Program-made: the position numbers and the translations under genes | Notes under the pieces: generated by a model | Databases searched by the model: none | Told to the model about the DNA's origin: nothing | Seen by the model: the letters and a program-made list of their open reading frames with translations, nothing else | Shown: one piece after another, positions 1 through 64,000 of the stretch | How positions within the stretch are numbered: the stretch's first letter is position 1 | Layout of the letters: every line of letters starts with the position of its first letter | Assembly (NCBI RefSeq): GCF_902459745.1 | Contig: NZ_CABPSJ010000002.1 | Coordinates: 744,001 to 808,000, forward strand | Direction: 5' to 3' | Source: Pandoraea communis | Lineage (GTDB): Bacteria; Pseudomonadota; Gammaproteobacteria; Burkholderiales; Burkholderiaceae | DNA length: 64,000 bases

Positions 1-2
1 GG

Positions 3-1286
3 GAACTGCGCGCCGATGCGCACGTTGGCGGATGCATTCGTCGGCGCAAGGCTGCAGTGAAAGCGCTTGAGTGGGGGCTGGACCGAGAAAAGGCAAAAAG
101 TCGTGTGGCCAAGTCGATCGAGGCGATCTTCGCGGATCTCGATCTGTCTCGCATCTTGACCGAGATGTTGGATGCCGTCCTTTACGGGTATCAACCGATG
201 GAGGTGATGTGGGGCAAGGTCGGAAGCTACCTGGTGCCCGTCGACGTTGTTGGCAAACCTGCAGATTGGTTTGTGTACGACGAAGGCAATCAGTTGCGCT
301 TGCGCACGAAGCAAAGCCAGATCAAGGGCGAGGAACTGCCGCCGCGTAAGTTTCTCGTGCCTCGTCAGGACGCCAGCTACGACAACCCCTATGGGTTTGC
401 GGATTTGTCCATGTGCTTCTGGCCGACCACCTTCAAGAAAGGCGGCCTGAAGTTCTGGGTGCAGTTCACCGAGAAGTACGGCGCCCCCTGGGTGATCGGC
501 AAGCATCCGCGCAGCGCATCTGACGGCGAGACCAATCAACTGCTCGATCGCCTCGAGGACATGGTGCAGGACGCTGTTGCGGTGATCCCCGACGATTCCA
601 GCGTGGAGATCAAGGAAGCGGCCAACGGTGCCAATAACGCCGACGTCTACGAGCGCCTCCTGCACTTCTGTCGCTCCGAAGTATCGATTGCGCTGCTGGG
701 ACAGAACCAAACCACCGAAGCGAGCTCGAATCGCGCCTCGGCCCAGGCCGGGTTGGAGGTGACGCGCGACATCCGAGACGGTGACAAGGCTATTGTCGAA
801 GAAGCCGTGAATACCCTGATTCGCTGGGTGTGTGAGTTGAACTTCAACGATGGCGCGCGCCCCGTGTTTTCCTTGTGGGAGCAGGAAGAGGTCGACCAAA
901 TGTTGGCCGAGCGCGACGAAAAGTTAGTCAAGGCCGGAGCGAAGCTCACCTCGGCGTACTTCAAACGCGCCTACGATCTTCAGGATGGCGATCTAGCCGA
1001 ATCATCTCCGCCCGGAACGCGATCGGCTGAGTTCGCCGAATCCGACGATGCGCCCGACCAGGACGCCATCGACCGGGCGCTGGATTCGCTCTCAGCCGAT
1101 GCTATGAACGCCAACGCCCAAACGATGCTTGCACCGCTCTTAAAGCGGGTTGCGAAAGGTGCGCAGCCCGACGAGCTGCTGGGCTTGCTCGCCGAGCTGT
1201 ATCCGGCGATGGACGCCGCCGGCCTGCAACAACGCCTCGCGCGGGTCATCTTCACGGCCAAGCTCTGGGGAATCCTGCATGCCTGA
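3..1286 (+). CDS. Portal protein, DUF935 / Mu gp29 family (5' end missing)
   Basis: Phage portal protein of the Mu gp29 (DUF935) family, which forms the dodecameric ring through which DNA enters the head. The reading frame is open to the first base of the window. The codons before the GTG at 57 encode ELRADAHVGGCIRRRKAAV, which fits the family's conserved N-terminal half, so the true start is upstream and the 409-residue ORF from 57 is truncated. Visible family features include the KFWVQFTEKYGAPWVIGK stretch and LLGQNQTTE. Its stop overlaps the start of the gpF-type gene (ATG at 1279), indicating translational coupling. Mu gp29-type portals are around 500 residues, so roughly 80-100 residues are missing. 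Confidence 0.9.
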   Translation, partial: ELRADAHVGGCIRRRKAAVKALEWGLDREKAKSRVAKSIEAIFADLDLSRILTEMLDAVLYGYQPMEVMWGKVGSYLVPVDVVGKPADWFVYDEGNQLRLRTKQSQIKGEELPPRKFLVPRQDASYDNPYGFADLSMCFWPTTFKKGGLKFWVQFTEKYGAPWVIGKHPRSASDGETNQLLDRLEDMVQDAVAVIPDDSSVEIKEAANGANNADVYERLLHFCRSEVSIALLGQNQTTEASSNRASAQAGLEVTRDIRDGDKAIVEEAVNTLIRWVCELNFNDGARPVFSLWEQEEVDQMLAERDEKLVKAGAKLTSAYFKRAYDLQDGDLAESSPPGTRSAEFAESDDAPDQDAIDRALDSLSADAMNANAQTMLAPLLKRVAKGAQPDELLGLLAELYPAMDAAGLQQRLARVIFTAKLWGILHA

Positions 1287-2130
1287 GATCAATCTCGCCC
1301 ATGCCATGAGTTTGCCGCCCCAGGACGCAATCGCGTACTTTCAGCGCAAGGGCTATGCGATCACTTGGGACTGGCAGGAGCTATGGCAGGAAGCCCAGGC
1401 GCAGGCTTTTACCGTGGCGAAAGTAACGCGCCTGGACATCCTGCAGGACATCCGCGACGCATTGCAGAAAGTGCTGACTGAAGGCAAGACTGCGGCGTGG
1501 TTTGCTCAGGAGCTCACGCCAGTATTGCAGGCCAAAGGCTGGTGGGGGCGCAAGGAACACGTCGACGCAGAAACGGGTGAGGTCAGTCAGGTTCAGCTAG
1601 GCAGTCCGTGGCGGCTGCAGACGATTTTTCGCGCGAACGTGCAAACGGCCTACATGGCTGGGCGCTTCCAACGCCAGCTCGAGAACGTCGACGATAGGCC
1701 CTACTGGAAGTACGTCGCAATCCTCGACAGCCGAACTCGGCCCAGCCATCGGGCCTTGAACGGCAAAGTCTTCCGGTATGACGACCCGTTCTGGTCGTCC
1801 TTCTATCCGCCCAATGGGTGGGGATGCCGCTGCCGTGTCGTTGCGTTGTCGGCCGACGACATCGAGGTTCGCGGAATCACTATCGATTCGTCCGAAGGCA
1901 AGTTGGGCACTGCCATGCGCTTGCTCTCCGAAAAGACCGGCGAAATGCGCGAGGTCACGACCTACACCACGGCCCATCCCGACGACCCGACCGGCAAGCG
2001 CAAGATTGTGATTTCACCGGACGTCGGTTGGAGCTACAACCCCGGCGCAGCCGCGTGGGTTCCTGACATCAAACGCTATGTCGGCGATCTGGCCACCTTG
2101 GCAGAGAAGGAACTGGCGGGGGCTGTATGA
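1279..2130 (+). CDS. Minor head protein, Mu gpF family
   Basis: Phage head morphogenesis protein of the Mu gpF (gp30) / SPP1 gp7 family, a minor capsid component next to the portal. The protein has 283 residues and starts at ATG 1279, inside the portal stop region. Longer upstream starts would run deep into the portal gene. The C-terminal half carries the family signature: LDSRTRPSHRALNGKVF, then FYPPNGWGCRCRV with the conserved NGWGCRCR core. Its stop overlaps the ATG of the following gpG gene by four bases, continuing the coupled head operon. Confidence 0.92.
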   Translation: MPEINLAHAMSLPPQDAIAYFQRKGYAITWDWQELWQEAQAQAFTVAKVTRLDILQDIRDALQKVLTEGKTAAWFAQELTPVLQAKGWWGRKEHVDAETGEVSQVQLGSPWRLQTIFRANVQTAYMAGRFQRQLENVDDRPYWKYVAILDSRTRPSHRALNGKVFRYDDPFWSSFYPPNGWGCRCRVVALSADDIEVRGITIDSSEGKLGTAMRLLSEKTGEMREVTTYTTAHPDDPTGKRKIVISPDVGWSYNPGAAAWVPDIKRYVGDLATLAEKELAGAV

Positions 2131-2645
2131 GCGAGTTTGTTCGAATCGACATCGACGACTCCCGACTCCAGGCCGGACTTAAGCACCTGGCATCAGCGGC
2201 ATCGGACATGACGCCGGCGATGCGGAAGATCGCTGCGACGCTTGAGAGCGTCGTCGAAGAGAACTTTGAGGCCGAAGGCCGTCCGCGTTGGACGCCGAGT
2301 GGGAGGGCAAAGTCGGAGGCCGGCGTTACGCTTCAGAAGAGCGGTCGGCTGGCGGCATCCGTTACCACCGACCACAATGCCAATACCGTGGTGATCGGCA
2401 GCAACGTCGTCTACGCGCGGATCCACCAACTCGGCGGCAAGACCTCGCCACATGTGATCCGTCCGCGTGCCAAGAAGGCACTGGCCTTCGGCGGCCGCGT
2501 CCTGGCGTCCGTCAACCACCCCGGTTCCGATATTCCTGCTCGACCATTTCTGCCTGTGACAAGCGACGGCGCGCTGCAGCCTGAAGCCACCGACGCGGTT
2601 CTCGGAACCATCCTCCGGCACCTGAAAGCGGCGGCCGGTGTTTAA
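2127..2645 (+). CDS. Virion morphogenesis protein, Mu gpG / tail-completion family
   Basis: A 172-residue protein of the phage virion morphogenesis family (Mu gpG, P2 gpS-like), thought to act at head completion or the head-tail joint. The signature region runs from about residue 50: ENFEAEGRPRWTPS, then LQKSGRLAASV and VIGSNVVYARIHQLGG, which is typical of the family. It starts at ATG 2127, overlapping the gpF stop (ATGA). It is the last gene of the first head block; a 190-base spacer containing a probable promoter follows. Confidence 0.9.
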   Translation: MSEFVRIDIDDSRLQAGLKHLASAASDMTPAMRKIAATLESVVEENFEAEGRPRWTPSGRAKSEAGVTLQKSGRLAASVTTDHNANTVVIGSNVVYARIHQLGGKTSPHVIRPRAKKALAFGGRVLASVNHPGSDIPARPFLPVTSDGALQPEATDAVLGTILRHLKAAAGV

Positions 2646-2796
2646 CCGCTAGGACGGCTTTTCGGACAACGGGGGCACGCAACGATAGCCAAGCGTCGCG
2701 AGCGCCCCGTCTGAAGGTTTTATAAAGGCTTGGTGCGCACAACGCCGGCCGATCTTTCCCACGCTGCCCGCCCAGCGCCTCGGAATTGTAAAGGCG

Positions 2797-2836
2797 ATTA
2801 AAAGACCGCCTTCGCGCTGTCGCCGAATATGGCGGC
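2797..2836 (+). promoter_or_regulatory. Putative phage late promoter before protease gene
   Basis: The 190-base gap between the gpG and protease genes is where Mu has its late promoter P_I. An ATTAA element at 2797 lies exactly 40 bases before the ATG at 2837. The same element and spacing occur at 15387 before the gpW gene. A related block (ATTAA ... CGC-CTG ... GAAT) occurs at 9062 before the tail chaperone gene. The rest of the gap shows nothing else I can name. A Mor/C-type activated promoter is an inference. Confidence 0.4.
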
Positions 2837-3964
2837 ATGACTGCTACCCGACACCTCCACATCTTCAAGTCCGGCCGCCAGACCACGATGAGTGGTGTGA
2901 CGCTCGACTTCTCCGAGTCCGACCTCGAGGCGAGCGCTCGTGCATACGACCCTGCCAAACACGAGGCACCCATCGTCATCGGCCACCCGAAGCACGACGC
3001 TCCGGCCTACGGCTGGGTGCGATCGGTGTCGGTCGGCGCTGACGGGCTGATGGCTGAGCCCCACCAGGTCGATGCCGCATTTGCCGAGATCGTCGACGCT
3101 GGGCGCTACAAGAAGATCAGCGCCAGCTTCTACGTTCCCGACGCTCCGAACAATCCGGTGCCTGGCGTCTATTACTTGCGCCATGTCGCCTTTCTCGGCG
3201 CCCAGCCGCCGGCAGTAAAGGGTCTCAAGCCCGCTGAGTTCGCAGACGCGGAGACCGGCGTGATCGAGTTCGGCGACTGGGGCATGGACACCAACGCCTC
3301 ACTGTGGCGCCGGATGCGCGAATGGCTCCTGGCGAAGTTCGGTCAAGAAGCCGCTGACCAGGTCGCGCCCGACTGGCAGATCGAGGCGATGCGAGAGTCT
3401 GCACGCCAGGACAGCCTGGACACCGATCCGGCGTTCGCCGAGTCCACGATTTCCCCGCCCCATCTACCTCAACAGGAGAAGCATGCTGTGACGCCCGAGG
3501 AAAAGGCCCGACTGGAGGCCGAAAACGCCCAGCTCAAAAAACAACTGGAGGCCGCTGCCGCTCGCGAGAAAGCAAGCCTGTCCGCGAAGCGCCACGACGA
3601 CCACTTGGCCTATGCCGAGCAACTCGTCACGGGCGGCACGCTTGCCCCGAAGCACAAAGCCGCCGTTGTCGCGTTCCTCGACTTTGCTGAGAGCGAGACG
3701 GCGCTGGAGTTCGGCGAAGGCGATGCCAAGCAGCCGCTGGCAAATGCCTTCAAGACGTTCCTCGCCGATTTGCCCAAGGTCGTCGAGTTTGGTGAATCCG
3801 CCACCAAGGACAAGTCGGGCACCGGCGGCCGCGCCGACGTGGCCGAGTTTGCCGAAAAGTCGACCGATCCCGAGCGCCTCACCCTGCACGTGCGCGCCAC
3901 TGAATTGGCGGCCGAGAAGGGAATTCCCTACGAGCAGGCCGCACGCCAGCTCATCACCAATTAA
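2837..3964 (+). CDS. Head maturation protease, Mu gpI family, with scaffold domain
   Basis: Phage protease of the Mu gpI (gp32) family, needed for head assembly. The protein has 375 residues. The N-terminal ~150 residues carry the protease-like part (IVIGHPKHDAPAYGWV, then RYKKISASFYVP and RHVAFLGAQPPAVKGL). A linker follows, then from about residue 218 a charged coiled-coil scaffold (TPEEKARLEAENAQLKKQLEA). Mu encodes the scaffold Z in frame inside I, and the same arrangement is visible here (see the nested gene). Translation starts at ATG 2837 without a strong Shine-Dalgarno sequence. The major capsid gene follows after nine bases. Confidence 0.9.
   Translation: MTATRHLHIFKSGRQTTMSGVTLDFSESDLEASARAYDPAKHEAPIVIGHPKHDAPAYGWVRSVSVGADGLMAEPHQVDAAFAEIVDAGRYKKISASFYVPDAPNNPVPGVYYLRHVAFLGAQPPAVKGLKPAEFADAETGVIEFGDWGMDTNASLWRRMREWLLAKFGQEAADQVAPDWQIEAMRESARQDSLDTDPAFAESTISPPHLPQQEKHAVTPEEKARLEAENAQLKKQLEAAAAREKASLSAKRHDDHLAYAEQLVTGGTLAPKHKAAVVAFLDFAESETALEFGEGDAKQPLANAFKTFLADLPKVVEFGESATKDKSGTGGRADVAEFAEKSTDPERLTLHVRATELAAEKGIPYEQAARQLITN
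3488..3964 (+). CDS. Nested capsid scaffold protein (Mu gpZ-like), in-frame start inside the protease gene
   Basis: In-frame internal gene giving the C-terminal 158 residues of the protease ORF. The GTG at 3488 has a good ribosome-binding site, AGGAG at 3474-3478, nine bases upstream; such a site has no other purpose inside a coding region. The product is a charged coiled coil (about residues 1-35) followed by an Ala/Glu-rich body, the usual layout of an internal scaffold. Mu gpZ is known to be made from the 3' part of gene I. The internal start is inferred from the ribosome-binding site and this parallel. Confidence 0.65.
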   Translation: MTPEEKARLEAENAQLKKQLEAAAAREKASLSAKRHDDHLAYAEQLVTGGTLAPKHKAAVVAFLDFAESETALEFGEGDAKQPLANAFKTFLADLPKVVEFGESATKDKSGTGGRADVAEFAEKSTDPERLTLHVRATELAAEKGIPYEQAARQLITN

Positions 3965-3973
3965 GGAGCCAAC

Positions 3974-4897
3974 ATGGTTGACCGTCTCCGTCAGCTCCGG
4001 GTAGTCGACCCGGTCCTGACCAATATCGCACGCGGCTATCGCAACGCACAGTACATCGGCGAAGCGCTGTTCCCGATCGCTCCGTCGGACAAGGAAGGCG
4101 CAATCGTGCCGCTGTTCGGCAAGGAAGCATTCCGCCTGTGGGAAACCGAGCGCGCGATCCGCGCCAAGTCCAACGTGATGACGCCGGACGACGTCGATTC
4201 GCTCGACGTAGTGTTGCGCGAACACGACCTGGCATATCCGGTCGATTACCGCGAGCAGCAGGAGTCGATGTTTGACGCCGAAGCGCGTGCCGCCAAGCGC
4301 GTCAAAGACGCGATCGATCTTCGCCGCGAGTGGGCGTGCGCCGCGCTGGCTCAGAGCGCCAATACTTACCTGCCGGGCGGCAAGCTTGCGTTGTCGGGCT
4401 CCAGCCAGTGGAGCAATAACGGCGGGGATCCGGTAGCCGTCGTGGAAACTGCCAAGGAAGTCGTGCGCAGCCGCATCGGTATTCGCCCCAACACGATTGT
4501 GATGGGTGCCTCGGTCTATCAATCGCTCAAGTTCCACACGAAGCTGCAGGCTGCGCTGGGCAGCAACGAGCGCAAGCTCGTCACGCTCGAGCATCTGCGC
4601 ATGCTTTTCGGCATCAACGACATCTCGATCGGCGAGGCACTCGCCGGCGACGGCGCGACGGGCGACGTATGGGGCGACAACATGATCCTCGCCTACGTGG
4701 CCAAGCCGAGCGCCGACCGCGCCGCCGACTACGAAGAGCCGTCTTTCGGCTACACCCTGCGCAAGAAGGGCATGCCGGAGACGGATAAGTACGACGCCGA
4801 AGGCGGCAAGGTGCGCTTCGTGCGCCACACCGACGTCTACAAGCCCGTGGTGGTTGGCGCCGATGCCGGCTATCTGATCGCAGACACGAACGCATGA
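3974..4897 (+). CDS. Major capsid protein (Mu gpT position)
   Basis: Major head subunit, 307 residues, directly after the protease/scaffold gene, the position of gpT in Mu. It is a soluble mixed alpha/beta protein without signal or membrane segments. Recognisable features are MVDRLRQLRVVDPVLTNIA at the N-terminus, the WETERAIRAKSN segment, and the C-terminal part with FGYTLRKKGMPETDKYD and FVRHTDVYKPVVV. These features are typical of HK97-fold capsid proteins of this phage group. A ribosome-binding site (AAGGAG) precedes the ATG. The assignment rests on synteny and overall resemblance. Confidence 0.85.
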   Translation: MVDRLRQLRVVDPVLTNIARGYRNAQYIGEALFPIAPSDKEGAIVPLFGKEAFRLWETERAIRAKSNVMTPDDVDSLDVVLREHDLAYPVDYREQQESMFDAEARAAKRVKDAIDLRREWACAALAQSANTYLPGGKLALSGSSQWSNNGGDPVAVVETAKEVVRSRIGIRPNTIVMGASVYQSLKFHTKLQAALGSNERKLVTLEHLRMLFGINDISIGEALAGDGATGDVWGDNMILAYVAKPSADRAADYEEPSFGYTLRKKGMPETDKYDAEGGKVRFVRHTDVYKPVVVGADAGYLIADTNA

Positions 4898-5250
4898 GGC
4901 CGCCCATGAACACTCGAACCTATCGCGTGCATGGCATCGATCTGCATCACGACGGCCAACGCGTCCCCGAAGGCGGCGAAGTCGCGCTCGACGATACGGC
5001 AGCAGACAAGCTTCGCCGCTATCTCGAGCCGGTTGTGAACCAGGGCGATGTAGCGAAGAGAGCTGCTGCCGAAAAGGCCGCTGCTGAGAAGGCCGAGGCA
5101 GAAAAGGCAGCAGCTGAGAAAGCTGCTGCAGAGAATGCCGAGGCCGAGAAGGCTGCAGCAAAGAAAGCCGCCGATGAAAAGGCCGCCGCCGACAAGGCTG
5201 CGACCGAGGCGGCCAAGAAGGACAGTTCGTCGACCGGAGGTAAGCAATGA
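4894..5250 (+). CDS. Small head-region protein with Ala/Glu/Lys repeat tail
   Basis: Hypothetical protein of 118 residues in the head operon. The first ~45 residues form a small domain (YRVHGIDLHHDGQRVPEGGE) similar in pattern to the protein at 6781. From about residue 50 the sequence is a nearly perfect repeat of AAEKA/EAEKA units, predicted to be one long charged helix. The ATG at 4894 overlaps the capsid stop (ATGA); an ATG at 4906 is an alternative start and may be the real one. Function unknown; it could be a small scaffold-like or head-decoration accessory. Confidence 0.7.
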   Translation: MRPPMNTRTYRVHGIDLHHDGQRVPEGGEVALDDTAADKLRRYLEPVVNQGDVAKRAAAEKAAAEKAEAEKAAAEKAAAENAEAEKAAAKKAADEKAAADKAATEAAKKDSSSTGGKQ

Positions 5251-5579
5251 AAACGCAGCAGGTTGTACTGACCACTTCGGTCATCGCCGCGACGGATTTG
5301 ATCCGTCGCCGTTTCGTCGCCTTCGACGGCACCGTCTGCGCGGCTGGTGCCAAAGCGCTGGGTGTCGTCGAGGCTGACACCGAGGCAGGCGGTGTGGCGC
5401 CCGCCAACATCCTCGGCGCAATCCTCGTTGAGGCAGGCGGCGCGATCGCCGCCGGCGCGGAGGTCGAGTCGGACGCCAGCGGCCGTGCAGTGACGAAGGC
5501 TGCCGGTGCTTCCAACGGCTACGCCTGGGACAGTGCTGCCGCCGTTGGCGACCTCATTCGTATCGTGCGGAGCATCTGA
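5247..5579 (+). CDS. Capsid decoration (cement) protein, DUF2190-like
   Basis: A 110-residue protein in the head block that looks like the small capsid-cement family DUF2190. It is a beta-rich, glycine/alanine-rich sequence with RRFVAFDGTVCAAGAKALGV and GDLIRIV near the end. Such proteins trimerise on the outside of the capsid and stabilise it. The ATG overlaps the previous stop and has a strong GGAGG site eight bases upstream. The neighbouring capsid gene supports the role; the family call itself is by pattern. Confidence 0.7.
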   Translation: MKTQQVVLTTSVIAATDLIRRRFVAFDGTVCAAGAKALGVVEADTEAGGVAPANILGAILVEAGGAIAAGAEVESDASGRAVTKAAGASNGYAWDSAAAVGDLIRIVRSI

Positions 5580-5581
5580 GC

Positions 5582-5878
5582 ATGGAGAACCAGCACAAGC
5601 GCATTGCCGGCTATCGGGATCTGACGGAAGACGAGATCTCGCTGATGAACGAGGTGAAAACCAAGGCCGTCGAGGTCGGCGCGCTCGTCGAGACGCTGCG
5701 CGGCCGGCTGCCAGCCTTCAAGATCGACGGCGAGCCGGTCCAGGTCGGCGACCAGACGTTGGTGGCGGTCAGCGACGAAGCCTACGAAACCGACCGCTGG
5801 CTGACGATTGGCCAGGACCACCTGCAGCAAGGCTTCATGGCGCTGACCCGCGCCGTGGCCCGGCCGACCACATTCTGA
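5582..5878 (+). CDS. acb2: Acb2-like cyclic-oligonucleotide sponge (anti-CBASS), Acb2/Tad1 hairpin family
   Basis: A 98-residue protein that closely fits the Acb2 family (DUF7681, Acb2/Tad1 hairpin). Acb2 hexamers sequester the cyclic di- and trinucleotide signals of CBASS immunity. The signature begins at residue 5: HKRIAGYRDLTEDEISLMNE. It then has K26, a second helix with WLTIGQDHLQQGFMALTRAV and the terminal ARPTTF. Y11 and K26 match the positions I recall as ligand contacts in the Pseudomonas phage PaMx33 protein. It sits between the decoration and gp36 genes, with GGAG at 5569-5572. Older databases may list it only as a hypothetical protein. Confidence 0.82.
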   Translation: MENQHKRIAGYRDLTEDEISLMNEVKTKAVEVGALVETLRGRLPAFKIDGEPVQVGDQTLVAVSDEAYETDRWLTIGQDHLQQGFMALTRAVARPTTF

Positions 5879-5885
5879 GGTGGTC

Positions 5886-6320
5886 ATGCGTTACTGCTCG
5901 CTCGCCGACCTGCAACTGGCCATCCCGGCGCAGACGCTGATCTGGCTATCCAACGACGACGAGTCGGCCACCGCCATGAACCAGGCGGTGGTCGAGGAAG
6001 CCGTCAGGCAGGCGGAAGAGTTGGTCGATGCCCATCTTCGCGGGCGCTACAACCTGCCCCTCGACCCGGTCCCGTCTGTTGTGAAAGACATGACCGTCAA
6101 TTTGGCACGTCATTGGCTGTATGCACGCCGGCCTGAAGGCGCGGAACTGCCGGATGCCGTCACGCGCACTTACAAGTCCGCGCTGCAGATGCTTGAGGCA
6201 ATCCGGGACGCGAAACTCACGATTGGCACTCCCACTGGCGAGGCAGCGCCGGAGCCTGGCGAAATGAAGGTGCGGGCGAAGCCCCGCCGCTTCAGCGCTG
6301 ACATCTTGGATCGCTACTGA
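5886..6320 (+). CDS. Head-tail connector protein, DUF1320 / Mu gp36 family
   Basis: Protein of 144 residues matching the Mu gp36 (DUF1320) family, a connector-type protein. Typical elements are MRYCSLADLQLAIP at the start, a helical middle with AEELVDAHLRGRYNLPLDPVP, and ARHWLYARRPEG. ATG 5886 is preferred over the in-frame GTG at 5880 because a GAGGTGG site lies just upstream of the ATG and the family begins M-x-Y. Its stop overlaps the start of the gp37-type gene (TGATG). Confidence 0.88.
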   Translation: MRYCSLADLQLAIPAQTLIWLSNDDESATAMNQAVVEEAVRQAEELVDAHLRGRYNLPLDPVPSVVKDMTVNLARHWLYARRPEGAELPDAVTRTYKSALQMLEAIRDAKLTIGTPTGEAAPEPGEMKVRAKPRRFSADILDRY

Positions 6321-6784
6321 TGGCCACGACGCTGCAGATCATCGACGCGGTCGTGAAGCGCCTAGCCGTGAAGCTGCCACACCTGGCTGCGGAGTACTTC
6401 CCCGACAAGCCTTCGGAGTATCGACTGAACCATCCCAAGGGCGCGCTCCTAGTCAGTTACCTGGGGAGCCAGTTCGATAAGACGGTTGACGTCACCTACA
6501 TCGCACAGCCGCGCACCGTGAAGCTGTCGGTCACCGTGATCTTGCGTCAGCTCAACGGTAAGGGCGGCGCCGTCGACGTGGTGGACCTCGTGCGTGCTGC
6601 ATTGGTGGGGTTCCGCCCACCCGACTGCCGCAAGGTCTGGGCAGTGTCGGAGAAGTTCTTGGGAGAGACGGCAGGCTTGTGGCAGTACGCCGTGGACGTA
6701 GCTTCCGAAGCCATGCTGGTTGAGGACGCTGACGTCAACACTGAAACACCTCTGACTGAGGTGACCTACGAGGAGGATGCATGA
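6320..6784 (+). CDS. Mu gp37-like protein (Gp37 family)
   Basis: A 154-residue protein in the gp37 position of the Mu head-tail joining region. The sequence has the family's layout: an N-terminal helix (LQIIDAVVKRLAVKLPHL), a beta-strand core with GALLVSYLGSQFDKT, and VTVILRQLNGKGGAVDVVDL. Members of this group are thought to act in neck or tail-terminator assembly. It overlaps the preceding gene by one base, and its own stop overlaps the ATG at 6781. Confidence 0.8.
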   Translation: MATTLQIIDAVVKRLAVKLPHLAAEYFPDKPSEYRLNHPKGALLVSYLGSQFDKTVDVTYIAQPRTVKLSVTVILRQLNGKGGAVDVVDLVRAALVGFRPPDCRKVWAVSEKFLGETAGLWQYAVDVASEAMLVEDADVNTETPLTEVTYEEDA

Positions 6785-7005
6785 AATTCCGCTACAGCGG
6801 GCCGACGAGCGGCGTGACGCTGCACAACGGCGAAGAGCATCAGGAGGTGATGCTCCATACCGGGGAGGAAGTCGACCTGCCTGAAACCCACGAATACACA
6901 CGGACCCTGTTGGCCTTGGGTCACCTGACCCCGGTCAAACAGGGCGGTAAGCCTGCCGCACGTGCGACTGTCAGCGCGGACGGAACCGCTGCCAAAGGAG
7001 AGTAA
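6781..7005 (+). CDS. Small phage protein upstream of sheath, DUF7210-like
   Basis: A 74-residue protein between gp37 and the tail sheath. Its first ~50 residues (MKFRYSGPTSGVTLHNGEE, then LHTGEEVDLPETHEYTRTL) resemble a small beta-rich domain that is also suggested in the protein at 4894. The C-terminus is a short Ala/Lys tail. ATG 6781 overlaps the gp37 stop and has a strong GAGGAGG site. Mu has a small gene at this point (gp38); function unknown. Confidence 0.7.
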   Translation: MKFRYSGPTSGVTLHNGEEHQEVMLHTGEEVDLPETHEYTRTLLALGHLTPVKQGGKPAARATVSADGTAAKGE

Positions 7006-7008
7006 GCG

Positions 7009-8439
7009 ATGGCTGCAAACTACTTGCATGGTGTGGAAACCATCGAGGTCGAGAATGGACCGCGCCCGGTCCGTACCGTCAAATCGGCAGTGATCGGGCT
7101 GATCGGTACGGCACCGACCGGCCCCGTCAACGTGGCCACGCTGTCACTGTCGGAAAAGGATGCGGCCGCGTTCGGTTCGCAGCTTCCCGGCTTCACCATT
7201 CCGCAGGCGCTCGACGCGATCTACGATCATGGCGCGGGCACCGTCATCGTCGTTAACGTGCTGGATCCGGCGATTCACAAGACGGCTGTGCCCAGCGAGG
7301 CGGTCACCTTCGACGCGTCCACCGATCGGGTGGGCCTGGCTCATGGGGCCGTGGCCTCGCTCGTCGTCAAGAGCAACGATGGAAACACGACGCACGTTCT
7401 CGGCACCGACTATTCGGCCGACCCGCTCACGGGGACGCTGACCCGCGTCAAGGGCGGCGGCATCGCTGCAGGCGCGAGCGTGAAGGCCAGCTACGATTAC
7501 GCGGACCCGACCAAGGTCACGGCCGCCGACATCATCGGTGCCGTTAACGCTGCAGGCGTACGCACGGGTATCAAGGCGCTCAAGGACACCTACAACCTGT
7601 TCGGGTTCTTCGCCAAGATCCTGATTTCGCCGGCGTTCTGCACGCAGAATTCGGTCGCCACCGAAATGATCGCCATGGCCGACCAGCTCGACGCTGTGGC
7701 CTATATCGATGCGCCGATCGGCACCACCTACGCGCAGGCGATCGCAGGTCGCGGTCCGATGGGCACCATCAACTTCAATACATCGAGCGACCGTGTGCGT
7801 CTGTGCTATCCGCACGTGAAGGTGTACGACGCCGTGACGAACGCAGAGCGCCTCGAGCCGCTGTCCGCTCGAGCTGCAGGGCTGCGTGCCAAGATCGACT
7901 TGGAAAAGGGTTTCTGGTGGTCGAGCTCCAACCAAGAGATTGCCGGCGTGACAGGCGTGGAGCGGCAGCTCTCGGCAATGATCGACGACCCGCAGTCCGA
8001 GGTGAATCTGCTCAACGAGCAAGGGATCACCACGATCTTCTCCAGCTATGGGTCGGGCTTCCGTCTCTGGGGTAACCGTACTGCTGCGTGGCCGACGGTC
8101 ACGCACATGCGCAACTTCGAGAACGTCCGGCGCACGGCTGACGTGATCAATGAGTCTCTGCGGTACTTCAGTCAGCAGTACATCGATATGCCGATCAATC
8201 AGGCGTTGATTGACGCGCTGACTGAGTCCGTGAACGGGTACGGCCGCAAGCTCATCGGCGACGGCGCGTTGCTCGGCTTCAAAGCCTGGTTCGACCCAGC
8301 CCGCAACGAAGAGACCGAGCTGGCCAATGGGCATCTGCTCATCAGCTACAAATTCACTGTGCCGCCGCCGCTCGAGCGGCTCACGTTTGAGACCGAGATC
8401 ACCTCGGAATATCTGCTGACCCTGAAGGGAGGTAACTGA
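7009..8439 (+). CDS. Contractile tail sheath protein (P2 FI-like)
   Basis: Tail sheath subunit of 476 residues, which contracts around the tube on infection. It belongs to the P2 FI / Mu gpL type. Signals are HGVETIEVENGPRPVRTVKSA at the N-terminus, TAPTGPVN, the mid-region GFFAKILISPAF, and the C-terminal GYGRKLIGDGALLGFKAWFD plus YKFTVPPPLERLTFE. A probable surface insertion lies between residues ~90 and 170. GGAG lies nine bases before the ATG. The tube gene follows after two bases, as in P2 (FI-FII). Confidence 0.95.
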   Translation: MAANYLHGVETIEVENGPRPVRTVKSAVIGLIGTAPTGPVNVATLSLSEKDAAAFGSQLPGFTIPQALDAIYDHGAGTVIVVNVLDPAIHKTAVPSEAVTFDASTDRVGLAHGAVASLVVKSNDGNTTHVLGTDYSADPLTGTLTRVKGGGIAAGASVKASYDYADPTKVTAADIIGAVNAAGVRTGIKALKDTYNLFGFFAKILISPAFCTQNSVATEMIAMADQLDAVAYIDAPIGTTYAQAIAGRGPMGTINFNTSSDRVRLCYPHVKVYDAVTNAERLEPLSARAAGLRAKIDLEKGFWWSSSNQEIAGVTGVERQLSAMIDDPQSEVNLLNEQGITTIFSSYGSGFRLWGNRTAAWPTVTHMRNFENVRRTADVINESLRYFSQQYIDMPINQALIDALTESVNGYGRKLIGDGALLGFKAWFDPARNEETELANGHLLISYKFTVPPPLERLTFETEITSEYLLTLKGGN

Positions 8440-8441
8440 TC

Positions 8442-8966
8442 ATGGCCGGCAAGATCGAAATCAACCGCATCACGAACGCCAACATCTACGTTGACGGGAA
8501 CTCACTGCTCGGCCGCGCGGAAGAGATCAAGCTGCCCGACATTTCGGCCATCATGCAAGAGCACAAGGCGCTCGGTATGGTGGGCAAGATCGAACTGCCG
8601 GCCGGCTTCGATAAGCTCGAAGGCGAAGTGAAGTGGAACTCGCTGTACAAGGACGTGGCCAAGACGGTCGCCAACCCGTTCAAGGCCGCGTCCCTTCAGT
8701 GCCGCTCCAACATCGAGACATACGGCGCACAGGGACGTATCCAGGAGGTCAGCCTGGTGACGTTCCTGACGGTCATGTTCAAGAAGAACCCGCTGGGCAC
8801 CTTCAAGCAGCACGAAAATGCGGAATTCAGTTCGGCGTTCGGTGCGACCTACATCAAACAGGTCATCGACGGTGAAGAGGTGCTCGAGCTGGACTATATG
8901 GCCAACATCTTCCGCGTCAACGGGGAGGACATGCTGGCAGACTACCGCAGCAACACGGGTGCCTGA
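8442..8966 (+). CDS. Major tail tube protein (P2 FII-like)
   Basis: Tail tube subunit of 174 residues of the P2 FII type, which polymerises into the inner tube. Recognisable parts are ITNANIYVDGNSLLGRAEEIK at the N-terminus, GMVGKIELPAGFDKLEGEVKW in the middle and VLELDYMANIFRVNGED near the end. A GGAGG site lies inside the last codons of the sheath gene. The gene is followed by a clear intrinsic terminator at 9025, so sheath and tube end a transcription unit and should be expressed in large amounts. Confidence 0.95.
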   Translation: MAGKIEINRITNANIYVDGNSLLGRAEEIKLPDISAIMQEHKALGMVGKIELPAGFDKLEGEVKWNSLYKDVAKTVANPFKAASLQCRSNIETYGAQGRIQEVSLVTFLTVMFKKNPLGTFKQHENAEFSSAFGATYIKQVIDGEEVLELDYMANIFRVNGEDMLADYRSNTGA

Positions 8967-9024
8967 CCCGTCCCACTCAGACTGAGCAGTTTGCGAAACT
9001 GCGCAAACTGGCGCTTCACCCCAC

Positions 9025-9046
9025 GGCCCACTTCGGTGGGCCTTTT
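9025..9046 (+). terminator. Intrinsic terminator after tail tube gene
   Basis: A 7-bp stem GGCCCAC/GTGGGCC closed by a TTCG tetraloop and followed by TTTTC. It ends the head-sheath-tube unit inside the late region, so the downstream tail genes need their own promoter or antitermination. Confidence 0.85.
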
Positions 9047-9061
9047 CATTTGGTAAAGCAG

Positions 9062-9095
9062 ATTAACTGACTGCGTCCTCGCACTGACTGAGAAT
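9062..9095 (+). promoter_or_regulatory. Putative phage late promoter before tail chaperone genes
   Basis: The spacer after the terminator contains an ATTAA block at 9062-9066 followed by CGCACTGAC and GAAT. This is similar in order and spacing to the block before the protease gene (2797). It is the only place a promoter for the tape-measure unit could lie. The call rests on comparing the spacers by eye. Confidence 0.35.
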
Positions 9096-9138
9096 CCTTC
9101 GTGTAGCTCATTCATTCACCACACGCAAAGGAAATCTC

Positions 9139-9444
9139 ATGGAGATCCAGCTTCAGTACCCGTTCACGACGGCAGCAGGTCAGAAATTGAGCGCCGTCAC
9201 GATCCGCCGACTCAAGGTCAAGGATCTGAAGGCTATAGGCGAGCAAAGCGGCGGGAGCGAGGTGTCGCTCGAACTGAACGGCGTCGCGCGCATGTGCAAT
9301 CTCGTGCCCGAAGATCTGGACGAGATGGACGCAGCCGATTACCAAGCGGTGAAGGCCCGATTTCTGGAATTTGTGGGTATCAAAGGAAAACCTGCGGTCG
9401 GGGCAGAGCCTGCTGGCGAGGTGGTTCCGGATGCAGCCGAGTGA
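9139..9444 (+). CDS. Tail assembly chaperone, P2 gpE / Mu gp41 family
   Basis: A 101-residue tail assembly chaperone (phage tail assembly family E/41/14), which binds the tape measure before tube assembly. The N-terminal strand-rich part has LQYPFTTAAGQKLSAVTIRR and VKDLKAIGEQSGG; the helical part has ARMCNLVPEDLDEMDAADYQ. AAAGGA precedes the ATG. A second ORF (9431-9529) overlaps its end in a different frame. In this family a fraction of ribosomes shifts frame to make an extended product. Confidence 0.88.
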   Translation: MEIQLQYPFTTAAGQKLSAVTIRRLKVKDLKAIGEQSGGSEVSLELNGVARMCNLVPEDLDEMDAADYQAVKARFLEFVGIKGKPAVGAEPAGEVVPDAAE

Positions 9445-9529
9445 GATTGACCAGCTAAGTGTCGATGAATTCTGTGGCTGGGTGACCGACGCCAGTCAGC
9501 AAATCAAACGCGAGCACGGCGATGGCTAA
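9431..9529 (+). CDS. GpE'-like frameshift extension of tail chaperone
   Basis: A 32-residue open frame overlapping the end of the chaperone gene. It reads MQPSEIDQLSVDEFCGWVTD, the helical pattern of GpE-type C-terminal extensions. It is probably made as a fusion by programmed frameshifting rather than from its own ATG, which has no ribosome-binding site. The frame relation is -2 (or +1) relative to the upstream gene, and Mu has been reported to use -2 at this gene pair. Candidate slip region: GGGG at 9400-9403. Confidence 0.65.
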   Translation: MQPSEIDQLSVDEFCGWVTDASQQIKREHGDG

Positions 9530-9743
9530 CCAGCCACGCCGCTGCTTTGATGAGGGCCGCGACACAAAACGCCGCGATGGCGATTAACGGTCCCAAGAAA
9601 ACCAACCCAAAAAACACGGCGACGCCGAACATCAACGGCGCGGCCCACAGGGGCAGCTCGATGAGCAGCCATACGCCGAGCGCCACTGAAAGCGCCGTGA
9701 TCACAACGTAGGCAATGGTTTTGGCGAGGGTTTCGATGTCCAT
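9504..9743 (-). CDS. Small three-helix membrane protein, antisense within the tail operon
   Basis: An ORF of 79 residues on the reverse strand filling the gap between the chaperone pair and the tape measure. The protein is strongly hydrophobic with probably three membrane segments (about residues 9-31, 33-52 and 53-72) and a basic end (SHRRARV). AGGA lies eight bases upstream of its ATG at 9743. The forward strand has no gene here, which argues that the ORF is real and not a shadow. Function unknown; an independently transcribed accessory gene of the prophage (moron) is plausible. Confidence 0.55.
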   Translation of the reverse strand: MDIETLAKTIAYVVITALSVALGVWLLIELPLWAAPLMFGVAVFFGLVFLGPLIAIAAFCVAALIKAAAWLVSHRRARV

Positions 9744-9771
9744 AGCCGCATCCTAATTCCGAGGTATCCAC

Positions 9772-12180
9772 ATGGCAAGTGAGTTCTACGTTGGTGTCAA
9801 GATCGGCGCGACGATGCTGGCCAGCTTCGGCACCGCGCTCGCCGGCGCCAAGACGACCATGTCGAACCTTGGCAGAGTCGCCGACGACCTGCGGGTCAAG
9901 CATACCCGGCTTGGCGAGGTCATGTCGCGCGCAATGGCACATCCGATGCGCAATGTCGGCGAGCTGCGCCGCCAATACGAGCGGCTCGGCACAACGATGG
10001 ATGCATTGACGACCAAGCAAGTCGCCCTGGCTGCTCAACTTGCCCGCGGCGACGCGCTGCGGCAGCAACGCATGGGGTTGGGTGGCGAAATGGTGGGGAC
10101 ATACCTCACGGCCAAAGCAACGGCCGCCCCTCTCATCGGGGCAGTCAAGCAGGCAGCGACCTTCGAGGCCGGGCTGCGCGACATCGCCATTACCGGGAAC
10201 CTGACCAAACAGGAAGAGTTCAAGGTCGGCGAGGCGATCCGCCAAGCAGCGTTGTCCACCAATCAGGGGCACGCGGCGATTCTGGAAGGCGTCGGCACCT
10301 TGGTTGCGGCGGGCATGGACGCCAACAAGGCGGGTGAGTATTCCGGCCTTCTGGGCAAGGTCGCCACTGCCACGAACGCGGACATGAAAGACCTCGCGGG
10401 TATGGTCTATTCGCTGTCTGAGACCCTGGGCATCAAAGGCGATGCAGCCCTCAAGGAGGCGTTCAACCGCGCTGCCTTCGGGGGCAAACTCGGTCGCTTC
10501 GAACTCAAGGATATGGCCAAAGCGCTGCCCGAGATGACCGCGGCCTTCGCGTCGAAGGGCATCAAGGGGCAAGACGCACTCACGCAGATCATCGCCAGTC
10601 TTGAGGTCGGCCGCGAAGGTGCTGGTTCCGGTGACGAAGCCGTGACCAACCTTCGCAACTGGCTCTCGCATATGAACGCGAAGCACACCATCGACGCTTA
10701 TTCGAAGGCGGGCGTGGACTATCAGAAGTCGATGCAAAACCTCGTCTCCGATGGCTACTCCAGCTATGAAGCATCTCTGCAGATTGCGCAGAAGTTCATC
10801 TCGTCGCGAGGTGACGGGTTCATGAAGCAATGGAAGGAAGCCGGCGCGAAGGGAGACGAAGAGGCCCAACGCCGTTTGATGGAAAGCTTCGGCCTGAACG
10901 AAGTGTTCCAGGACATTCAGACCATCAACCATTTGCTGGCCATGCGCCAGGGCTGGGACAAGTACCAGGACAACAAGAAGAAGATGGGTAGCCAGGAAGC
11001 GATGGGCACCATCGACGAGGACTACCGCAAGCGCGCAGAACTCGCCACCAAGGCTTGGGAGCGATTCAATACGAGCGTTGCTGACCTTGGTATCACGGTT
11101 GGGAAGGAACTGATGCCGTCGTTGACGGGGTTGCTTGATGCCTTAACGCCGATGGCAAAAAAAGTTGAGCTATTCGTGAAAGCTCATCCTGGTGTTGTCC
11201 GCGCAGTAGCTGGCTTTGCCGTCAGCATCGTTGGCCTGAAGGTCGCCACCCTTGCCCTGGGCTGGGGATTGAATTTCTTCGTCAAATCCCCGCTGAACCT
11301 CCTCGGCACCGCATTCACGACCGTTTCTGCCAAATGGACACTGATGCGCGCGTTGGTGCTCGGAGGCTCGTCGCGCCTTGCCACCGTATTCCAGTTGTTC
11401 GGCGCCGGGGCGCAGACGGCAACCAAACTGGCGAGCGTTTTCGGCCGCCTCGGGGGCTGGATGCTCTCGCTCGGGCGAGGCGCGCTTTTCCTCGGCCGTC
11501 TGCTTGCTGGAAACTTGTTGTCGGGCTTGCGTATCGCTGGCCAGGCATTTCTCTGGCTCGGTCGCGCAATGCTCATGAACCCGCTCGGGTTGGCCGTGGC
11601 CGCGATCGGCGTTGCCGCCTACCTCGTTTGGAAAAATTGGGACAAGGTCAAGTCAGCAATCGTGATTGGCTGGAATTGGCTCAAGGGCATGAAGGATCGG
11701 TTCTTCTCGGCCGGCGCCGATCTGATCAACGGCTTGGTCGGTGGTGTGTCTTCGAAAATCTCGGCGGCGCGCGACAGCATCGTCTCGTTCGGCTCGGACA
11801 TCAAAGGCTGGTTCGCCAACACGCTGGGCATCCGATCCCCGTCTCGCGTGTTCATGGGCTTTGGCGACAACATCGCGCAAGGGGCTGCGCTTGGTATCGG
11901 GCGGTCGGCGGGGCTCGCCTCGAGGGCTGCCGCCGGCATGGCCTCGGATACGGCCGCCGCTGTGGCGACTCAACATATTGCATCAGGACGACTCAGTTCG
12001 TCAGCCGCTGGTGCCGGCGCTGCCGGGACCACGATCCACTTCAGTCCCACGATTCACGTCCAGGGTGGCTCGCCCGAGTCGACGAAGACCCAGGTCACGG
12101 AGGCGCTCAATTTATCGCTGCGTGAGTTGGAGCAGATGATCAAACGGGTGACCGGGCAGCAAGCGCGGAGGGCCTACTGA
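9772..12180 (+). CDS. Tail tape measure protein
   Basis: Tape measure protein of 802 residues, TP901 type, which sets tail length and is threaded into the tube. The N-terminal third is helical, with GVKIGATMLASFGTALAGAK, followed by the TP901 core (GNLTKQEEFKVGEAIRQAAL; AAGMDANKAGEYSGLLGKVATATN). Hydrophobic segments lie around residues 480-505 and 600-630. The C-terminal part includes FANTLGIRSPSRVFMGFGDN, common to P2-like tape measures. GAGG precedes the ATG. The stop overlaps the U-like gene by one base. Confidence 0.95.
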   Translation: MASEFYVGVKIGATMLASFGTALAGAKTTMSNLGRVADDLRVKHTRLGEVMSRAMAHPMRNVGELRRQYERLGTTMDALTTKQVALAAQLARGDALRQQRMGLGGEMVGTYLTAKATAAPLIGAVKQAATFEAGLRDIAITGNLTKQEEFKVGEAIRQAALSTNQGHAAILEGVGTLVAAGMDANKAGEYSGLLGKVATATNADMKDLAGMVYSLSETLGIKGDAALKEAFNRAAFGGKLGRFELKDMAKALPEMTAAFASKGIKGQDALTQIIASLEVGREGAGSGDEAVTNLRNWLSHMNAKHTIDAYSKAGVDYQKSMQNLVSDGYSSYEASLQIAQKFISSRGDGFMKQWKEAGAKGDEEAQRRLMESFGLNEVFQDIQTINHLLAMRQGWDKYQDNKKKMGSQEAMGTIDEDYRKRAELATKAWERFNTSVADLGITVGKELMPSLTGLLDALTPMAKKVELFVKAHPGVVRAVAGFAVSIVGLKVATLALGWGLNFFVKSPLNLLGTAFTTVSAKWTLMRALVLGGSSRLATVFQLFGAGAQTATKLASVFGRLGGWMLSLGRGALFLGRLLAGNLLSGLRIAGQAFLWLGRAMLMNPLGLAVAAIGVAAYLVWKNWDKVKSAIVIGWNWLKGMKDRFFSAGADLINGLVGGVSSKISAARDSIVSFGSDIKGWFANTLGIRSPSRVFMGFGDNIAQGAALGIGRSAGLASRAAAGMASDTAAAVATQHIASGRLSSSAAGAGAAGTTIHFSPTIHVQGGSPESTKTQVTEALNLSLRELEQMIKRVTGQQARRAY

Positions 12181-13091
12181 TGTTTGCACTCTTGGGGGAC
12201 GTTCAATTCGACCTGATCACGTACTTCGACGGTTTCGAATCGGAATTCGGCGCCGACTTCGCCGAGCATACGCTGATCGAAGGAAAGCCCCGCCTGCAGT
12301 TTATCGGTGACAAGCTCGACGAGATCCGGATTCAGCTCGCCTTTCACCAATATTACTGTGATCCGGAAGCGGAGCTCGTGAAGCTCAAGACGGCGCTTGC
12401 CGGCCACCAGGCAATGGCGTTGGTACTGGGCAATGGTGACTACAAAGGCTGGTTCGTGCTGACCAGCGTGCAAGCCACCAGCAAGCATACGGACAAAGCA
12501 GGCACGCTCGTCGCGCTCGAGGCCGGTATCACCTTGCGCGAGTTCGTTGGCGACAAGAAGAATCCGCTTAAACCGCCCGCCGTCCAGCCGAATCCACCGC
12601 CGGCCGACGCCAAGGCGCTGCCGGTCGACGACGCTGCGGCCAGTGCGCTCGACAGCGCTACGGCAACCGTCCGCGAGGGTGTACGTCAGGCCGTAACCTA
12701 CGCCAACCAGGCGCAATCGGCCCTGCGCGTCGCCGTCGATGGCGCTCGGCTTGCACAAAAGTTGGCCGCAAACCCACTCGCCGCGTTGGGGCGGGTGCCT
12801 GGGCTGCTGACGAGCGTGAAACAGGTCGCTGGTCCATTGGAAAAGCTCTCGCCGACGTTAAGCGGCCTGTCTGGCCAGCTTCCCGGCGTCTCAGGCGTAT
12901 TGCGTGCCAGCGATAACGCTCTTAGTGCAGTCCGCAGTGCACAGGGGGCACTGAGCTCGGTCAGTGCCGCTAACATCGGCGGTCGAGTCGATTACCTGAG
13001 TGGGCAGCTCTCGACGGCGTCGAGCGCTCTCCAGTCTGCCGCGCCGAGCATCAGTAAGCTGGCCGCCAAAGTCATCGCGAGGGCCATCTGA
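12180..13091 (+). CDS. P2 gpU-like tail protein with C-terminal extension
   Basis: Tail protein of the P2 gpU family, required for tail completion. The first ~125 residues fit the family: FALLGDVQFDL, then IEGKPRLQFIGDKLDEI and LGNGDYKGWFVLTSV. At 303 residues it is about twice the length of P2 gpU. The extra C-terminal part is a Pro-rich linker (about 130-150) and an Ala/Ser-rich helical region, which is common in P2-like tails of beta-proteobacteria. It overlaps the tape measure stop (TGATG) and the X gene in the same way. Confidence 0.87.
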   Translation: MFALLGDVQFDLITYFDGFESEFGADFAEHTLIEGKPRLQFIGDKLDEIRIQLAFHQYYCDPEAELVKLKTALAGHQAMALVLGNGDYKGWFVLTSVQATSKHTDKAGTLVALEAGITLREFVGDKKNPLKPPAVQPNPPPADAKALPVDDAAASALDSATATVREGVRQAVTYANQAQSALRVAVDGARLAQKLAANPLAALGRVPGLLTSVKQVAGPLEKLSPTLSGLSGQLPGVSGVLRASDNALSAVRSAQGALSSVSAANIGGRVDYLSGQLSTASSALQSAAPSISKLAAKVIARAI

Positions 13092-13297
13092 TGTACCTGA
13101 TCCACATCACGACTGAGGGCGAGCGTTGGGATCAGCTCGCCAACCGATACTACGGCGATCCCCTCGCCTATGAAGCCATCGTGGCTGCCAATCCGCACGT
13201 TCTGCTGGCGCCGATGCTTCCGAGCGGCCTGCGGTTGTCGATCCCGGTGATTGAACAAACCGACTTGTCAGAGGATCTCCCGCCGTGGATGCGATGA
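13091..13297 (+). CDS. Tail protein X (P2 gpX-like, LysM fold)
   Basis: A 68-residue protein of the P2 gpX family. It has a LysM-like fold (EGERWDQLANRYYGDP, then IVAANPHVLLAP and LPSGLRLSIPV), as expected for a small baseplate/tail protein. It lies between U and D, with a one-base overlap on the left and a short overlap with the D gene on the right. Confidence 0.92.
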   Translation: MYLIHITTEGERWDQLANRYYGDPLAYEAIVAANPHVLLAPMLPSGLRLSIPVIEQTDLSEDLPPWMR

Positions 13298-14478
13298 ATG
13301 ATCAATCGGCCACGACCACGGCCAAGGTTCCGCACCCGGTATTCGTGCTCACCTACGAACAGAAGAACATCACCAACGACATCACGCCCTATGTGCGCTC
13401 CGTGACGTACACCGACTACCTGGACGGCCAGTCCGACGAGTTGGCCGTCGAACTGGAGGATGCGGACGGCCGCTGGATCGAGCAGTGGTACCCAGGCAAA
13501 GGTGACTCACTGTCCCTCAAGATCGGGTACCGTGGCGATCCGCTGCTGCCCTGCGGGACGTTTGAGATCGACGAAATCGAGTTTGCGCATCCGCCGGCAA
13601 TCGTGACGATTCGTGCCTTGGCCACCGGGGTGAAGAAATCCGTTCGTACCCGCGCCGGGCGAGCATATGAGGGCACTACGCTGGCCGCAATCGCGCAGCG
13701 CATCGCCAAACGTAACAAGCTCACGCTCGTCGGGAAAATCAGAGACATCCGAATCGATCGGGTCACTCAGTATCAGGAGCGGGACGTGGAGTTCCTGACG
13801 CGCCTCGCGCGCGAGTACGGGTATGCCTTCAAGATTGTCGGCACCAAGCTGGTTTTCACCGAGCTGGCAAATTTGCGTGAGACCGATGTAGTCGCGACGC
13901 TGAAGGTGAGCGACCTGCAATCCATTCGAATGCGCGACAAGATCAAGGACGTCTACCAGGCCGCCAAGGGCAAATATCACGATCCGAAGACGAAAAAATT
14001 GGTGGTCTACGGTGTGAAGGGGGACGACGTCGCGGAGGTTGGCCAGACCACGGTGAGCACGAAAAAGCGTTCGGGCCAATCTGCGAGCGGCGATACGCTG
14101 AAATTCAGTGCGCGAGGATCCAAGGCCGCACTCCAGACGAAGACGCAGGCGGCTCTCGACGCGGCAAACCTTCAGCAAACCGCAGGTAACTTCACCGTGT
14201 ATGGCAATCCCAAGATTGTCGCTGGCACGACCGTCGAGCTGGCGAACTGCGGAAAGCTCTCCGGGAAATACCTTGTCGAGTCGGCTCATCACCGACTCGA
14301 TCACGGCGCTGGCTATACCACCGAGATGGAGATCAAGCGCGTAGCGCTGCCGGTCAAGGCTGGGAACGGAACCAGCACAACCAAGGCAAGTGCCCGCAAG
14401 GGCCTCAAGGTGTACGGAACCACGGCTGATGGACAGGTCGGCGTGGTTGGAAACAATCAGATGGCCAAGAAGAAATGA
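13285..14478 (+). CDS. Baseplate hub protein, P2 gpD-like
   Basis: P2 late-control D / baseplate hub family, 397 residues, the gp27-like trimer that holds the spike and opens to the tube. Supporting stretches are HPVFVLTYEQKNITNDI near the N-terminus, GYRGDPLLPCGTFEIDEIEF, QYQERDVEFLTRLAREYGYAF and the C-terminal GKYLVESAHHRLDHGAGYTTE. The GTG at 13285 is preferred since GAGGA lies nine bases upstream. ATG 13294, overlapping the X stop, is the alternative. The spike gene overlaps its stop. Confidence 0.92.
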   Translation: MDAMNDQSATTTAKVPHPVFVLTYEQKNITNDITPYVRSVTYTDYLDGQSDELAVELEDADGRWIEQWYPGKGDSLSLKIGYRGDPLLPCGTFEIDEIEFAHPPAIVTIRALATGVKKSVRTRAGRAYEGTTLAAIAQRIAKRNKLTLVGKIRDIRIDRVTQYQERDVEFLTRLAREYGYAFKIVGTKLVFTELANLRETDVVATLKVSDLQSIRMRDKIKDVYQAAKGKYHDPKTKKLVVYGVKGDDVAEVGQTTVSTKKRSGQSASGDTLKFSARGSKAALQTKTQAALDAANLQQTAGNFTVYGNPKIVAGTTVELANCGKLSGKYLVESAHHRLDHGAGYTTEMEIKRVALPVKAGNGTSTTKASARKGLKVYGTTADGQVGVVGNNQMAKKK

Positions 14479-15077
14479 CGGAAACCACTGAAGAATTCGG
14501 TGCCACTTTAAAATTTGGCACGGTCAGCGCTTCCCGGCCGGGCTTCGCGCGGGTACGGCTGCCCGATCTCGATAATATGCGCACCATGTGGTTGCCCATC
14601 GCCTACCCGAAAACACAGGATGACCAAGCCTGCTGGACCTACGATATCGGCGAGCAGGTGGCTGTCTTGCTTGATGTGCGTGGCGAGGATGGGGTCATTC
14701 TCGGCGCGATTTACTCGTCCGCCGACACGCCTCCAGTCACCGACCCGAACAAGTTCGCGATGCGGTTCAAGGATGGCGCTCTGCTCGAGTACGATCGCGA
14801 AGCCGGCGTTTTGGCGGTCACGGGCGTTCGACGCGTAGAAGTGGAAGCGAGCACGGAAATCCTGCTCAAGGCCGGTGCCAAAGTCACGCTGGACACCGCT
14901 GATGCAGAGCTGACGGGCAACTTGCTGGTCAAGGGAAAGATGACCGGACAAGGTGGTCTAGCGGTGTCCGGCGGGGCCGGCGCCCAGATCCAGGGCAACA
15001 TGAATATCGACGGCGATGTCGCAGCGACGGGCACGATCATGGACAGTGGGGGCAACTCAAACCACCACACGCACTGA
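14475..15077 (+). CDS. Baseplate assembly protein V (membrane-piercing spike)
   Basis: P2 gpV / Mu gp45-type spike of 200 residues at the tip of the tail. The N-terminal OB-fold part has RPGFARVRLPDLDNMRTMWLP and DDQACWTYDIGEQVAVLLD. The second half is a repetitive beta-helix. It ends in SGGNSNHHTH, a His-rich tip of the kind that binds a metal ion in these spikes. The ATG overlaps the gpD stop. A small unknown gene separates it from W, which normally follows directly. Confidence 0.93.
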   Translation: MTETTEEFGATLKFGTVSASRPGFARVRLPDLDNMRTMWLPIAYPKTQDDQACWTYDIGEQVAVLLDVRGEDGVILGAIYSSADTPPVTDPNKFAMRFKDGALLEYDREAGVLAVTGVRRVEVEASTEILLKAGAKVTLDTADAELTGNLLVKGKMTGQGGLAVSGGAGAQIQGNMNIDGDVAATGTIMDSGGNSNHHTH

Positions 15078-15126
15078 AGTCGTGACAGTAGACTGAATGG
15101 GTCTTCTCACTTAAAAAGGAGGATTC

Positions 15127-15381
15127 ATGAAGACCATTCGCTATCGTGGTTACGACATCCAACCGGACTGCCCCTATTTTGACGACATTCGCCGCTGGGG
15201 CGTCCGCTGCCTAATCCGCCGATCGGGGCACGACGGGCCGCAGCCAGAACCGGCAACTTCCCAAGAGTTCTTTGGGACCGAACAAGAAGCGATCGCAGCC
15301 GGAATCGAATGTGCGCGAGCCATGATCGATGGCCATCTGGATCGCGGCACCGGCGCACTGGTAAATCTCGAGCGGTTCTAA
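15127..15381 (+). CDS. Small unknown protein inserted between V and W
   Basis: An 84-residue protein of unknown function. It starts MKTIRYRGYDIQPDCPYFDD, contains a charged middle with TSQEFFGTEQEAIAAGIECA, and ends near RGTGALVNLERF. It has no membrane or signal segment. An excellent AAGGAGG site precedes the ATG. It interrupts the usual V-W-J-I order and is followed by a putative promoter for W, so it looks like an accessory cassette. The small YRGY...-type fold is seen in other short bacterial proteins, but I cannot name a function. Confidence 0.7.
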   Translation: MKTIRYRGYDIQPDCPYFDDIRRWGVRCLIRRSGHDGPQPEPATSQEFFGTEQEAIAAGIECARAMIDGHLDRGTGALVNLERF

Positions 15382-15386
15382 ACCGC

Positions 15387-15426
15387 ATTAATATCCCCTA
15401 GCCGGGCATCGCGGCACGATAGCTGC
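15387..15426 (+). promoter_or_regulatory. Putative phage late promoter before gpW
   Basis: ATTAA at 15387 lies 40 bases before the W start codon, the same element and spacing as at 2797 before the protease. A possible -10-like GATAGC lies close to the ATG, and no clear ribosome-binding site is present. The role is inferred from the repeated arrangement. Confidence 0.35.
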
Positions 15427-15780
15427 ATGACCCGGCTATCCGACATCTCCTCCGTTCACTGGCAACCTGCGCTTGGTAGCTTCGACGTTGTCGAGGCGGA
15501 GGCAGACATCAGCCAGGCCATCCGCGTGATCCTCCGCACGCCGAAAGGCAGCGATCCGCATCGTCCCGACTTCGGCTCGAACGTACATCTCTACATCGAC
15601 TACCCCATCGACCAGGCCGTGCCCCACCTGGTGCGCGAAGCCGTCGATGCAATCCGACAGTGGGAGCCGCGTTGCCATCTGCTCAAGGTCACGCCTGCGA
15701 TCGATCAGGCGCAAATGACCTTGAAGGTACGTTGGAAGTTGGCTGACGGCGTTGAGCGCGACACGGAGGTGCGTCTGTGA
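15427..15780 (+). CDS. Baseplate wedge protein W (gpW/gp25 family)
   Basis: A 117-residue baseplate wedge protein of the gpW/gp25 family. The core has EADISQAIRVILRTPKGSD, then DFGSNVHLYIDYPIDQA, with the family's conserved R-T-x-x-G-S-x-x-x-x-P-x-F-G pattern. The stop overlaps the GTG start of J, showing coupling. It follows a putative promoter and has no strong ribosome-binding site of its own. Confidence 0.93.
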   Translation: MTRLSDISSVHWQPALGSFDVVEAEADISQAIRVILRTPKGSDPHRPDFGSNVHLYIDYPIDQAVPHLVREAVDAIRQWEPRCHLLKVTPAIDQAQMTLKVRWKLADGVERDTEVRL

Positions 15781-16883
15781 GCCTTCCCGAGCCGAGTTTC
15801 ATCGAACGAGATCCACAGGTCATTACCGCCGAAATCGTCGCTCAATACGAGTCGCTCTCCGGCAAGACCCTCTATCCCGCCCAAGTCGAGCGGCTGCTCA
15901 TCGACGTTATCGCCTATCGGGAAACACTGGTGCGCGTCGGCATCCAGGAAGCGGCCAAACAGAGCCTGGTGCACTACGCCCGCGCGCCAATGCTCGATTA
16001 TCTGGGCGAGCTCGTCGGTGTCACTCGCCTGCCGGCGCAGTCGGCGATGACCCCGATGCGCTTCGCCGTGAAGACTGCGCTGGCCACTGATCTCTTGATC
16101 CCGGCCGGCACCCGCGTTGAGGGTGGCGACGGCACCGCGACATTCGCTACCGACAACGACGTGACGCTGGTGGCCGGGCAGCTTTCGGTAGACACGGCGG
16201 CCACCTGTGAAGAGCCCGGCTCAGTGGGGAATGGCTGGCAGCCTGGACAAATCAACAACCTGGTCGACGAGTTGGGCGACATTGAAGTCACCGTCACCAA
16301 CATCGCGGTGACCGACGGCGGCGTCGAGGAAGAGGAAAACGACCGCCTGCGGGAACGTATCAAGCTGGCGCCGGAAGCGTTCAGCACTGCTGGCAGCCGC
16401 CTAGCCTACGTGTTCCACGCAAAAAGCGCGCACCAGAGCATCGTCGACGTGGCCGTGTTGTCCCCCACGCCAGGCGTGGTCAAGCTTTACCCGCTGCTCA
16501 CCACGGGATTGCCCGATGCCAACATGCTGGCGCTGGTCGAAGCGAAGTGTTCGGCCGACCGCGTGCGCCCGTTGACCGACCAGGTGCAGGCGCTTGCCCC
16601 GACGCCCGTCGACTACGCGATCGAGGCCCAGCTGGTGCTCTACAAGGACACTGACGTGGCCAGCGTGGTCGCGCAGGCGAATGATGCAGCCCAAACCTAT
16701 AAAGCAGATCGAGCGGCCGGTCTTGGCCGTGACATCGTGCCGGTGCAGGTGGACGTTGCCTTGAAGGTCACCGGTGTTTACGACATCGTGCGCGCCTCAC
16801 CGTCCAAGCTGGTGCTCGCGGAGAACGAGTGGGCGCGCTGCACAGGAATCAACATCACCGTTTCGGAGACGGTCGATGGCTGA
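15777..16883 (+). CDS. Baseplate wedge protein J (P2 gpJ-like)
   Basis: P2 gpJ-type baseplate wedge protein of 368 residues, which links the hub region to the tail fibres. Supporting features are the N-terminal PEPSFIERDPQVITAEIVAQ, APMLDYLGELVGVTRLPAQSA, EEEENDRLRERIKLAPEAFST and the C-terminal GRDIVPVQVDVALKVTGVYD. The start is GTG at 15777, overlapping the W stop. The I gene begins inside its last codons. Confidence 0.93.
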   Translation: MSLPEPSFIERDPQVITAEIVAQYESLSGKTLYPAQVERLLIDVIAYRETLVRVGIQEAAKQSLVHYARAPMLDYLGELVGVTRLPAQSAMTPMRFAVKTALATDLLIPAGTRVEGGDGTATFATDNDVTLVAGQLSVDTAATCEEPGSVGNGWQPGQINNLVDELGDIEVTVTNIAVTDGGVEEEENDRLRERIKLAPEAFSTAGSRLAYVFHAKSAHQSIVDVAVLSPTPGVVKLYPLLTTGLPDANMLALVEAKCSADRVRPLTDQVQALAPTPVDYAIEAQLVLYKDTDVASVVAQANDAAQTYKADRAAGLGRDIVPVQVDVALKVTGVYDIVRASPSKLVLAENEWARCTGINITVSETVDG

Positions 16884-17511
16884 TTCGCGGTTGCTCCCGC
16901 CTCCGTTGGCCAGCGACGAGCGCTTTCGCGTGCTCGGCCAACTGGCGGCTCGAATCAGTGACATTGATCTGTCACCGCTCCTGGTCTACCTCGTGGACAC
17001 CGTCAATACGTCGGCGTTGCCGGTACTCGCGGACCAGTTCCACATCCTTGGTGAAGGTTGGCAATTTGCCCGCAACGACGACGAGCGTCGCCTGTTTCTC
17101 AAGCGGGCAATCGAGCTGCACCGGTTCAAGGGCACGAAATGGGCCATTCAACAGGTTTTAGAAACGCTGGCCCTCAACGGTCAGATCGCCGAGTGGTTTG
17201 AGTACGGTGGCCAGCCGTTCCACTTCCGTATCGACGTGGACCTGTCTGACCGCGGAATTGACGAGTCGACCTACGACGCGCTCGTCGCGCTGGTCAACGA
17301 GTACAAGAACGTGCGCAGCCACCTCGAGGCACTCACGTTGTACCTGACGGTGCGCAGTCCCGTGCCCGTGATCGCGGCCGCGACGCTCGGCGGCGAGCTG
17401 ACAACCGTATATCCGCTGCAGTTGGACGGCGTCGAGCAAAGCGGTGCCGTGTTCATTGGCTACGGCCAGCAAACCATCGAGATCACCACGATTTACCCAT
17501 TGGAGAACTGA
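16876..17511 (+). CDS. Tail protein I (P2 gpI-like)
   Basis: P2 gpI-type baseplate/tail protein of 211 residues. The N-terminal part is typical: LLPPPLASDERFRVLGQLAA, then LPVLADQFHILGEGWQFARN, ELHRFKGTKWAIQQVLETL and WFEYGGQPFHFRIDVDLSD. The ATG at 16876 overlaps the J stop; starts further upstream in this frame run into J. The tail fibre gene begins two bases after its stop. Confidence 0.93.
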   Translation: MADSRLLPPPLASDERFRVLGQLAARISDIDLSPLLVYLVDTVNTSALPVLADQFHILGEGWQFARNDDERRLFLKRAIELHRFKGTKWAIQQVLETLALNGQIAEWFEYGGQPFHFRIDVDLSDRGIDESTYDALVALVNEYKNVRSHLEALTLYLTVRSPVPVIAAATLGGELTTVYPLQLDGVEQSGAVFIGYGQQTIEITTIYPLEN

Positions 17512-17512
17512 C

Positions 17513-18979
17513 GTGGCTCAGGACTACTACACCATTCTGACCAACGCCGGGCTCGCTTATGAGGCTCAGCAAAAAGCTCAGAACAAGCCCATCACGCTGA
17601 CGACGATGGCCTTCGGCGACGGCAACGGAGCCGTCTACAACCCCGATCCGACTGCGACGGCGCTGCGGCGCGAGGTTCATCGCCAGCCGATTAACGCGCT
17701 TTTGCAAGACCCCAACAACCCCAACTGGCTTGTGTGCGAAGGCTGGCTAGCCGACGACGTCGGAGGCTGGACAATCCGAGAGGTTGGCATCTACACCGAT
17801 ACCGGTGTTCTCTACGCGATCTGTAAGTATCCCGAGTCCATCAAACCGATGCTGGCCAGCGGTAGCGGCAAGCAGTTCTACGTGCGCACCATCTTTCAGA
17901 CGAGCAATGCCGCCAGCGTCACGTTGCTCGTCGACAACTCCGTGGTGATGGCGCCGCGCGCCTATGTCATCGATTACGTCCGTGACGAACTGGCCAAGCT
18001 GGACAGCAAGCAATCGGTTCGGGCGGCCACGACAGGCCCAATCGTCCTTACGGGCCTCGGCCCGGTCGATGACGTGGCGCTCGCGGCAGGCGATCGTGTG
18101 CTGGTAAAAGACCAAGCAGCTGGCGCTGAGAACGGCATCTACGTGGCCGGGGCAGGTGCATGGGCGCGCGCGGCGGACGCCAACAGCGCAGCGAAGCTCA
18201 CCTCCGGCGCGGTGATTCCCGTGGAGTCCGGCACGCTGAATGCGGACACCCTGTGGATGCTCAAGACGGACGGTGCCATTGTGCTCGGCACGACACTGCT
18301 CGCCTTCCAATGGGTAGGAGGCCAGAATGCGCCGGACCAGGCCGCCGGCGACAGCAGTCGCAAGATTGCCAATACGGCGTTTGTTACATCAGCGCTCGCT
18401 GTGCTGAGTGGTTACCCAAAGGTCTACTCGATTTTGGCCTTACCGACTAGTAATGTCGGCCCGATTGTCGTCGCCGAAGTTGCGGAGGTTTGGGTCTGGG
18501 CGGCCAGCCAGTATTTCACCGGCTATCGTTCCCCGCTTTGCGGCCGCCCGCTCGACGGGCACACGGTCACGCCGCTGGCCAGTGAGGTCGATGCCGTGGG
18601 CGGCACGTTAAGTAAGACGGCATACGCCGGGCTGTGGGGCTACGCACAAGAAAACGGTCTGGTTGTTACATCCGGCGCTTGGACTGCCGGCATGCACAAG
18701 TTCGTGGATCTTGGTGGCGACAGCTTTCGTTGTCCAGACCTTCGTAACCAGTTCCGCAGATATACCGGCACCGACAAAGACACTGGAAATGAACGAACCC
18801 TCGCGTCGAATCAGCTCGATGCGTTTAAATCACATGCTCACGAAGGGGTAAATAATGGCGGCCCCTTTGGAGGAACGGCACCGTTTTCGTTCGCGGTCGG
18901 ACAAGGGGCAACAGGCCCGACAGGTGGAACCGAGACAAGAGGCGTCAACGTCGCTTATCACCCGCGCCTCCATGCGTAA
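17513..18979 (+). CDS. Tail fibre protein (P2 gpH-like N-terminus)
   Basis: Tail fibre of 488 residues, the receptor-binding protein. The N-terminus (AQDYYTILTNAGLAYEAQQK; VGGWTIREVGIYTDTGVLYA) is the conserved baseplate-attachment domain of P2-like fibres. The middle has repeat-like elements (TTGPIVLTGLGPVDDVALAA; GAGAWARAADANSAAKLTSG). The C-terminal part with FRCPDLRNQFRRYTGTDKDT and NVAYHPRLHA is a tail-collar type tip. Start GTG 17513 with GGAG seven bases upstream. There is no invertible segment or invertase nearby. Confidence 0.92.
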   Translation: MAQDYYTILTNAGLAYEAQQKAQNKPITLTTMAFGDGNGAVYNPDPTATALRREVHRQPINALLQDPNNPNWLVCEGWLADDVGGWTIREVGIYTDTGVLYAICKYPESIKPMLASGSGKQFYVRTIFQTSNAASVTLLVDNSVVMAPRAYVIDYVRDELAKLDSKQSVRAATTGPIVLTGLGPVDDVALAAGDRVLVKDQAAGAENGIYVAGAGAWARAADANSAAKLTSGAVIPVESGTLNADTLWMLKTDGAIVLGTTLLAFQWVGGQNAPDQAAGDSSRKIANTAFVTSALAVLSGYPKVYSILALPTSNVGPIVVAEVAEVWVWAASQYFTGYRSPLCGRPLDGHTVTPLASEVDAVGGTLSKTAYAGLWGYAQENGLVVTSGAWTAGMHKFVDLGGDSFRCPDLRNQFRRYTGTDKDTGNERTLASNQLDAFKSHAHEGVNNGGPFGGTAPFSFAVGQGATGPTGGTETRGVNVAYHPRLHA

Positions 18980-19091
18980 AGCGGCCGCGTCACAGCAAAT
19001 GCAACGCCGCTTACGCGGGGTTCATGGCGCGGATTTTGGTTCGTCCCAGTGATCCCACATCGGCATTTGAACTAACCTCGAAGGATGTGTA

Positions 19092-19460
19092 ATGGAATCG
19101 AAAGTCGTCTATCAAGCCGACGAAGTCGGTTTTTTCCTGTACCCGACGATGGCGTATGAGCTTTACCTGTCGCCCGGCGATTTCAACGTCCCCTACGGCG
19201 CAGTCGAAGCGCAACCGCCGACCGTTGAAGGTGGCATGGTGCCGATGTGGGATGGAGCCGCATGGTCGGTCGTGGAAGACCATCGCGGAAAAAAGCTCTA
19301 TGTCGCCCACACCGGCCACGAATACCAGCTCGGCGCGGCGGTGGACGTCAGCGGTGAAAGCGTCACCTATCATGGCGGTGGCCCCATTCCTCCGTGGCTG
19401 ACAGAAACGGCTCCTGAGGTGTCCACTGGAGTTGCCGGAACGCCCGAGGAAGGTCAATGA
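19092..19460 (+). CDS. Tail fibre-associated protein, probable fibre assembly accessory
   Basis: A 122-residue protein after the tail fibre gene. It resembles the N-terminal part of fibre assembly proteins: VVYQADEVGFFLYPTMAYEL, then VEGGMVPMWDGAAWSVVEDH. In such proteins the short W-D-G-A-x-W motif is common. Fibre chaperones are normally encoded here. AAGGA precedes the ATG, and its stop overlaps the next gene. A 110-base spacer before it shows no further gene. Confidence 0.65.
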   Translation: MESKVVYQADEVGFFLYPTMAYELYLSPGDFNVPYGAVEAQPPTVEGGMVPMWDGAAWSVVEDHRGKKLYVAHTGHEYQLGAAVDVSGESVTYHGGGPIPPWLTETAPEVSTGVAGTPEEGQ

Positions 19461-20134
19461 TCGCCACCGTCCTTTGCGTTCTATACGCTGCCATTGTGTT
19501 CGCTGCGAAGTGCACGACCATTGCCGTCGCGACCTCCTTGCTCGATCGCGGCCTGACGGCCAGCACACCGTCCGACTCGGTTGCTCGCCGCCTGTTCGTG
19601 ATCATCGCGGTCATCGCGTATCCCGCCTATGCCGTTGCAACCTGGGCGGGCGTCGTCGTTGCCGTGCTGTGCGTGAACTGGTGGGCGGTGCTGCTCGCCG
19701 ATGACGACGGCAACTTGCCGCGCTGGCTGCGCTGGTTTCAGACCTTCGATGCCTCGATTGACGCCGGGTGGAAGGACGGCTACTTCCCGGCCGCGTGGGG
19801 CAAGCCGCCACATATGCGCTATGTGGCTCGGATGCTTTGGCTTCTGCGCAACCCCGCTTATGGACTGGACTACTGGCTCTTCGGGCTCACCTTTGACGCG
19901 TCAACTTGGCGCGTCCTGGCAAACATCGACCAGGACGACCTGGTGCTGTTCTTCGCCGTGGGCAATGGCGTGAACTTCTACTACCACGGGCGTTTCGGCG
20001 AAGCGAAGATCGGCTGGAAGGCGTGGAACTACTGGTTGGGCAGCACCTGGCGCGAAACGCCGTGGGGCCCGGCTTGGCAGATTCCCGTATGCGCCACATA
20101 CAACCCCTTCAAGCGGCGCGTTTCGGTGGCGTAG
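19457..20134 (+). CDS. Phage membrane protein, DUF7338-like
   Basis: A 225-residue protein with two to three N-terminal membrane segments (about residues 4-25 and 47-75). A soluble Trp/Tyr-rich part follows (YGLDYWLFGLTFDASTW; FFAVGNGVNFYYHGRFGEA; GKAWNYWLGSTW-like). It resembles phage proteins annotated as DUF7338, of unknown function. It is coupled to the fibre-associated gene by an ATGA overlap. Its position between fibre and methylase suggests an accessory, perhaps envelope-directed, role; this is inference. Confidence 0.65.
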   Translation: MIATVLCVLYAAIVFAAKCTTIAVATSLLDRGLTASTPSDSVARRLFVIIAVIAYPAYAVATWAGVVVAVLCVNWWAVLLADDDGNLPRWLRWFQTFDASIDAGWKDGYFPAAWGKPPHMRYVARMLWLLRNPAYGLDYWLFGLTFDASTWRVLANIDQDDLVLFFAVGNGVNFYYHGRFGEAKIGWKAWNYWLGSTWRETPWGPAWQIPVCATYNPFKRRVSVA

Positions 20135-20278
20135 TAATTTAGAAGAAAAGACGCGGCGATGCGGACGGTGCGCTAACACCGGCCGCATCCCGCCCTCGCA
20201 GAAGAGTCCTGCAAGTTAGGCAAAGGCCGCGTACCCCTGCAGAGGCGGCGTAAGCCTATCACATATGACGCACGATAA

Positions 20279-21076
20279 ATGCACATCGCAACACCCATCA
20301 TCCCGTGGCTTGGCGGGAAACGCCGTCTCGCGGACAAGCTGCTACCGCTCTTTCCGCCTCATGAGTGCTACGTGGAAGTGTTCTGTGGCGGGGCAGCCCT
20401 CTATTTTCTGCGCCCGATTCCCGCTCACGTCGAGGTAATCAACGATATCAACGGCGAGTTGGTGAACCTTTACCGGGTTGTACAACATCACCTCGAAGAG
20501 TTTGTTCGCCAGTTCAAATGGGCGATTTCCAGTCGACAGGTATTTGAATGGCAGAAGATGACGTCGCCGGCAACGCTGACAGACATACAGCGCGCCGCGC
20601 GCTTCTACTACCTACAACACCACGCGTTCGGCGGAAAGATCGACGGGCAGACGTTCGGCACCGCGACGACCGCCCCGACAGTTAACCTTCTACGCATCGA
20701 AGAACAGCTCTCGGCGGCCCACTTGCGCCTAGCTGGCACCACCGTCGAAAACCTGTCGTGGCATGACTGCATGCGCCGCTACGACCGCGCGCATACGTTC
20801 TTCTACCTCGACCCTCCCTACTGGCAGACGGAGGGGTATGGCGTGCCGTTCGAGTTTGGGGAGTATGAGCGCATGGCTGCGATCATGCGCGAGTGCAAAG
20901 GCAAGGTGATGTTGTCCATAAACGATCACCCCGACATCCGGGATGCCTTCGCCAGCCTACACATCGCGGAGCTGGACATCCGGTACTCGGTGGCCAACGC
21001 ACGCGGTACGCCTCAGACCAGTAAAGAACTGGTCATCATGAATTGGGAAGCGCAGGTGTTTGGCGGCCTATTCTGA
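20279..21076 (+). CDS. DNA adenine methylase (D12 class, Dam-like) at prophage right end
   Basis: N6-adenine DNA methyltransferase of the D12 class, 265 residues. Motif I is PIIPWLGGKRRLADKLLPLF, with the cofactor-binding EVFCGGAALYF; the catalytic DPPY is in FFYLDPPYWQT (about residue 177). It sits at the extreme right end of the prophage, where Mu carries its mom modification gene. It probably protects phage DNA from restriction. The 144-base spacer before it probably carries its promoter (CACGATAAATG next to the start codon); no GATC sites are visible there. Confidence 0.93.
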   Translation: MHIATPIIPWLGGKRRLADKLLPLFPPHECYVEVFCGGAALYFLRPIPAHVEVINDINGELVNLYRVVQHHLEEFVRQFKWAISSRQVFEWQKMTSPATLTDIQRAARFYYLQHHAFGGKIDGQTFGTATTAPTVNLLRIEEQLSAAHLRLAGTTVENLSWHDCMRRYDRAHTFFYLDPPYWQTEGYGVPFEFGEYERMAAIMRECKGKVMLSINDHPDIRDAFASLHIAELDIRYSVANARGTPQTSKELVIMNWEAQVFGGLF

Positions 21077-21145
21077 TCCGATCAGGCGAAGTTGAATGCG
21101 TGGGGCGTGAAATTCTCTTGCAAATGCTGGAAAATACATCACACC

Positions 21146-21190
21146 CCATTTATCGCGCGAAACACGCTTGGTTTGTCGCGCCGCGCTTCA
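21146..21190. other. Mu-like right end (attR) of the prophage
   Basis: The segment begins CCATTTATCGCGCGAAAC and ends GCGCTTCA. From memory, the right end of Mu reads ...GCATTTATCGTGAAACGC... and ends ...GCGCCGCTTCA. Spacing between the two parts is nearly the same, and the terminal CA is as expected for a transposase of this type. The next five bases (GCGTC, 21191-21195) would be the duplicated target. Right-end transposase binding sites presumably lie within this segment. Confidence 0.65.
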
Positions 21191-21246
21191 GCGTCGGCCG
21201 GCGAACGCGACGCGCACCAGCCGCCGCGCCCCTCCCCCCGATCGTC

Positions 21247-22212
21247 TCAATTCGCTTCGATCAATTCGGCAGACGACTCGCGCAGACATGCGGCGAAGAG
21301 TTGTGCGGCGGGCGTCGTCGTATCTTCCCGCCAGTAGAGAATTGCCTCACCCAGAGGGCCGAGCGGCGGCAGCGGCAACACGCGCATCGAACCGCGCTGC
21401 ACGTAGCGCCGGGCGAGCGATAACGGCAGGATCGAGACAAAATCCCCGCCTCGCAGCAGCGAGAGGTTCAATGCCAGCGAACTCGATTCGATGGCCGGAC
21501 GCTGCAAGGTCACCCCGTGCTCGGCGAGGATCTCCACCATCGTCGCAAACGCCGGCGAGCCGCGCATTGGCGTGATCCAGCGCACCTCCTGCAAGTCTTC
21601 CCAGGCGACAGGCTTTTCGGCACTATCGTGGCCGCCCAGCGGATGGCGCGTGCCGACCACGAAAACGAACGGCTCATGGTGCAGCGATTCGTGACGCATG
21701 ACAGGCAAATGGCCGGTCACACGATTGCGTCCGAGCGCCAGATCGAGATTGCCCTCGTCCATCATCTTGAGCAGACGGTCGAGCGTGGCTTCCACGAACG
21801 AGAACGACGCGGTCGGTGCGCGCCGTGTGAACAGCTCGACCGCATGGGCTATCAACGGCTGCGGAATCGTCACCACGGCACCGAAACGCACATGGCCGGC
21901 CGTTCCGGCGGTCAGTGCGCTGACATCGCGCCGCGCCAGTTCGATTTGCCGGAGAATCTCGCGGCCTCGCTCGACAAGTACGCGCCCAATGCCCGTCAGC
22001 TCCACGGCGTTCCCCACGCGACGCACGACCGGCGCTCCCAGGGCCTCTTCGATCTCCGCGATCTGCTTGGAGATGGCCGGCTGCGTGACATGAAACGCCG
22101 CAGCCACGCGCGTGACCTGTCGCAGTTCCCCCAGCGTCACCAGAATGCGCAGATGACCCAGCTTCAGGCCACTGCGGAAAAAGCGCTCTATCGAATTATC
22201 GGTGGTTGACAT
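21247..22212 (-). CDS. LysR-family regulator (GbpR-like) of adjacent catabolic operon
   Basis: LysR-type transcription regulator of 321 residues, first host gene after the prophage. The N-terminal helix-turn-helix has LKLGHLRILVTLGELRQVTRV and HVTQPAISKQIAEIEEALGA; a substrate-binding domain follows. The 'VTQPAISKQIAEIE' type with a late start and 'G..H' pattern resembles the GbpR/galactose-binding subgroup. The start at 22212 (MSTTDNSIERF) is preferred over an upstream ATG that would add 26 atypical residues. It is divergent from the MFS-SDR-dehydratase operon, which it probably controls. Confidence 0.88.
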   Translation of the reverse strand: MSTTDNSIERFFRSGLKLGHLRILVTLGELRQVTRVAAAFHVTQPAISKQIAEIEEALGAPVVRRVGNAVELTGIGRVLVERGREILRQIELARRDVSALTAGTAGHVRFGAVVTIPQPLIAHAVELFTRRAPTASFSFVEATLDRLLKMMDEGNLDLALGRNRVTGHLPVMRHESLHHEPFVFVVGTRHPLGGHDSAEKPVAWEDLQEVRWITPMRGSPAFATMVEILAEHGVTLQRPAIESSSLALNLSLLRGGDFVSILPLSLARRYVQRGSMRVLPLPPLGPLGEAILYWREDTTTPAAQLFAACLRESSAELIEAN

Positions 22213-22260
22213 GGCGGGCGTCGGAATGACGTAGCGCTGCGCGAGGCAGAACGCCGACAT

Positions 22261-22278
22261 CATAACCAAATGGTAATG
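22261..22278. promoter_or_regulatory. Possible LysR operator in divergent promoter region
   Basis: An imperfect inverted repeat CATAACC ... GGTAATG lies 48 bases upstream of the lysR start, in the 277-base gap shared with the MFS gene. Its A/T-rich dyad form fits a LysR binding site. Nothing else is recognisable in the gap. Confidence 0.35.
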
Positions 22279-22489
22279 ACGCGAGTGCAAACTGTGATTT
22301 GCCGTGGCGTCCGCTCCCCCTTACCCTTCGATCGAGCAGCACTGCCAAGCGGGCACCCCGTGATGTATGGGTCAATTCGGCGCCACTCCGCGCGGCTCCC
22401 GATTGAGACACCACCACATAACCGAACGCGAGTCACGCTGCTCAATAACTCGACGTGCCGAACGGCACGCATCCATGGAGACAACACTC

Positions 22490-23818
22490 ATGAGCACGTC
22501 CCTTTCCGGCGGCGCGCGGCCGCATGCCGGCGCGAACGCCGCCCTGGACCCGACGCAGCGCGACGCGCTGTATCGGAAGCTGACCTGGCACATCATCCCG
22601 TTCCTCTTTCTCTCGTTCATCGTCGCGTACATCGACCGCGTGAACGTGAGCTTCGCGAAGCTGGAGATGCTCTCGGACCTGTCGTTGTCCGAAACCGTCT
22701 ACGGTGCCGGGGCCGGCGTGTTCTTTCTCGGCTATTTCATTTTCGAAGTGCCGAGCAACCTCATCATGCACCGCGTGGGCGCGCGCATGTGGATCGCCCG
22801 CATCATGGTCACGTGGTCGATCATCTCCTGCCTGACGATGTTCACGCAGGGTCCAACCTCGTTCTATGTGCTTCGCTTCCTGCTTGGCGTAGCCGAAGCC
22901 GGCTTCTTCCCCGGCATCGTGCTGTATCTATCGAAGTGGTTCCCGTCGAACAAACGCTCGCAGATCATTGCCATGTTCATGGTGGCGATTCCGGTGTCTG
23001 GCGCGATCGGCGGACCGCTGTCCGGCTGGATCATGCAGCACTTCGGCGGTCTGCACGACTTCGCCGGCTGGCAATGGCTGTTCCTGATCGAAGGCATTGC
23101 ATCGCTGTTCGTGGGCATCGCCGCGTTCTTCGTGTTGCAGGACCGGATCGAAACGGTGAAATGGCTGAACGCGGACGAGAAGCGCCTGCTCGCGCAGGAT
23201 CTCGCCGCCGACGACAGCACCCGCGTCCATCAGAGCGTGCGGGAGGTGTTCCGCAACGGCAAGGTCTGGTTGCTCGGCCTGCTGTACTTCTGCATCGCGA
23301 TGGGCAATTACGGCCTCGTGTTCTGGCTGCCGACGATGATCCGCGCCGCTGGCGTTGCCAATCTCGGCAACATCGGGCTGCTCTCGGCGGTGCCCTCGCT
23401 CATCAGCGCGGTTGCGATGATTCTGGTGGCTCGTCACGCCGATCGCCGCAACGAGCGCCGCGTGCATGTGGCCATATGCTGCCTGCTGGGTGCCGTAGGC
23501 ATGCTGGCCTCGGTGTTGCTGGCCCAGCACCTGTGGTGGTCGATGGCTGCGCTCATCGTGGCCGCCATCGGCATCAACTCGATCGCGCCGGTCTTCTGGG
23601 GCATTCCCACGGCGATGATGGGCGGTGCCGGTGCAGCCGCCGCCATCGCGCTGATCAATTCGACCGGCAACCTCGCCGGCTTCGTCAGCCCGTATGTCAT
23701 CGGCTTTCTCAAAGACAGTACCGGACAACTGCTGCCCGGCATGATCGTGCTGGCGTGCGCGCTGGTCGGCGGTGCCTTCATCGTGCTGTCGCTGAGGCCG
23801 CAACGGAGTCGCGCATGA
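22490..23818 (+). CDS. MFS transporter, anion:cation symporter (ACS) type
   Basis: Inner-membrane major facilitator protein of 442 residues, ~12 membrane segments, of the organic-acid (ACS, GudP/phthalate-permease-like) type. Clues are YRKLTWHIIPFLFLSFIVAY, DRVNVSFAKLEM and EVPSNLIMHRVGARMWIARI, plus LGVAEAGFFPGIVLYLSKWF. ATG 22490 is chosen since GGAG lies nine bases upstream; ATG 22475 is an alternative. It is first in an operon with an SDR, a dehydratase and a dehydrogenase, so it probably imports a sugar acid or hydroxy acid. Confidence 0.9.
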   Translation: MSTSLSGGARPHAGANAALDPTQRDALYRKLTWHIIPFLFLSFIVAYIDRVNVSFAKLEMLSDLSLSETVYGAGAGVFFLGYFIFEVPSNLIMHRVGARMWIARIMVTWSIISCLTMFTQGPTSFYVLRFLLGVAEAGFFPGIVLYLSKWFPSNKRSQIIAMFMVAIPVSGAIGGPLSGWIMQHFGGLHDFAGWQWLFLIEGIASLFVGIAAFFVLQDRIETVKWLNADEKRLLAQDLAADDSTRVHQSVREVFRNGKVWLLGLLYFCIAMGNYGLVFWLPTMIRAAGVANLGNIGLLSAVPSLISAVAMILVARHADRRNERRVHVAICCLLGAVGMLASVLLAQHLWWSMAALIVAAIGINSIAPVFWGIPTAMMGGAGAAAAIALINSTGNLAGFVSPYVIGFLKDSTGQLLPGMIVLACALVGGAFIVLSLRPQRSRA

Positions 23819-24594
23819 GTTTTCCCGTCTGCCTCGTGACCGGTGCCGCCACCGGTATCGGCGCCGCCACGGCCCTGCGCTTCGCACGCGACGGCTGGGC
23901 CGTGGCCATCAACAACTTCGACGACAGTACCCGCGACGCCGCAGAATCGGTGGCCGCGCAATGCCGCGACGCCGGTGCGCAAACGCTCGTCATCGATGCC
24001 GACGTCGGCAACGATGCGGCTTGCCGTCGCATGGCGGATGCGGTCGGCGCGCAATGGGGGCGGCTCGACGCCCTCGTGAACAGCGCTGGCACAACGCGCG
24101 TGATTCCGCACGGGGACCTCGACGCCATCGATGACGTCGAGTTCGAACGCGTCTACCGCGTCAACCTGATCGGCATGTTTCAAATGACGCGTGCCGCCGC
24201 ACCGTTGCTGCGCAACAGGGCGGCAGGCGCATCGTCGGGCGCCGTCGTCAACATCTCGTCGCTCGCGTCGCTCAATGGCACGGGCTCGTCGATTGCCTAT
24301 GCAGCGTCCAAGGGGGCAGTCAACTCGCTGACGCTCTCGCTCGCGCGCAATCTGGCCCCGCACGTGCGCGTGAACGCCATTGCGCCGGGCATGGTCGACG
24401 ACGGCCTGCTGCGACGCGTGCTCGGCGACGATGCTTACGCCCGCGTGGTCGACGGCATGCGCGAGAACGCGCCGCTCAAGCGAGTCTCTCAGCCGTCGGA
24501 AATCGCGGACCTCGCCTGGTTCCTCGCCGCTCACGCGCCCGCGATGACCGGTCAGGTGATCGCCATCGAGAATGGCTTGCTGCTGAACACGTGA
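23815..24594 (+). CDS. SDR-family oxidoreductase
   Basis: NAD(P)-dependent short-chain dehydrogenase of 259 residues. The cofactor-binding motif TGAATGIG is at residues ~9-16, NSAG about 85-88, the catalytic Ser in NISSLAS (~140) and YAASK (Tyr about 159, Lys about 163). The ATG overlaps the MFS stop (ATGA), so translation is coupled. It probably oxidises or reduces a hydroxyl group of the imported acid. The substrate cannot be read from the sequence. Confidence 0.9.
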   Translation: MSFPVCLVTGAATGIGAATALRFARDGWAVAINNFDDSTRDAAESVAAQCRDAGAQTLVIDADVGNDAACRRMADAVGAQWGRLDALVNSAGTTRVIPHGDLDAIDDVEFERVYRVNLIGMFQMTRAAAPLLRNRAAGASSGAVVNISSLASLNGTGSSIAYAASKGAVNSLTLSLARNLAPHVRVNAIAPGMVDDGLLRRVLGDDAYARVVDGMRENAPLKRVSQPSEIADLAWFLAAHAPAMTGQVIAIENGLLLNT

Positions 24595-24633
24595 GCGGCA
24601 ACGGCACGCGACACAACTTAAGGAAGCCCCCCC

Positions 24634-26379
24634 ATGACAGATTTGCACAAGCACCGCTCCCGCACCGTAACGGAAGGCGTGACGCGCACGCCGCACCGCG
24701 CGTTTCTGCGCGCCACCGGCCTCGACGACGCCGCCATCGAAAAGCCGTTCGTCGCCATCGTCGATACGTTTGGCGAAAACACACCCTGTTCCATGTCGCT
24801 GAACCAGATCTCGGACAACGTCCGGCTTGGCGTGGCCGCCGGGGGAGGCGTACCGATTCGCGGCTCCGCGATCTCGGTGTCGGACGGCACTTCGATGAAT
24901 CACTCCGGCATGCGCTTCTCGCTGGTGTCGCGCGAGACGATTGCCGACAGCGTCGAGTTGTTCGTGCGCGCGCATTGTTACGACGCGCTCGTTGGCGTGG
25001 CCGGCTGCGACAAGACGCTGCCCGGCATTCTGATGGGCATGGTGCGCGTGAACGTCCCCGGCGTGTTCCTGTTCGGCGGCGCGATGCTGCCCGGCGTGGC
25101 GCCGGATGGCTCGCAAGCCACCATCCTCACGGCCATCGAAGCCGTCGGCACGGCGCAGCGTGGCGATATGACGCCCGACACGTTGCACGGCATCGAAAAG
25201 CGCTGCACGCCGACGGCCGGTTCGTGCCCCGGGCAATTCACGGCGAACACGATGGCGATGGTGGCGGAAGTTCTCGGCCTCGCGCCGCTGGGCTCGGCCA
25301 TGGTGCCTGCGGTGTATAGCGAGCGCATCGCCATTGCCCGGCGCGCAGGAGAAAACGTCATGCGCGCCCTGCGCAACGGCGGGCCGTTGCCGCGCGATCT
25401 GGTCACGCGCAAGAGTCTGGAAAACGCCTGCGCGGCGGTGGCGGCCACCGGTGGCTCGACCAACGCCATGCTGCATATTCCTGCGATCGCGCATGAAGCC
25501 GGCATCCCGTTCACGCTCGACGACGTCTCCGAAGTCCTCGCCCGCACCCCGCTCATCGGCGACATGCAGCCTGGCGGCCGCTATCTGGCCGTCGATCTGC
25601 ACCACGTCGGCGGAGTGCCTGCGGTGCTCAACGCCCTGCTCGCCGGCGGCCACATTCATGGCGACACGCTCATGCAGAGCGGCGAGACGCTCGACATCGC
25701 ATTGCGCGCGTTTCCCGGCCCCGACGGCCGCGTCGTCAAGCCGCATACCGAACCGCTCTCGCCAAACGCGGGGCTGGTCGTGCTGCGCGGCAACCTTGCG
25801 CCCGATGGCGCCGCACTCAAGACCGCCGGCCTGAAGCAACTGGTGTTCTCGGGCACCGCGCGCGTATTCGAAACGGAGGAAGCCTGCATGGCGGTGGTGT
25901 CGGCAGGCACGTACCGCGAAGGCGACGTGCTCGTGATTCGCAACGAAGGCCCCAAGGGTGGGCCGGGCATGCGCGAAATGCTGAGCGTGACCGCAGCGAT
26001 CTACGGGCAAGGGATGGGCGAAAAGGTGGCGCTGCTGACCGACGGCCGCTTCTCCGGGGCGACGCGCGGCATGTGCATCGGCTACGTCGGCCCCGAGGCG
26101 GCGGCGGGCGGGCCGATCCGTTTGCTGCGCGATGGCGACCGCATCCACATCGACGCAATCAAGGGTAAGCTCGACGTCGAACTCTCCGACGAGGCACTCG
26201 CGGCACGCGCCGCCGAGACCCCACCGTTCGTGCGCGGACGACTGGGCGGCGTGCTGGAAAAGTACGAAGCGCTCGTGCGGCCCGCCAAGCTCGGCGCCGT
26301 GACGCACTCGGGTGCCGTGGAATGGCCCTACGAAGCCTTGCTCGGGGAGACGCCAACCCACGAGGACACGAATCGATGA
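24634..26379 (+). CDS. IlvD/Edd-family dehydratase (dihydroxy-acid or sugar-acid dehydratase)
   Basis: Fe-S dehydratase of the IlvD/Edd family, 581 residues, close to family length. Cluster ligands are probably C52 (GENTPCSM), C125 ([10 protein letters not shown]) and C198 ([13 protein letters not shown]). The Mg-binding SVSDGT is at 81-86 and GRFSGATRG near residue 470. The family includes isoleucine-pathway IlvD, gluconate-6-P dehydratase and pentonate/hexonate dehydratases. Operon context (MFS, SDR, HIBADH-type enzyme, LysR) argues for a catabolic sugar-acid or hydroxy-acid dehydratase rather than amino acid synthesis. Confidence 0.88.
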
Positions 26380-27266
26380 CTACCCCACGCGTAGGTTTTT
26401 GCGGTATCGGCCGCATGGGCGAACCCATGACGCGGCGGCTGCTCGCCGCCGGACACGAGGTCGCCGTCTGGAACCGCTCGGCGGCAAAACTGGCCGCGTT
26501 GACCGATGCCGGCGCAATGGCCTGCGTCACCCCGCAGGCGCTCGGTGAATGCGTCGATATGGCGCTGCTCTGTCTCGGTGACGGCAAGGCGGTGGAGGAC
26601 GTGGTGTTCGGTGAGCACGGGCTCGTGCATGCGGCCACGCCGCCGCGCTTTCTCGTCGATCATTCGACGCTCTCGCCTGCGTTGACCCGCACCCTCGCCA
26701 AGCGCTGGCACGAAACGACCGGCAGCGTATGGATCGACGCGCCCGTGTCCGGCGGCACGGCCGGTGCCGAGGCCGGCACGCTGGCGATCATGGCGGGGGG
26801 TCCGAAAGAGGCTGTCGAAGCGATCACGCCGGTACTGCGCGCATTCTCCTCACGCGTGACACGCATGGGCGACACCGGCGCAGGCCAGACCACGAAGCTG
26901 GCCAATCAGGCCATCGTCGCCACCACACTCGCAGGGCTGGCGGAGGCCTTCCTGCTAGCCAAACGCAGCGGCATCGATACGTCGGCCGTACCGTCGGCGC
27001 TGCAAGGGGGGTGGGCCGATTCCGTCCTGCTGCAAACACTGTGGCCGCGCATGGTGACCCCCCCGGCGCATGCCACCGGTACGGTTCGCGTAATGCTCAA
27101 GGATCTCGATGCGATTGCAGAACTGGCCCACACGAGCGCTACGGTGCAACGCGTGCTGCCCGAGGTGCGCCGTCTGCTGAACGACGCCGCGCAACGCGGC
27201 ATGGCGGATTGGGATCTGTCCCAGATTTTCCGGATCGGCGAAGCCGAGAGTTCGCCGCAAGCGTGA
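26376..27266 (+). CDS. NAD-binding 3-hydroxyacid dehydrogenase (HIBADH family)
   Basis: Beta-hydroxyacid dehydrogenase of 296 residues, of the 3-hydroxyisobutyrate/tartronate-semialdehyde/L-threonate dehydrogenase family. Family motifs: [20 protein letters not shown] (GxGxMGxxM), [20 protein letters not shown], and [11 protein letters not shown] with the catalytic Lys (about residue 171). The ATG overlaps the dehydratase stop. It is last of four coupled genes; a strong hairpin follows at 27282. Confidence 0.9.
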
Positions 27267-27281
27267 CGATGACCTGAAGCG

Positions 27282-27307
27282 GCCATGCCCGTCGCGGGGC
27301 ATGGCCA
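27282..27307. terminator. Hairpin between convergent genes
   Basis: A 10-bp perfect stem GGCCATGCCC/GGGCATGGCC with a six-base loop lies between the convergent dehydrogenase and binding-protein genes. It has no T-run on either side, so it may stabilise 3' ends or aid Rho-dependent termination rather than act as an intrinsic terminator. Confidence 0.4.
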
Positions 27308-27322
27308 GTCGTGACTGAGAAC

Positions 27323-28927
27323 TTACTTGACCTGCACCGTCGCGAAGTTCTGGCGGCCGAACGGGCTCACCTGATACCCCGAGACCTCCGAGCGCGTAAT
27401 CACCGCGGCCACCGGATGGGCCAGCGGAATCCACAGCGCATCGTCCTTGATCGTCTTCTGCGCCGCCTGGTACTTGGCGGTACGCGTGGCGACATCGGGC
27501 GTGCGCTTACCGTCGCCGATCAGCTTGTCGAGATTGGCGTCGCAGAAGCGCGCGAAGTTCGTCCCCGAGGTCACGGCAGCGCAACTGAACTGCGGCGTGA
27601 GGAAGTTATCGGGATCGCCGTTATCCCCCGACCAGCCCATGAACAGCAGGTCGTGCTCGCCCGCCTTGCCACGGCGAATCAGCTCGCCCCACTCCACGGT
27701 CTTGATCTGCGCCTTCACGCCGATCTTCGCCAGATCGCTTTGCAACATCTCTGCGCCCACGCGCGGGTTCGGGTTGAGCAGGCTGCCGGCCGGACGCGTC
27801 CAGATCGTCGTTTCGAAACCTTGCGGGAAACCGGCGTCGGCGAGCAGCTTCTTCGCTTTCTCGATGTTGTGCGGATAGTCAGCCACGCTCTTGGCGTAGC
27901 TCCACGTGTTCGGCGGATACACATTGACCGCTGGCGTGGCCGTGCCCTCGAACACCTGCTTGACGTAACTGGGCTTGTCGAACGCCAGATTCAGCGCCTG
28001 ACGCACGCGCACGTCGTTCAGCGGTTTGTGCTGCGTGTTGATGGCGACGAATGCCGTCATGAAGGCGGGCGTCTGCACGACCTTGAGGGCCTTGTCTACC
28101 CGCGCGGCCTGCACGTCGAGCGGCTTGGGCGACAGTGCGATCTGGCACTCGCCAACCTTCACCTTCTGCGCGCGCACGGCGGCGTCGGGCACGATCGTGT
28201 AGATCAGGCGTTCCGAAGCCGGCTTGCCGCCGAAGTACGACGCGTTGGCGTCGAAACGCACAACGCTGTCCTTCTGATAGCTGCGGAACACAAACGGGCC
28301 GGTGCCGATCGGACGCGCATTCAGTTCATCCGTCTTGTTGGCGGCGATGAGCTTGTCTGCGTACTCGGCCGAATAGATCGACGCAAAGCCCATCGACAGC
28401 ATCGACAGGAACACGGCGTCCGGCTCGGACAGTGTGAAGCGAACGGTGTTGTCGTCAACCTTCTGCACCGACTTGATCAACTTGCCCAGCGAGAGCGATT
28501 GCGCATGCGGGAAGCCCGACGGCGTGAGCTTGTGCCACGGCGCGTTGTCGTTGAGCATGCGATCGAACGTGAAGACGACATCGTCGGCATTGAAGGCGCG
28601 CGTCGGCTTGAAGAGGTCGTTGCTATGGAAGCTCACGTTCGGGCGCAGCGTGAACGTGTAGATCAGGCCGTCGGGACTGACGTCCCACTTGGTCGCCAGA
28701 CTCGGCACGACTTTCGCTTGCGCGGCATCGAATTCGACCAGCCGGTTGAACACCGGATCGGCAGACGCGTTGGTCGTGGTGAGCGAGTTGTAGCGCACGA
28801 CGTCGAAGCCTTCGGGGCTGGCTTCGGTGCACACGGTAAGGGCCTTGGCGTGCGCTGCGAGAGGCACCAGCGGCAGGGAAAGGACAGTCAGAACGGCAGC
28901 GAGAGTACGACGCGAGCGACGGTGCAT
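27323..28927 (-). CDS. ABC transporter periplasmic peptide/solute-binding protein (DppA-like, SBP5)
   Basis: Extracytoplasmic solute-binding protein family 5, 534 residues. Start ATG 28927 has GGAGAAG upstream and gives a cleavable signal peptide (MHRRSRRTLAAVLTVLSLPL ... AAHA). The mature protein has ASPEGFDVVRYNS, KWDVSPDGLIYTFTLRPNVS, RPIGTGPFVFRSYQKDS and GWSGDNGDPDNF, typical of DppA. It is encoded alone; no permease or ATPase genes are adjacent. It could use a distant Dpp-type transporter or sense peptides. The longer upstream start is rejected because it precedes the signal peptide. Confidence 0.92.
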   Translation of the reverse strand: MHRRSRRTLAAVLTVLSLPLVPLAAHAKALTVCTEASPEGFDVVRYNSLTTTNASADPVFNRLVEFDAAQAKVVPSLATKWDVSPDGLIYTFTLRPNVSFHSNDLFKPTRAFNADDVVFTFDRMLNDNAPWHKLTPSGFPHAQSLSLGKLIKSVQKVDDNTVRFTLSEPDAVFLSMLSMGFASIYSAEYADKLIAANKTDELNARPIGTGPFVFRSYQKDSVVRFDANASYFGGKPASERLIYTIVPDAAVRAQKVKVGECQIALSPKPLDVQAARVDKALKVVQTPAFMTAFVAINTQHKPLNDVRVRQALNLAFDKPSYVKQVFEGTATPAVNVYPPNTWSYAKSVADYPHNIEKAKKLLADAGFPQGFETTIWTRPAGSLLNPNPRVGAEMLQSDLAKIGVKAQIKTVEWGELIRRGKAGEHDLLFMGWSGDNGDPDNFLTPQFSCAAVTSGTNFARFCDANLDKLIGDGKRTPDVATRTAKYQAAQKTIKDDALWIPLAHPVAAVITRSEVSGYQVSPFGRQNFATVQVK

Positions 28928-29054
28928 GAGCTTCTTCTCCAGGAAGTCGATGACGGTTGGCAAACAACGGGCCAGAATAGCGCAAATTCAGGACAACTGC
29001 CTTTGCGCCGCCGCATATGCTTATATCGGCCGTCTCGAACCCTGAAGCCGGAGG

Positions 29055-29927
29055 TCAATTCTGCCAACCGAAGACCCGCATCCGGTGGACGATGCTGTCG
29101 CGCGCCGCCACCACGGTTAGCCGCGAACTGACCGACATGTCGTACAGATAACGTGTACGGCCCGCGTAGGGCACGCTCACGTAGGGGTGCGCCAGCAACG
29201 GCACGCCGACGCCCGGCGCCAGCGCTTCTGCGTCGCCCGCCAGACGCGCCAGACACAAACGATGCGCGGCATCGCGCGCCACGGCGAACGGATCGCCCGG
29301 CTGTGCGCTCACCCGCGCGCCGTCGTCCGGCCCGACCGGCGTCGGGGCATGCACGGCCAGTGCCACCGGCCCCTGCCCCAGCGCGACGAACAACCACAAA
29401 CCCGCGTGCGCCATGTCGACCCACACCTTGCCGTGCGGTCCCTCGCATTCCAGCGGCGAACCGCCAGGCGTGGGCGCCGGGACAGGGGCTTGTGCGGGAG
29501 AACAGCGGAACCAGCGGCCGAGAATCCAGCGCAGCGCGATGCGCTCCGACAGGAAACGATGGCGCATCTGTGCACGCGGCAGCCGGCGGGCGAGCGAATG
29601 TTCGGCCGCCGACAACCATGTCGCGCCGTCGTCGGGTCCGCCGGTGGTCGCGCCCGTAGCCCCGAAGGGGCGCCCGGCCAGCAGAAAGCGCCACAACCAC
29701 ATTTCGTCACCGTCACATCGAAGCAACGTGCGTGGCACCGCCAGAGGATGCTCACCAACGTTATCCACCGCCTCCCTATCGCTGCCCGACAGCGCACGAT
29801 GCTGCGCGCCACCGGTCAGCTTGCGCTCCCCCTGACCGAACTGCCCTAACGGCAGGTACGTCATGGAAGGCGTTGGAATCGATGCCACCCGCGGTGCCGG
29901 ATCGACGGTTCGTTTCAACATCAGCAT
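29055..29927 (-). CDS. Diverged 4'-phosphopantetheinyl-transferase-like protein under Fur control
   Basis: A 290-residue protein with weak resemblance to Sfp/EntD-type phosphopantetheinyl transferases. It has MRHRFLSERIALRWILGRWF around residue 120 (the family's R-F-x-x-x-R-x-x-L-R region), then GPHGKVWV and a short AHAG. The metal-binding G-x-D and the W-x-x-K-E-x motif are not visible, so it may be inactive or a different family. GGAGG precedes ATG 29927, and a strong Fur box lies at 30001. Iron-repressed expression suggests a siderophore-related role; no siderophore synthetase is in the window. Confidence 0.5.
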   Translation of the reverse strand: MLMLKRTVDPAPRVASIPTPSMTYLPLGQFGQGERKLTGGAQHRALSGSDREAVDNVGEHPLAVPRTLLRCDGDEMWLWRFLLAGRPFGATGATTGGPDDGATWLSAAEHSLARRLPRAQMRHRFLSERIALRWILGRWFRCSPAQAPVPAPTPGGSPLECEGPHGKVWVDMAHAGLWLFVALGQGPVALAVHAPTPVGPDDGARVSAQPGDPFAVARDAAHRLCLARLAGDAEALAPGVGVPLLAHPYVSVPYAGRTRYLYDMSVSSRLTVVAARDSIVHRMRVFGWQN

Positions 29928-30000
29928 TTACGACCTCCACAGGCGAGGTCTCCGACGACAGGTCTTGCCTGTGCCCAACGTCATCGGCGGCCGTTAATTT

Positions 30001-30019
30001 GTTAATGAGAATCATTATC
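30001..30019 (-). promoter_or_regulatory. Fur box
   Basis: The sequence GTTAATGAGAATCATTATC matches 17 of 19 positions of the standard Fur consensus GATAATGATAATCATTATC. It lies about 75 bases upstream of the start codon at 29927 and should repress that gene when iron is plentiful. The neighbouring lysR/iclR genes are not in position to use it. Confidence 0.85.
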
Positions 30020-30158
30020 AAATAATAGCACATGGGTCCACAGGAAAGCGTGCGAGGCTCAGACTGGAACTGGCGCGGGAGTGTGATTGGGCGGTATGAG
30101 CCGGCAGCCGCGAGGGCGGCGGCGGCATAGCGACGGAGGGTCGTGAAGCGCTGACGGG

Positions 30159-31064
30159 TCAGGCACCGGCCGGCAACGGCGGGCGATAACCCAGCGAATG
30201 ACTGGCGGCCAACGCTTCCCGGCGTACGGCTTCGCCGATCGGGCCATCCATTCGGGAGTCGAATCCGCCGGTGGCGCCGAGCGCGGTAATCACGCCGACG
30301 AGACGGCCGTCATAGTTAAAGACCGGGCCGGCCAGCGCACTGATGCCGGTCAGGTTGGTGTCGCGCACGCTTGCCCCCTGCGCGGCACGCACCGACGCCC
30401 GGAGCGTGCCGATGGGATCGGCCGCATCGAGCTGCGCGCGCTGCTCCGGCGTGGCGTTTGCCAGTTCGCCTTCGGCCATCGCCAGTACCTGAGGATCGTC
30501 GAGCCATCCAAGAAAGACGCGCCCCGCCGCAGACCAGAGGACGGACATCACGGAACCGATACGCACATTGATCGTCACCGGCAGACCCGGCTCTTCGAAA
30601 CGCACGATGGTCGGCCCCTTATTGCCCATGACGGCAATGAAGCAGGTCACGTCGAACGCCTCGCGCAAGCGCACGAGCGCCGGTTCGGCAGCCCGCACCG
30701 GATCGGCCTGGCGCATGGCTGCCACGCCGATGAGCATGGACTCAAGCCCGAGATGATAGTGCTGCGAGTCGGCGTCCTGCGCGACGAGCCCCTCTTCCAC
30801 AAGGCTCATCAGATAGCGGTGAACCTTGGCGGGACTCTGCTGCACGTGCAAGGCAAGCGCGGTGAGGCTCGCGCGACCGCCCAGGCGGGCCAGTCCCTTG
30901 AGCACGACCATGCCGGTTTCGGCCGACTGTACGCGTTGTCGGCGGCCGCGCTCGCGAGGCGCGTCGATGGCATCGGTGCCGGATGCCGCGAGGCCGTCCG
31001 TCACGCCGGAAGGCGCAGCCGCACTGCGCGGGCGGCCAGCTGTGGGTCGTTTGCTTGTGGTCAT
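30159..31064 (-). CDS. IclR-family regulator, divergent from P450 gene
   Basis: IclR-type regulator of 301 residues with a long charged N-terminal tail. The winged helix begins about residue 45 (ETGMVVLKGLARLGGRASLTA; PAKVHRYLMSLVEEGLVAQD), and a ligand-binding C-terminal domain follows (VRFEEPGLPVTINVRIGSV; FNYDGRLVGVITALGATGGF). Start 31064 (MTTSKRP) is chosen; an in-frame ATG at 31103 would add 13 residues. It is divergent from the P450 gene and probably controls it via the repeats at 31137. Confidence 0.9.
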   Translation of the reverse strand: MTTSKRPTAGRPRSAAAPSGVTDGLAASGTDAIDAPRERGRRQRVQSAETGMVVLKGLARLGGRASLTALALHVQQSPAKVHRYLMSLVEEGLVAQDADSQHYHLGLESMLIGVAAMRQADPVRAAEPALVRLREAFDVTCFIAVMGNKGPTIVRFEEPGLPVTINVRIGSVMSVLWSAAGRVFLGWLDDPQVLAMAEGELANATPEQRAQLDAADPIGTLRASVRAAQGASVRDTNLTGISALAGPVFNYDGRLVGVITALGATGGFDSRMDGPIGEAVRREALAASHSLGYRPPLPAGA

Positions 31065-31385
31065 CGGCGAGATTTTATGATGCAAATCGCTTTCGCCCGG
31101 CATCGACGGGCCTAGAGGTTAACCCCAGTCCACTAATTTACGCAATGCGTATTATATTTACGCTTATCAGATTCAGAGAATGTGAACGCTCTCTGTGCTC
31201 GCGATTGTCGGGCATCCGGGGCATATCACATCGAGATGAGGAGACGCACTCGTCAGATTCATGCGCCAGTGTGCTCGCACACTCGCCGCAAGATCGCGAG
31301 CCGCTCCTCTACACTTGTTTCATTGCGTGTGTCGTCACGAGCCTTGCATGGCCGTCGTCGCACCCGACCCAGAGAGCGTGAACGG
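31065..31385. other. Divergent promoter region between iclR and P450 genes
   Basis: A 321-base gap. The IclR-side half is A/T-rich and holds the operator-like repeats (31137-31163) and a TATTAT/TATATT -10 candidate. The remaining ~200 bases before the P450 start form a long leader with no gene that I can support. Confidence 0.6.
31137..31163. promoter_or_regulatory. Probable IclR operator
   Basis: Contains the inverted repeat TACGC-AAT-GCGTA (31139-31151) and a second TTTACGC at 31157, a direct repeat two helical turns (20 bp) from the first at 31137. The repeats flank a TATTAT element. This fits a regulator bound at a divergent promoter; the binding protein is inferred to be the adjacent IclR. 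Confidence 0.55.
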
Positions 31386-33746
31386 ATGAGCCAAACGACT
31401 TCCCCCACCCCCGACACTGCCGCCGCGAGCGCCGGCGGCTGCCCGTTTCATCAAACCGCTATCGACAAAGCCCCCAATGGCTGCCCGGTGAGCGCGGGTG
31501 CGGCAGACTTCGATCCGTTCGAAGACGGCTATCAGCAAGACCCTCCCGAGTACGTGCGCTGGGCGCGCGATCAGGAGCCGGTGTTCTACAGCCCGAAGCT
31601 CGGCTACTGGGTGGTGACGCGCTACGACGACATCAAAGCGATCTTCCGCGACAACATCACCTTCAGCCCGTCGATTGCGCTCGAAAAGATTACACCGACG
31701 GGACCGGAAGCGAATGCTGTGCTGGCGTCGTATGGATTCGCCCTCAATCGCACGCTCGTCAACGAAGACGAACCGGCGCACATGCCGCGCCGGCGCGTGC
31801 TGATGGAACCCTTCACGCCCGAGCATCTCAAGCATCACGAGCCGTTGGTGCGCCAACTCGCGCGCGAGTACGTCGACCGCTTCATCAACGATGGCCGCGC
31901 CGATCTCGTCGACCAGATGCTGTGGGAAGTCCCGCTCACGGTAGCGCTGCACTTCCTCGGTGTGCCGGAAGAGGACATGGACAAGCTGCGTGAGTACTCC
32001 ATCGCGCACACGGTCAACACATGGGGACGCCCGAAGCCCGAAGAACAAGTGGCCGTGGCCCACGCCGTCGGCAACTTCTGGCAACTCGCGGGCAAGATTC
32101 TCGACAAGATGCGTCAGAACCCGGACGGCCCTGGCTGGATGCAGTACGGCATTCGCAAGCAGAAGGATCACCCTGAGGTCGTTACCGATTCGTATCTGCA
32201 TTCGATGATGATGGCAGGCATTGTGGCGGCTCACGAAACGACGGCCAACGCCACCGCGAACGCAATGAAGCTGCTGCTCCAGCACCCGGACGTGTGGCGC
32301 GAGGTCTGCGAAGACCCGTCGCTGATTCCGAACGCGGTGGAAGAGTGCCTGCGTCACAACGGTTCGGTCGCCGCGTGGCGTCGTCTGGCTACGAAGGACG
32401 TGAATATCGGCGGCATCGACATCGCCGCAGGCTCGAAACTGCTGATCGTGACGTCGTCTGCCAACCACGATGAAGCGCACTTCGCCGACGCCGATCTGTT
32501 CGACATCCGCCGCGAAAACGCCAGCGATCAGCTCACGTTCGGTTACGGCTCGCACCAGTGCATGGGCAAGAATCTCGCCCGCATGGAGATGCAGATCTTC
32601 CTCGAGGAATTCACCCGCCGCCTGCCGCATATGAAGCTCGCGGAGCAGGCGTTTACCTACGTGCCTAACACGTCGTTCCGGGGCCCCGAGCATGTATGGG
32701 TCGAGTGGGACCCGGCGCAGAACCCCGAACGCCAGGATCCGGCCGTATTGACACGTCAGTCGCCCGTGCGCATCGGCGAACCGTCGGGCCACAGCGTGAC
32801 GCGTCCGGTCGTGGTCGAGTCGGTCACCCCGGCCGCCGAGGGCATCATCAAATTGCGTCTCGTCGCTCCGGACGGCCGCGCCATGCCGCGCTGGGCACCC
32901 GGTTCGCACATCGACATCGAATGCGGCGACACGGGGCTCTCACGTCAGTATTCGCTGTGCGGCGATCCGTCGGACGCGGGCGCGCTCGAAATCGCCGTGC
33001 TGCATGAGCCGGAAGGCCGCGGCGGTTCGAACTGGGTTCACACGCAAGTGAAAAGCGGCGACCGTCTGCGCATTCGCGGCCCGCGCAATCACTTCCGGCT
33101 GGATGAAACGACGCCGCGCGCGATCTTCGTGGCTGGAGGCATCGGGGTCACGCCGATCGCCGCCATGGCACGGCGCGCGAAGGCGCTGGGTATCGACTAC
33201 GAAATCCATTACAGCGGGCGCAGCCGCCGCACGATGGCGCTGATCGACGAGCTTCAGGCGCTGCATGGCGATCGCCTGCATCTGTGGGTGAAGGACGAAG
33301 GACAGCGTGCCGACTACGCCGCCCTGCTCGCAACGCCGCGAGACGGCACGCAAGTGTATGCCTGTGGCCCCCTGCGCATGCTCGATAGTCTGGCGCAATG
33401 CTGCGCGCACTGGCCGGACGACACGTTGCGCGTCGAACACTTCCAGTCGCAACTGGGCACGCTGGACCCCGAAAAGGAGCACGCGTTCGAGGTCACGCTC
33501 AAGGATTCCGGCATTACGGTCACGGTGCCGGCAGACCAAACGTTGCTCACGGCACTGCGCGCGGCGAACATCGACGTGCAGAGCGACTGCGAGGAGGGTC
33601 TGTGCGGCTCGTGCGAGGTCCAGGTGCTGGAGGGCGACGTGGATCACCGCGACGTGGTGCTCACGCGCGCCGAGCGCGACGCGAACACCAAGATGATGTC
33701 CTGCTGCTCACGCGCCTGCGGCAAGAAACTGGTGCTGGCGTTGTAA
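31386..33746 (+). CDS. Self-sufficient cytochrome P450 fused to a phthalate-dioxygenase-type reductase (CYP116B-like)
   Basis: A 786-residue class VII P450: heme, FMN, NADH and 2Fe-2S parts in one chain, as in P450RhF/CYP116B. The I-helix AGIVAAHETT is at 277-286, ExxR at 320-323, and the heme Cys is C392 in FGYGSHQCMGK. The reductase has RQYSL at 520-524 and GGIGVTP at 584-590; the ferredoxin ligands are C735, C740, C743 and C773. It hydroxylates or demethylates small aromatics/alkanes without partner proteins. ATG 31386 gives the expected length. IclR control suggests induction by an aromatic or related substrate. Confidence 0.95.
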   Translation: MSQTTSPTPDTAAASAGGCPFHQTAIDKAPNGCPVSAGAADFDPFEDGYQQDPPEYVRWARDQEPVFYSPKLGYWVVTRYDDIKAIFRDNITFSPSIALEKITPTGPEANAVLASYGFALNRTLVNEDEPAHMPRRRVLMEPFTPEHLKHHEPLVRQLAREYVDRFINDGRADLVDQMLWEVPLTVALHFLGVPEEDMDKLREYSIAHTVNTWGRPKPEEQVAVAHAVGNFWQLAGKILDKMRQNPDGPGWMQYGIRKQKDHPEVVTDSYLHSMMMAGIVAAHETTANATANAMKLLLQHPDVWREVCEDPSLIPNAVEECLRHNGSVAAWRRLATKDVNIGGIDIAAGSKLLIVTSSANHDEAHFADADLFDIRRENASDQLTFGYGSHQCMGKNLARMEMQIFLEEFTRRLPHMKLAEQAFTYVPNTSFRGPEHVWVEWDPAQNPERQDPAVLTRQSPVRIGEPSGHSVTRPVVVESVTPAAEGIIKLRLVAPDGRAMPRWAPGSHIDIECGDTGLSRQYSLCGDPSDAGALEIAVLHEPEGRGGSNWVHTQVKSGDRLRIRGPRNHFRLDETTPRAIFVAGGIGVTPIAAMARRAKALGIDYEIHYSGRSRRTMALIDELQALHGDRLHLWVKDEGQRADYAALLATPRDGTQVYACGPLRMLDSLAQCCAHWPDDTLRVEHFQSQLGTLDPEKEHAFEVTLKDSGITVTVPADQTLLTALRAANIDVQSDCEEGLCGSCEVQVLEGDVDHRDVVLTRAERDANTKMMSCCSRACGKKLVLAL

Positions 33747-33772
33747 GCTGCGGCATCGGTCTGCGGAAGTAC

Positions 33773-33808
33773 GGGGGGTGCAGTTCACTGCGGCGCCCCC
33801 CTTTTTTT
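33773..33808 (+). terminator. Intrinsic terminator after P450 gene
   Basis: A GGGGGG/CCCCCC stem with an inner GCAGT-TC-ACTGC hairpin is followed by seven Ts. It cleanly ends the P450 transcript before the convergent MFS gene. Confidence 0.85.
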
Positions 33809-33885
33809 GCCGCGTGTCGCGGTGACTTCGTGAAACGAAAATACATGCGGCACGACACGAAAACGCCGAGCGTTTCCCGACGCAC

Positions 33886-35100
33886 TCAATGCGCGTGCTG
33901 AGGCTTGCGCAGCATCGTCAGTAGCGCGATGAGGGCCAACACCGAGAATCCGCACATGACGGTCGCGAGCGGGCGTGGTGAGCCGTCGTTGAGCACACCC
34001 AACAGGCCGCCTGCAGCGAAGCCGAAGCCGTACTGCACGCTGCCGACGAGCGCCGCCGCAGCGCCGGCGCGGGTCGGATGATTGGCCAGCGCCCCCGCCA
34101 CCGAGTTCGCGGTGATGACGCCACGCAGCGACATGAACAGAAACAGCAGTGCAACCATCACCGGCAGCAACGCGACGCCCAACCACACCGTCGCACACAA
34201 CACAGACGTCACGATGGCGCACCCGATGATGCCGAGACGCATCAATCGATAGGGCCCCACCTGCCCCACGCGGCGCGAGTTGAACATCGTCACCGATGCC
34301 ATCCCGACGATGTTGATGCCGAAGAGCACGCCGAAGAATTGCGGCGAGACATGGAAGTACTCCATGTACACCAGCGGCGTGCCGGTAATGTACGTGAAGG
34401 ACGCGCCGAAGACCGCACCGCCCGCCACCATGTAGCCGACGAACTGCGGGTCGCGCAACAGGTGCCAGTAAGACGCTGCCACGGCACGCGGGCCGCCCGC
34501 CTGACGCGCATGCACGGCACCGGTCTCAGGCAGGCGCCACAGCGCCGCCATTGCCCCCACACCGAACACCGCGAGAATGCCGAAGATCACGCGCCACGAG
34601 GTGAAGCGCAGCATCTGTCCGCCGATGAGCGGTGCCACGATCGGCGCCACGCTCATCACCAGCAACATGATCGAAAAGGCGCGCGCACTGTGACGCGGCC
34701 CGTAGACGTCGCGCACGATGGCCTGCGCGATCACCGGCATGGCGCACCCGCCGAGCGCCTGCACGAAGCGCCACATCATCATGTGCTCCATGCTGTCGGC
34801 GAACGCACATCCGATGGTGCCGAAGATGTACAGCGCGATCCCCGCCGCCATCGGCCGGCGACGCCCGAAGCGATCCGCAAGCGGGCCCCACACGAGTTGT
34901 CCGAAAGCGAATCCCAGAAAGAAGTACGACAGGGTGAGTTGCGTGGCCGCGGCGCTCGCGCCCAACTCGTGGCGCATCGTCACGAGCCCCGGCAGGTACA
35001 TGTCCGTGGACGCCGGCGCGATCATCATGAACAGGCCGAGAATGCCGAGCAACACACGCTCGGAGGGCAACGCAGGAGAGAGTTCGGACGTCGATGTCAT
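33886..35100 (-). CDS. Bcr/CflA-type MFS drug efflux transporter
   Basis: Drug:H+ antiporter of the Bcr/CflA subfamily, 404 residues and ~12 membrane segments. The family features are SERVLLGILGLFMMIAPAST, DMYLPGL, FGQLVWGPLADRFGRRRPM and RFVQALGGCAMPVIAQAIVR. Start at ATG 35100; the longer frame upstream is unlike the family. No regulator is adjacent. It is convergent with the P450 gene, so a link is not supported beyond proximity. Confidence 0.9.
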   Translation of the reverse strand: MTSTSELSPALPSERVLLGILGLFMMIAPASTDMYLPGLVTMRHELGASAAATQLTLSYFFLGFAFGQLVWGPLADRFGRRRPMAAGIALYIFGTIGCAFADSMEHMMMWRFVQALGGCAMPVIAQAIVRDVYGPRHSARAFSIMLLVMSVAPIVAPLIGGQMLRFTSWRVIFGILAVFGVGAMAALWRLPETGAVHARQAGGPRAVAASYWHLLRDPQFVGYMVAGGAVFGASFTYITGTPLVYMEYFHVSPQFFGVLFGINIVGMASVTMFNSRRVGQVGPYRLMRLGIIGCAIVTSVLCATVWLGVALLPVMVALLFLFMSLRGVITANSVAGALANHPTRAGAAAALVGSVQYGFGFAAGGLLGVLNDGSPRPLATVMCGFSVLALIALLTMLRKPQHAH

Positions 35101-35263
35101 TATCGTTATGATGATTCGGCGCGAAGCCCGCCGCGCCGTGGATGACGCCGCGAAAACAGCGGCGCCCGCCATGATAACGCTGGCGGGCGCCGCACTTTCA
35201 TACTCGATGGTTATCGCACGCTTAACCGCGGCTTATGGCGCGGCCTGCACTGCGGCGCCACCC

Positions 35264-36619
35264 TCAGTTGGCTGCGGCCGTGCGCAGCGTGCCGCCGTTG
35301 TTGCGCTGCGTGCGGGCAATGGCCAGCACACCGATCAGCGACACGCATGCCGGCACCGCCGCCGCGAGGAACAGCGACGACGACGACCATTGCAGATGCA
35401 TCAGCGCTCCCCCCAGCACGGGGCCGAGCACCGACCCGATCCGGCCGATGCCGAGGCTCCAGCCGATGCCCGTCGAGCGCAGCGACGTGGGGTAGTAAGT
35501 CGCGGCCAGCGCGTTAAGCGCAGGTTGTCCGCCGATGATCGAGAAACCCGCGAAGAAGATGGCGATGAACACCGCAACCATCGACACCATCACCACCGGG
35601 TTGCCGATGGCCGCCGTAGCCGCAATCGCGATCAGGAAGGTGACCGCCAACACGCTAGTGAAGCCCACACGGTCGATCACCCGGCCGAGCAGCAGCGTGC
35701 CCATCACACCGCCGGCCCACAGGGCGGTGCCCGCCATCACGGCGACCTGCGTCGAATAACCGGCGTCGCGAATCACCGTCGGCAGCCAGTTCGACAGGAA
35801 GTACATGTCGAGCAGATTGGCGAAGTTGATGACCCACAGCAGCAGCGTCACGCGGGCACGACCGTCCTTGAACAGTTCGATGAACGGCACGCCCTTCGCC
35901 TTCTGCTCGTCGAGCACGAAGCGAGCGTCGGCTGGCACGTTGGCGTTGGGCGCCACGCGCAGCAACTGCTTGCGAATACGCGCGCCGTCGCTCTTCTTGA
36001 ACATCAGGAACTGGATCGACTCGGGCAGCGAAATCCACATCAGCATGCCGAGCACCAACGGGATGGCCCCGCCGATATAGAACACTGCGCGCCAGCCCAG
36101 ACTCGGAATGATCGCGGCCGTGATGAGGCCACCGACCACACCGCCCAGTGTGAAGCCGCACGACACCATCATCATGAGCGACACGCGAATGCGACGCGGG
36201 CTGTACTCACCGGCGAGCGCCATCGCGTTCGGCATGATGCACCCCAGCCCCAACCCGGCCACGAAGCGCCAGACGACCAACTCCGTGATCGTGTTGGCGA
36301 AACCGGTAAGGATCATGCACACCGAGAAAAACAGCGTCGCACCGATCAGCACCGGACGGCGGCCCAGCTTGTCGGCCAGCGCCGAAAACGTGAGCGACCC
36401 GACCAACATGCCGAACAACCCCGCACCGAACACTGGCGAGAGCGTTTCCTTGGCAATGCCCCACTCGCGGATTACCACAGGGGCGACGTAGCCCATGGCC
36501 TGGACGTCGAAACCATCCACCACCAGGCACATCGCGCACAACGCGATGACCCACCACTGATAGGCGCCCAGTCGACTCTCGTCGATCAGTTTGCCCACAT
36601 TCACTTCTGCTGCTTTCAT
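35264..36619 (-). CDS. MFS transporter, aromatic acid:H+ symporter (AAHS) type
   Basis: Aromatic acid/H+ symporter-type permease of 451 residues with ~12 membrane segments. Recognised by WWVIALCAMCLVVDGFDVQA (the D-G-F-D of AAHS in the first segment), GLFGMLVGSLTFSALADKLG (loop 2-3) and AGLGLGCIMPNAMALAGEYS. GGAGACAGG precedes the ATG. It could import hydroxybenzoate-type compounds; no catabolic genes are adjacent, although a P450 lies 2.5 kb away. Confidence 0.9.
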   Translation of the reverse strand: MKAAEVNVGKLIDESRLGAYQWWVIALCAMCLVVDGFDVQAMGYVAPVVIREWGIAKETLSPVFGAGLFGMLVGSLTFSALADKLGRRPVLIGATLFFSVCMILTGFANTITELVVWRFVAGLGLGCIMPNAMALAGEYSPRRIRVSLMMMVSCGFTLGGVVGGLITAAIIPSLGWRAVFYIGGAIPLVLGMLMWISLPESIQFLMFKKSDGARIRKQLLRVAPNANVPADARFVLDEQKAKGVPFIELFKDGRARVTLLLWVINFANLLDMYFLSNWLPTVIRDAGYSTQVAVMAGTALWAGGVMGTLLLGRVIDRVGFTSVLAVTFLIAIAATAAIGNPVVMVSMVAVFIAIFFAGFSIIGGQPALNALAATYYPTSLRSTGIGWSLGIGRIGSVLGPVLGGALMHLQWSSSSLFLAAAVPACVSLIGVLAIARTQRNNGGTLRTAAAN

Positions 36620-37110
36620 CCTGTCTCCAAACGTTCTCGCAACTTCGTGTCATTGCGTACCCGGTCGAGGCGCCGGCTTCTCCAGTCGTTGCCTCGCTTC
36701 CGGCACCCTGCCGCCCCGGTCGGGCATTCAGGGCATTTCATGCATCGCGATCAGAGGATGGATTTGCCGAATCCTCTCGCGCACAAAATTACGCTTTGCG
36801 GAAGTTTATCCCGCCGAACGTAATTCAATGCTTGGTGTTAACACTTAGATTCCCGGAGGATGCGTGCTTGCGTGCGAGGCTGTCCGACCAGCGCCGGATA
36901 GACCGGCATCGGCGAACGGGGCCTGAGTCTGTGGTTTTTCTCCATACGGAGAACGAGACGACGCCCGGTCAATGCGCCCAAAGGCTATACAGGGCGTGAA
37001 ATTGAGTGATTGCCAGGGAAAAAAGCGGTGAATTGTCGCAGTTGTGGTTTTTCTACAGATTTTTTTGGCAGAGGTTAACCCATCTAGGGATTTCCCTGAT
37101 ATAGTTACAC
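36620..37110. other. Intergenic region upstream of small RNA
   Basis: About 490 bases with no supportable gene. The left part is the promoter side of the AAHS transporter. The right part has two short similar tracts, GTGGTTTTTCT (36930 and 37044), and A/T-rich sequence leading into the extended -10 promoter of the RNA at 37111. Confidence 0.5.
37097..37105 (+). promoter_or_regulatory. Extended -10 promoter of small RNA
   Basis: TGATATAGT is a TGn-TATAGT extended -10 element. A weak TTAACC (37075-37080) is the only -35 candidate. Transcription should begin about 37110-37112, immediately before the C/T-rich RNA. Confidence 0.55.
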
Positions 37111-37171
37111 CTGTCTCCTCCACCTCCTCCTGGTGGATTTTACGGCCAGCAAATTGCTGGCCGTTTTTTTT
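37111..37171 (+). ncRNA. Putative ~60-nt small RNA with anti-Shine-Dalgarno loop
   Basis: Between the promoter at 37097 and a strong terminator lies a C/U-rich segment (CTCCTCCACCTCCTCC, 37115-37130). It can fold into CCACC (37120-37124), loop TCCTCCT (37125-37131), GGTGG (37132-37136), so a perfect anti-Shine-Dalgarno sequence is exposed in a hairpin loop. The terminator is an 11-bp stem (ACGGCCAGCAA/TTGCTGGCCGT) plus eight Ts, 37142-37171. No ORF lies in the segment. Small RNAs with CCUCC loops occur in other Proteobacteria; I do not recognise this one as a named family. Confidence 0.65.
37142..37171 (+). terminator. Intrinsic terminator of small RNA
   Basis: Near-perfect stem ACGGCCAGCAA/TTGCTGGCCGT with one unpaired base at the tip, followed by TTTTTTTT. 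It is far from any upstream coding gene on this strand, which supports a separate RNA gene. Confidence 0.9.
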
Positions 37172-37274
37172 ACCTGTCGGTCCCGTGAGACCTCGCCCCA
37201 GCGGCAATAGATCGTAATGCGAGTGCGTCGGCGACATCACTGACAGCGGGCCTGCCTGCGCTACACTCGCTGCC

Positions 37275-37922
37275 ATGAAACTCGCGCCACTCTCCACTCT
37301 GCTTTGTGTTTTGCCGCTCGCCGGCTGCTATGTCGTGCAGTATCCGGGAGGTGCGCTCACGCTCTCGCCGAACCCTGTCGCGCCGCAAGCCATGCGCGCT
37401 GCGCCGGGTGCGCCCGGCGCCGCAGAAGTCTCGACCGCGCCGGTACCCACGCCCAGTGTCTCGACCGCACCCGTGAAGTCGTCGCTAGCGCCGCCGCCGC
37501 CCGTCGGCACGGTCGCGCCTCAGCGTTATCCGAACGGTAATCCGGTGCCACCGGATTACCGGCCGCCAGCGCAGCAAACGCCACGCGCCCCCCTTTATCC
37601 AAACGGCTCGCCCGTTCCGCCGGACTATGTGCCGCCTACGTCGCGAGCACCGTCCGGCAGCGTCGCGTACGCACAAGACCCGGGATATGTGTCCTATCCG
37701 GCGTATCCCGCCTACCCGACTTATCAGACCTATCCGGCATATCCAGCGTATTCGGCCTACCCCGCGTACGCCGTCTATCCGGCCTATGCGACGTATCCGG
37801 CCTATGCACCGTTTTACCCGGCGTTCGGCGCGTCGCCTTGGGTCAGCAACGTGTCGGTTTCGTTTTCGTGGGGGCGTGGCTGGGGTGGATGGGGCGGCCG
37901 CTGCTGCCATCGCTGGCGCTGA
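37275..37922 (+). CDS. Tyr/Pro-rich repeat lipoprotein
   Basis: A 215-residue predicted lipoprotein. The signal peptide MKLAPLSTLLCVLPLAGC has the lipobox LAGC with the lipidated Cys at 18. The next ~100 residues are Pro/Ala-rich, with two copies of YPNG(N/S)PVPPDY. Residues ~138-185 are tandem YPAYPxY units. A GWGRGWGGWGGRCC-type tail closes it. It has no recognised domain and should be exposed in the periplasm or at the outer membrane. The repeats may bind cell-wall or other surface polymers; that is a guess. Confidence 0.8.
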   Translation: MKLAPLSTLLCVLPLAGCYVVQYPGGALTLSPNPVAPQAMRAAPGAPGAAEVSTAPVPTPSVSTAPVKSSLAPPPPVGTVAPQRYPNGNPVPPDYRPPAQQTPRAPLYPNGSPVPPDYVPPTSRAPSGSVAYAQDPGYVSYPAYPAYPTYQTYPAYPAYSAYPAYAVYPAYATYPAYAPFYPAFGASPWVSNVSVSFSWGRGWGGWGGRCCHRWR

Positions 37923-38025
37923 ACGGCTCCGCGTCATGCGCATAACTGGCTGACGTTTGATAAACGTGTGGCGCTGCGCTACGTGCAATGCCTAGCGTGA
38001 CGGTCGGGAGCGCTCTCGGTACGAC

Positions 38026-38292
38026 TCAGTGCGAGGTCGAGTTTTCGCGGGCCACGCGATCCTCGATGCGAAGCTCGATACGTTTTCGGATTTGCTGGGC
38101 CGCCTCGGACGCGTCATGCGCGTCGATGCTCGAGAACTCGCAACGGCCGATGTACTGCCCATCGCAATAGGCATCAACAGCGCCGTCAAAGCGTTCGTCG
38201 GCGCGCGGCGTAATCGCCCCGGCCAGCTCGAACGGACGCCCCGGCGGTGTGTTGCTCACGTAATGCCAAGAAAAATGATACGAATCAGTCAT
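38026..38292 (-). CDS. Small conserved hypothetical protein
   Basis: An 88-residue soluble protein of unknown function. It starts MTDSYHFSWHYVSNTPPGRP and has RFDGAVDAYCDGQYIGRCEF, followed by a charged helical end. GAGGGG lies five bases before the ATG at 38292. Two 'CDG/CEF'-type Cys residues are present but no clear metal site. It stands alone between the lipoprotein and the EAL gene. Confidence 0.65.
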   Translation of the reverse strand: MTDSYHFSWHYVSNTPPGRPFELAGAITPRADERFDGAVDAYCDGQYIGRCEFSSIDAHDASEAAQQIRKRIELRIEDRVARENSTSH

Positions 38293-38607
38293 ATGTCCCC
38301 TCGATAGTGCGACAGCTATGGACCTGTCTCCCAACGCTGTTTTTTGGGAAATCCTAACATGTACACGAACCGCGACAAACGATAGAAAAAAAGCGGCCCG
38401 CCATGACGGCGAGCCGGATAGTCCGTGGAGGTCGGGGGCACATCAGAACCACGGTCATTTCACTTTAGTCCCGAATGGTTGTCGTTATTCTCGGTAATTT
38501 GCCTGATGCGGCACAAAAATTTCTGCTGACTGCCGGCCATTCGACACCCAGCCCGGCAAGTAAAAATCTCGGGGGGGGTCGCTGAATCAATGGCAGGTTT
38601 ACGCCCT
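38293..38607. other. Intergenic region with terminator of EAL gene
   Basis: 315 bases without a gene. It contains the promoter side of the small gene at 38026 and the reverse-strand terminator (38386-38416). The rest (about 38420-38607) shows no ORF or repeat that I can support. Confidence 0.6.
38386..38416 (-). terminator. Intrinsic terminator of CSS-EAL gene
   Basis: On the reverse strand a 9-bp stem CGGCTCGCC/GGCGGGCCG (one G-U pair) with a five-base loop is followed by C and seven Ts. It lies about 190 bases after the stop of the gene ending at 38608. Confidence 0.75.
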
Positions 38608-40161
38608 TCAGCCATCGCCCACCTCGCATGGCAAATCCTCGGCCGGCACGGCTTTGCCAAACAACCATCCCTGCCCGATTGCCTCGGGAAACAGCGCCAG
38701 CATGTAGTCGGCCTGCGCCTCGGTTTCCACCCCCTCCACAATGACATCGACCTTGAGTAGCGCCGCCATCTTGCAGATCTGGTCGACGATGGCGCTGCCC
38801 ACGGTATCGCTGCCAATGGACTGCGTGAACATGCGATCGATTTTCAGCGCGTCGACATTCAGCGTCGACAGATAGGCGAGGTTCGAGAATCCCGTTCCAA
38901 AATCGTCGATATGGATCTGATAACCATCGACACGCAAACGGTCGAGAGCCTCTCTGAGGCGTTTCATGTTGTCTGTCGAGCGCTCGGTAATCTCCAGCAC
39001 GATTTGCGCGCGTGGCACCTGCACAGACGCCGACATGTGATTCAGATAGGTGTGGAACGTGCTGTCGACGATGTCCGTCGTCGCGAGATTGACGCTGATG
39101 TGAAACTCGGGATCGGCCAGCGCGCGCCCGTGCATATCGATCAACGCGCGGCGCACGACCTGCCGCGAAATCAGCCCGATCACCCCCCGACGCTCGGCAA
39201 TCGGAATGAACATGTCCGGCGAGATCGGCGCACCGGCGCTGTCGTTCAGGCGTGCCAGCGCTTCCACGCCGATGACCTTGCGGTCACGCAATCGCACCAA
39301 CGGTTGATACACAACACTGATGCCACCGGACTCGGCGGCTTGCTGCGTCACCCAATCGATCGACATACGGTAACGACGGCGCGAACGCCACGCCATGCCC
39401 ATCGACGCACCCGCCGATGCGCCAATCGTCAACGCCAGCATGAGACCCAGCGGATTGGCCAGGATCTGCGACGACACGTAGACCGCCGACGCGCACACGT
39501 CCACCAGCTCCGAACACGTTGAATAGCGGCGCAACGGTCCGATCTCGAGCCATGGCGACGTGGCGCCCAGCGTAATACGCTGCTGGTCCTCGAACAGCCC
39601 GGCGCTCCAGAACTGGAAACTCATATCGCTCGTCGACGCGACAGAAGCGAAGCCGCTCGGCGGTGTCGCAAGCCGCTCCGGCAAGACCGGCGGACTGAAC
39701 ACCACCACATCGCCCATGCCCGTGGCATTGACCTGCACGCCGGGCGTCACGAAACCGGTCAGCGTACGCCAGAGCTTCAAGCCGTTGCGCGTTTCATGAC
39801 TTGGCGGCGGCAGCTCGGGCTCCGGAGCGAGCCGTCCCGCGACAGCCGAACACAGCAGCCGGGAACCGTGAACCCGGCCGATATCGTGGAAATAGGGGCT
39901 GCGCATGGCGACGCGACGCAGCGCCAGAATGTCGGCGTCGGTACAGGGCACGGCGTCGCTGTACATCGCGCTGAGCAACGCATTACGGCTGGACACCGAA
40001 GCATCGCTCATGAAACCCATGATTTCGTGCACGTAGGCGCGCAGGCGGAAGTCGTCGACGCGAGTCTGCACGATCTGCCCCACCAGCAACATGACCAACA
40101 TGCCCGCGATGCTCCCGGTCAGCACCGGCAGCCAGCGGGTCAGTCTTCTGAGCGTTTGCAT
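38608..40161 (-). CDS. CSS-motif EAL-domain cyclic-di-GMP phosphodiesterase
   Basis: Membrane-bound c-di-GMP phosphodiesterase of 517 residues. A first membrane helix (~10-30) is followed by a periplasmic CSS-type domain (SDAVPCTDADILAL, then SRLLCSAVAG), a second helix (~225-245) and a cytoplasmic EAL domain from about residue 270. EAL motifs: VIGVEALARL, SVNLATTDI, EITERS, IDDFGTGFSNL and LKIDRMF. The CSS domain is sensitive to disulfide state in known examples. Start ATG 40161 with a palindrome 21 bases upstream (40182-40202). Confidence 0.93.
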   Translation of the reverse strand: MQTLRRLTRWLPVLTGSIAGMLVMLLVGQIVQTRVDDFRLRAYVHEIMGFMSDASVSSRNALLSAMYSDAVPCTDADILALRRVAMRSPYFHDIGRVHGSRLLCSAVAGRLAPEPELPPPSHETRNGLKLWRTLTGFVTPGVQVNATGMGDVVVFSPPVLPERLATPPSGFASVASTSDMSFQFWSAGLFEDQQRITLGATSPWLEIGPLRRYSTCSELVDVCASAVYVSSQILANPLGLMLALTIGASAGASMGMAWRSRRRYRMSIDWVTQQAAESGGISVVYQPLVRLRDRKVIGVEALARLNDSAGAPISPDMFIPIAERRGVIGLISRQVVRRALIDMHGRALADPEFHISVNLATTDIVDSTFHTYLNHMSASVQVPRAQIVLEITERSTDNMKRLREALDRLRVDGYQIHIDDFGTGFSNLAYLSTLNVDALKIDRMFTQSIGSDTVGSAIVDQICKMAALLKVDVIVEGVETEAQADYMLALFPEAIGQGWLFGKAVPAEDLPCEVGDG

Positions 40162-40181
40162 GGCAGTCGCGTCCGCGTAAC

Positions 40182-40202
40182 GCCCTGTATCCCATACAGG
40201 GC
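40182..40202. promoter_or_regulatory. Perfect 9-bp inverted repeat before EAL gene
   Basis: GCCCTGTAT-CCC-ATACAGGGC lies just upstream of the start codon at 40161. It could be an operator or a leader hairpin in the mRNA that covers the translation start region. No regulator gene is adjacent. Confidence 0.5.
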
Positions 40203-40419
40203 ACGGCCGCCAGTGTAGCGCACCCCCTGCCCGATGTATCGGATTGCCACACGATGGGTCAGCAGGGCGCGCGCCACAGGCGTTTGCGTGATCCGCCGGT
40301 CTCAATATGCGCTGCGCAGCGCCCCGGCAAGCACGGCCGAAGCCCATGTTGGAGGGGGGACGAAATGGGGTCGGTGCCGGCGTAACGTTGCAGACTCCCC
40401 CCTTTCATGATCGTTCGAC

Positions 40420-40977
40420 ATGATGCTCAAATTTCGCAATCCGGCGGACGGCGATGTTGTCGAGATCACGTACATGTCGTGCGTCGGTGCCTTCTTCCTG
40501 GGTCCGGTGTATCTACTGGCCTACGGTTTCGCGTGGCATGCGCTCATCTGGACCGCTCTCGCCATTGGCCCCGCCTTGATCTGGCGGGATTCGGCACTGG
40601 CGATTTCGCTACCCGCCACCTGCCTGCTCTATTCGCTGATGATCCAGCCGCTGCTTATCGGCAAGTTGCGCGCTGACGGTTGGCTGCCCACGCGCGCCGA
40701 CGCCGCGCCCGGCCCCGGCCAGCGCGGCTACGATGCCCATGGCGACATCCCAAGCACCGGCCGCGCCAGGCAAGGCGTGGTGCTCGCTCCGGCGCAACCC
40801 TCGGCCGCCACGCCCCCGGCGCACAACATGGTTAGTCTGGCAAACGGGCCGACAGCCAACGAAGGTGCTGCCCCGAGCGTCGACGAAAAAGCATGCCCGT
40901 TCTGCGCCGGAACGATCAAGGTGCAGGCGATGCGCTGTCACCACTGTCAGGCGAATCTGCAGGTGCCATCGCAATGA
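40420..40977 (+). CDS. Membrane protein with C-terminal zinc ribbon
   Basis: A 185-residue protein. The N-terminal part has two to three hydrophobic segments (about 18-38, 40-58, 62-80), preceded by KFRNPADGDVVEITYMS. A Pro/Ala linker (about 90-145) leads to a double-Cys zinc ribbon, CPFCAGTIKVQAMRCHHC, at the end. The layout is like other small membrane proteins with a terminal double CxxC. Its last 62 bases overlap the convergent lysR gene. ATG 40420 or 40423 can serve as the start. Confidence 0.7.
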   Translation: MMLKFRNPADGDVVEITYMSCVGAFFLGPVYLLAYGFAWHALIWTALAIGPALIWRDSALAISLPATCLLYSLMIQPLLIGKLRADGWLPTRADAAPGPGQRGYDAHGDIPSTGRARQGVVLAPAQPSAATPPAHNMVSLANGPTANEGAAPSVDEKACPFCAGTIKVQAMRCHHCQANLQVPSQ

Positions 40978-41833
40978 ACCGGTCAAGCGCTGCCGAGCCG
41001 TGGTCGGCGCGATAGGCGAGGCTGATCGGCGCTAGCGGCACATCACCTTCGATCGGCCAGAAGCCCATACCGGGCGTGCGGATCTGACTCACCGACGCCG
41101 GCACCAGCGACACCCCGAACCCCGCGGCCACCATCGGCACGATGGAGGTGATCTGTGGCGCCTCCTGCCCCAGCTTCGGCCGGAAACCCGCCGCCTCGCA
41201 GGCTGCGATAATGCGGTCGTACAGTGCAGGACTGATCTCTCGCGGCAGCAGAATGAACTCGTCCTGTGCGAGCGCAGCAAGCGGCACACGCTCGCGCGCG
41301 CACATGGCATGCCCCAGCGGCAGCACCACCATCATCGGTTCGTCGACAACCGGCACGCTGACGATACCCTCCGGCACCTCGAACGGCGTACGCACGAACG
41401 CGACGTCGATGGCCTCGTCCAGCAACGCCGTCAGCAGACTCGCCGTATTGCTCTGCTGCGGATGCAGTTGAACGTCGGGATACCGCGCACGGAAGTCACG
41501 AATCCACGCCGGAATGCGCGGCTCGAAGTACGTTGCGCCCGCGAATCCGATACGGATCTGCCCCGCCTCGCCGCGCGAAATCTGCTGCATGCGACGCTTC
41601 ACGCGCGCCACCCGCTCAAGAATCTGCCGCGCCTCGGGCAGGAACGCCTCGCCCAACTCCGTCAACACCACGTCGCGCGGCAGGCGCACAAATAGCGGGC
41701 CGCCCAGTTCCGTCTCGAGTTGCCGAATCTGCAAACTCAACGGCGGTTGCTGAATCCCGACACGCGCGGCGGCTCGCGTGAAATGGCGCTCTTCGGCCAC
41801 CGCAATGAAATATTGCAAATGCCGCAATTCCAT
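40916..41833 (-). CDS. LysR-family regulator (BenM/CatM-like) of CoA-transferase gene
   Basis: LysR regulator of 305 residues. The helix-turn-helix reads MELRHLQYFIAVAEERHFTR, with ARVGIQQPPLSLQIRQLETE, of the BenM/CatM/CbbR-like type. GGAGGG lies just before the ATG at 41833. The gene is divergent from the CoA transferase at 42027, with an operator-like dyad at 41881. Its 3' end overlaps the convergent zinc-ribbon gene. Confidence 0.9.
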   Translation of the reverse strand: MELRHLQYFIAVAEERHFTRAAARVGIQQPPLSLQIRQLETELGGPLFVRLPRDVVLTELGEAFLPEARQILERVARVKRRMQQISRGEAGQIRIGFAGATYFEPRIPAWIRDFRARYPDVQLHPQQSNTASLLTALLDEAIDVAFVRTPFEVPEGIVSVPVVDEPMMVVLPLGHAMCARERVPLAALAQDEFILLPREISPALYDRIIAACEAAGFRPKLGQEAPQITSIVPMVAAGFGVSLVPASVSQIRTPGMGFWPIEGDVPLAPISLAYRADHGSAALDRFIAMAPADSPDSGDSASPAP

Positions 41834-41880
41834 CACAACCCTCCTGTCAGCCCTGCCCCGCCGGGGTTTGCACCGACAAT

Positions 41881-41899
41881 ACATAAAAAGTATGTAAAC
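41881..41899. promoter_or_regulatory. Probable LysR operator (divergent promoter)
   Basis: ATACATA-AAAAG-TATGTAA is a T-N11-A type dyad between the divergent lysR and CoA-transferase genes. It lies in an A/T-rich stretch that also fits promoter elements. Confidence 0.55.
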
Positions 41900-42026
41900 T
41901 ACGCTTTCAATATATTGGAAATGTGACCGATGGGTCAATACACTTCGAATCAAGCGCGCAGGGCCGCATCGTTGGTGACCGCGCCGATCAAGAGATTTGA
42001 ATATAAGAGAGACGAGGAGCATCACG

Positions 42027-43523
42027 ATGTTTGAAGACCGCATCCGCCTGGCGTCGCTACGCGACCGGGTGATGAGCGCTGACGACGCTGCAAAGCTGGT
42101 TGGCGACGGCATGGTGGTCGGCATGAGCGGATTCACCCGCGCCGGCGACGCCAAGGACATGCCGATTGCACTGGCCAAGCGGGCGAAGACCCACCCGATG
42201 AAGATCACGCTGATCACCGGGGCATCGCTGGGGCACGATTCCGACAAGACACTCACCGAAGCTGGCGTACTCGCCAAGCGCCTGCCGTTTCAGGTCGACA
42301 CGACACTGCGCAACGCGATCAATCGCGGCGAGGTGATGTTCGTCGATCAGCATCTGTCGGAGACGGTGGAATTTCTGCGCACCGGTCAGTTCGGCAAGCT
42401 CGACGTGGCGGTCATTGAAGCCGTCGCCATCACCGAAGACGGCGGACTCGTGCCGAGTTCCTCGGTCGGCAACTCGGCGAGCTTTGCGATCCTGGCGGAA
42501 AAGGTCATCGTCGAGATCAATCTCGCGCAGCCACTCGCCTTCGAGGGCATGCACGACATCTGGATTCCGGGGCAGCGTCCGCACCGTGGGCCGCTGCCTA
42601 TCGTCGACGTGCGTGATCGTGTCGGCACGAACGTGGTGAAGATTGCGCCGGAGAAGATTGCCGCCATCGTCATTACCGACACCCCGGACAGCGCCTCCAA
42701 TGCCCTCCCGGCCGATGCCGACACGCAGCGCATTGCCGGCCATCTCATCGAGTTCTTCCAGCACGAAGTCTCGCGTGGCCGCCTGCCGCACACGCTGCCT
42801 GCCCTTCAGTCGGGCATCGGCACCATTGCCAATGCGGTGCTCACGGGCTTCATCGACTCGCCGTTCGAAGACCTCACGATGTACTCGGAGGTGCTTCAGG
42901 ACTCGACGTTCGAACTCATGGATGCGGGCAAGATGGTGTTCGCGTCGGGCTCGTCGATCACGGTATCGCAAGCGGTGCAGGATCGTGTGTTCAAACATCT
43001 GGAGCGTTATCGCGACAAGCTCGTGTTGCGCCCGCAGGAGGTCAGCAACCATCCGGAAGTCATCCGCCGGCTGGGGCTGATTGCCCTGAATACCGCGCTC
43101 GAAGCGGATATTTACGGCAACGTGAATTCCACGCATGTCGGCGGCACGCACATGATGAACGGCATCGGCGGATCGGGCGATTTTGCGCGCAACGCTCGCA
43201 TGGCGATCTTCGCCACCAAATCGATTGCCAAGGACGGCAAGATTTCGAGCATCGTCCCGATGGTGCCGCATGTCGACCACAACGAACACGATGTGGACAT
43301 CATCGTCACCGAACAAGGTCTCGCCGACCTGCGCACACTGGCCCCGCGCGAGCGCGTAAATCTGGTGATCGATCGCTGCGCACACCCGAGTTACCGGGAG
43401 GTTCTGCGCGACTACTATCGCGACGCGCTGCGCTACGGCGGACAGACGCCGCACGCGCTGGAGCGCGCGTTCGACATGCACGTCAACTTGCGCGAGCGCG
43501 GCTCGATGCTGGCAGGGAAGTAA
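42027..43523 (+). CDS. Acetyl-CoA hydrolase/transferase family, probable succinyl-CoA:acetate CoA-transferase
   Basis: Class I CoA-transferase of 498 residues. It is of the AarC / YgfH / acetyl-CoA hydrolase family that moves CoA between carboxylic acids. Supporting segments: GDGMVVGMSGFTRAGDAKDM; GLVPSSSVGNSASFA; the catalytic Glu in MYSEVLQDS (about residue 292); and IGGSGDFARNARMAIFATKS. GAGGAGC precedes ATG 42027. It probably makes or uses acetate or succinate CoA esters, under the divergent LysR. Confidence 0.9.
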   Translation: MFEDRIRLASLRDRVMSADDAAKLVGDGMVVGMSGFTRAGDAKDMPIALAKRAKTHPMKITLITGASLGHDSDKTLTEAGVLAKRLPFQVDTTLRNAINRGEVMFVDQHLSETVEFLRTGQFGKLDVAVIEAVAITEDGGLVPSSSVGNSASFAILAEKVIVEINLAQPLAFEGMHDIWIPGQRPHRGPLPIVDVRDRVGTNVVKIAPEKIAAIVITDTPDSASNALPADADTQRIAGHLIEFFQHEVSRGRLPHTLPALQSGIGTIANAVLTGFIDSPFEDLTMYSEVLQDSTFELMDAGKMVFASGSSITVSQAVQDRVFKHLERYRDKLVLRPQEVSNHPEVIRRLGLIALNTALEADIYGNVNSTHVGGTHMMNGIGGSGDFARNARMAIFATKSIAKDGKISSIVPMVPHVDHNEHDVDIIVTEQGLADLRTLAPRERVNLVIDRCAHPSYREVLRDYYRDALRYGGQTPHALERAFDMHVNLRERGSMLAGK

Positions 43524-43670
43524 CGTCGGTGCCGGTCGCCGACGCCGGGGGGCGAGGCGTGCCGGACACTGATCGACCGGCGTCGGCGGCAAAGACCGTT
43601 GCCGGGAAGAACATAGGACGCATGCGGTCCTGTGGGCCGAACGCTGGTGAGAGAGTGTTCAGGCATTCGC

Positions 43671-43703
43671 GGCTCGCCAGCGCTCGCTGGCGAGCCACTT
43701 TTT
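43671..43703 (+). terminator. Intrinsic terminator after CoA-transferase gene
   Basis: A 12-bp perfect stem GGCTCGCCAGCG/CGCTGGCGAGCC, with a tight loop, is followed by ACTTTTT. On the reverse strand no T-run follows, so it serves the forward gene. Confidence 0.8.
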
Positions 43704-43722
43704 CCCGCTTTGCAAATGCCCT

Positions 43723-45324
43723 TCAGGCCGGTAGCCGTTGAGCAAGATGGGCCTGATGCTGATGGGTTGTACCCTCGAGCGTGAAGATCGACACCAGTTC
43801 ACGCAAACCACCCGATTGTGCCGCCATCGACTGCGCGGCGGCAGAAGCTTCCTCCACCAGCGCGGCGTTCTGCTGCGTGACAGTATCCATCTGCATGACG
43901 GCCTGATTGACCTGCTCGATGCCCGTGCGCTGCTCCGTAGACGCAGCGGCAATTTCCGCCATCAGATCGGTCACGCGTTTCACCGCGCGAACGACCTCGT
44001 CCATCGTGCTGCCCGCCTCGGCGACGAGTTTCGTGCCGTCGCTGACCTGACGCGTCGACGCGTCGATCAGTTCCTTGATCTCCTTCGCGGCATTGGCACT
44101 GCGCTGGGCAAGCGTGCGCACTTCCCCCGCGACCACAGCGAAGCCTCGCCCCTGCTCACCGGCACGCGCTGCTTCAACGGCGGCGTTAAGCGCCAGAATG
44201 TTGGTCTGAAAGGCAATGCCTTCGATCACGCTCGTGATGTCCGACACGCGGGTCGAACCTTCGGAGATCTCGCGCATCGTCTCGACGACCTGACGCACCA
44301 CTTCGCCGCCACGCCGGGCGACGTCAGATGCGTTCGACGCAAGCACGTTGCCCTGCTCCGCGTTGTCGGCGTTCTGTTTGACCGTGGTCGTCAGTTCTTC
44401 CATGCTCGCCGCCGTCTCCTCGAGCGACGCTGCCTGCTGTTCGGTGCGTGACGACAGGTCGGTATTGCCTGCGGCGATTTGTGCCGAACCGGTCGCGATG
44501 CTCTCGCTGGTGTTACGCACCTGCCCCACGACCTGCGCCAGCTTCGTGTTCATGTCCCGCAACGAACCCAGCAATTGGGCGAGTTCGTCTTTTCCGCGCA
44601 CTTCGATACGCGAACTGAGATCGCCGCGTGCCACCGTCTGCGCGATATCCACACAGCGGCCGATCGGCACGGTAATGGAACGGGTGATGACCAGCGCAAT
44701 AACGATGTTGACGCCCAGCGACAACAAGATCAGCACGATAGCGGCAATGAACGCCGTGCGGTATTCGTTCGCTGCGGCGTCGCTCGCCGCCTGTGCACCG
44801 GCGCGATTTACGGCCACGTGCTCGACTAGCCTGTCGCTGAGAACCGCGAAGCGCTTGAAGGCGTCGGTCATGATGAGCGCGCGCGCCTGCTCTTTGGCAG
44901 CATCATCGCCCTTTTCCAGCTCGACGGCGCGATTGTCGATCTCCAGATAGCTCGCCCACGCCTCGCGCACGGCATCGTAGGCGCGGCGATCTTCGCTTGA
45001 TGCCACCAAGCTGTTGTAGCTGTCGAGCGTCTTGTTCATCAGATCGATGGCTGCCTGACGCCGCTTCATCTGCTCAACCTGCATACCGTCGCCCGCCGAG
45101 AGCAGCGTGCCGAGCGTGGCCCGGCGGGCCGAGTTGGCCGCAGTCTGTACGTTACCCAGCACCTGCACGCTGGGCAACCAGTTGTCGGCAAGATCGCGAG
45201 TGCCACCGTAAATACGTGACGCCTGGAATACCGCCATGCCCCCCACGACGCACAGCAGAACCAACGTGACGGCAAACCCGATGCTCAAGCGTGTGCCGAT
45301 TTTGAGACTGTCCAAGAACTTCAT
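43723..45324 (-). CDS. Methyl-accepting chemotaxis protein (Tar/Tsr type)
   Basis: Chemoreceptor of 533 residues. An N-terminal membrane helix (about 13-33) is followed by a four-helix-bundle type periplasmic domain, a second helix (about 190-212), a HAMP domain (~215-265) and the signalling hairpin with [20 protein letters not shown] at the tip. No NWETF-type tether is visible at its C-terminus (LAQRLPA). GGAGCGGGC precedes ATG 45324. A sigma-28-like promoter lies at 45366-45392. The ligand cannot be read from the sequence. Confidence 0.94.
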
Positions 45325-45365
45325 GCCCGCTCCGTATTCGATAAAACAACAACAATCACATCGCA

Positions 45366-45392
45366 TAACGGGCAATCATTCAAAAATCTTTA
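45366..45392 (-). promoter_or_regulatory. Putative sigma-28 (FliA) promoter of chemoreceptor gene
   Basis: On the reverse strand TAAAGATT, N11, GCCCGTTA. The sigma-28 consensus is TAAAGTTT-N11-GCCGATAA, so the -35 part fits well and the -10 part partly. It lies 42 bases upstream of the start codon. Confidence 0.45.
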
Positions 45393-45566
45393 GCCAATAA
45401 CTACAGAATTCTCACACAATGGCTTTTGATATTTTCAATAATATCCATAGAAATATATTTCTTAATCTATTAATTCGGATATTACTGTGCAATGGTGCAA
45501 GGGATCACCGCGCCTTTCGACGCGGCGCTAATTTTCCGGGCAGGTATCCGGCGTGGCCAGCGCGGC

Positions 45567-45923
45567 CTACTTGCTGGCGCCATCAAAGGGCGTCGGATGC
45601 ACCGTATCCAGATCGATGCCATCGATACAGCGAACATTGACGGCTGCCATTTTCGACCCATCCGGCATTTCGCCAAAGGCGAACGCTTCAACACCGCAGG
45701 TCGGACAGAATTGGTGACGAATGACGTGCTTATTGAAAAGGTATTCCCGTGCCTTTCCCACACCTGCCGTTTGCGAGAACTCGGAAATCGGTGAAAAAGC
45801 GAGAATCAGTCCACGCTTTTTGCAAATTGAACAATTGCACGCAATTGTTTTGGATAAATCAATATTTGCAGTAAATCGCAAATCGCCACAATGGCATCCA
45901 CCTGAATATTGCTGATTCGCCAT
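45567..45923 (-). CDS. GFA-family zinc protein (Mss4-like)
   Basis: A 118-residue GFA-domain protein (glutathione-dependent formaldehyde-activating enzyme-like, Mss4 fold). It has all metal-binding Cys pairs: CHCGDLRF, CNCSICKKRG and FCPTCGVEAFAFG. The family binds zinc and in one member activates formaldehyde with glutathione; most others have unknown substrates. GGGAG precedes ATG 45923. It stands between two chemoreceptor genes on the same strand, with gaps on both sides. Confidence 0.9.
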   Translation of the reverse strand: MANQQYSGGCHCGDLRFTANIDLSKTIACNCSICKKRGLILAFSPISEFSQTAGVGKAREYLFNKHVIRHQFCPTCGVEAFAFGEMPDGSKMAAVNVRCIDGIDLDTVHPTPFDGASK

Positions 45924-46106
45924 GTCGTATCTCCCGATAATGTCGAGGACTTGGCCGGCGAAAATAAAATGCGAAGAATCTGCGAGGAGAAGTCCGCCGG
46001 CAGTGCGCTCTATTTTGCGACAAAATCCGGCGGACTGGCGATAGCCGGCGGCAACAGCGCCGGCCCCGCCAAGGAGGAACGTGAAGCGTTAGTGCAAAAC
46101 GCCGGC

Positions 46107-47993
46107 TCAGGCGGCCAGCGCCGGTTCGTCACGATGCGGATCGCGCGAGCCGTTGGCGTAGTTGCGAACTGCGGTCATGCCGTGACGGCTGTGCTCGCGC
46201 AGTTGAAACAGCGCGACCGTGTCGGCCAGATTACGCGCCTGTTCGCTGAGCATCGCCGAAGCTGCCGCCGACTCTTCGACCAGTGCCGCATTTTGCTGCG
46301 TCGACTGGTCCATCTCCGCCACGCTGCGATCGATCTGGCTAATGCCGGTGCTTTGCTCCGTCACGGCGCTGTGGATCTCACCGATCAGACGGCGCACACG
46401 CGAGATGCCGTCGACGATTTCCCCCATCGTATCGCCCGCCGCTTGCACACGTTGCGTGCCGCTCTTGACGTTCTGCACCGACGCTTCGATGAGCGTCTTG
46501 ATCTCGTGCGCGGCGGCTGCACTGCGTTGCGCCAGCGTGCGCACTTCGCCTGCGACCACAGCGAAGCCGCGCCCCTGCTCACCGGCCCGAGCCGCTTCGA
46601 CCGCTGCGTTCAGCGCGAGAATGTTCGTCTGGAAGGCGATGCCGTCGATCACGCTGATGATCTCGGTAATGCGCTCGGACGACTGTGCAATTTCGCTCAT
46701 CGTCGTCACGGCCCCCGTGACGACATCGCCGCCACGCGCGGCCGCTTCACTCGCGTCGTTGGCCAGACGCGTGGCATGCTCGGCCGCTTCGGCCGTCTGC
46801 CTGACGCTGGCCGTCAGTTCGGTCAGCGCCGCCGACGTTTCCTGCAACGTGCCTGCCGACGCTTCCGTGCGTTGCGACAGATCGCGATTGCCCATCTCGA
46901 TCTCGCTCGTCGCCGACGTCATGCCATGGACACCGGCACGCACATCGATCATCACCGTGCTGATCTTGTCCACGAAAGCATTGAACGAGCGCGAAATCTG
47001 CGCGACTTCGTCGTGACCGACGACGTCGAGACGGTGCGTCAGGTCGCCACCGCCCGAACCGATGGTATCCATCGCATCGCGCACTTGCGACAGACGGCGG
47101 AAGGCTTGCGACGTGAAGAAGCTTGCGATCCCGATAGCGCACAGGGTCAGCACGATCAGTGCGATGATCGTGGCGCTCAACACGCGTGACAGGCCGGCCG
47201 TGGCTTCGGCTTTATCGAGGGCGACGACGAAGAGCCAGTCGGTGCCCGGCACCGGCTGCACCTTGAGCAGCTTGGCGGCACCGCTGAGATCGACCTCCAT
47301 CGGTTCGGTCGCACGCTCCAGATTGGCAAGCGCCTCGGGGGTGAGCGATTGAGCAAGATCGCTCGACTGCTTGAGCATGAGTTTCTCATCGGGGTGCGCA
47401 ATGACAAGACCGTCGCGCGAGACCACGAACGCGAGGCTCGACGGTGTGGGGTGCACGGCCTTGACGACTTCCTGCACGGCGTCGAGCGGCACAGCGCCGC
47501 TCACGGCACCGAGCGTTTGCCCGTCACGCAGAATAGGCGCGGCAAAAGATACGTACAGCTTGCCAGAGGCGATATCGGCGTACGGCTTGACGACCGTCAG
47601 TTTGCCCGCACCGGTCGCCCCCTTGTACCAGGGACGCACCGTCGGATCGTAGTCGGGCGGCGTGGGGCCGCTGGAGAAATACGACTTGTCGCTCCAGCCA
47701 ATGCTGGAGATCGGAAAACCGTTCGTAGCGCCAAGCAGTTTGGTGAGCGCCACGCCCTGCTCGCCCTTTTCGACGGCGGCAGCTGTGCCCACGACCGACT
47801 GGCCCTTGGCCGCAGCCCAGCGTTCCACGGCGAGCGTGTTACCGCGTGCAACGGCGTCGAGCGTGTTGGCGATGGTCGACATCATGCTGCTGCGCACGAT
47901 GACGTACGTGGTAATGCCGGAGAGGATCAGTGCACCAATAACGGTGGCACACGCGATCAGGATGATGCGTGTTCTAAGCGAAGATACTGTCAT
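46107..47993 (-). CDS. Methyl-accepting chemotaxis protein with double-Cache sensor
   Basis: Chemoreceptor of 628 residues. Its first membrane helix (about 9-31) is followed by a dCache-type periplasmic sensor ([35 protein letters not shown]-like; [15 protein letters not shown]). A second helix (about 280-302), HAMP and the signalling tip [20 protein letters not shown] come next. dCache sensors usually bind amino acids or organic acids. Start 47993 is chosen; the ORF extends upstream but with atypical sequence. A sigma-28 promoter lies at 48091. Confidence 0.94.
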
Positions 47994-48090
47994 GCTGTCT
48001 GGACAGGCAGGCCTGCGGCTAGGGGGGGTCAAAAGACAGAAGCCAGCGCCCAGGCCACCGGCTCCACGAGGTGGGGGTTCCACCTTGTGA

Positions 48091-48117
48091 CTTACGGCCT
48101 GCGCCGGTGGAACTTTA
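48091..48117 (-). promoter_or_regulatory. Sigma-28 (FliA)-like promoter of dCache chemoreceptor gene
   Basis: On the reverse strand TAAAGTTC, N11, GCCGTAAG. It differs little from TAAAGTTT-N11-GCCGATAA. It lies about 98 bases before the start codon at 47993 and would tie expression to the flagellar regulon. Confidence 0.6.
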
Positions 48118-48245
48118 GGTGTTAACCCCGAAATTCGTATGTGAATTGACCACAACAACGCGCGCTCGCGCGTACGTGTCGTTATGGATGGCGAAAAATC
48201 AGGGATACGAATTGTATGCGGTGAAAATTGGCACCGCACGCCGGA

Positions 48246-49130
48246 TTACTGCGCGGCCTCGATCAACCAGTCGAAGACCTCGGTCACTACCGGCGAGCGT
48301 GGCTCGCCGGCGACCCGGGACACCCACCACGTGACTCCCTCGATGCGCGGATAACCGGCAAGGATATGCAGGCGTCCTTGCGCCAGACTTTCGTCGGCCA
48401 CAAGACGAGAGAGACAAGCGATGCCGCGGCCGCGCAGGGCTGCGTCGAGCAGAAGACGTTCGTCGTCATAGATCGCATGTTTGCGAAACGGCGCCAGTTG
48501 ATTGCGAAATAGCGCGGCCGTGTCGTCGCGCGTGAAACTCTCTTCCAGGCAAACCAGCGAAGCATGCTCGGGGTGCTGCGCTTGCGGGAGATCCGCCAAG
48601 CGTCCGGCCAGCACTTCATTCGCGACAATCACCCACTCGTCTTTCAGGAAAGGGACTTCCGTCAGGCCGGCTTGCTGCAGCGGCCGGTCGCCAATAGCGA
48701 TGTCGATATCGGTCTCGTCGATGAATCGTGCCGAATCGTCGGTCGACAACATCGGGCAAAGCGCCGGATGGCGCGCCAGAAGTTGATCGATACGTGGACT
48801 CAGCCAGCCGTGCAGCAACTCCGCCGGACCGGCGATAACGACAAGGCCAGGGTCGAGATACGTTGCAATACGGTCCAGCCCGCTGCGCAACGTCCCCACC
48901 GACCGTTGAATGCTGCGCTGGAGTACTTCGCCCGCCACCGTCAACTCCACCCCTCGCCCCACTCGCCGGAACAGCGGCTGCCCGACCTCCTCTTCCAGTT
49001 GCTGCACCTGATGGCTGATCGCCGATTGGCTAACGTGCAGTTCATCCGCCGCGCGGGAGAAATTCCCATGGCGGGCGGCCGCTTCAAAGCCCATCAATAA
49101 CTTTAGCGATGGAATTCGCTGCCGGCTCAT
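48246..49130 (-). CDS. LysR-family regulator (GcvA-like)
   Basis: LysR regulator of 294 residues of the GcvA type: PSLKLLMGFEAAARHGNFSR, then ELHVSQSAISHQVQQLEEEV and RVGRGVELTVAGE. It is divergent from the exported agmatine-deiminase-like gene (start 49291), across a 160-base gap with A/T-rich promoter sequence. It probably regulates that gene. Confidence 0.9.
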   Translation of the reverse strand: MSRQRIPSLKLLMGFEAAARHGNFSRAADELHVSQSAISHQVQQLEEEVGQPLFRRVGRGVELTVAGEVLQRSIQRSVGTLRSGLDRIATYLDPGLVVIAGPAELLHGWLSPRIDQLLARHPALCPMLSTDDSARFIDETDIDIAIGDRPLQQAGLTEVPFLKDEWVIVANEVLAGRLADLPQAQHPEHASLVCLEESFTRDDTAALFRNQLAPFRKHAIYDDERLLLDAALRGRGIACLSRLVADESLAQGRLHILAGYPRIEGVTWWVSRVAGEPRSPVVTEVFDWLIEAAQ

Positions 49131-49290
49131 GGCCCCTCCGAGATATGAGAAAAACTAATTAATAATAGCAAGAAATATCGTTTTTCGTTATCGGTCATGC
49201 GCCTCAAACTGCGTGAACTGCCAGACTCGCCAGCGCACAAGCGGTCACTCGATGGCGGCGTCGTGCGGCAATTCTCAAGAGAACGGGGCA

Positions 49291-50424
49291 ATGCAAACAA
49301 GGCGTGGGTTTCTGAAAAATGGATTGGCAGCGTCGGGCGCGACGTTGTTGGCAGGGGCCGCGGCCGGCAGTTTTGCCGGAAATGCGAGTGCGTTGACGCC
49401 CGGCACGACGGGTAGCGACACGCCGGAATGGATCATGCCGGATGAGGGCGAGCGGCACGCCGCTACATGGATGGCGTTCGGCGCGGGCGAAGACCTTTGG
49501 GGTCGTCGCCTGCAACGAGCGGCACGCGAGGGACTGGCCGGTATAGCGAAGAGCATCGGCAGCTTCGAGCCGGTCAACATGCTGGTGTGCGAGGAGGACT
49601 ATGACGCCGCGCAGCGCATGTGCGGCAACGCAGTCAACCTGATCGTGCACCCCATCGACGATCTGTGGATACGTGACACAGGCCCCGTCTTCGTCCGCAC
49701 ACGCCATGGCGAAAAGGCCGGCGTCAACTTCAACTTCAACGGCTGGGGGGCCAAACAGTCTCACGCGAACGACGCCGAAGTGGCCGAATTCGTCGTTCGA
49801 AAGGCCGGGGAACGCGTGCTGGGCACGCCGCTCGTGCTCGAGGGTGGCGCCATCGAGGTCGACGGCGAAGGCACGGCCATCATCACGGAGAGTTGTGTCC
49901 TCAACCGCAATCGCAACCCGGGCGTGAGCAAGTCAGCGTGCGAAACGGAATTGAGGCGGCTTCTCGGGGTGCGCAAGATCATCTGGTTGCCGGGGATCGC
50001 CGGTAAGGACATCACCGACGGACACACCGACTTCTACGCGCGGTTCGTGCGGCCCGGGGTGGTCGTCGCGCACCTGGAAAACGACACCTCGTTCTACGAA
50101 CATGCCGTCACGATGCGCCATCTGGACATCTTGCGGCAGGCGACGGATGCCGCAGGACGCAAGCTGCAAGTGGTCGCGCTCCCCGGCCCGAATAGTGTGC
50201 GCAGCACCTACGAATCGGACACGTTTGCGGCCGGATATATCAACTTCTACGTGTGCAACGGCGCCGTCATCACACCGCAATTCGGTGACACGCAGACCGA
50301 CAGGAGCACGAGAGACAAGTTACGCGATCTCTTCCCCAAACACGATATCGTGCAACTCAACGTCGACGGAATCGCGAATGGTGGGGGCGGCATTCACTGT
50401 ACTACGCAGCAGCAACCCGTTTGA
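49291..50424 (+). CDS. Tat-exported agmatine deiminase / peptidylarginine deiminase family enzyme
   Basis: A 377-residue enzyme of the PAD_porph / agmatine deiminase family, which hydrolyses guanidino groups and releases ammonia. Catalytic motifs: DDLWIRDTGP (about 115-124), LEGGAIEVDG, TDGHTDFYARF and the nucleophile C370 in GGGGIHCTTQQQP. The N-terminus MQTRRGFLKNG is a twin-arginine signal, so the folded enzyme goes to the periplasm, which is unusual since agmatine deiminases of bacteria are mostly cytoplasmic. ATG 49291 is the start that gives this signal. Confidence 0.9.
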   Translation: MQTRRGFLKNGLAASGATLLAGAAAGSFAGNASALTPGTTGSDTPEWIMPDEGERHAATWMAFGAGEDLWGRRLQRAAREGLAGIAKSIGSFEPVNMLVCEEDYDAAQRMCGNAVNLIVHPIDDLWIRDTGPVFVRTRHGEKAGVNFNFNGWGAKQSHANDAEVAEFVVRKAGERVLGTPLVLEGGAIEVDGEGTAIITESCVLNRNRNPGVSKSACETELRRLLGVRKIIWLPGIAGKDITDGHTDFYARFVRPGVVVAHLENDTSFYEHAVTMRHLDILRQATDAAGRKLQVVALPGPNSVRSTYESDTFAAGYINFYVCNGAVITPQFGDTQTDRSTRDKLRDLFPKHDIVQLNVDGIANGGGGIHCTTQQQPV

Positions 50425-50482
50425 TGCGCGGTGCGCAGGGAGCGCATCCGCAAGCGGCTTTTCTTGACATCGCGGAGTAGCA

Positions 50483-51343
50483 CTACTTAGCGTATTTTTT
50501 TGCCCCGGCAACGCAGACAACAGCGCCCAGCGTTGCGATCAGCATCGTCCAGCTCACGCTCTCGTGAAGCAACAGCGCGGCAAGCCCGAGCCCCATGAAG
50601 GGTTGGAACAATTGAAGCTGACCGACTGCGGCAATGCCACCCTGTGCGAGTCCTTGATACCAGAAGACGAAGCCGAGCAACATGCTGAATATCGACACGT
50701 AACCGAGGCTGAACCAGGCGGGGCCGCTCACGTGCGCAAACGAATCGGGGCGCGTAAAGAGTGCGAGGATCAGCATCATCGGCAGCGACAGGACCAGCGC
50801 CCAACTAATGACCTGCCAGCCGCCAAGCTTGCGCGAAAGGCGCGCGCCTTCGGCATAGCCCAAGCCGCAAACGACGATGGCAGCGAGCATCAGCAGGTCG
50901 CCGGCGAGCGACGCTTCACCGCCTCCCATGAGCGCATAGCCGACCACGAACGCGCTTCCGATGACGGAGAACACCCAGAACAAGGGCTTCGGGCGCTCTC
51001 CGCGCAAAACCGCGAATGCCGCAGTGCAAAGCGGAAGCAGCCCGAGAAACACGATCGAATGCGCAGAGGTGACATGTTGCAGGGCCAGCGCCGTCAGCAA
51101 TGGGAAACCAACCACACCGCCCAGCGCAGTCAGCGCTAGCGATGGCAGGTCCTTGACGTCCGGTCGACGCTGCTTGAGCAGTACGAGTAACGCCAGGCTC
51201 AGCAATGCGGCGATCGTGGCTCGTGCACACGTCAGGAACGTCGGATCGAAGTCCTTCACCGCAACACGTGTCGCTGGCAGTGACCCGGCAAATATCGCGA
51301 CGCCAATAGAACCGTTTACCCAACCGCTCGTTGACTTATCCAC
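50483..51343 (-). CDS. EamA/DMT-family transporter
   Basis: Drug/metabolite transporter of 286 residues with ten predicted membrane segments in two EamA repeats. Clues are GSLPATRVAVKDFDPTFLTC at the start, ALQHVTSAHSIVFLGLLPLC, and FQPFMGLGLAALLLHESVSW near the end. Members export amino acids or small metabolites. It is divergent from a MocR-type regulator, a common pairing in which the regulator controls the transporter. Confidence 0.9.
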   Translation of the reverse strand: MDKSTSGWVNGSIGVAIFAGSLPATRVAVKDFDPTFLTCARATIAALLSLALLVLLKQRRPDVKDLPSLALTALGGVVGFPLLTALALQHVTSAHSIVFLGLLPLCTAAFAVLRGERPKPLFWVFSVIGSAFVVGYALMGGGEASLAGDLLMLAAIVVCGLGYAEGARLSRKLGGWQVISWALVLSLPMMLILALFTRPDSFAHVSGPAWFSLGYVSIFSMLLGFVFWYQGLAQGGIAAVGQLQLFQPFMGLGLAALLLHESVSWTMLIATLGAVVCVAGAKKYAK

Positions 51344-51557
51344 TTCCCTCTCCGTGAGCCGGCGCGAGCGCGGCGGCCAAAGCGCAATGTCAAAATCGGC
51401 GCATTCACGTCTCTGCTTCTCGTCTCTGCTTCTCGCCGCGCTCCGGGGGAATTGGGTCGGTAAATATCTCCCAAGAACTTGAAACCTGAGATGCGCGCGT
51501 GCATTGTATGGGCGATGTGCAGCACAAGTGAAATAATTGTCATGGATACATTTGACG

Positions 51558-52898
51558 ATGGGAAAAGCTCGCTACAAGACGCTCGTCGATGCAATCGCTG
51601 CGGAGATTAAAGAGGGGCGGCTGCTTCCCGGCGCTCGCCTGCCGACCCACAGAGAATTTGCGGCCAGGGAGGGGCTCGCGCTGGTCACGGCGACCCGTGT
51701 GTTTGCCGAGCTGGAGGCAATGGGGCTGGTCAGTGGGGAAGTGGGTCGAGGCACCTTCGTGCGAGACATCTCGCTTCCGAGCGGCCATGGAATTGACCAA
51801 CAGGACTTTGTGGCGGCGGGCACGGTGGACCTGAATTTCAACTACCCTTCGCTACCGGGCCAAACCGACATGCTGCGAATTGCGTTGCGGCAACTCGCGT
51901 CCTCCGGCGACCTCGAAGCGGCATTGAGATATCAGCCGCACAGCGGACGACCAATAGAACGAGCCGCCGTGGCACGTCATCTCGCGTGCCGGGGCCTGAC
52001 CGTTGAAGGTTCCGATGTGTTGATAGTCAACGGCGCCCAGCATGGTCTGACGGTCGCCGTCATGGCGTTGCTGAAACCCGGCGACGTAGTCGCCGTAGAT
52101 GCATTGACTTACCCCGGATTCAAAGTGCTGGCCGACGTGCATCGATTGGAACTGGTACCGGTGCCGATCTCCGCGACGGGCCCGGACCTGGATGCGCTGG
52201 CGAGCCTCTGCGTCAAACGACGGGTTCGCGCGGTCTATGCGATGCCGACAATGCACAACCCGATGGGCTGGGTTCTGGACCTTCAATGGCGTGAGCGTCT
52301 GGTCGAAATAGCGCAGAAACATGGACTCGTTATCATCGAAGATGCCGCCTATGCATTTCTTGCGGACAACCCGCCGCCGCCTCTCGCCGCATTGGCGCCG
52401 GAGACAACGGTGTATGTTTCCGGGCTATCGAAAAGTGTCGCGACGGGGCTGCGATTTGGATTTGCTTCGGCACCCAAGACGTGGATACCGGCAATGGAAC
52501 GTACCGTGAGGGCTACAACCTGGAACGCCCCCGCCGTGATGACGGCCATCGCTTGCGGGTGGATCGACGATGGTACGGTCGCGCGGCTTGAAGAGGAAAA
52601 GCGGCAAGACGCGACGTTGCGGCAGGCAATTGCAGCGAATATCTTGTCGGGCCTGTCGCTCGTGCGGCACCCGTCGTCGTATTTCCTCTGGCTGCCGCTT
52701 GAGCCTGAGGTCAGAGCGGATCTGGTGGCCATGGCACTGATGCGACAGGGCATCTCCGTGTCGACGTCAGAACCCTTTGCTACGTCGTCTCACAGCACGC
52801 AAGCGATACGGCTGGCGCTGGGTTCGGTCGACATCCCGAAACTCCGCCAAGCGCTGCAATCCGTGAAGCAGGTCGTTCTCAGCCACCGGGACCTGTAG
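51558..52898 (+). CDS. MocR-family regulator (GntR HTH + aminotransferase-like domain)
   Basis: PLP-binding regulator of 446 residues. The GntR-type winged helix is at residues ~1-70 (YKTLVDAIAAEIKEGRLLPG; LPTHREFAAREGLALVTATR). The rest has a class I/II aminotransferase fold; YVSGLSKSVATGLRFGF carries the PLP-binding Lys (about residue 293). It probably senses an amino compound and controls the divergent EamA exporter. ATG 51558 is used; an in-frame TTG at 51537 is less likely. Confidence 0.9.
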   Translation: MGKARYKTLVDAIAAEIKEGRLLPGARLPTHREFAAREGLALVTATRVFAELEAMGLVSGEVGRGTFVRDISLPSGHGIDQQDFVAAGTVDLNFNYPSLPGQTDMLRIALRQLASSGDLEAALRYQPHSGRPIERAAVARHLACRGLTVEGSDVLIVNGAQHGLTVAVMALLKPGDVVAVDALTYPGFKVLADVHRLELVPVPISATGPDLDALASLCVKRRVRAVYAMPTMHNPMGWVLDLQWRERLVEIAQKHGLVIIEDAAYAFLADNPPPPLAALAPETTVYVSGLSKSVATGLRFGFASAPKTWIPAMERTVRATTWNAPAVMTAIACGWIDDGTVARLEEEKRQDATLRQAIAANILSGLSLVRHPSSYFLWLPLEPEVRADLVAMALMRQGISVSTSEPFATSSHSTQAIRLALGSVDIPKLRQALQSVKQVVLSHRDL

Positions 52899-53062
52899 GC
52901 GCTCCCGTTCATTCCCATCGGGAAGTGCCATGGAACCCATGAAGAGTTCATATCAACGTTATGCAACAAAAAAGTTGAGCACGCTAAGCCGGTATTGGCG
53001 GATGCAGTGATCTGAACGGGGCCTCTCCAATGATGGAGAAAGAAGTGCATCTGCGGTGCCTT

Positions 53063-53929
53063 TCACTCTCGAGAAGTGAGTGTGAAGTTTCGCCATTCCC
53101 GTGGCGTCATACTGCATTGCGCCTTGAATGCGCGGGAAAGCGCGGCTTCACTGCCGTAGCCAACCTCAATCGCGATCACCTTTAGCGGTCGCCCCTGTCG
53201 CAATGCCTGCTGCGCCAACCTGATACGCCACCCCTGAAGATAAGCACCGGGGGTACAGCCAACAACACTGCGAAAACTGTTGGCGAACACGGTACGCGAC
53301 ATCCCCGAGATGCTAGCCAGTGTATCCAGCGACCATTCCTGTCCCGGTTGCTCGTGCATCGCCACCAGGGCTTTGCGCAGCCTGGGGTGCGACAAGCCGG
53401 CCATCATGCCACCGCTGATCTGCCCCGTCTCCATCAGGTGCCGCAACACCTGCACTAACACAACCTCGAACAACCGGTCGATCAGTACATGCCGACCGCA
53501 GTTGTTGCCGAATGCTTCATCGAACAACAGTGTCAGCACTTGATCGGCACCATCGACGTCATCCAGCGCTACGCATATGACGTCGGGCAACGCAGCCGAC
53601 ACCGGATTTGAAATTCCACCATCGAATTGAAGATCTGCACAGACCAGGTCTGCGCCACGCTGGGCGTCGGTAACAAAGCGCCTGGACATGGGGCGCGGAT
53701 AGAGCAGCAGACTCGGAACGCTCACCTGAAGCGCGGGGCGTCCCGGATGAATGACCTCCATCGCCCCTCTCCTGACCAGATGCATCTGCCCTCCCTCGAG
53801 TGGGGCAGAGAAGTCGGTGATGCCACACATGGCGCCCGAATGGAACATACGCGCGCTTACTGGGAAGTGGTTCAGCAATGCCCCCAAGCGGTCAGTGCAT
53901 GCTTCGATCAATTTGGAACTCTGTATCAA
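53063..53929 (-). CDS. AraC-family regulator (cupin_6 type)
   Basis: AraC-type regulator of ~288 residues. The N-terminal cupin-like part (SGAMCGITDFSAPLEGGQMH; VPSLLLYPRPMSRRFV) is of the cupin_6 type. The C-terminal double helix-turn-helix has WSLDTLASISGMSRTVFANS and PLKVIAIEVGYGSEAALSRA. There is no ATG near the start: TTG at 53929 or 53911 must serve, so the exact start is uncertain. It is divergent from an ohr remnant and an esterase gene, which it probably controlled. Confidence 0.85.
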   Translation of the reverse strand: MIQSSKLIEACTDRLGALLNHFPVSARMFHSGAMCGITDFSAPLEGGQMHLVRRGAMEVIHPGRPALQVSVPSLLLYPRPMSRRFVTDAQRGADLVCADLQFDGGISNPVSAALPDVICVALDDVDGADQVLTLLFDEAFGNNCGRHVLIDRLFEVVLVQVLRHLMETGQISGGMMAGLSHPRLRKALVAMHEQPGQEWSLDTLASISGMSRTVFANSFRSVVGCTPGAYLQGWRIRLAQQALRQGRPLKVIAIEVGYGSEAALSRAFKAQCSMTPREWRNFTLTSRE

Positions 53930-53934
53930 GTTTT

Positions 53935-53947
53935 TCGTATTTTACGA
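53935..53947. promoter_or_regulatory. Small inverted repeat in AraC/ohr divergent promoter
   Basis: TCGTA-TTT-TACGA lies between the AraC gene and the ohr remnant, close to the AraC start. It is a plausible operator for this divergent promoter. Confidence 0.3.
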
Positions 53948-54027
53948 GACTTAAAGTACTTATTCCAGTTCTACAGTTCGTCCTGCCGCTTGGCACTACT
54001 CACCCCTCAAGTCACAAGGAGTACATC

Positions 54028-54212
54028 GTGTCGATCGAAAAAATTCTGTACCACGCCCAGGCGACCGATGGTCGCGAAGGGAGCGCCATCTCATCAGCGC
54101 ACCTGGTCTTCCTCGTGAACAAGCCCAGGCGTTGGTCGACAAGGCCCACATCGTCTGCCCGCACTCCAACGCGACGCGCAACAACATCGATGTGCGCTTG
54201 AGCCTCGTTTGA
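54028..54212 (+). pseudogene. ohr: ohr (OsmC-family peroxide resistance) remnant with internal deletion and frameshift
   Basis: Begins with GTG at 54028 (AAGGAG eight bases upstream): [22 protein letters not shown], the N-terminus of Ohr-type organic hydroperoxide reductases. After ~23 residues the frame breaks. In another frame the DNA ends [20 protein letters not shown]-like, then [10 protein letters not shown] and stop at 54212: the Ohr C-terminus with its resolving Cys (CPHSNATR). About 80 residues in between are missing, including the peroxidatic Cys, so no active enzyme can be made. Confidence 0.85.
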
Positions 54213-54261
54213 GTCTCCTGGTCTCCTTCATCGTCAACCCCTCAACTAAAGGATTAGCAAC

Positions 54262-55275
54262 ATGAAAGTCACACACAAACTTATTGCCGCTTCCGCGATG
54301 GCTCTGGCATCCACCCTGTCTCTGGCGGCAGGTAGCCCGGGTGTCGAACACAATACCCAAGCCTTCCTTGAAGCCTTGGCTAAGGGCGGTGGCCAGCCAC
54401 TGGAGACGCTGGCGCCTGCCGATGCTCGTCAGGTACTTGTCAGCGCGCAGAAGGGGGCAAAGCTGCCGCCTGCAGACGTGAGCGAGAAGACCATCACCGC
54501 CGATGGCAAGCAGATCGTGCTCAACATCGTTCGCCCCGCAGGCGCCAAAGGCGTGCTGCCCGCGTTTATCTTCGTGCACGGCGGCGGCTGGATCTTGGGC
54601 GACTTCCCGACGCACGAACGCTTCGTACGCGACCTGGTTGCCGATTCCGGCGCGGTGGGGATTTTCGTGAACTACACTCCTTCGCCCGAGGCGCGTTACC
54701 CCATGGCAATCAACGAGATCTACGCTGCCACAAAGTGGGTGGCCGACAACGGCGCGCAGATCAACGTGGACGGAAAGCGGCTGGCCATTGTGGGCAACAG
54801 CGTGGGCGGCAACATGGCCACAGTGGTGGCGCTGATGGCTAAAGCCAAGGGCTCGCCCGCATTGCGTTCGCAGGTGCTGTTCTGGCCCGTCACGGACGCC
54901 AACTTCGAGAACGCGTCTTACGATGCGTATGCCAACGGCCACTTCCTGACCAAGGACATGATGAAGTGGTTCTGGGATGCTTACACGACCGACCCGAAGC
55001 AGCGCCAGGAAATTTACACCTCGCCGCTGCTGGCGACGCCGGAACAGCTGAAGGGCCTCCCGCCGACGCTGATCCAGACGGCCGAGAAAGACGTGCTGCG
55101 CGATGAAGGTGAAGCCTACGCCCGCAAGCTGGACGCCGCTGGCGTGAATGTGGTCGCGACCCGCTACAACGGCATGATTCACGACTTCGGCCTGCTCAAT
55201 GCGCTGGCCGATTTGCCAACCACTCGCGCGGCTCTGCACCAAGCCAGCGAAGAGCTGAAGGCCCGTTTGCGTTAA
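54262..55275 (+). CDS. Exported alpha/beta hydrolase (HSL-type esterase)
   Basis: Secreted alpha/beta hydrolase of 337 residues with a signal peptide (MKVTHKLIAASAMALASTLS ... LAA). The oxyanion motif HGGGW and the nucleophile Ser in GNSVGG (about residue 178) are those of the hormone-sensitive-lipase group, with GNSVGG in place of the usual GDSAGG. The acid is probably Asp in AEKDVLRDE and the His in GMIHDFG. It lies 50 bases after the ohr remnant, with AAAGGA before the ATG. A strong terminator follows. Confidence 0.9.
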   Translation: MKVTHKLIAASAMALASTLSLAAGSPGVEHNTQAFLEALAKGGGQPLETLAPADARQVLVSAQKGAKLPPADVSEKTITADGKQIVLNIVRPAGAKGVLPAFIFVHGGGWILGDFPTHERFVRDLVADSGAVGIFVNYTPSPEARYPMAINEIYAATKWVADNGAQINVDGKRLAIVGNSVGGNMATVVALMAKAKGSPALRSQVLFWPVTDANFENASYDAYANGHFLTKDMMKWFWDAYTTDPKQRQEIYTSPLLATPEQLKGLPPTLIQTAEKDVLRDEGEAYARKLDAAGVNVVATRYNGMIHDFGLLNALADLPTTRAALHQASEELKARLR

Positions 55276-55283
55276 CTTGATTT

Positions 55284-55323
55284 CGTCAGACAAGGCCGCT
55301 TTTCGGCCTTGTCTGACGTTTTT
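55284..55323 (+). terminator. Intrinsic terminator after esterase gene
   Basis: A 15-bp perfect stem CGTCAGACAAGGCCG/CGGCCTTGTCTGACG with a CTTTT loop, followed by five Ts. It separates the esterase unit from the convergent tRNA and rpoD genes. Confidence 0.92.
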
Positions 55324-55464
55324 CGTTTAACCTCTCAGAGGTCAACCCGGCATGCCAACGTTATCATTCCCATCCATCCCCGGCTGAATGTGTACATAGC
55401 AAAAAAAATGCCCACCACAAAGGGTGAGCATCTTCAAAGAACGGCCGGAAAGCCGCGTAGATAT

Positions 55465-55540
<76 letters not shown>

Positions 55541-55568
55541 GCAACTACCGGCGCTCGCTCAACAGCAA

Positions 55569-58193
55569 TCAATTGCCTTCGAGGAACGACTTAAGCTTGT
55601 CGGAGCGGCTCGGGTGACGCAACTTGCGCAGCGCCTTGGCTTCGATCTGACGAATACGCTCGCGCGTCACGTCAAACTGCTTGCCCACTTCCTCAAGCGT
55701 ATGATCCGTGCTCATCTCGATACCGAAACGCATGCGCAGCACTTTGGCCTCGCGCGGCGTCAGCGAATCAAGCACGTCCTTCACGACGTCGCGCATACTA
55801 CCATGCAATGCGGCGTCAGCAGGTGCTACCGTGCCAGTATCTTCGATGAAATCACCCAAGTGCGAATCGTCGTCGTCACCGATCGGCGTTTCCATGGAGA
55901 TCGGCTCCTTCGCGATCTTCATGATCTTGCGGATCTTGTCCTCCGGCATTTCCATCTTCTCGGCCAGCGTCGCCGGATCCGGCTCAACACCGGTTTCCTG
56001 CAGAATCTGACGCGAAATCCGGTTCATCTTGTTGATCGTTTCGATCATGTGCACCGGAATACGGATGGTACGTGCCTGGTCAGCGATCGAACGCGTAATG
56101 GCCTGACGAATCCACCACGTCGCGTACGTTGAGAACTTGTAACCACGACGGTATTCGAACTTGTCCACCGCCTTCATCAGGCCGATGTTGCCTTCCTGAA
56201 TCAGATCCAGGAACTGCAGGCCGCGGTTCGTATACTTCTTCGCGATCGAAATCACCAGACGCAAGTTCGCTTCGGTCATCTCGCGCTTGGCCTTGCGCGC
56301 ACGTCGCTCACCTTCGGCCATCTTGCGATTGACGTCCTTGAGTTCCGTGAGCGGCAACACCACACGCGCCTGCAGGTCGATCAGCTTCTGCTGCAGTTCC
56401 CGCACGGCCGGCACGTTACGTTCCACCACCGAGCTGTAAGCCTTGTTGTCGGCCACAACGGTGTAGATCCAGTCGACATTGGTTTCGTTGCCCGGGAAAC
56501 GCTGCACGAAATCCGCACGCGGCATGCCGCACTTGTCGACCACGATGTTCAGAATCGCACGCTCGATGTTCCGCACTTCGTCCACTTGCGAACGCAGCGT
56601 GTCGCATAGACGCTCGACCGTACGCGCCGTGAAGCGAATCGTCATCAGTTCCATCTGGATGGCTTCGCCCGCCTTCACATACGGCTTCGACTGATAACCT
56701 TCCTTCTCGAACGCACGACGCATCTTGCCGAACCACTCGGCGATCACGGAGAACTTGGCGAGCGCGTCACGCTTGAGCTGCTCGACCTGCGCAGCCGAAG
56801 CAGCAGCACCACTGCTGCTGTCGTCTTCCTCGTCCGATTCGGCTTCCTCTTCTTCCGCTTCTTCCTCCGCATCCGCGTCGAAATCCTCGTCTTCGGAGGC
56901 GGCTGCCGCAACGGCATCCGCATTCGGATCGATCAGGCCATCGACCACTTCGTCGATGCGCATTTCTTCACGTTCGACCTTTTCGGCCATTGCCAGAATC
57001 TCGGCAATCGTCGTCGGGCACGCGGAAATGGCCTGCACCATGTGCTTCAGGCCTTCCTCGATGCGCTTGGCGATCTCGATTTCGCCTTCGCGCGTCAGCA
57101 GCTCAACCGTCCCCATTTCACGCATGTACATACGCACCGGATCGGTCGTGCGGCCGAACTCGGAATCGACGGTCGACAGGGCCGCTTCCGCTTGCTCCTC
57201 AACTTCGTCGTCCGTCGCGGCATTCGGCGCATTGTCGTTGAGCAACAGCGTTTCGGCATCCGGCGCCTGCTCGTAGACGGCCACGCCCATGTCGTTAAAC
57301 GTAGCGATCACGCCTTCCAGCGCGTCGCCCTCCACCACGTCGTCAGGCAGGTGGTCGTTGATCTCTGCAAAGGTCAGGAAGCCACGTTCCTTGCCCAGCT
57401 TGATCAGTGTCCTCAGTTTGCCGCGACGCTCCTCAAGTTCCTCGGCCGTACCGGGCTGGTGCGAGGAAAATGCGTCCTTGAGCAGTGCTTTCTCTTTTGC
57501 CCGGCGATCACGCGCCTTCTGCTTTTCCACTTTGGTCTGATCTTCGTTCACGGGTTGATCATTAGTATTCGCTGCAACGTTCTGCCCTCCCGAAGCGGCG
57601 GTCTTCGCGGCCTTGCCACGCGTCTTGGAGACGGTAAGTGCAACTGCTGCCGGCGTGACTTCCACTGCCTCGGGTTTGCTTGAAGCCCCGGTCTTGCGTG
57701 GGACTCGCGTCGCAGGCGTACTGCGGCCCGCCAAGGTCGACGCCTTGGCGGTGGTTGCGCTCTTCGCGCTTTTTTCAGCGGGTTGTCGGGCTTGCGGTTT
57801 CCCGCCTGCCGTCGCCTTCGCAGTCGTTGCCGTCGTCGTCGCTTTGACGGATGGCTCGGACTTCACCGTCGGCTTGGCCGCTTTCGCAGCCCCCACCGTC
57901 GCGGCGGTCGCACTCTTGCGCTTGGTGACATCGGTCACCTTCGCAGCCGTCTTGCCGGTCGTCTTCGTTGCGCCGGCGGCTGCCTTAACTTGCGTAGTAC
58001 GTTTCGCCGAACTTGCCTGGCTGGCCGTTTTCGTCTTGGCTTGCGCAACCGCGCCAGCTTTTACGGCAACGCCAGCTTTTGCGGAGCGAGACGCCCCCTT
58101 CCCACCAGACGCCGCCGCCGCGCTTGTCGCGCGCTTTGCCTTCGGTGAAGGGATAACCGTCTTTTTTCCGCTGGTCGTTGTCATCTTTGCCAT
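55569..58193 (-). CDS. rpoD: Primary sigma factor RpoD with a very long basic N-terminal tail
   Basis: Housekeeping sigma-70, 874 residues from ATG 58193. Regions 1.2-4.2 are present: [20 protein letters not shown] (1.2); an acidic nonconserved region ([20 protein letters not shown]); [20 protein letters not shown] (2.3-2.4); and the region 4.2 helix [20 protein letters not shown]. Before region 1.1 comes a ~230-residue Ala/Lys/Thr-rich tail resembling histone H1-like DNA-binding tails. E. coli RpoD has 613 residues. dnaG precedes it, as usual. Confidence 0.97.
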
Positions 58194-58256
58194 AGCGATC
58201 TCGCTTGCCAGAAAACAGCCCACTGAAAACTTTCCATTATAGCACGCGGGCTTACC

Positions 58257-60140
58257 TCAACTTCGCGCGCCTCCTGTGCCGACCGGAGCCAGCAACCGCT
58301 TCAATTCGTCGCGTTGCCGCGACAGCGCCTGAGCATGGCGCAATTCATCGGACGTCAATGACGGCCGCTTGAAAATCGTCTCCAGCGCTTCGCACAGCCC
58401 ATCGTATTGCAAACGCCGAATCGCGCTTCGCAACTCCGTGAGCCGCAGTGCAATCTGTTCCTCGCGACGCTCGACCTGCGCCTCATCGGCCGGGTCGAAC
58501 AACAGCAGGTCGCGAGCGTTCTCTTCGAACGCGAGGATTTCGCGAATAATGTCGTCGAAACTCGCCCAGTTCGGCGATGCCCGCAACCGATCCGACATGA
58601 AGCGGAAATCGGCCTGGGCTCCCATTTCGCGACAATGCGCCAGCACCTCCGAGAAAATCTCGGCGTGGTGACGTCCATCCTGCAAAATCTTGGTCTCTTC
58701 TTCGGTCAATTCGTTTCCGAGCACCGGAAACATCAGCAGGTTCTGCAGTGCCCGATGCTCGGTGCCCATCACGCGCCGCTTCTCGCGCTTGGCCGGCGCC
58801 TTGTCCCACGTGTTCTGCCGGCGCGCCACGCTGATCTGCAACTCGCACAGCTCAGCCACTTCCTCTACCGAACTACCCACCCGCTCGGCCAGCGCATGCA
58901 GAATCTGCCCTCGCAGGGCATTCGCCGGCATCTGCTGCAGCAGCGGCTTCGCCTCGAACAGCGCACGCGCCCGGCCCTCGGGCTGATGCATCTCTTTACC
59001 GGCCGTCACTTCGCCAATCAGGAACTGCGACAGCGGCATGGCTCGCGACACCTCTTCGGCAAACGCGTTCGCGCCGTATTCACGCACGTAGCTGTCCGGA
59101 TCGTGCTCGCTGGGCAGGAACAGGAACTTGAAGCTCCGGTTGTCATCCGCATGCTGCAAACAGGCTTCCAGCGCACGGCGTGCCGCCCGGCGGCCCGCCG
59201 CGTCACCGTCAAAGCTGAACACCACCGTCTCGGTCTGGCGCAACAGCTTCTGGACATGCATGGGCGTGCACGCCGTACCCAATGTAGCCACCGCCTGCGG
59301 AAACCCAAGCTGCGCCAGCGCGACCACATCCATATACCCTTCCACTACCAGTACGTAGCCCGCGTCGCGAATACCGGTGCGCGCCTCGAACAGGCCGTAC
59401 AGCTCACTACCCTTGCTGAAAAGCGGTGTTTCAGGCGAGTTCAGATACTTCGGCTCACCTTTGTCCAGCACTCGTCCGCCGAAGGCGATCACCTGCCCCT
59501 TCGTGTTCCGGATCGGGAACATGATCCGGTCGCGAAAACGGTCATAACGACGCTTCGCGCCGCCCCCCTCGCCCTTCTCACTCTCGATGACGAGACCGGC
59601 GTCGAGCAACTGATCGTCACGGTAGTTCTGAAACGCGGCCTCAAGGTTCTGCCAGGCATCCGGGGCATACCCCAGCCCGAAATGCGCGGCGATTTCACCC
59701 GTCAACCCGCGCCGCTTCAAATATTCGATGGCGACCGGCGCTCCTCGCAATTGTTTGCGGTAGTAGTCGCAGGCACGCGTCATGACGTCGACCAGACCAA
59801 GGGTTTGCGCCCGTTGCGCGGCAGGTGCCGGCGCGCCAGGTATCGGCGCTTCACGCGGCACATCCAGCCCGACGTTGCGGGCCAACTCCTCGACAGCTTC
59901 GACAAATCCGAGTCCGGCATGCTCCATCAGGAAGCTGATCGCGCTGCCGTGCGCGCCACACCCAAAGCAGTGATAGAACTGCTTGGTGGGACTCACCGTA
60001 AATGAGGGCGACTTCTCGTTATGAAAGGGGCATAGCCCCATGAAGTTCGCCCCGCCTTTCTTCAACTGAACGTAGCGACCCACCACCTCGACGATATCGA
60101 CGCGGTTGAGGAGGTCCTGCAGGAACGACTGGGGAATCAC
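58257..60140 (-). CDS. dnaG: DNA primase DnaG
   Basis: Replicative primase of 627 residues. The zinc-binding part is at C37, H40, C58 and C61 (GLCPFHNEKSPSF; HCFGCGAHG). TOPRIM motifs VVEGYMDVVAL and FSFDGDAAGRRAAR are in the middle, followed by the C-terminal DnaB-binding part. The family start M(I)PQSFLQDLL fits GTG 60140; the ATG at 60182 would add 14 atypical residues. It lies between yqeY and rpoD. Confidence 0.96.
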   Translation of the reverse strand: MIPQSFLQDLLNRVDIVEVVGRYVQLKKGGANFMGLCPFHNEKSPSFTVSPTKQFYHCFGCGAHGSAISFLMEHAGLGFVEAVEELARNVGLDVPREAPIPGAPAPAAQRAQTLGLVDVMTRACDYYRKQLRGAPVAIEYLKRRGLTGEIAAHFGLGYAPDAWQNLEAAFQNYRDDQLLDAGLVIESEKGEGGGAKRRYDRFRDRIMFPIRNTKGQVIAFGGRVLDKGEPKYLNSPETPLFSKGSELYGLFEARTGIRDAGYVLVVEGYMDVVALAQLGFPQAVATLGTACTPMHVQKLLRQTETVVFSFDGDAAGRRAARRALEACLQHADDNRSFKFLFLPSEHDPDSYVREYGANAFAEEVSRAMPLSQFLIGEVTAGKEMHQPEGRARALFEAKPLLQQMPANALRGQILHALAERVGSSVEEVAELCELQISVARRQNTWDKAPAKREKRRVMGTEHRALQNLLMFPVLGNELTEEETKILQDGRHHAEIFSEVLAHCREMGAQADFRFMSDRLRASPNWASFDDIIREILAFEENARDLLLFDPADEAQVERREEQIALRLTELRSAIRRLQYDGLCEALETIFKRPSLTSDELRHAQALSRQRDELKRLLAPVGTGGARS

Positions 60141-60209
60141 TGGATCGATGCCATCGCGATGCGGTGACGCGCCGTCGCGCAAACGACGGCAACTTGCCGC
60201 ACCACAGAA

Positions 60210-60659
60210 TTACGCAGCCAACGCCGCCTTCACTTGCGCGGACACGGCCGTCATGTCAGCCCGACCGGCCAACAGGCCCTTGAGCACACCCATGACCTTG
60301 CCCATGTCCTGCGGACCGGCAGCGCCGGTTTGCGCCACGGCGGCCTTGACCGCTTGCGCGACTTCGTCTGCCGAAAGCTGCTGCGGCATATAGACCCGGA
60401 GCACTTCGAGTTCGGCAGCCTCCTTGTCGGCCAGATCGGTACGGCCGGCAGCCTGGAACTGGCTGATGGAATCCTTTCGCTGCTTGATCAGTTTGTCGAC
60501 GATAGCAACAACCGCTGCGTCATCGTCCAGAGAGATGCGCTCGTCGACTTCCTTTTGTTTGATTGCCGCGAGCAGCAGCCGGATGGTCCCCAGTTTGTCG
60601 GCGGCCTTGGCACGCATGGCCGTCTTCATGTCTTCGTTGATGCGTTCTTTCAGACTCAT
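60210..60659 (-). CDS. yqeY: GatB/YqeY domain protein
   Basis: YqeY-family protein of 149 residues, standard length. Typical segments are MSLKERINEDMKTAMRAKAA, KLGTIRLLLAAIKQKEVDER and YMPQQLSADEV, with the GatB/YqeY helical tail. It may act on aminoacyl-tRNA metabolism. It precedes dnaG, as in many beta-proteobacteria; the rpsU gene that usually precedes it is not present upstream. Confidence 0.94.
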   Translation of the reverse strand: MSLKERINEDMKTAMRAKAADKLGTIRLLLAAIKQKEVDERISLDDDAAVVAIVDKLIKQRKDSISQFQAAGRTDLADKEAAELEVLRVYMPQQLSADEVAQAVKAAVAQTGAAGPQDMGKVMGVLKGLLAGRADMTAVSAQVKAALAA

Positions 60660-61031
60660 GAGCAGGGGTTCCGGAATTCGAATACGTTTCAGTGTAGTGC
60701 ATGCCGCCCCAAAGAAAAGGGCGACTGCCGCCTGGCACTCACCGTGCGCGGCCGCAGCCGATAAGCTGGCGCAGACGCAACCGGGGGGCAGAAAGCACAA
60801 AAACCCGCTTGGGGAGACGATCACAAACGCGATCACAAGCGGGCACGCCGGAGACCTAGACCCGCCCCGGCTCAGACGCTGAACGTCCGTTTGGCCGGTG
60901 ACGTGTCAGACGCAAATCCCCCGGCAATGCTTCCGAGGCGTCCTGAACTGTCGTCACAAACGTCCCGAAAACAACCATTGATGCGTCGTCTCCACGAAGG
61001 TGGGAGCGTATCACACGCCGGGAGTGGCCGT
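60660..61031. other. Intergenic region in place of rpsU
   Basis: 372 bases without a supportable gene. They hold the promoter side of yqeY and the terminator of the flavoprotein gene. In many relatives rpsU (S21, ~70 codons, starting MTTI-type) lies here; no frame of this stretch encodes an S21-like protein. Confidence 0.7.
60799..60843 (-). terminator. Terminator of flavoprotein gene
   Basis: On the reverse strand CCCGCTTG ... CAAGCGGG closes a 24-base loop, which itself has a short repeated GATCAC/GATCGCG part, and is followed by TTTTTG. It is about 190 bases after the stop of the gene ending at 61032. Confidence 0.6.
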
Positions 61032-62282
61032 CTACGACAGTGCGTTCTCTCCTGCCTGACTGGCCTGAACGCTTTCGGACATCGCCCGGGCACAAGCCAC
61101 CGCCGAGGCCCACGCCCACTGAAAGTTGTAACCGCCGAGCCACCCCGTCACGTCCACGACTTCCCCGACGAAGTACAACCCCGGCTGCGTGCGGGCCTCC
61201 ATCGTTGCAGAGGAAAGCGCCCGCGTGTCGACCCCGCCGCGCGTGACTTCCGCCTTACGCCAGCCCTCTGAGCCGCATGGTTTGAGCGTCCACCCCGAAA
61301 ACGTCTGGGCGAGCGAGCGCAGCGCCTTGTCCGGCAACTCTTGCACACGTGCCTGCGGCGAGAGTCCGCTGTTGGCCACCCAAGCGTCTGCCAGACGCGC
61401 CGGCACCCATTGCGCCAGCAAATTGGCCAACTGACGCTTAGACGTCGCCTTGGCCTCGAACAATGCCGCCTCAATGTCCGACGATGGCGCCAGATCCAGC
61501 GTAATAGGTTGTCCTGGCGTCCAGAAACTGGAGATTTGGAGGATGGCGGGCCCGGATAATCCCCGGTGCGTGAACAGCAGATCCTCGACGAAGCTGCCGG
61601 CTTCCTTCCCCTTACCCGTACTGACCTCGACTTCCAGCGACAAGCCGGACAGCCCTGCGAAGGGCGCCCACGTCGAGGCGTCGAACATGAGCGGCACGAG
61701 TGCCGGGCGCGGTTCAACGATCTCCAGACCGAACTGACGCGCGATGCGATAGCCCCAGTCCGTCGCGCCGATTTTTGGGATCGACAGGCCACCCGTCGCG
61801 ATCACGAGCCGTTTTGCCGCGATATGCCCCGCATCGGTCGTCAAATGATACCGATGCGCCCCACCCGCCTCCGTATAGGCAACGGTGTGGACAGCACAGG
61901 GCATCCGCCAGTGCACGTGCCCCGCAGCGCACTCCTGGCGAAGCATCTCGATGATGTCTTCGGCGCTGTCGTCGCAGAAAAGCTGCCCGCGATGCTTTTC
62001 GTGCCACGCAATACGATGACGCTTAAGCAAATCCAGAAAGTCGCGCGGCGTATAGCGCGCCAGTGCCGAGCGGCAGAAACGGGGATTCTCGGACAGGTAG
62101 TTGGCCGGCCCGGCATTGATATTGGTGAAATTGCAGCGCCCGCCGCCTGAAATCCGGATCTTCTCGGCCAGACGCGTCGCGTGATCGATGAGCACCACTC
62201 GCAGCCCCAACTGCCCGGCCACCGCCGCGCACATCAGGCCGGCCGCGCCAGCGCCCACAATCGCTACATCGAACTTTTCCAT
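61032..62282 (-). CDS. FAD/NAD(P)-binding flavoprotein, HI0933/BaiN family
   Basis: Flavoprotein of 416 residues of the HI0933/YhiN/BaiN family. The FAD dinucleotide motif GAGAAG is at 10-15, with RISGGGRCNFTN (about 44-55). There is a later ATGGLSIPKIGATDWGY, and the C-terminal FVGEVVDVTGWLGGYNFQWA typical of the family. The reaction is unknown for most members. Start ATG 62282 is preferred over ATG 62291. It is divergent from tsaD. Confidence 0.92.
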   Translation of the reverse strand: MEKFDVAIVGAGAAGLMCAAVAGQLGLRVVLIDHATRLAEKIRISGGGRCNFTNINAGPANYLSENPRFCRSALARYTPRDFLDLLKRHRIAWHEKHRGQLFCDDSAEDIIEMLRQECAAGHVHWRMPCAVHTVAYTEAGGAHRYHLTTDAGHIAAKRLVIATGGLSIPKIGATDWGYRIARQFGLEIVEPRPALVPLMFDASTWAPFAGLSGLSLEVEVSTGKGKEAGSFVEDLLFTHRGLSGPAILQISSFWTPGQPITLDLAPSSDIEAALFEAKATSKRQLANLLAQWVPARLADAWVANSGLSPQARVQELPDKALRSLAQTFSGWTLKPCGSEGWRKAEVTRGGVDTRALSSATMEARTQPGLYFVGEVVDVTGWLGGYNFQWAWASAVACARAMSESVQASQAGENALS

Positions 62283-62371
62283 GGCGCGCATTGTAACCGG
62301 CGGGCGGTAAGGTCGACTGGTATACTTGCCAGTTATCCCTCTTAATGACGCTCCGCGCCTCCCCTCACGCC

Positions 62372-63403
62372 ATGCTGGTTCTAGGCATTGAAAGCTCCTG
62401 CGACGAAACCGGGCTCGCCCTCTATGACACGGAGGCCGGCCTGCTCTCGCACGCGCTGCATTCGCAGATTGCCATGCACCGTGAATATGGCGGCGTGGTG
62501 CCCGAGCTGGCGTCACGCGACCACATTCGTCGTGCGCTGCCGCTGGCCGAAGAGGTGCTCGCGCAGGCCGGCAAGCCGCTCAGCGCAGTCGACGCCATCG
62601 CCTACACGCAAGGCCCCGGCCTTGCCGGCGCGCTGCTGGTGGGCGCAAGCGTCGCGAACGCGCTTGCCTTCGCGCTCGATCGCCCGGTCGTCGGCGTGCA
62701 CCATCTCGAGGGCCACCTGCTCTCCCCGCTGCTCGCCCCGGACGCCCCCGACTTCCCGTTCGTCGCGCTGCTGGTCTCCGGCGGTCACACGCAGTTGATG
62801 GAAGTGCGCGCCTTCGGCCAGTACGCCATGCTTGGCGAAACGCTGGACGACGCTGCGGGCGAAGCCTTCGACAAGACCGCCAAACTGCTGGGACTCGGCT
62901 ATCCGGGCGGTCCGGCGGTCTCGCGTCTGGCCGAGTTCGGCACACCGGGACGCTACGACCTGCCACGCCCGATGAAGCACTCCGGCAACCTCGACTTCAG
63001 CTTCAGCGGCTTGAAAACTGCCGTGCTCACGCAAGTGCGCAAGCTCGACGGCAATGTTTGCGAGCAGGAAAAGGCCGATCTCGCGCGAGGCTTTGTCGAC
63101 GCGATCGTCGACGTACTCGTCGCCAAGTCAATGGCCGCCCTCAAGCAGACCGGCATGAAGACGCTCGTCGTCGCCGGCGGCGTCGGCGCCAACGCACAGC
63201 TTCGCGCGGGGCTCAACGAAGCGGCCCGACGACGCGGCTATCGCGTGCACTACCCCGACCTCGCATTTTGCACGGATAACGGGGCCATGATCGCCTTCGC
63301 CGGCGCGATGCGCCTTAAGCATTGGCCGGACGAAGCGGACAGCGAATACGCCTACACCGTCCGCCCGCGTTGGGACCTTGCCGACATCGTGCGCAACATC
63401 TGA
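62372..63403 (+). CDS. tsaD: tRNA N6-threonylcarbamoyladenosine transferase TsaD
   Basis: Subunit of the TsaBDE complex that installs t6A at position 37 of ANN-decoding tRNAs. The protein has 343 residues. ATG 62372 gives [14 protein letters not shown], the standard start. The metal-binding H111-x3-H115 (VHHLEGH) and ASNH-type SGGHTQLM follow; the C-terminal part has [13 protein letters not shown] and [11 protein letters not shown] strong terminator follows at 63434. Confidence 0.97.
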
Positions 63404-63433
63404 CACCCCTTCCGGGGAACCGTCCAATAAAAA

Positions 63434-63460
63434 GACCGCTCCCAGGAGCGGTCTTTTTTT
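63434..63460. terminator. Bidirectional terminator between tsaD and folE2
   Basis: A 9-bp stem GACCGCTCC/GGAGCGGTC with a CA loop, with seven Ts after it and a matching A-run before it, so it serves the convergent tsaD and folE2 genes. Confidence 0.9.
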
Positions 63461-63488
63461 GCAGCGCGCTCCGGAAGGTGCCGCAACC

Positions 63489-64000
63489 TCAAGCTGCCAC
63501 GCGCTTGTCGCGCTCGATCACGGCGTAAGCACTGTGATTGTGGATCGACTCGAAGTTCTCTGCCTGAAGCACGTAGGCCACAATCCGCGGCTCGTCGTTC
63601 AAACGCGTTGCCACGTCGCGCACCAGATCCTCGACGAACTTCGGATTCTCATAGGCGCGCTCGGTCACGTATTTCTCGTCCGGACGCTTGAGCAGCCCCC
63701 ACAATTCGCAGGACGCTTCTTCTTCGGCCATGCGCACCAATTCGTCGACGGCGATGTCGCCCGCGATTTCCGCGTCGATGGTGATGTGCGAGCGCTGGTT
63801 GTGCGCACCGTACTGCGAAATCTTCTTCGAGCACGGGCACAGGCTCGTGACCGGCACGAGCACCTTGAGCCACACGCGCGTCTGACCGTTGCGCACGTCA
63901 CCCGTGAGCGTCACCTCGTAGTCCAGCAAACTCTGCACACCCGACACCGGTGCGGTCTTGTTGATGAAATACGGGAACGTCACTTCGATGCGACCGGCCT
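63489..64000 (-). CDS. folE2: GTP cyclohydrolase FolE2 (5' end outside window)
   Basis: C-terminal ~170 residues of the type IB GTP cyclohydrolase, the metal-flexible enzyme for dihydroneopterin triphosphate in folate synthesis. The catalytic Cys region is [20 protein letters not shown]. The C-terminal signature [20 protein letters not shown] and [16 protein letters not shown] are present. The frame stays open to the window edge, upstream of the GTG at 63983. The start therefore lies outside; the whole protein should be about 265-270 residues. Confidence 0.95.

Follow-up and report, generated by a model that had tools for sequence, protein, structure and literature searches.

A protein of 98 residues encoded at positions 5582-5878 of the window, as we call the whole 64,000-nucleotide stretch of Pandoraea communis DNA analyzed here, was confirmed as a member of the Acb2 family. 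We conclude, with a probability of roughly 92%, that a Mu-like prophage carries its gene, within the late head operon, as an accessory anti-CBASS sponge cassette. The family assignment, the predicted fold and the conserved pocket residues suggest an anti-CBASS function as the best reading. We infer that the protein would form a hexamer, with three pockets for cyclic dinucleotides, lined by Y11 and K26 among other residues, and with sites for cyclic trinucleotides at the ends of a central channel. Upon entry into the lytic phase, the sponge would be produced alongside the head proteins and would mop up CBASS alarm molecules, so that the suicide effectors of the host would not be triggered before virions are finished.

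The reading frame starts with ATG and runs through 98 codons on the forward strand, exactly as the first-pass annotation had described it. A Pfam search of the product identified Acb2_Tad1_hairpin (PF24729) with 57.7 bits (cut-off 27, E = 1.3e-15), the match spanning profile positions 1-58 of 58, and no other Pfam family up to E = 1. The first-pass annotation had named DUF7681/Acb2 as the profile to search with; the Acb2 profile was matched in the form of PF24729, and no row carried the name DUF7681. Among the PHROGs, the product matched phrog_717 (E = 2.2e-23). The NCBIfam search returned a single row at chance level (E = 0.079), and the PADLOC models gave no match at E = 0.01. A phmmer query of the PDB sequences placed the 8h2j group (Acb2 of PaP2/PaMx33; E = 7e-14) and the 8ixz group (E = 2.8e-13) first and second, both aligned end to end, followed by T4 Vs.4 with an insignificant E of 0.6. 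In phage records, 219 of 50,697 contained a match, in all cases less than 60% identical. The motifs proposed earlier as an Acb2 signature were all located in the sequence, namely HKRIAGYRDLT at residues 5-15, K26, WLTIGQDHLQQGFMALTRAV at residues 73-92, and PTTF at the C-terminal end.

An AlphaFold model of the protein, built from an alignment of 38 sequences, had a mean pLDDT of 85.5. It consists of a short N-terminal helix (residues 4-7) and two long antiparallel helices (16-42 and 65-93), as in Acb2, with two short strands at the hairpin tip. Foldseek comparison of the model with the PDB gave a top nine made up of six chains of Acb2 (E = 5e-5 to 4e-4), among them 8h2j and 8h2x, and three of T4 Vs.4 (E = 0.009 to 0.017), with a prefoldin (E = 0.19) as the next match. 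The rmsd to the Acb2 and Vs.4 chains was 3.3-6.5 A, so that the helices are only roughly superposed. The profile, the end-to-end alignment with 8h2j, and the modeled fold together bear out the family assignment of the first-pass annotation. Its correspondence between Y11 and K26 and the same residues of PaMx33 Acb2 also held in the alignment. We take these residues, following that annotation, to belong to the cyclic-dinucleotide pocket of Acb2. In 40 aligned homologues of 73-109 residues, Y11 was kept in 37 and K26 in 39, and N23, R72, W73, Q82, G84, and P95 were kept in every one; the conservation of the QQGFMALT stretch is inflated, because it served as one of the search patterns for fetching loci. 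R72 aligns with R67 of the RW motif of PaMx33 Acb2, presumably a residue of the trinucleotide site, and a literature search for R67 of PaMx33 Acb2 found nothing on its role. We also considered Tad1, which, according to a review (PMC12043709), has an N-terminal beta-sheet ahead of two long helices. This identity was rejected, since the first element of the 98-residue model is a helix and strands of at least three residues occur at the hairpin tip alone.

The head operon (Table 1) contains, in this order, genes for a portal, a Mu F-like protein, a head protease, the capsid protein, a 118-residue protein, the cement protein, the Acb2 homologue, Gp36, and Gp37, in agreement with the Mu-like prophage head-gene setting claimed at first pass. 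The acb2 gene starts two bases after the cement gene stop and ends one base before the GTG of the Gp36 reading frame; in the junction comparison, most Gp36 homologues begin at or near the point of an internal ATG at 5886 rather than at the GTG at 5880. The part of the element that lies upstream of the window contains AAA ATPase, GemA, Mor, and Mu Gp27 matches over their cut-offs and transposase-core (rve) and terminase matches below them, which together indicate that the prophage is Mu-like. No promoter-like site was found in 3900-7100, which says little, as 0.5 would be expected by chance. The 118-residue protein between capsid and cement (4894-5250) has a long alanine/lysine/glutamate repeat tail, and its counterparts in related loci, save the closest ones, are weakly alike or were not found. 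Downstream of the prophage tail genes lies a D12-class N6-adenine DNA methyltransferase (20279-21076; PF02086; PADLOC MTase_II, E = 6.9e-99), possibly a second counter-defence gene directed against restriction.

Table 1. The acb2 homologue and annotated genes of the same head operon (window coordinates).
Feature	Position	Strand	Evidence
acb2 homologue, predicted 98-residue cyclic-oligonucleotide sponge	5582..5878	+	PF24729; phmmer to 8h2j; AlphaFold/Foldseek
Major capsid protein	3974..4897	+	Phage_cap_E PF03864; phrog_1005
Phage cement/head protein	5247..5579	+	Phage_cement_2 PF09956, E = 1e-11; phrog_673
Mu Gp36-type head-tail adaptor	5880..6320	+	Phage_Mu_Gp36 PF07030, E = 2.5e-37; phrog_195
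Mu Gp37-type protein, next after Gp36	6320..6784	+	PF09646, E = 6.9e-56

Searches of 101 related genomes, the own one included, found acb2 in two, the 5.7-Mb host genome (G000) and G027. The latter has two copies (L049 and L050), each 95% identical to the gene in the window and set in its own copy of this head-gene arrangement. Across the family, 10 of 398 genomes matched the Acb2 profile at E = 0.001, nine of them over the cut-off. By both counts acb2 is a rare gene here, which speaks somewhat against our reading. For the eight matching genomes outside the genus, viewed about 1.5 kb to each side, the head genes of the window were present only at one locus (L132 in G387). A shared place near Mu-like head genes was not found for the wider family among 34 more distant loci, several of them short or cut: a Gp36 relative adjoins acb2 only in L042 and L045, and in L023 one lies about 600 bases upstream. 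When the Gp36 profile was applied to nine other loci, L135 and L138 matched, which they do by construction because their own Gp36 sequences are part of the profile; the other seven did not, six of them extending just about 1.0-1.5 kb to each side. Public records of Pseudomonas phages also contain homologues, for example at L135:5001-5288, annotated as 'NAD/FAD-utilizing enzyme'. This label misleads, since the L135 protein, the one tested, is an Acb2 hairpin protein according to Pfam.

CBASS cyclases were sought in 32 genomes of the genus with three models. The SMODS model matched four genomes at E = 0.01 (two over the cut-off), the DncV-like model four (three over the cut-off), and one broad PADLOC cyclase model seven; jointly they name the same seven genomes. 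As the SMODS and PADLOC searches also matched 4 and 6 of 14 control genomes, weak matches alone prove little. PADLOC scans were then applied to 20 proteins from the seven cyclase places. G017 and G030 each encode a phospholipase effector, a cyclase, E1-E2, and JAB, and G021 encodes a cyclase and E1-E2, the only two proteins scanned there. The cyclase is accompanied by TRIP13 and NucC in G005, by TRIP13 and a SAVED endonuclease in G014, and by a phospholipase in G001 and G009, G001 having a second weak match as well. NucC is triggered by cA3, and phospholipases of the CapV type by 3',3'-cGAMP; both molecules fall within the reported ligand range of Acb2.

The look for CBASS operons in relatives that the first-pass annotation had recommended was thus rewarded, with cyclases beside CBASS partner genes in 7 of the 32 genomes. 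Its suggestion that CBASS exerts selection in this host group was only partly upheld: the seven genomes speak for it, but none of the three models found a cyclase in the two acb2-carrying genomes, G000 and G027, which leaves a link between acb2 and CBASS in this group at most plausible. The location in the capsid cluster, from which that suggestion had been drawn, is not in itself evidence of such selection. Panoptes (mCpol, PF18182), which would make a sponge a liability, was considered as well and matched none of the 32 genomes at E = 0.01, in a search that matched 3 of 14 known genomes, none over the cut-off.

The lack of a detected cyclase in the two carriers could mean that the sponge serves mainly against another nucleotide signal, such as cyclic oligoadenylates from type III CRISPR systems or cyclic dinucleotides of the host, and the binding of cyclic di- and trinucleotides alike, described for Acb2 in a review (PMC12043709), would fit this. 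However, other members of the genus do have CBASS genes, and a temperate phage meets other hosts, so that absence of CBASS from the present lysogen is weak evidence. We regard this explanation as very unlikely and retain CBASS as the probable target.

Better evidence than the place in the capsid cluster came from a comparison of filled and empty sites, which points to acb2 as a selectable extra. A scan with the neighboring Gp36 returned 54 loci, a sample therefore picked by Gp36 similarity, in which we measured the gap between the cement stop and the counterpart of the GTG at 5880. In 12 loci, which include near copies (e.g., L060 and L061) and one acb2 gene identical to that of the window (L051), acb2 lies between the cement gene and Gp36, and the gap is 297-303 nt. 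In 34 loci, the two genes adjoin without acb2, and the gap is -7 to +10 nt. The remaining eight were not judged, four having a rearranged cement gene and four no cement match in the stretch compared. All gene-to-gene joints were clean at the 7 filled and 13 empty sites inspected. At the filled ones, the cement stop overlaps acb2 or lies at most 2 bases before it, with the Gp36 start 7-9 bases beyond the acb2 stop; at the empty ones, the cement stop runs straight into the Gp36 start or precedes it by up to about 16 bases. The 12 filled versus 34 empty loci mark acb2 as an accessory cassette.

This comparison also bears on whether the protein might instead be a structural or assembly component of the head, such as a minor decoration protein or a head-completion factor, with no more in common with Acb2 than the hairpin fold. 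A gene set within the head operon, its start and stop codons adjoining those of its neighbors, would suit such a role, as would the location next to Gp36 that B3-like phages share and the position of a homologue in Vibrio phage 1.246.O just before the tail sheath gene. We set this explanation aside as highly improbable, because acb2 is missing from 34 related loci in which the same two genes, cement and Gp36, meet at a short junction. Homologues also occur elsewhere, for example at the end of the run of replication genes in PaMx33, and the ligand-pocket residues are kept.

A Gp36 tree was built with 42 rows, 12 carrying acb2 and 30 lacking it. The presence label requires 6 changes on this tree, at least 2 of them imposed by well-supported branches, and is clustered in comparison with shuffled labels (mean 10.6 changes). 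These changes suggest that the cassette was probably gained or lost more than once. In the nine pairs computed, dN/dS of acb2 was 0.03-0.32, much like that of three neighbor genes (0.05-0.40), and indicates purifying selection. A recent transfer of acb2 was considered because its dS was lower than that of the neighbors in some pairs, yet the closest pair, the window and L049, did not follow this pattern (dS 0.654 for acb2 and 0.358 for cement); we therefore draw no claim of transfer from dS. That the gene is a degenerate relic with lost function, as the lack of a detected CBASS cyclase to select for it in the present lysogen might hint, has next to no probability given the full-length frame, the low dN/dS and the two 95% identical copies in G027.

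A bolder reading, which we consider unlikely and put forward tentatively, would make the gap immediately before gp36 a site at which acb2 docks repeatedly in separate transposable-phage lineages, as timing and rate of sponge production would matter when matched to those of capsid. These lineages would comprise the Mu-like prophages of this study, JBD67, which is B3-like, and, at a greater distance, L042 and L045. Capsid and sponge would be best co-expressed if CBASS sensed head assembly, and another review (PMC10419184), in which phages lacking acb2 escape CBASS via capsid mutation, provides a ground for this idea.

With respect to known systems, the find shows a tested anti-CBASS sponge family to be present also in Mu-like prophages of beta-proteobacteria, in an operon position as in JBD67. 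It alters no general picture and adds a well-supported further Acb2 member in a known kind of place. Its most useful by-product is the set of related prophages with and without acb2 at one site, which makes a clean comparison possible. In one literature collection, no paper turned up that pairs Acb2 with 'transposable phage', or Pandoraea with CBASS, in those words.

One of the closest known systems is Acb2 of PaMx33/PaP2 (p26; PDB 8h2j, 8h2x, 8ixz). It aligns over the whole length, shares the fold predicted here, and has Y11 and K26 at the same positions and R67-W68 aligned with R72-W73 of our protein. However, identity is 39%, and our protein is a net five residues longer, the extra residues lying in the hairpin tip, which is modeled as a small beta-hairpin. 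In PaMx33, moreover, acb2 ends the replication genes, and the adjoining structural gene is on the other strand. The review cited above (PMC12043709) describes an Acb2 hexamer that binds three 3',3'-cGAMP and two cyclic trinucleotides, and Acb2 activity in lysogenic induction, not in maintenance.

T4 Vs.4, also an Acb2 (PDB 7uq2), is like our protein in fold, occupying Foldseek ranks 7-9, and unlike it in sequence, for which the phmmer match is weak. Position 9 of the 7uq2 chain, the tyrosine of the same GY motif, aligns with Y11. Assuming one added residue in the crystallized chain, this would be Y8 of T4 Acb2, and a figure legend of PMC12657230 describes the Y8A mutant as binding-deficient.

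The operon position has its nearest parallels in two transposable Pseudomonas phages. In Beetrevirus JBD67 (gp0038, according to the record annotation) and in vB_Pae-SS2019XII (according to Pfam, with PF24729 followed by PF07030), acb2 lies directly upstream of a Gp36-type gene. The proteins are 43% and 40% identical to ours, respectively, and unlike in the window, the gene upstream of acb2 has no PF09956 cement match. JBD18 presents an empty site, its upstream gene and Gp36 adjoining without acb2. According to a 2026 paper citing Huiting et al. 2023 (PMC13083879), induced Acb2 rescues JBD67 delta-acb2 and JBD18 only partly. Given the precedent of JBD67 and vB_Pae-SS2019XII, neither the Acb2 family nor its place in a capsid gene cluster is new; the Pandoraea prophage joins these phages as a further case of both.
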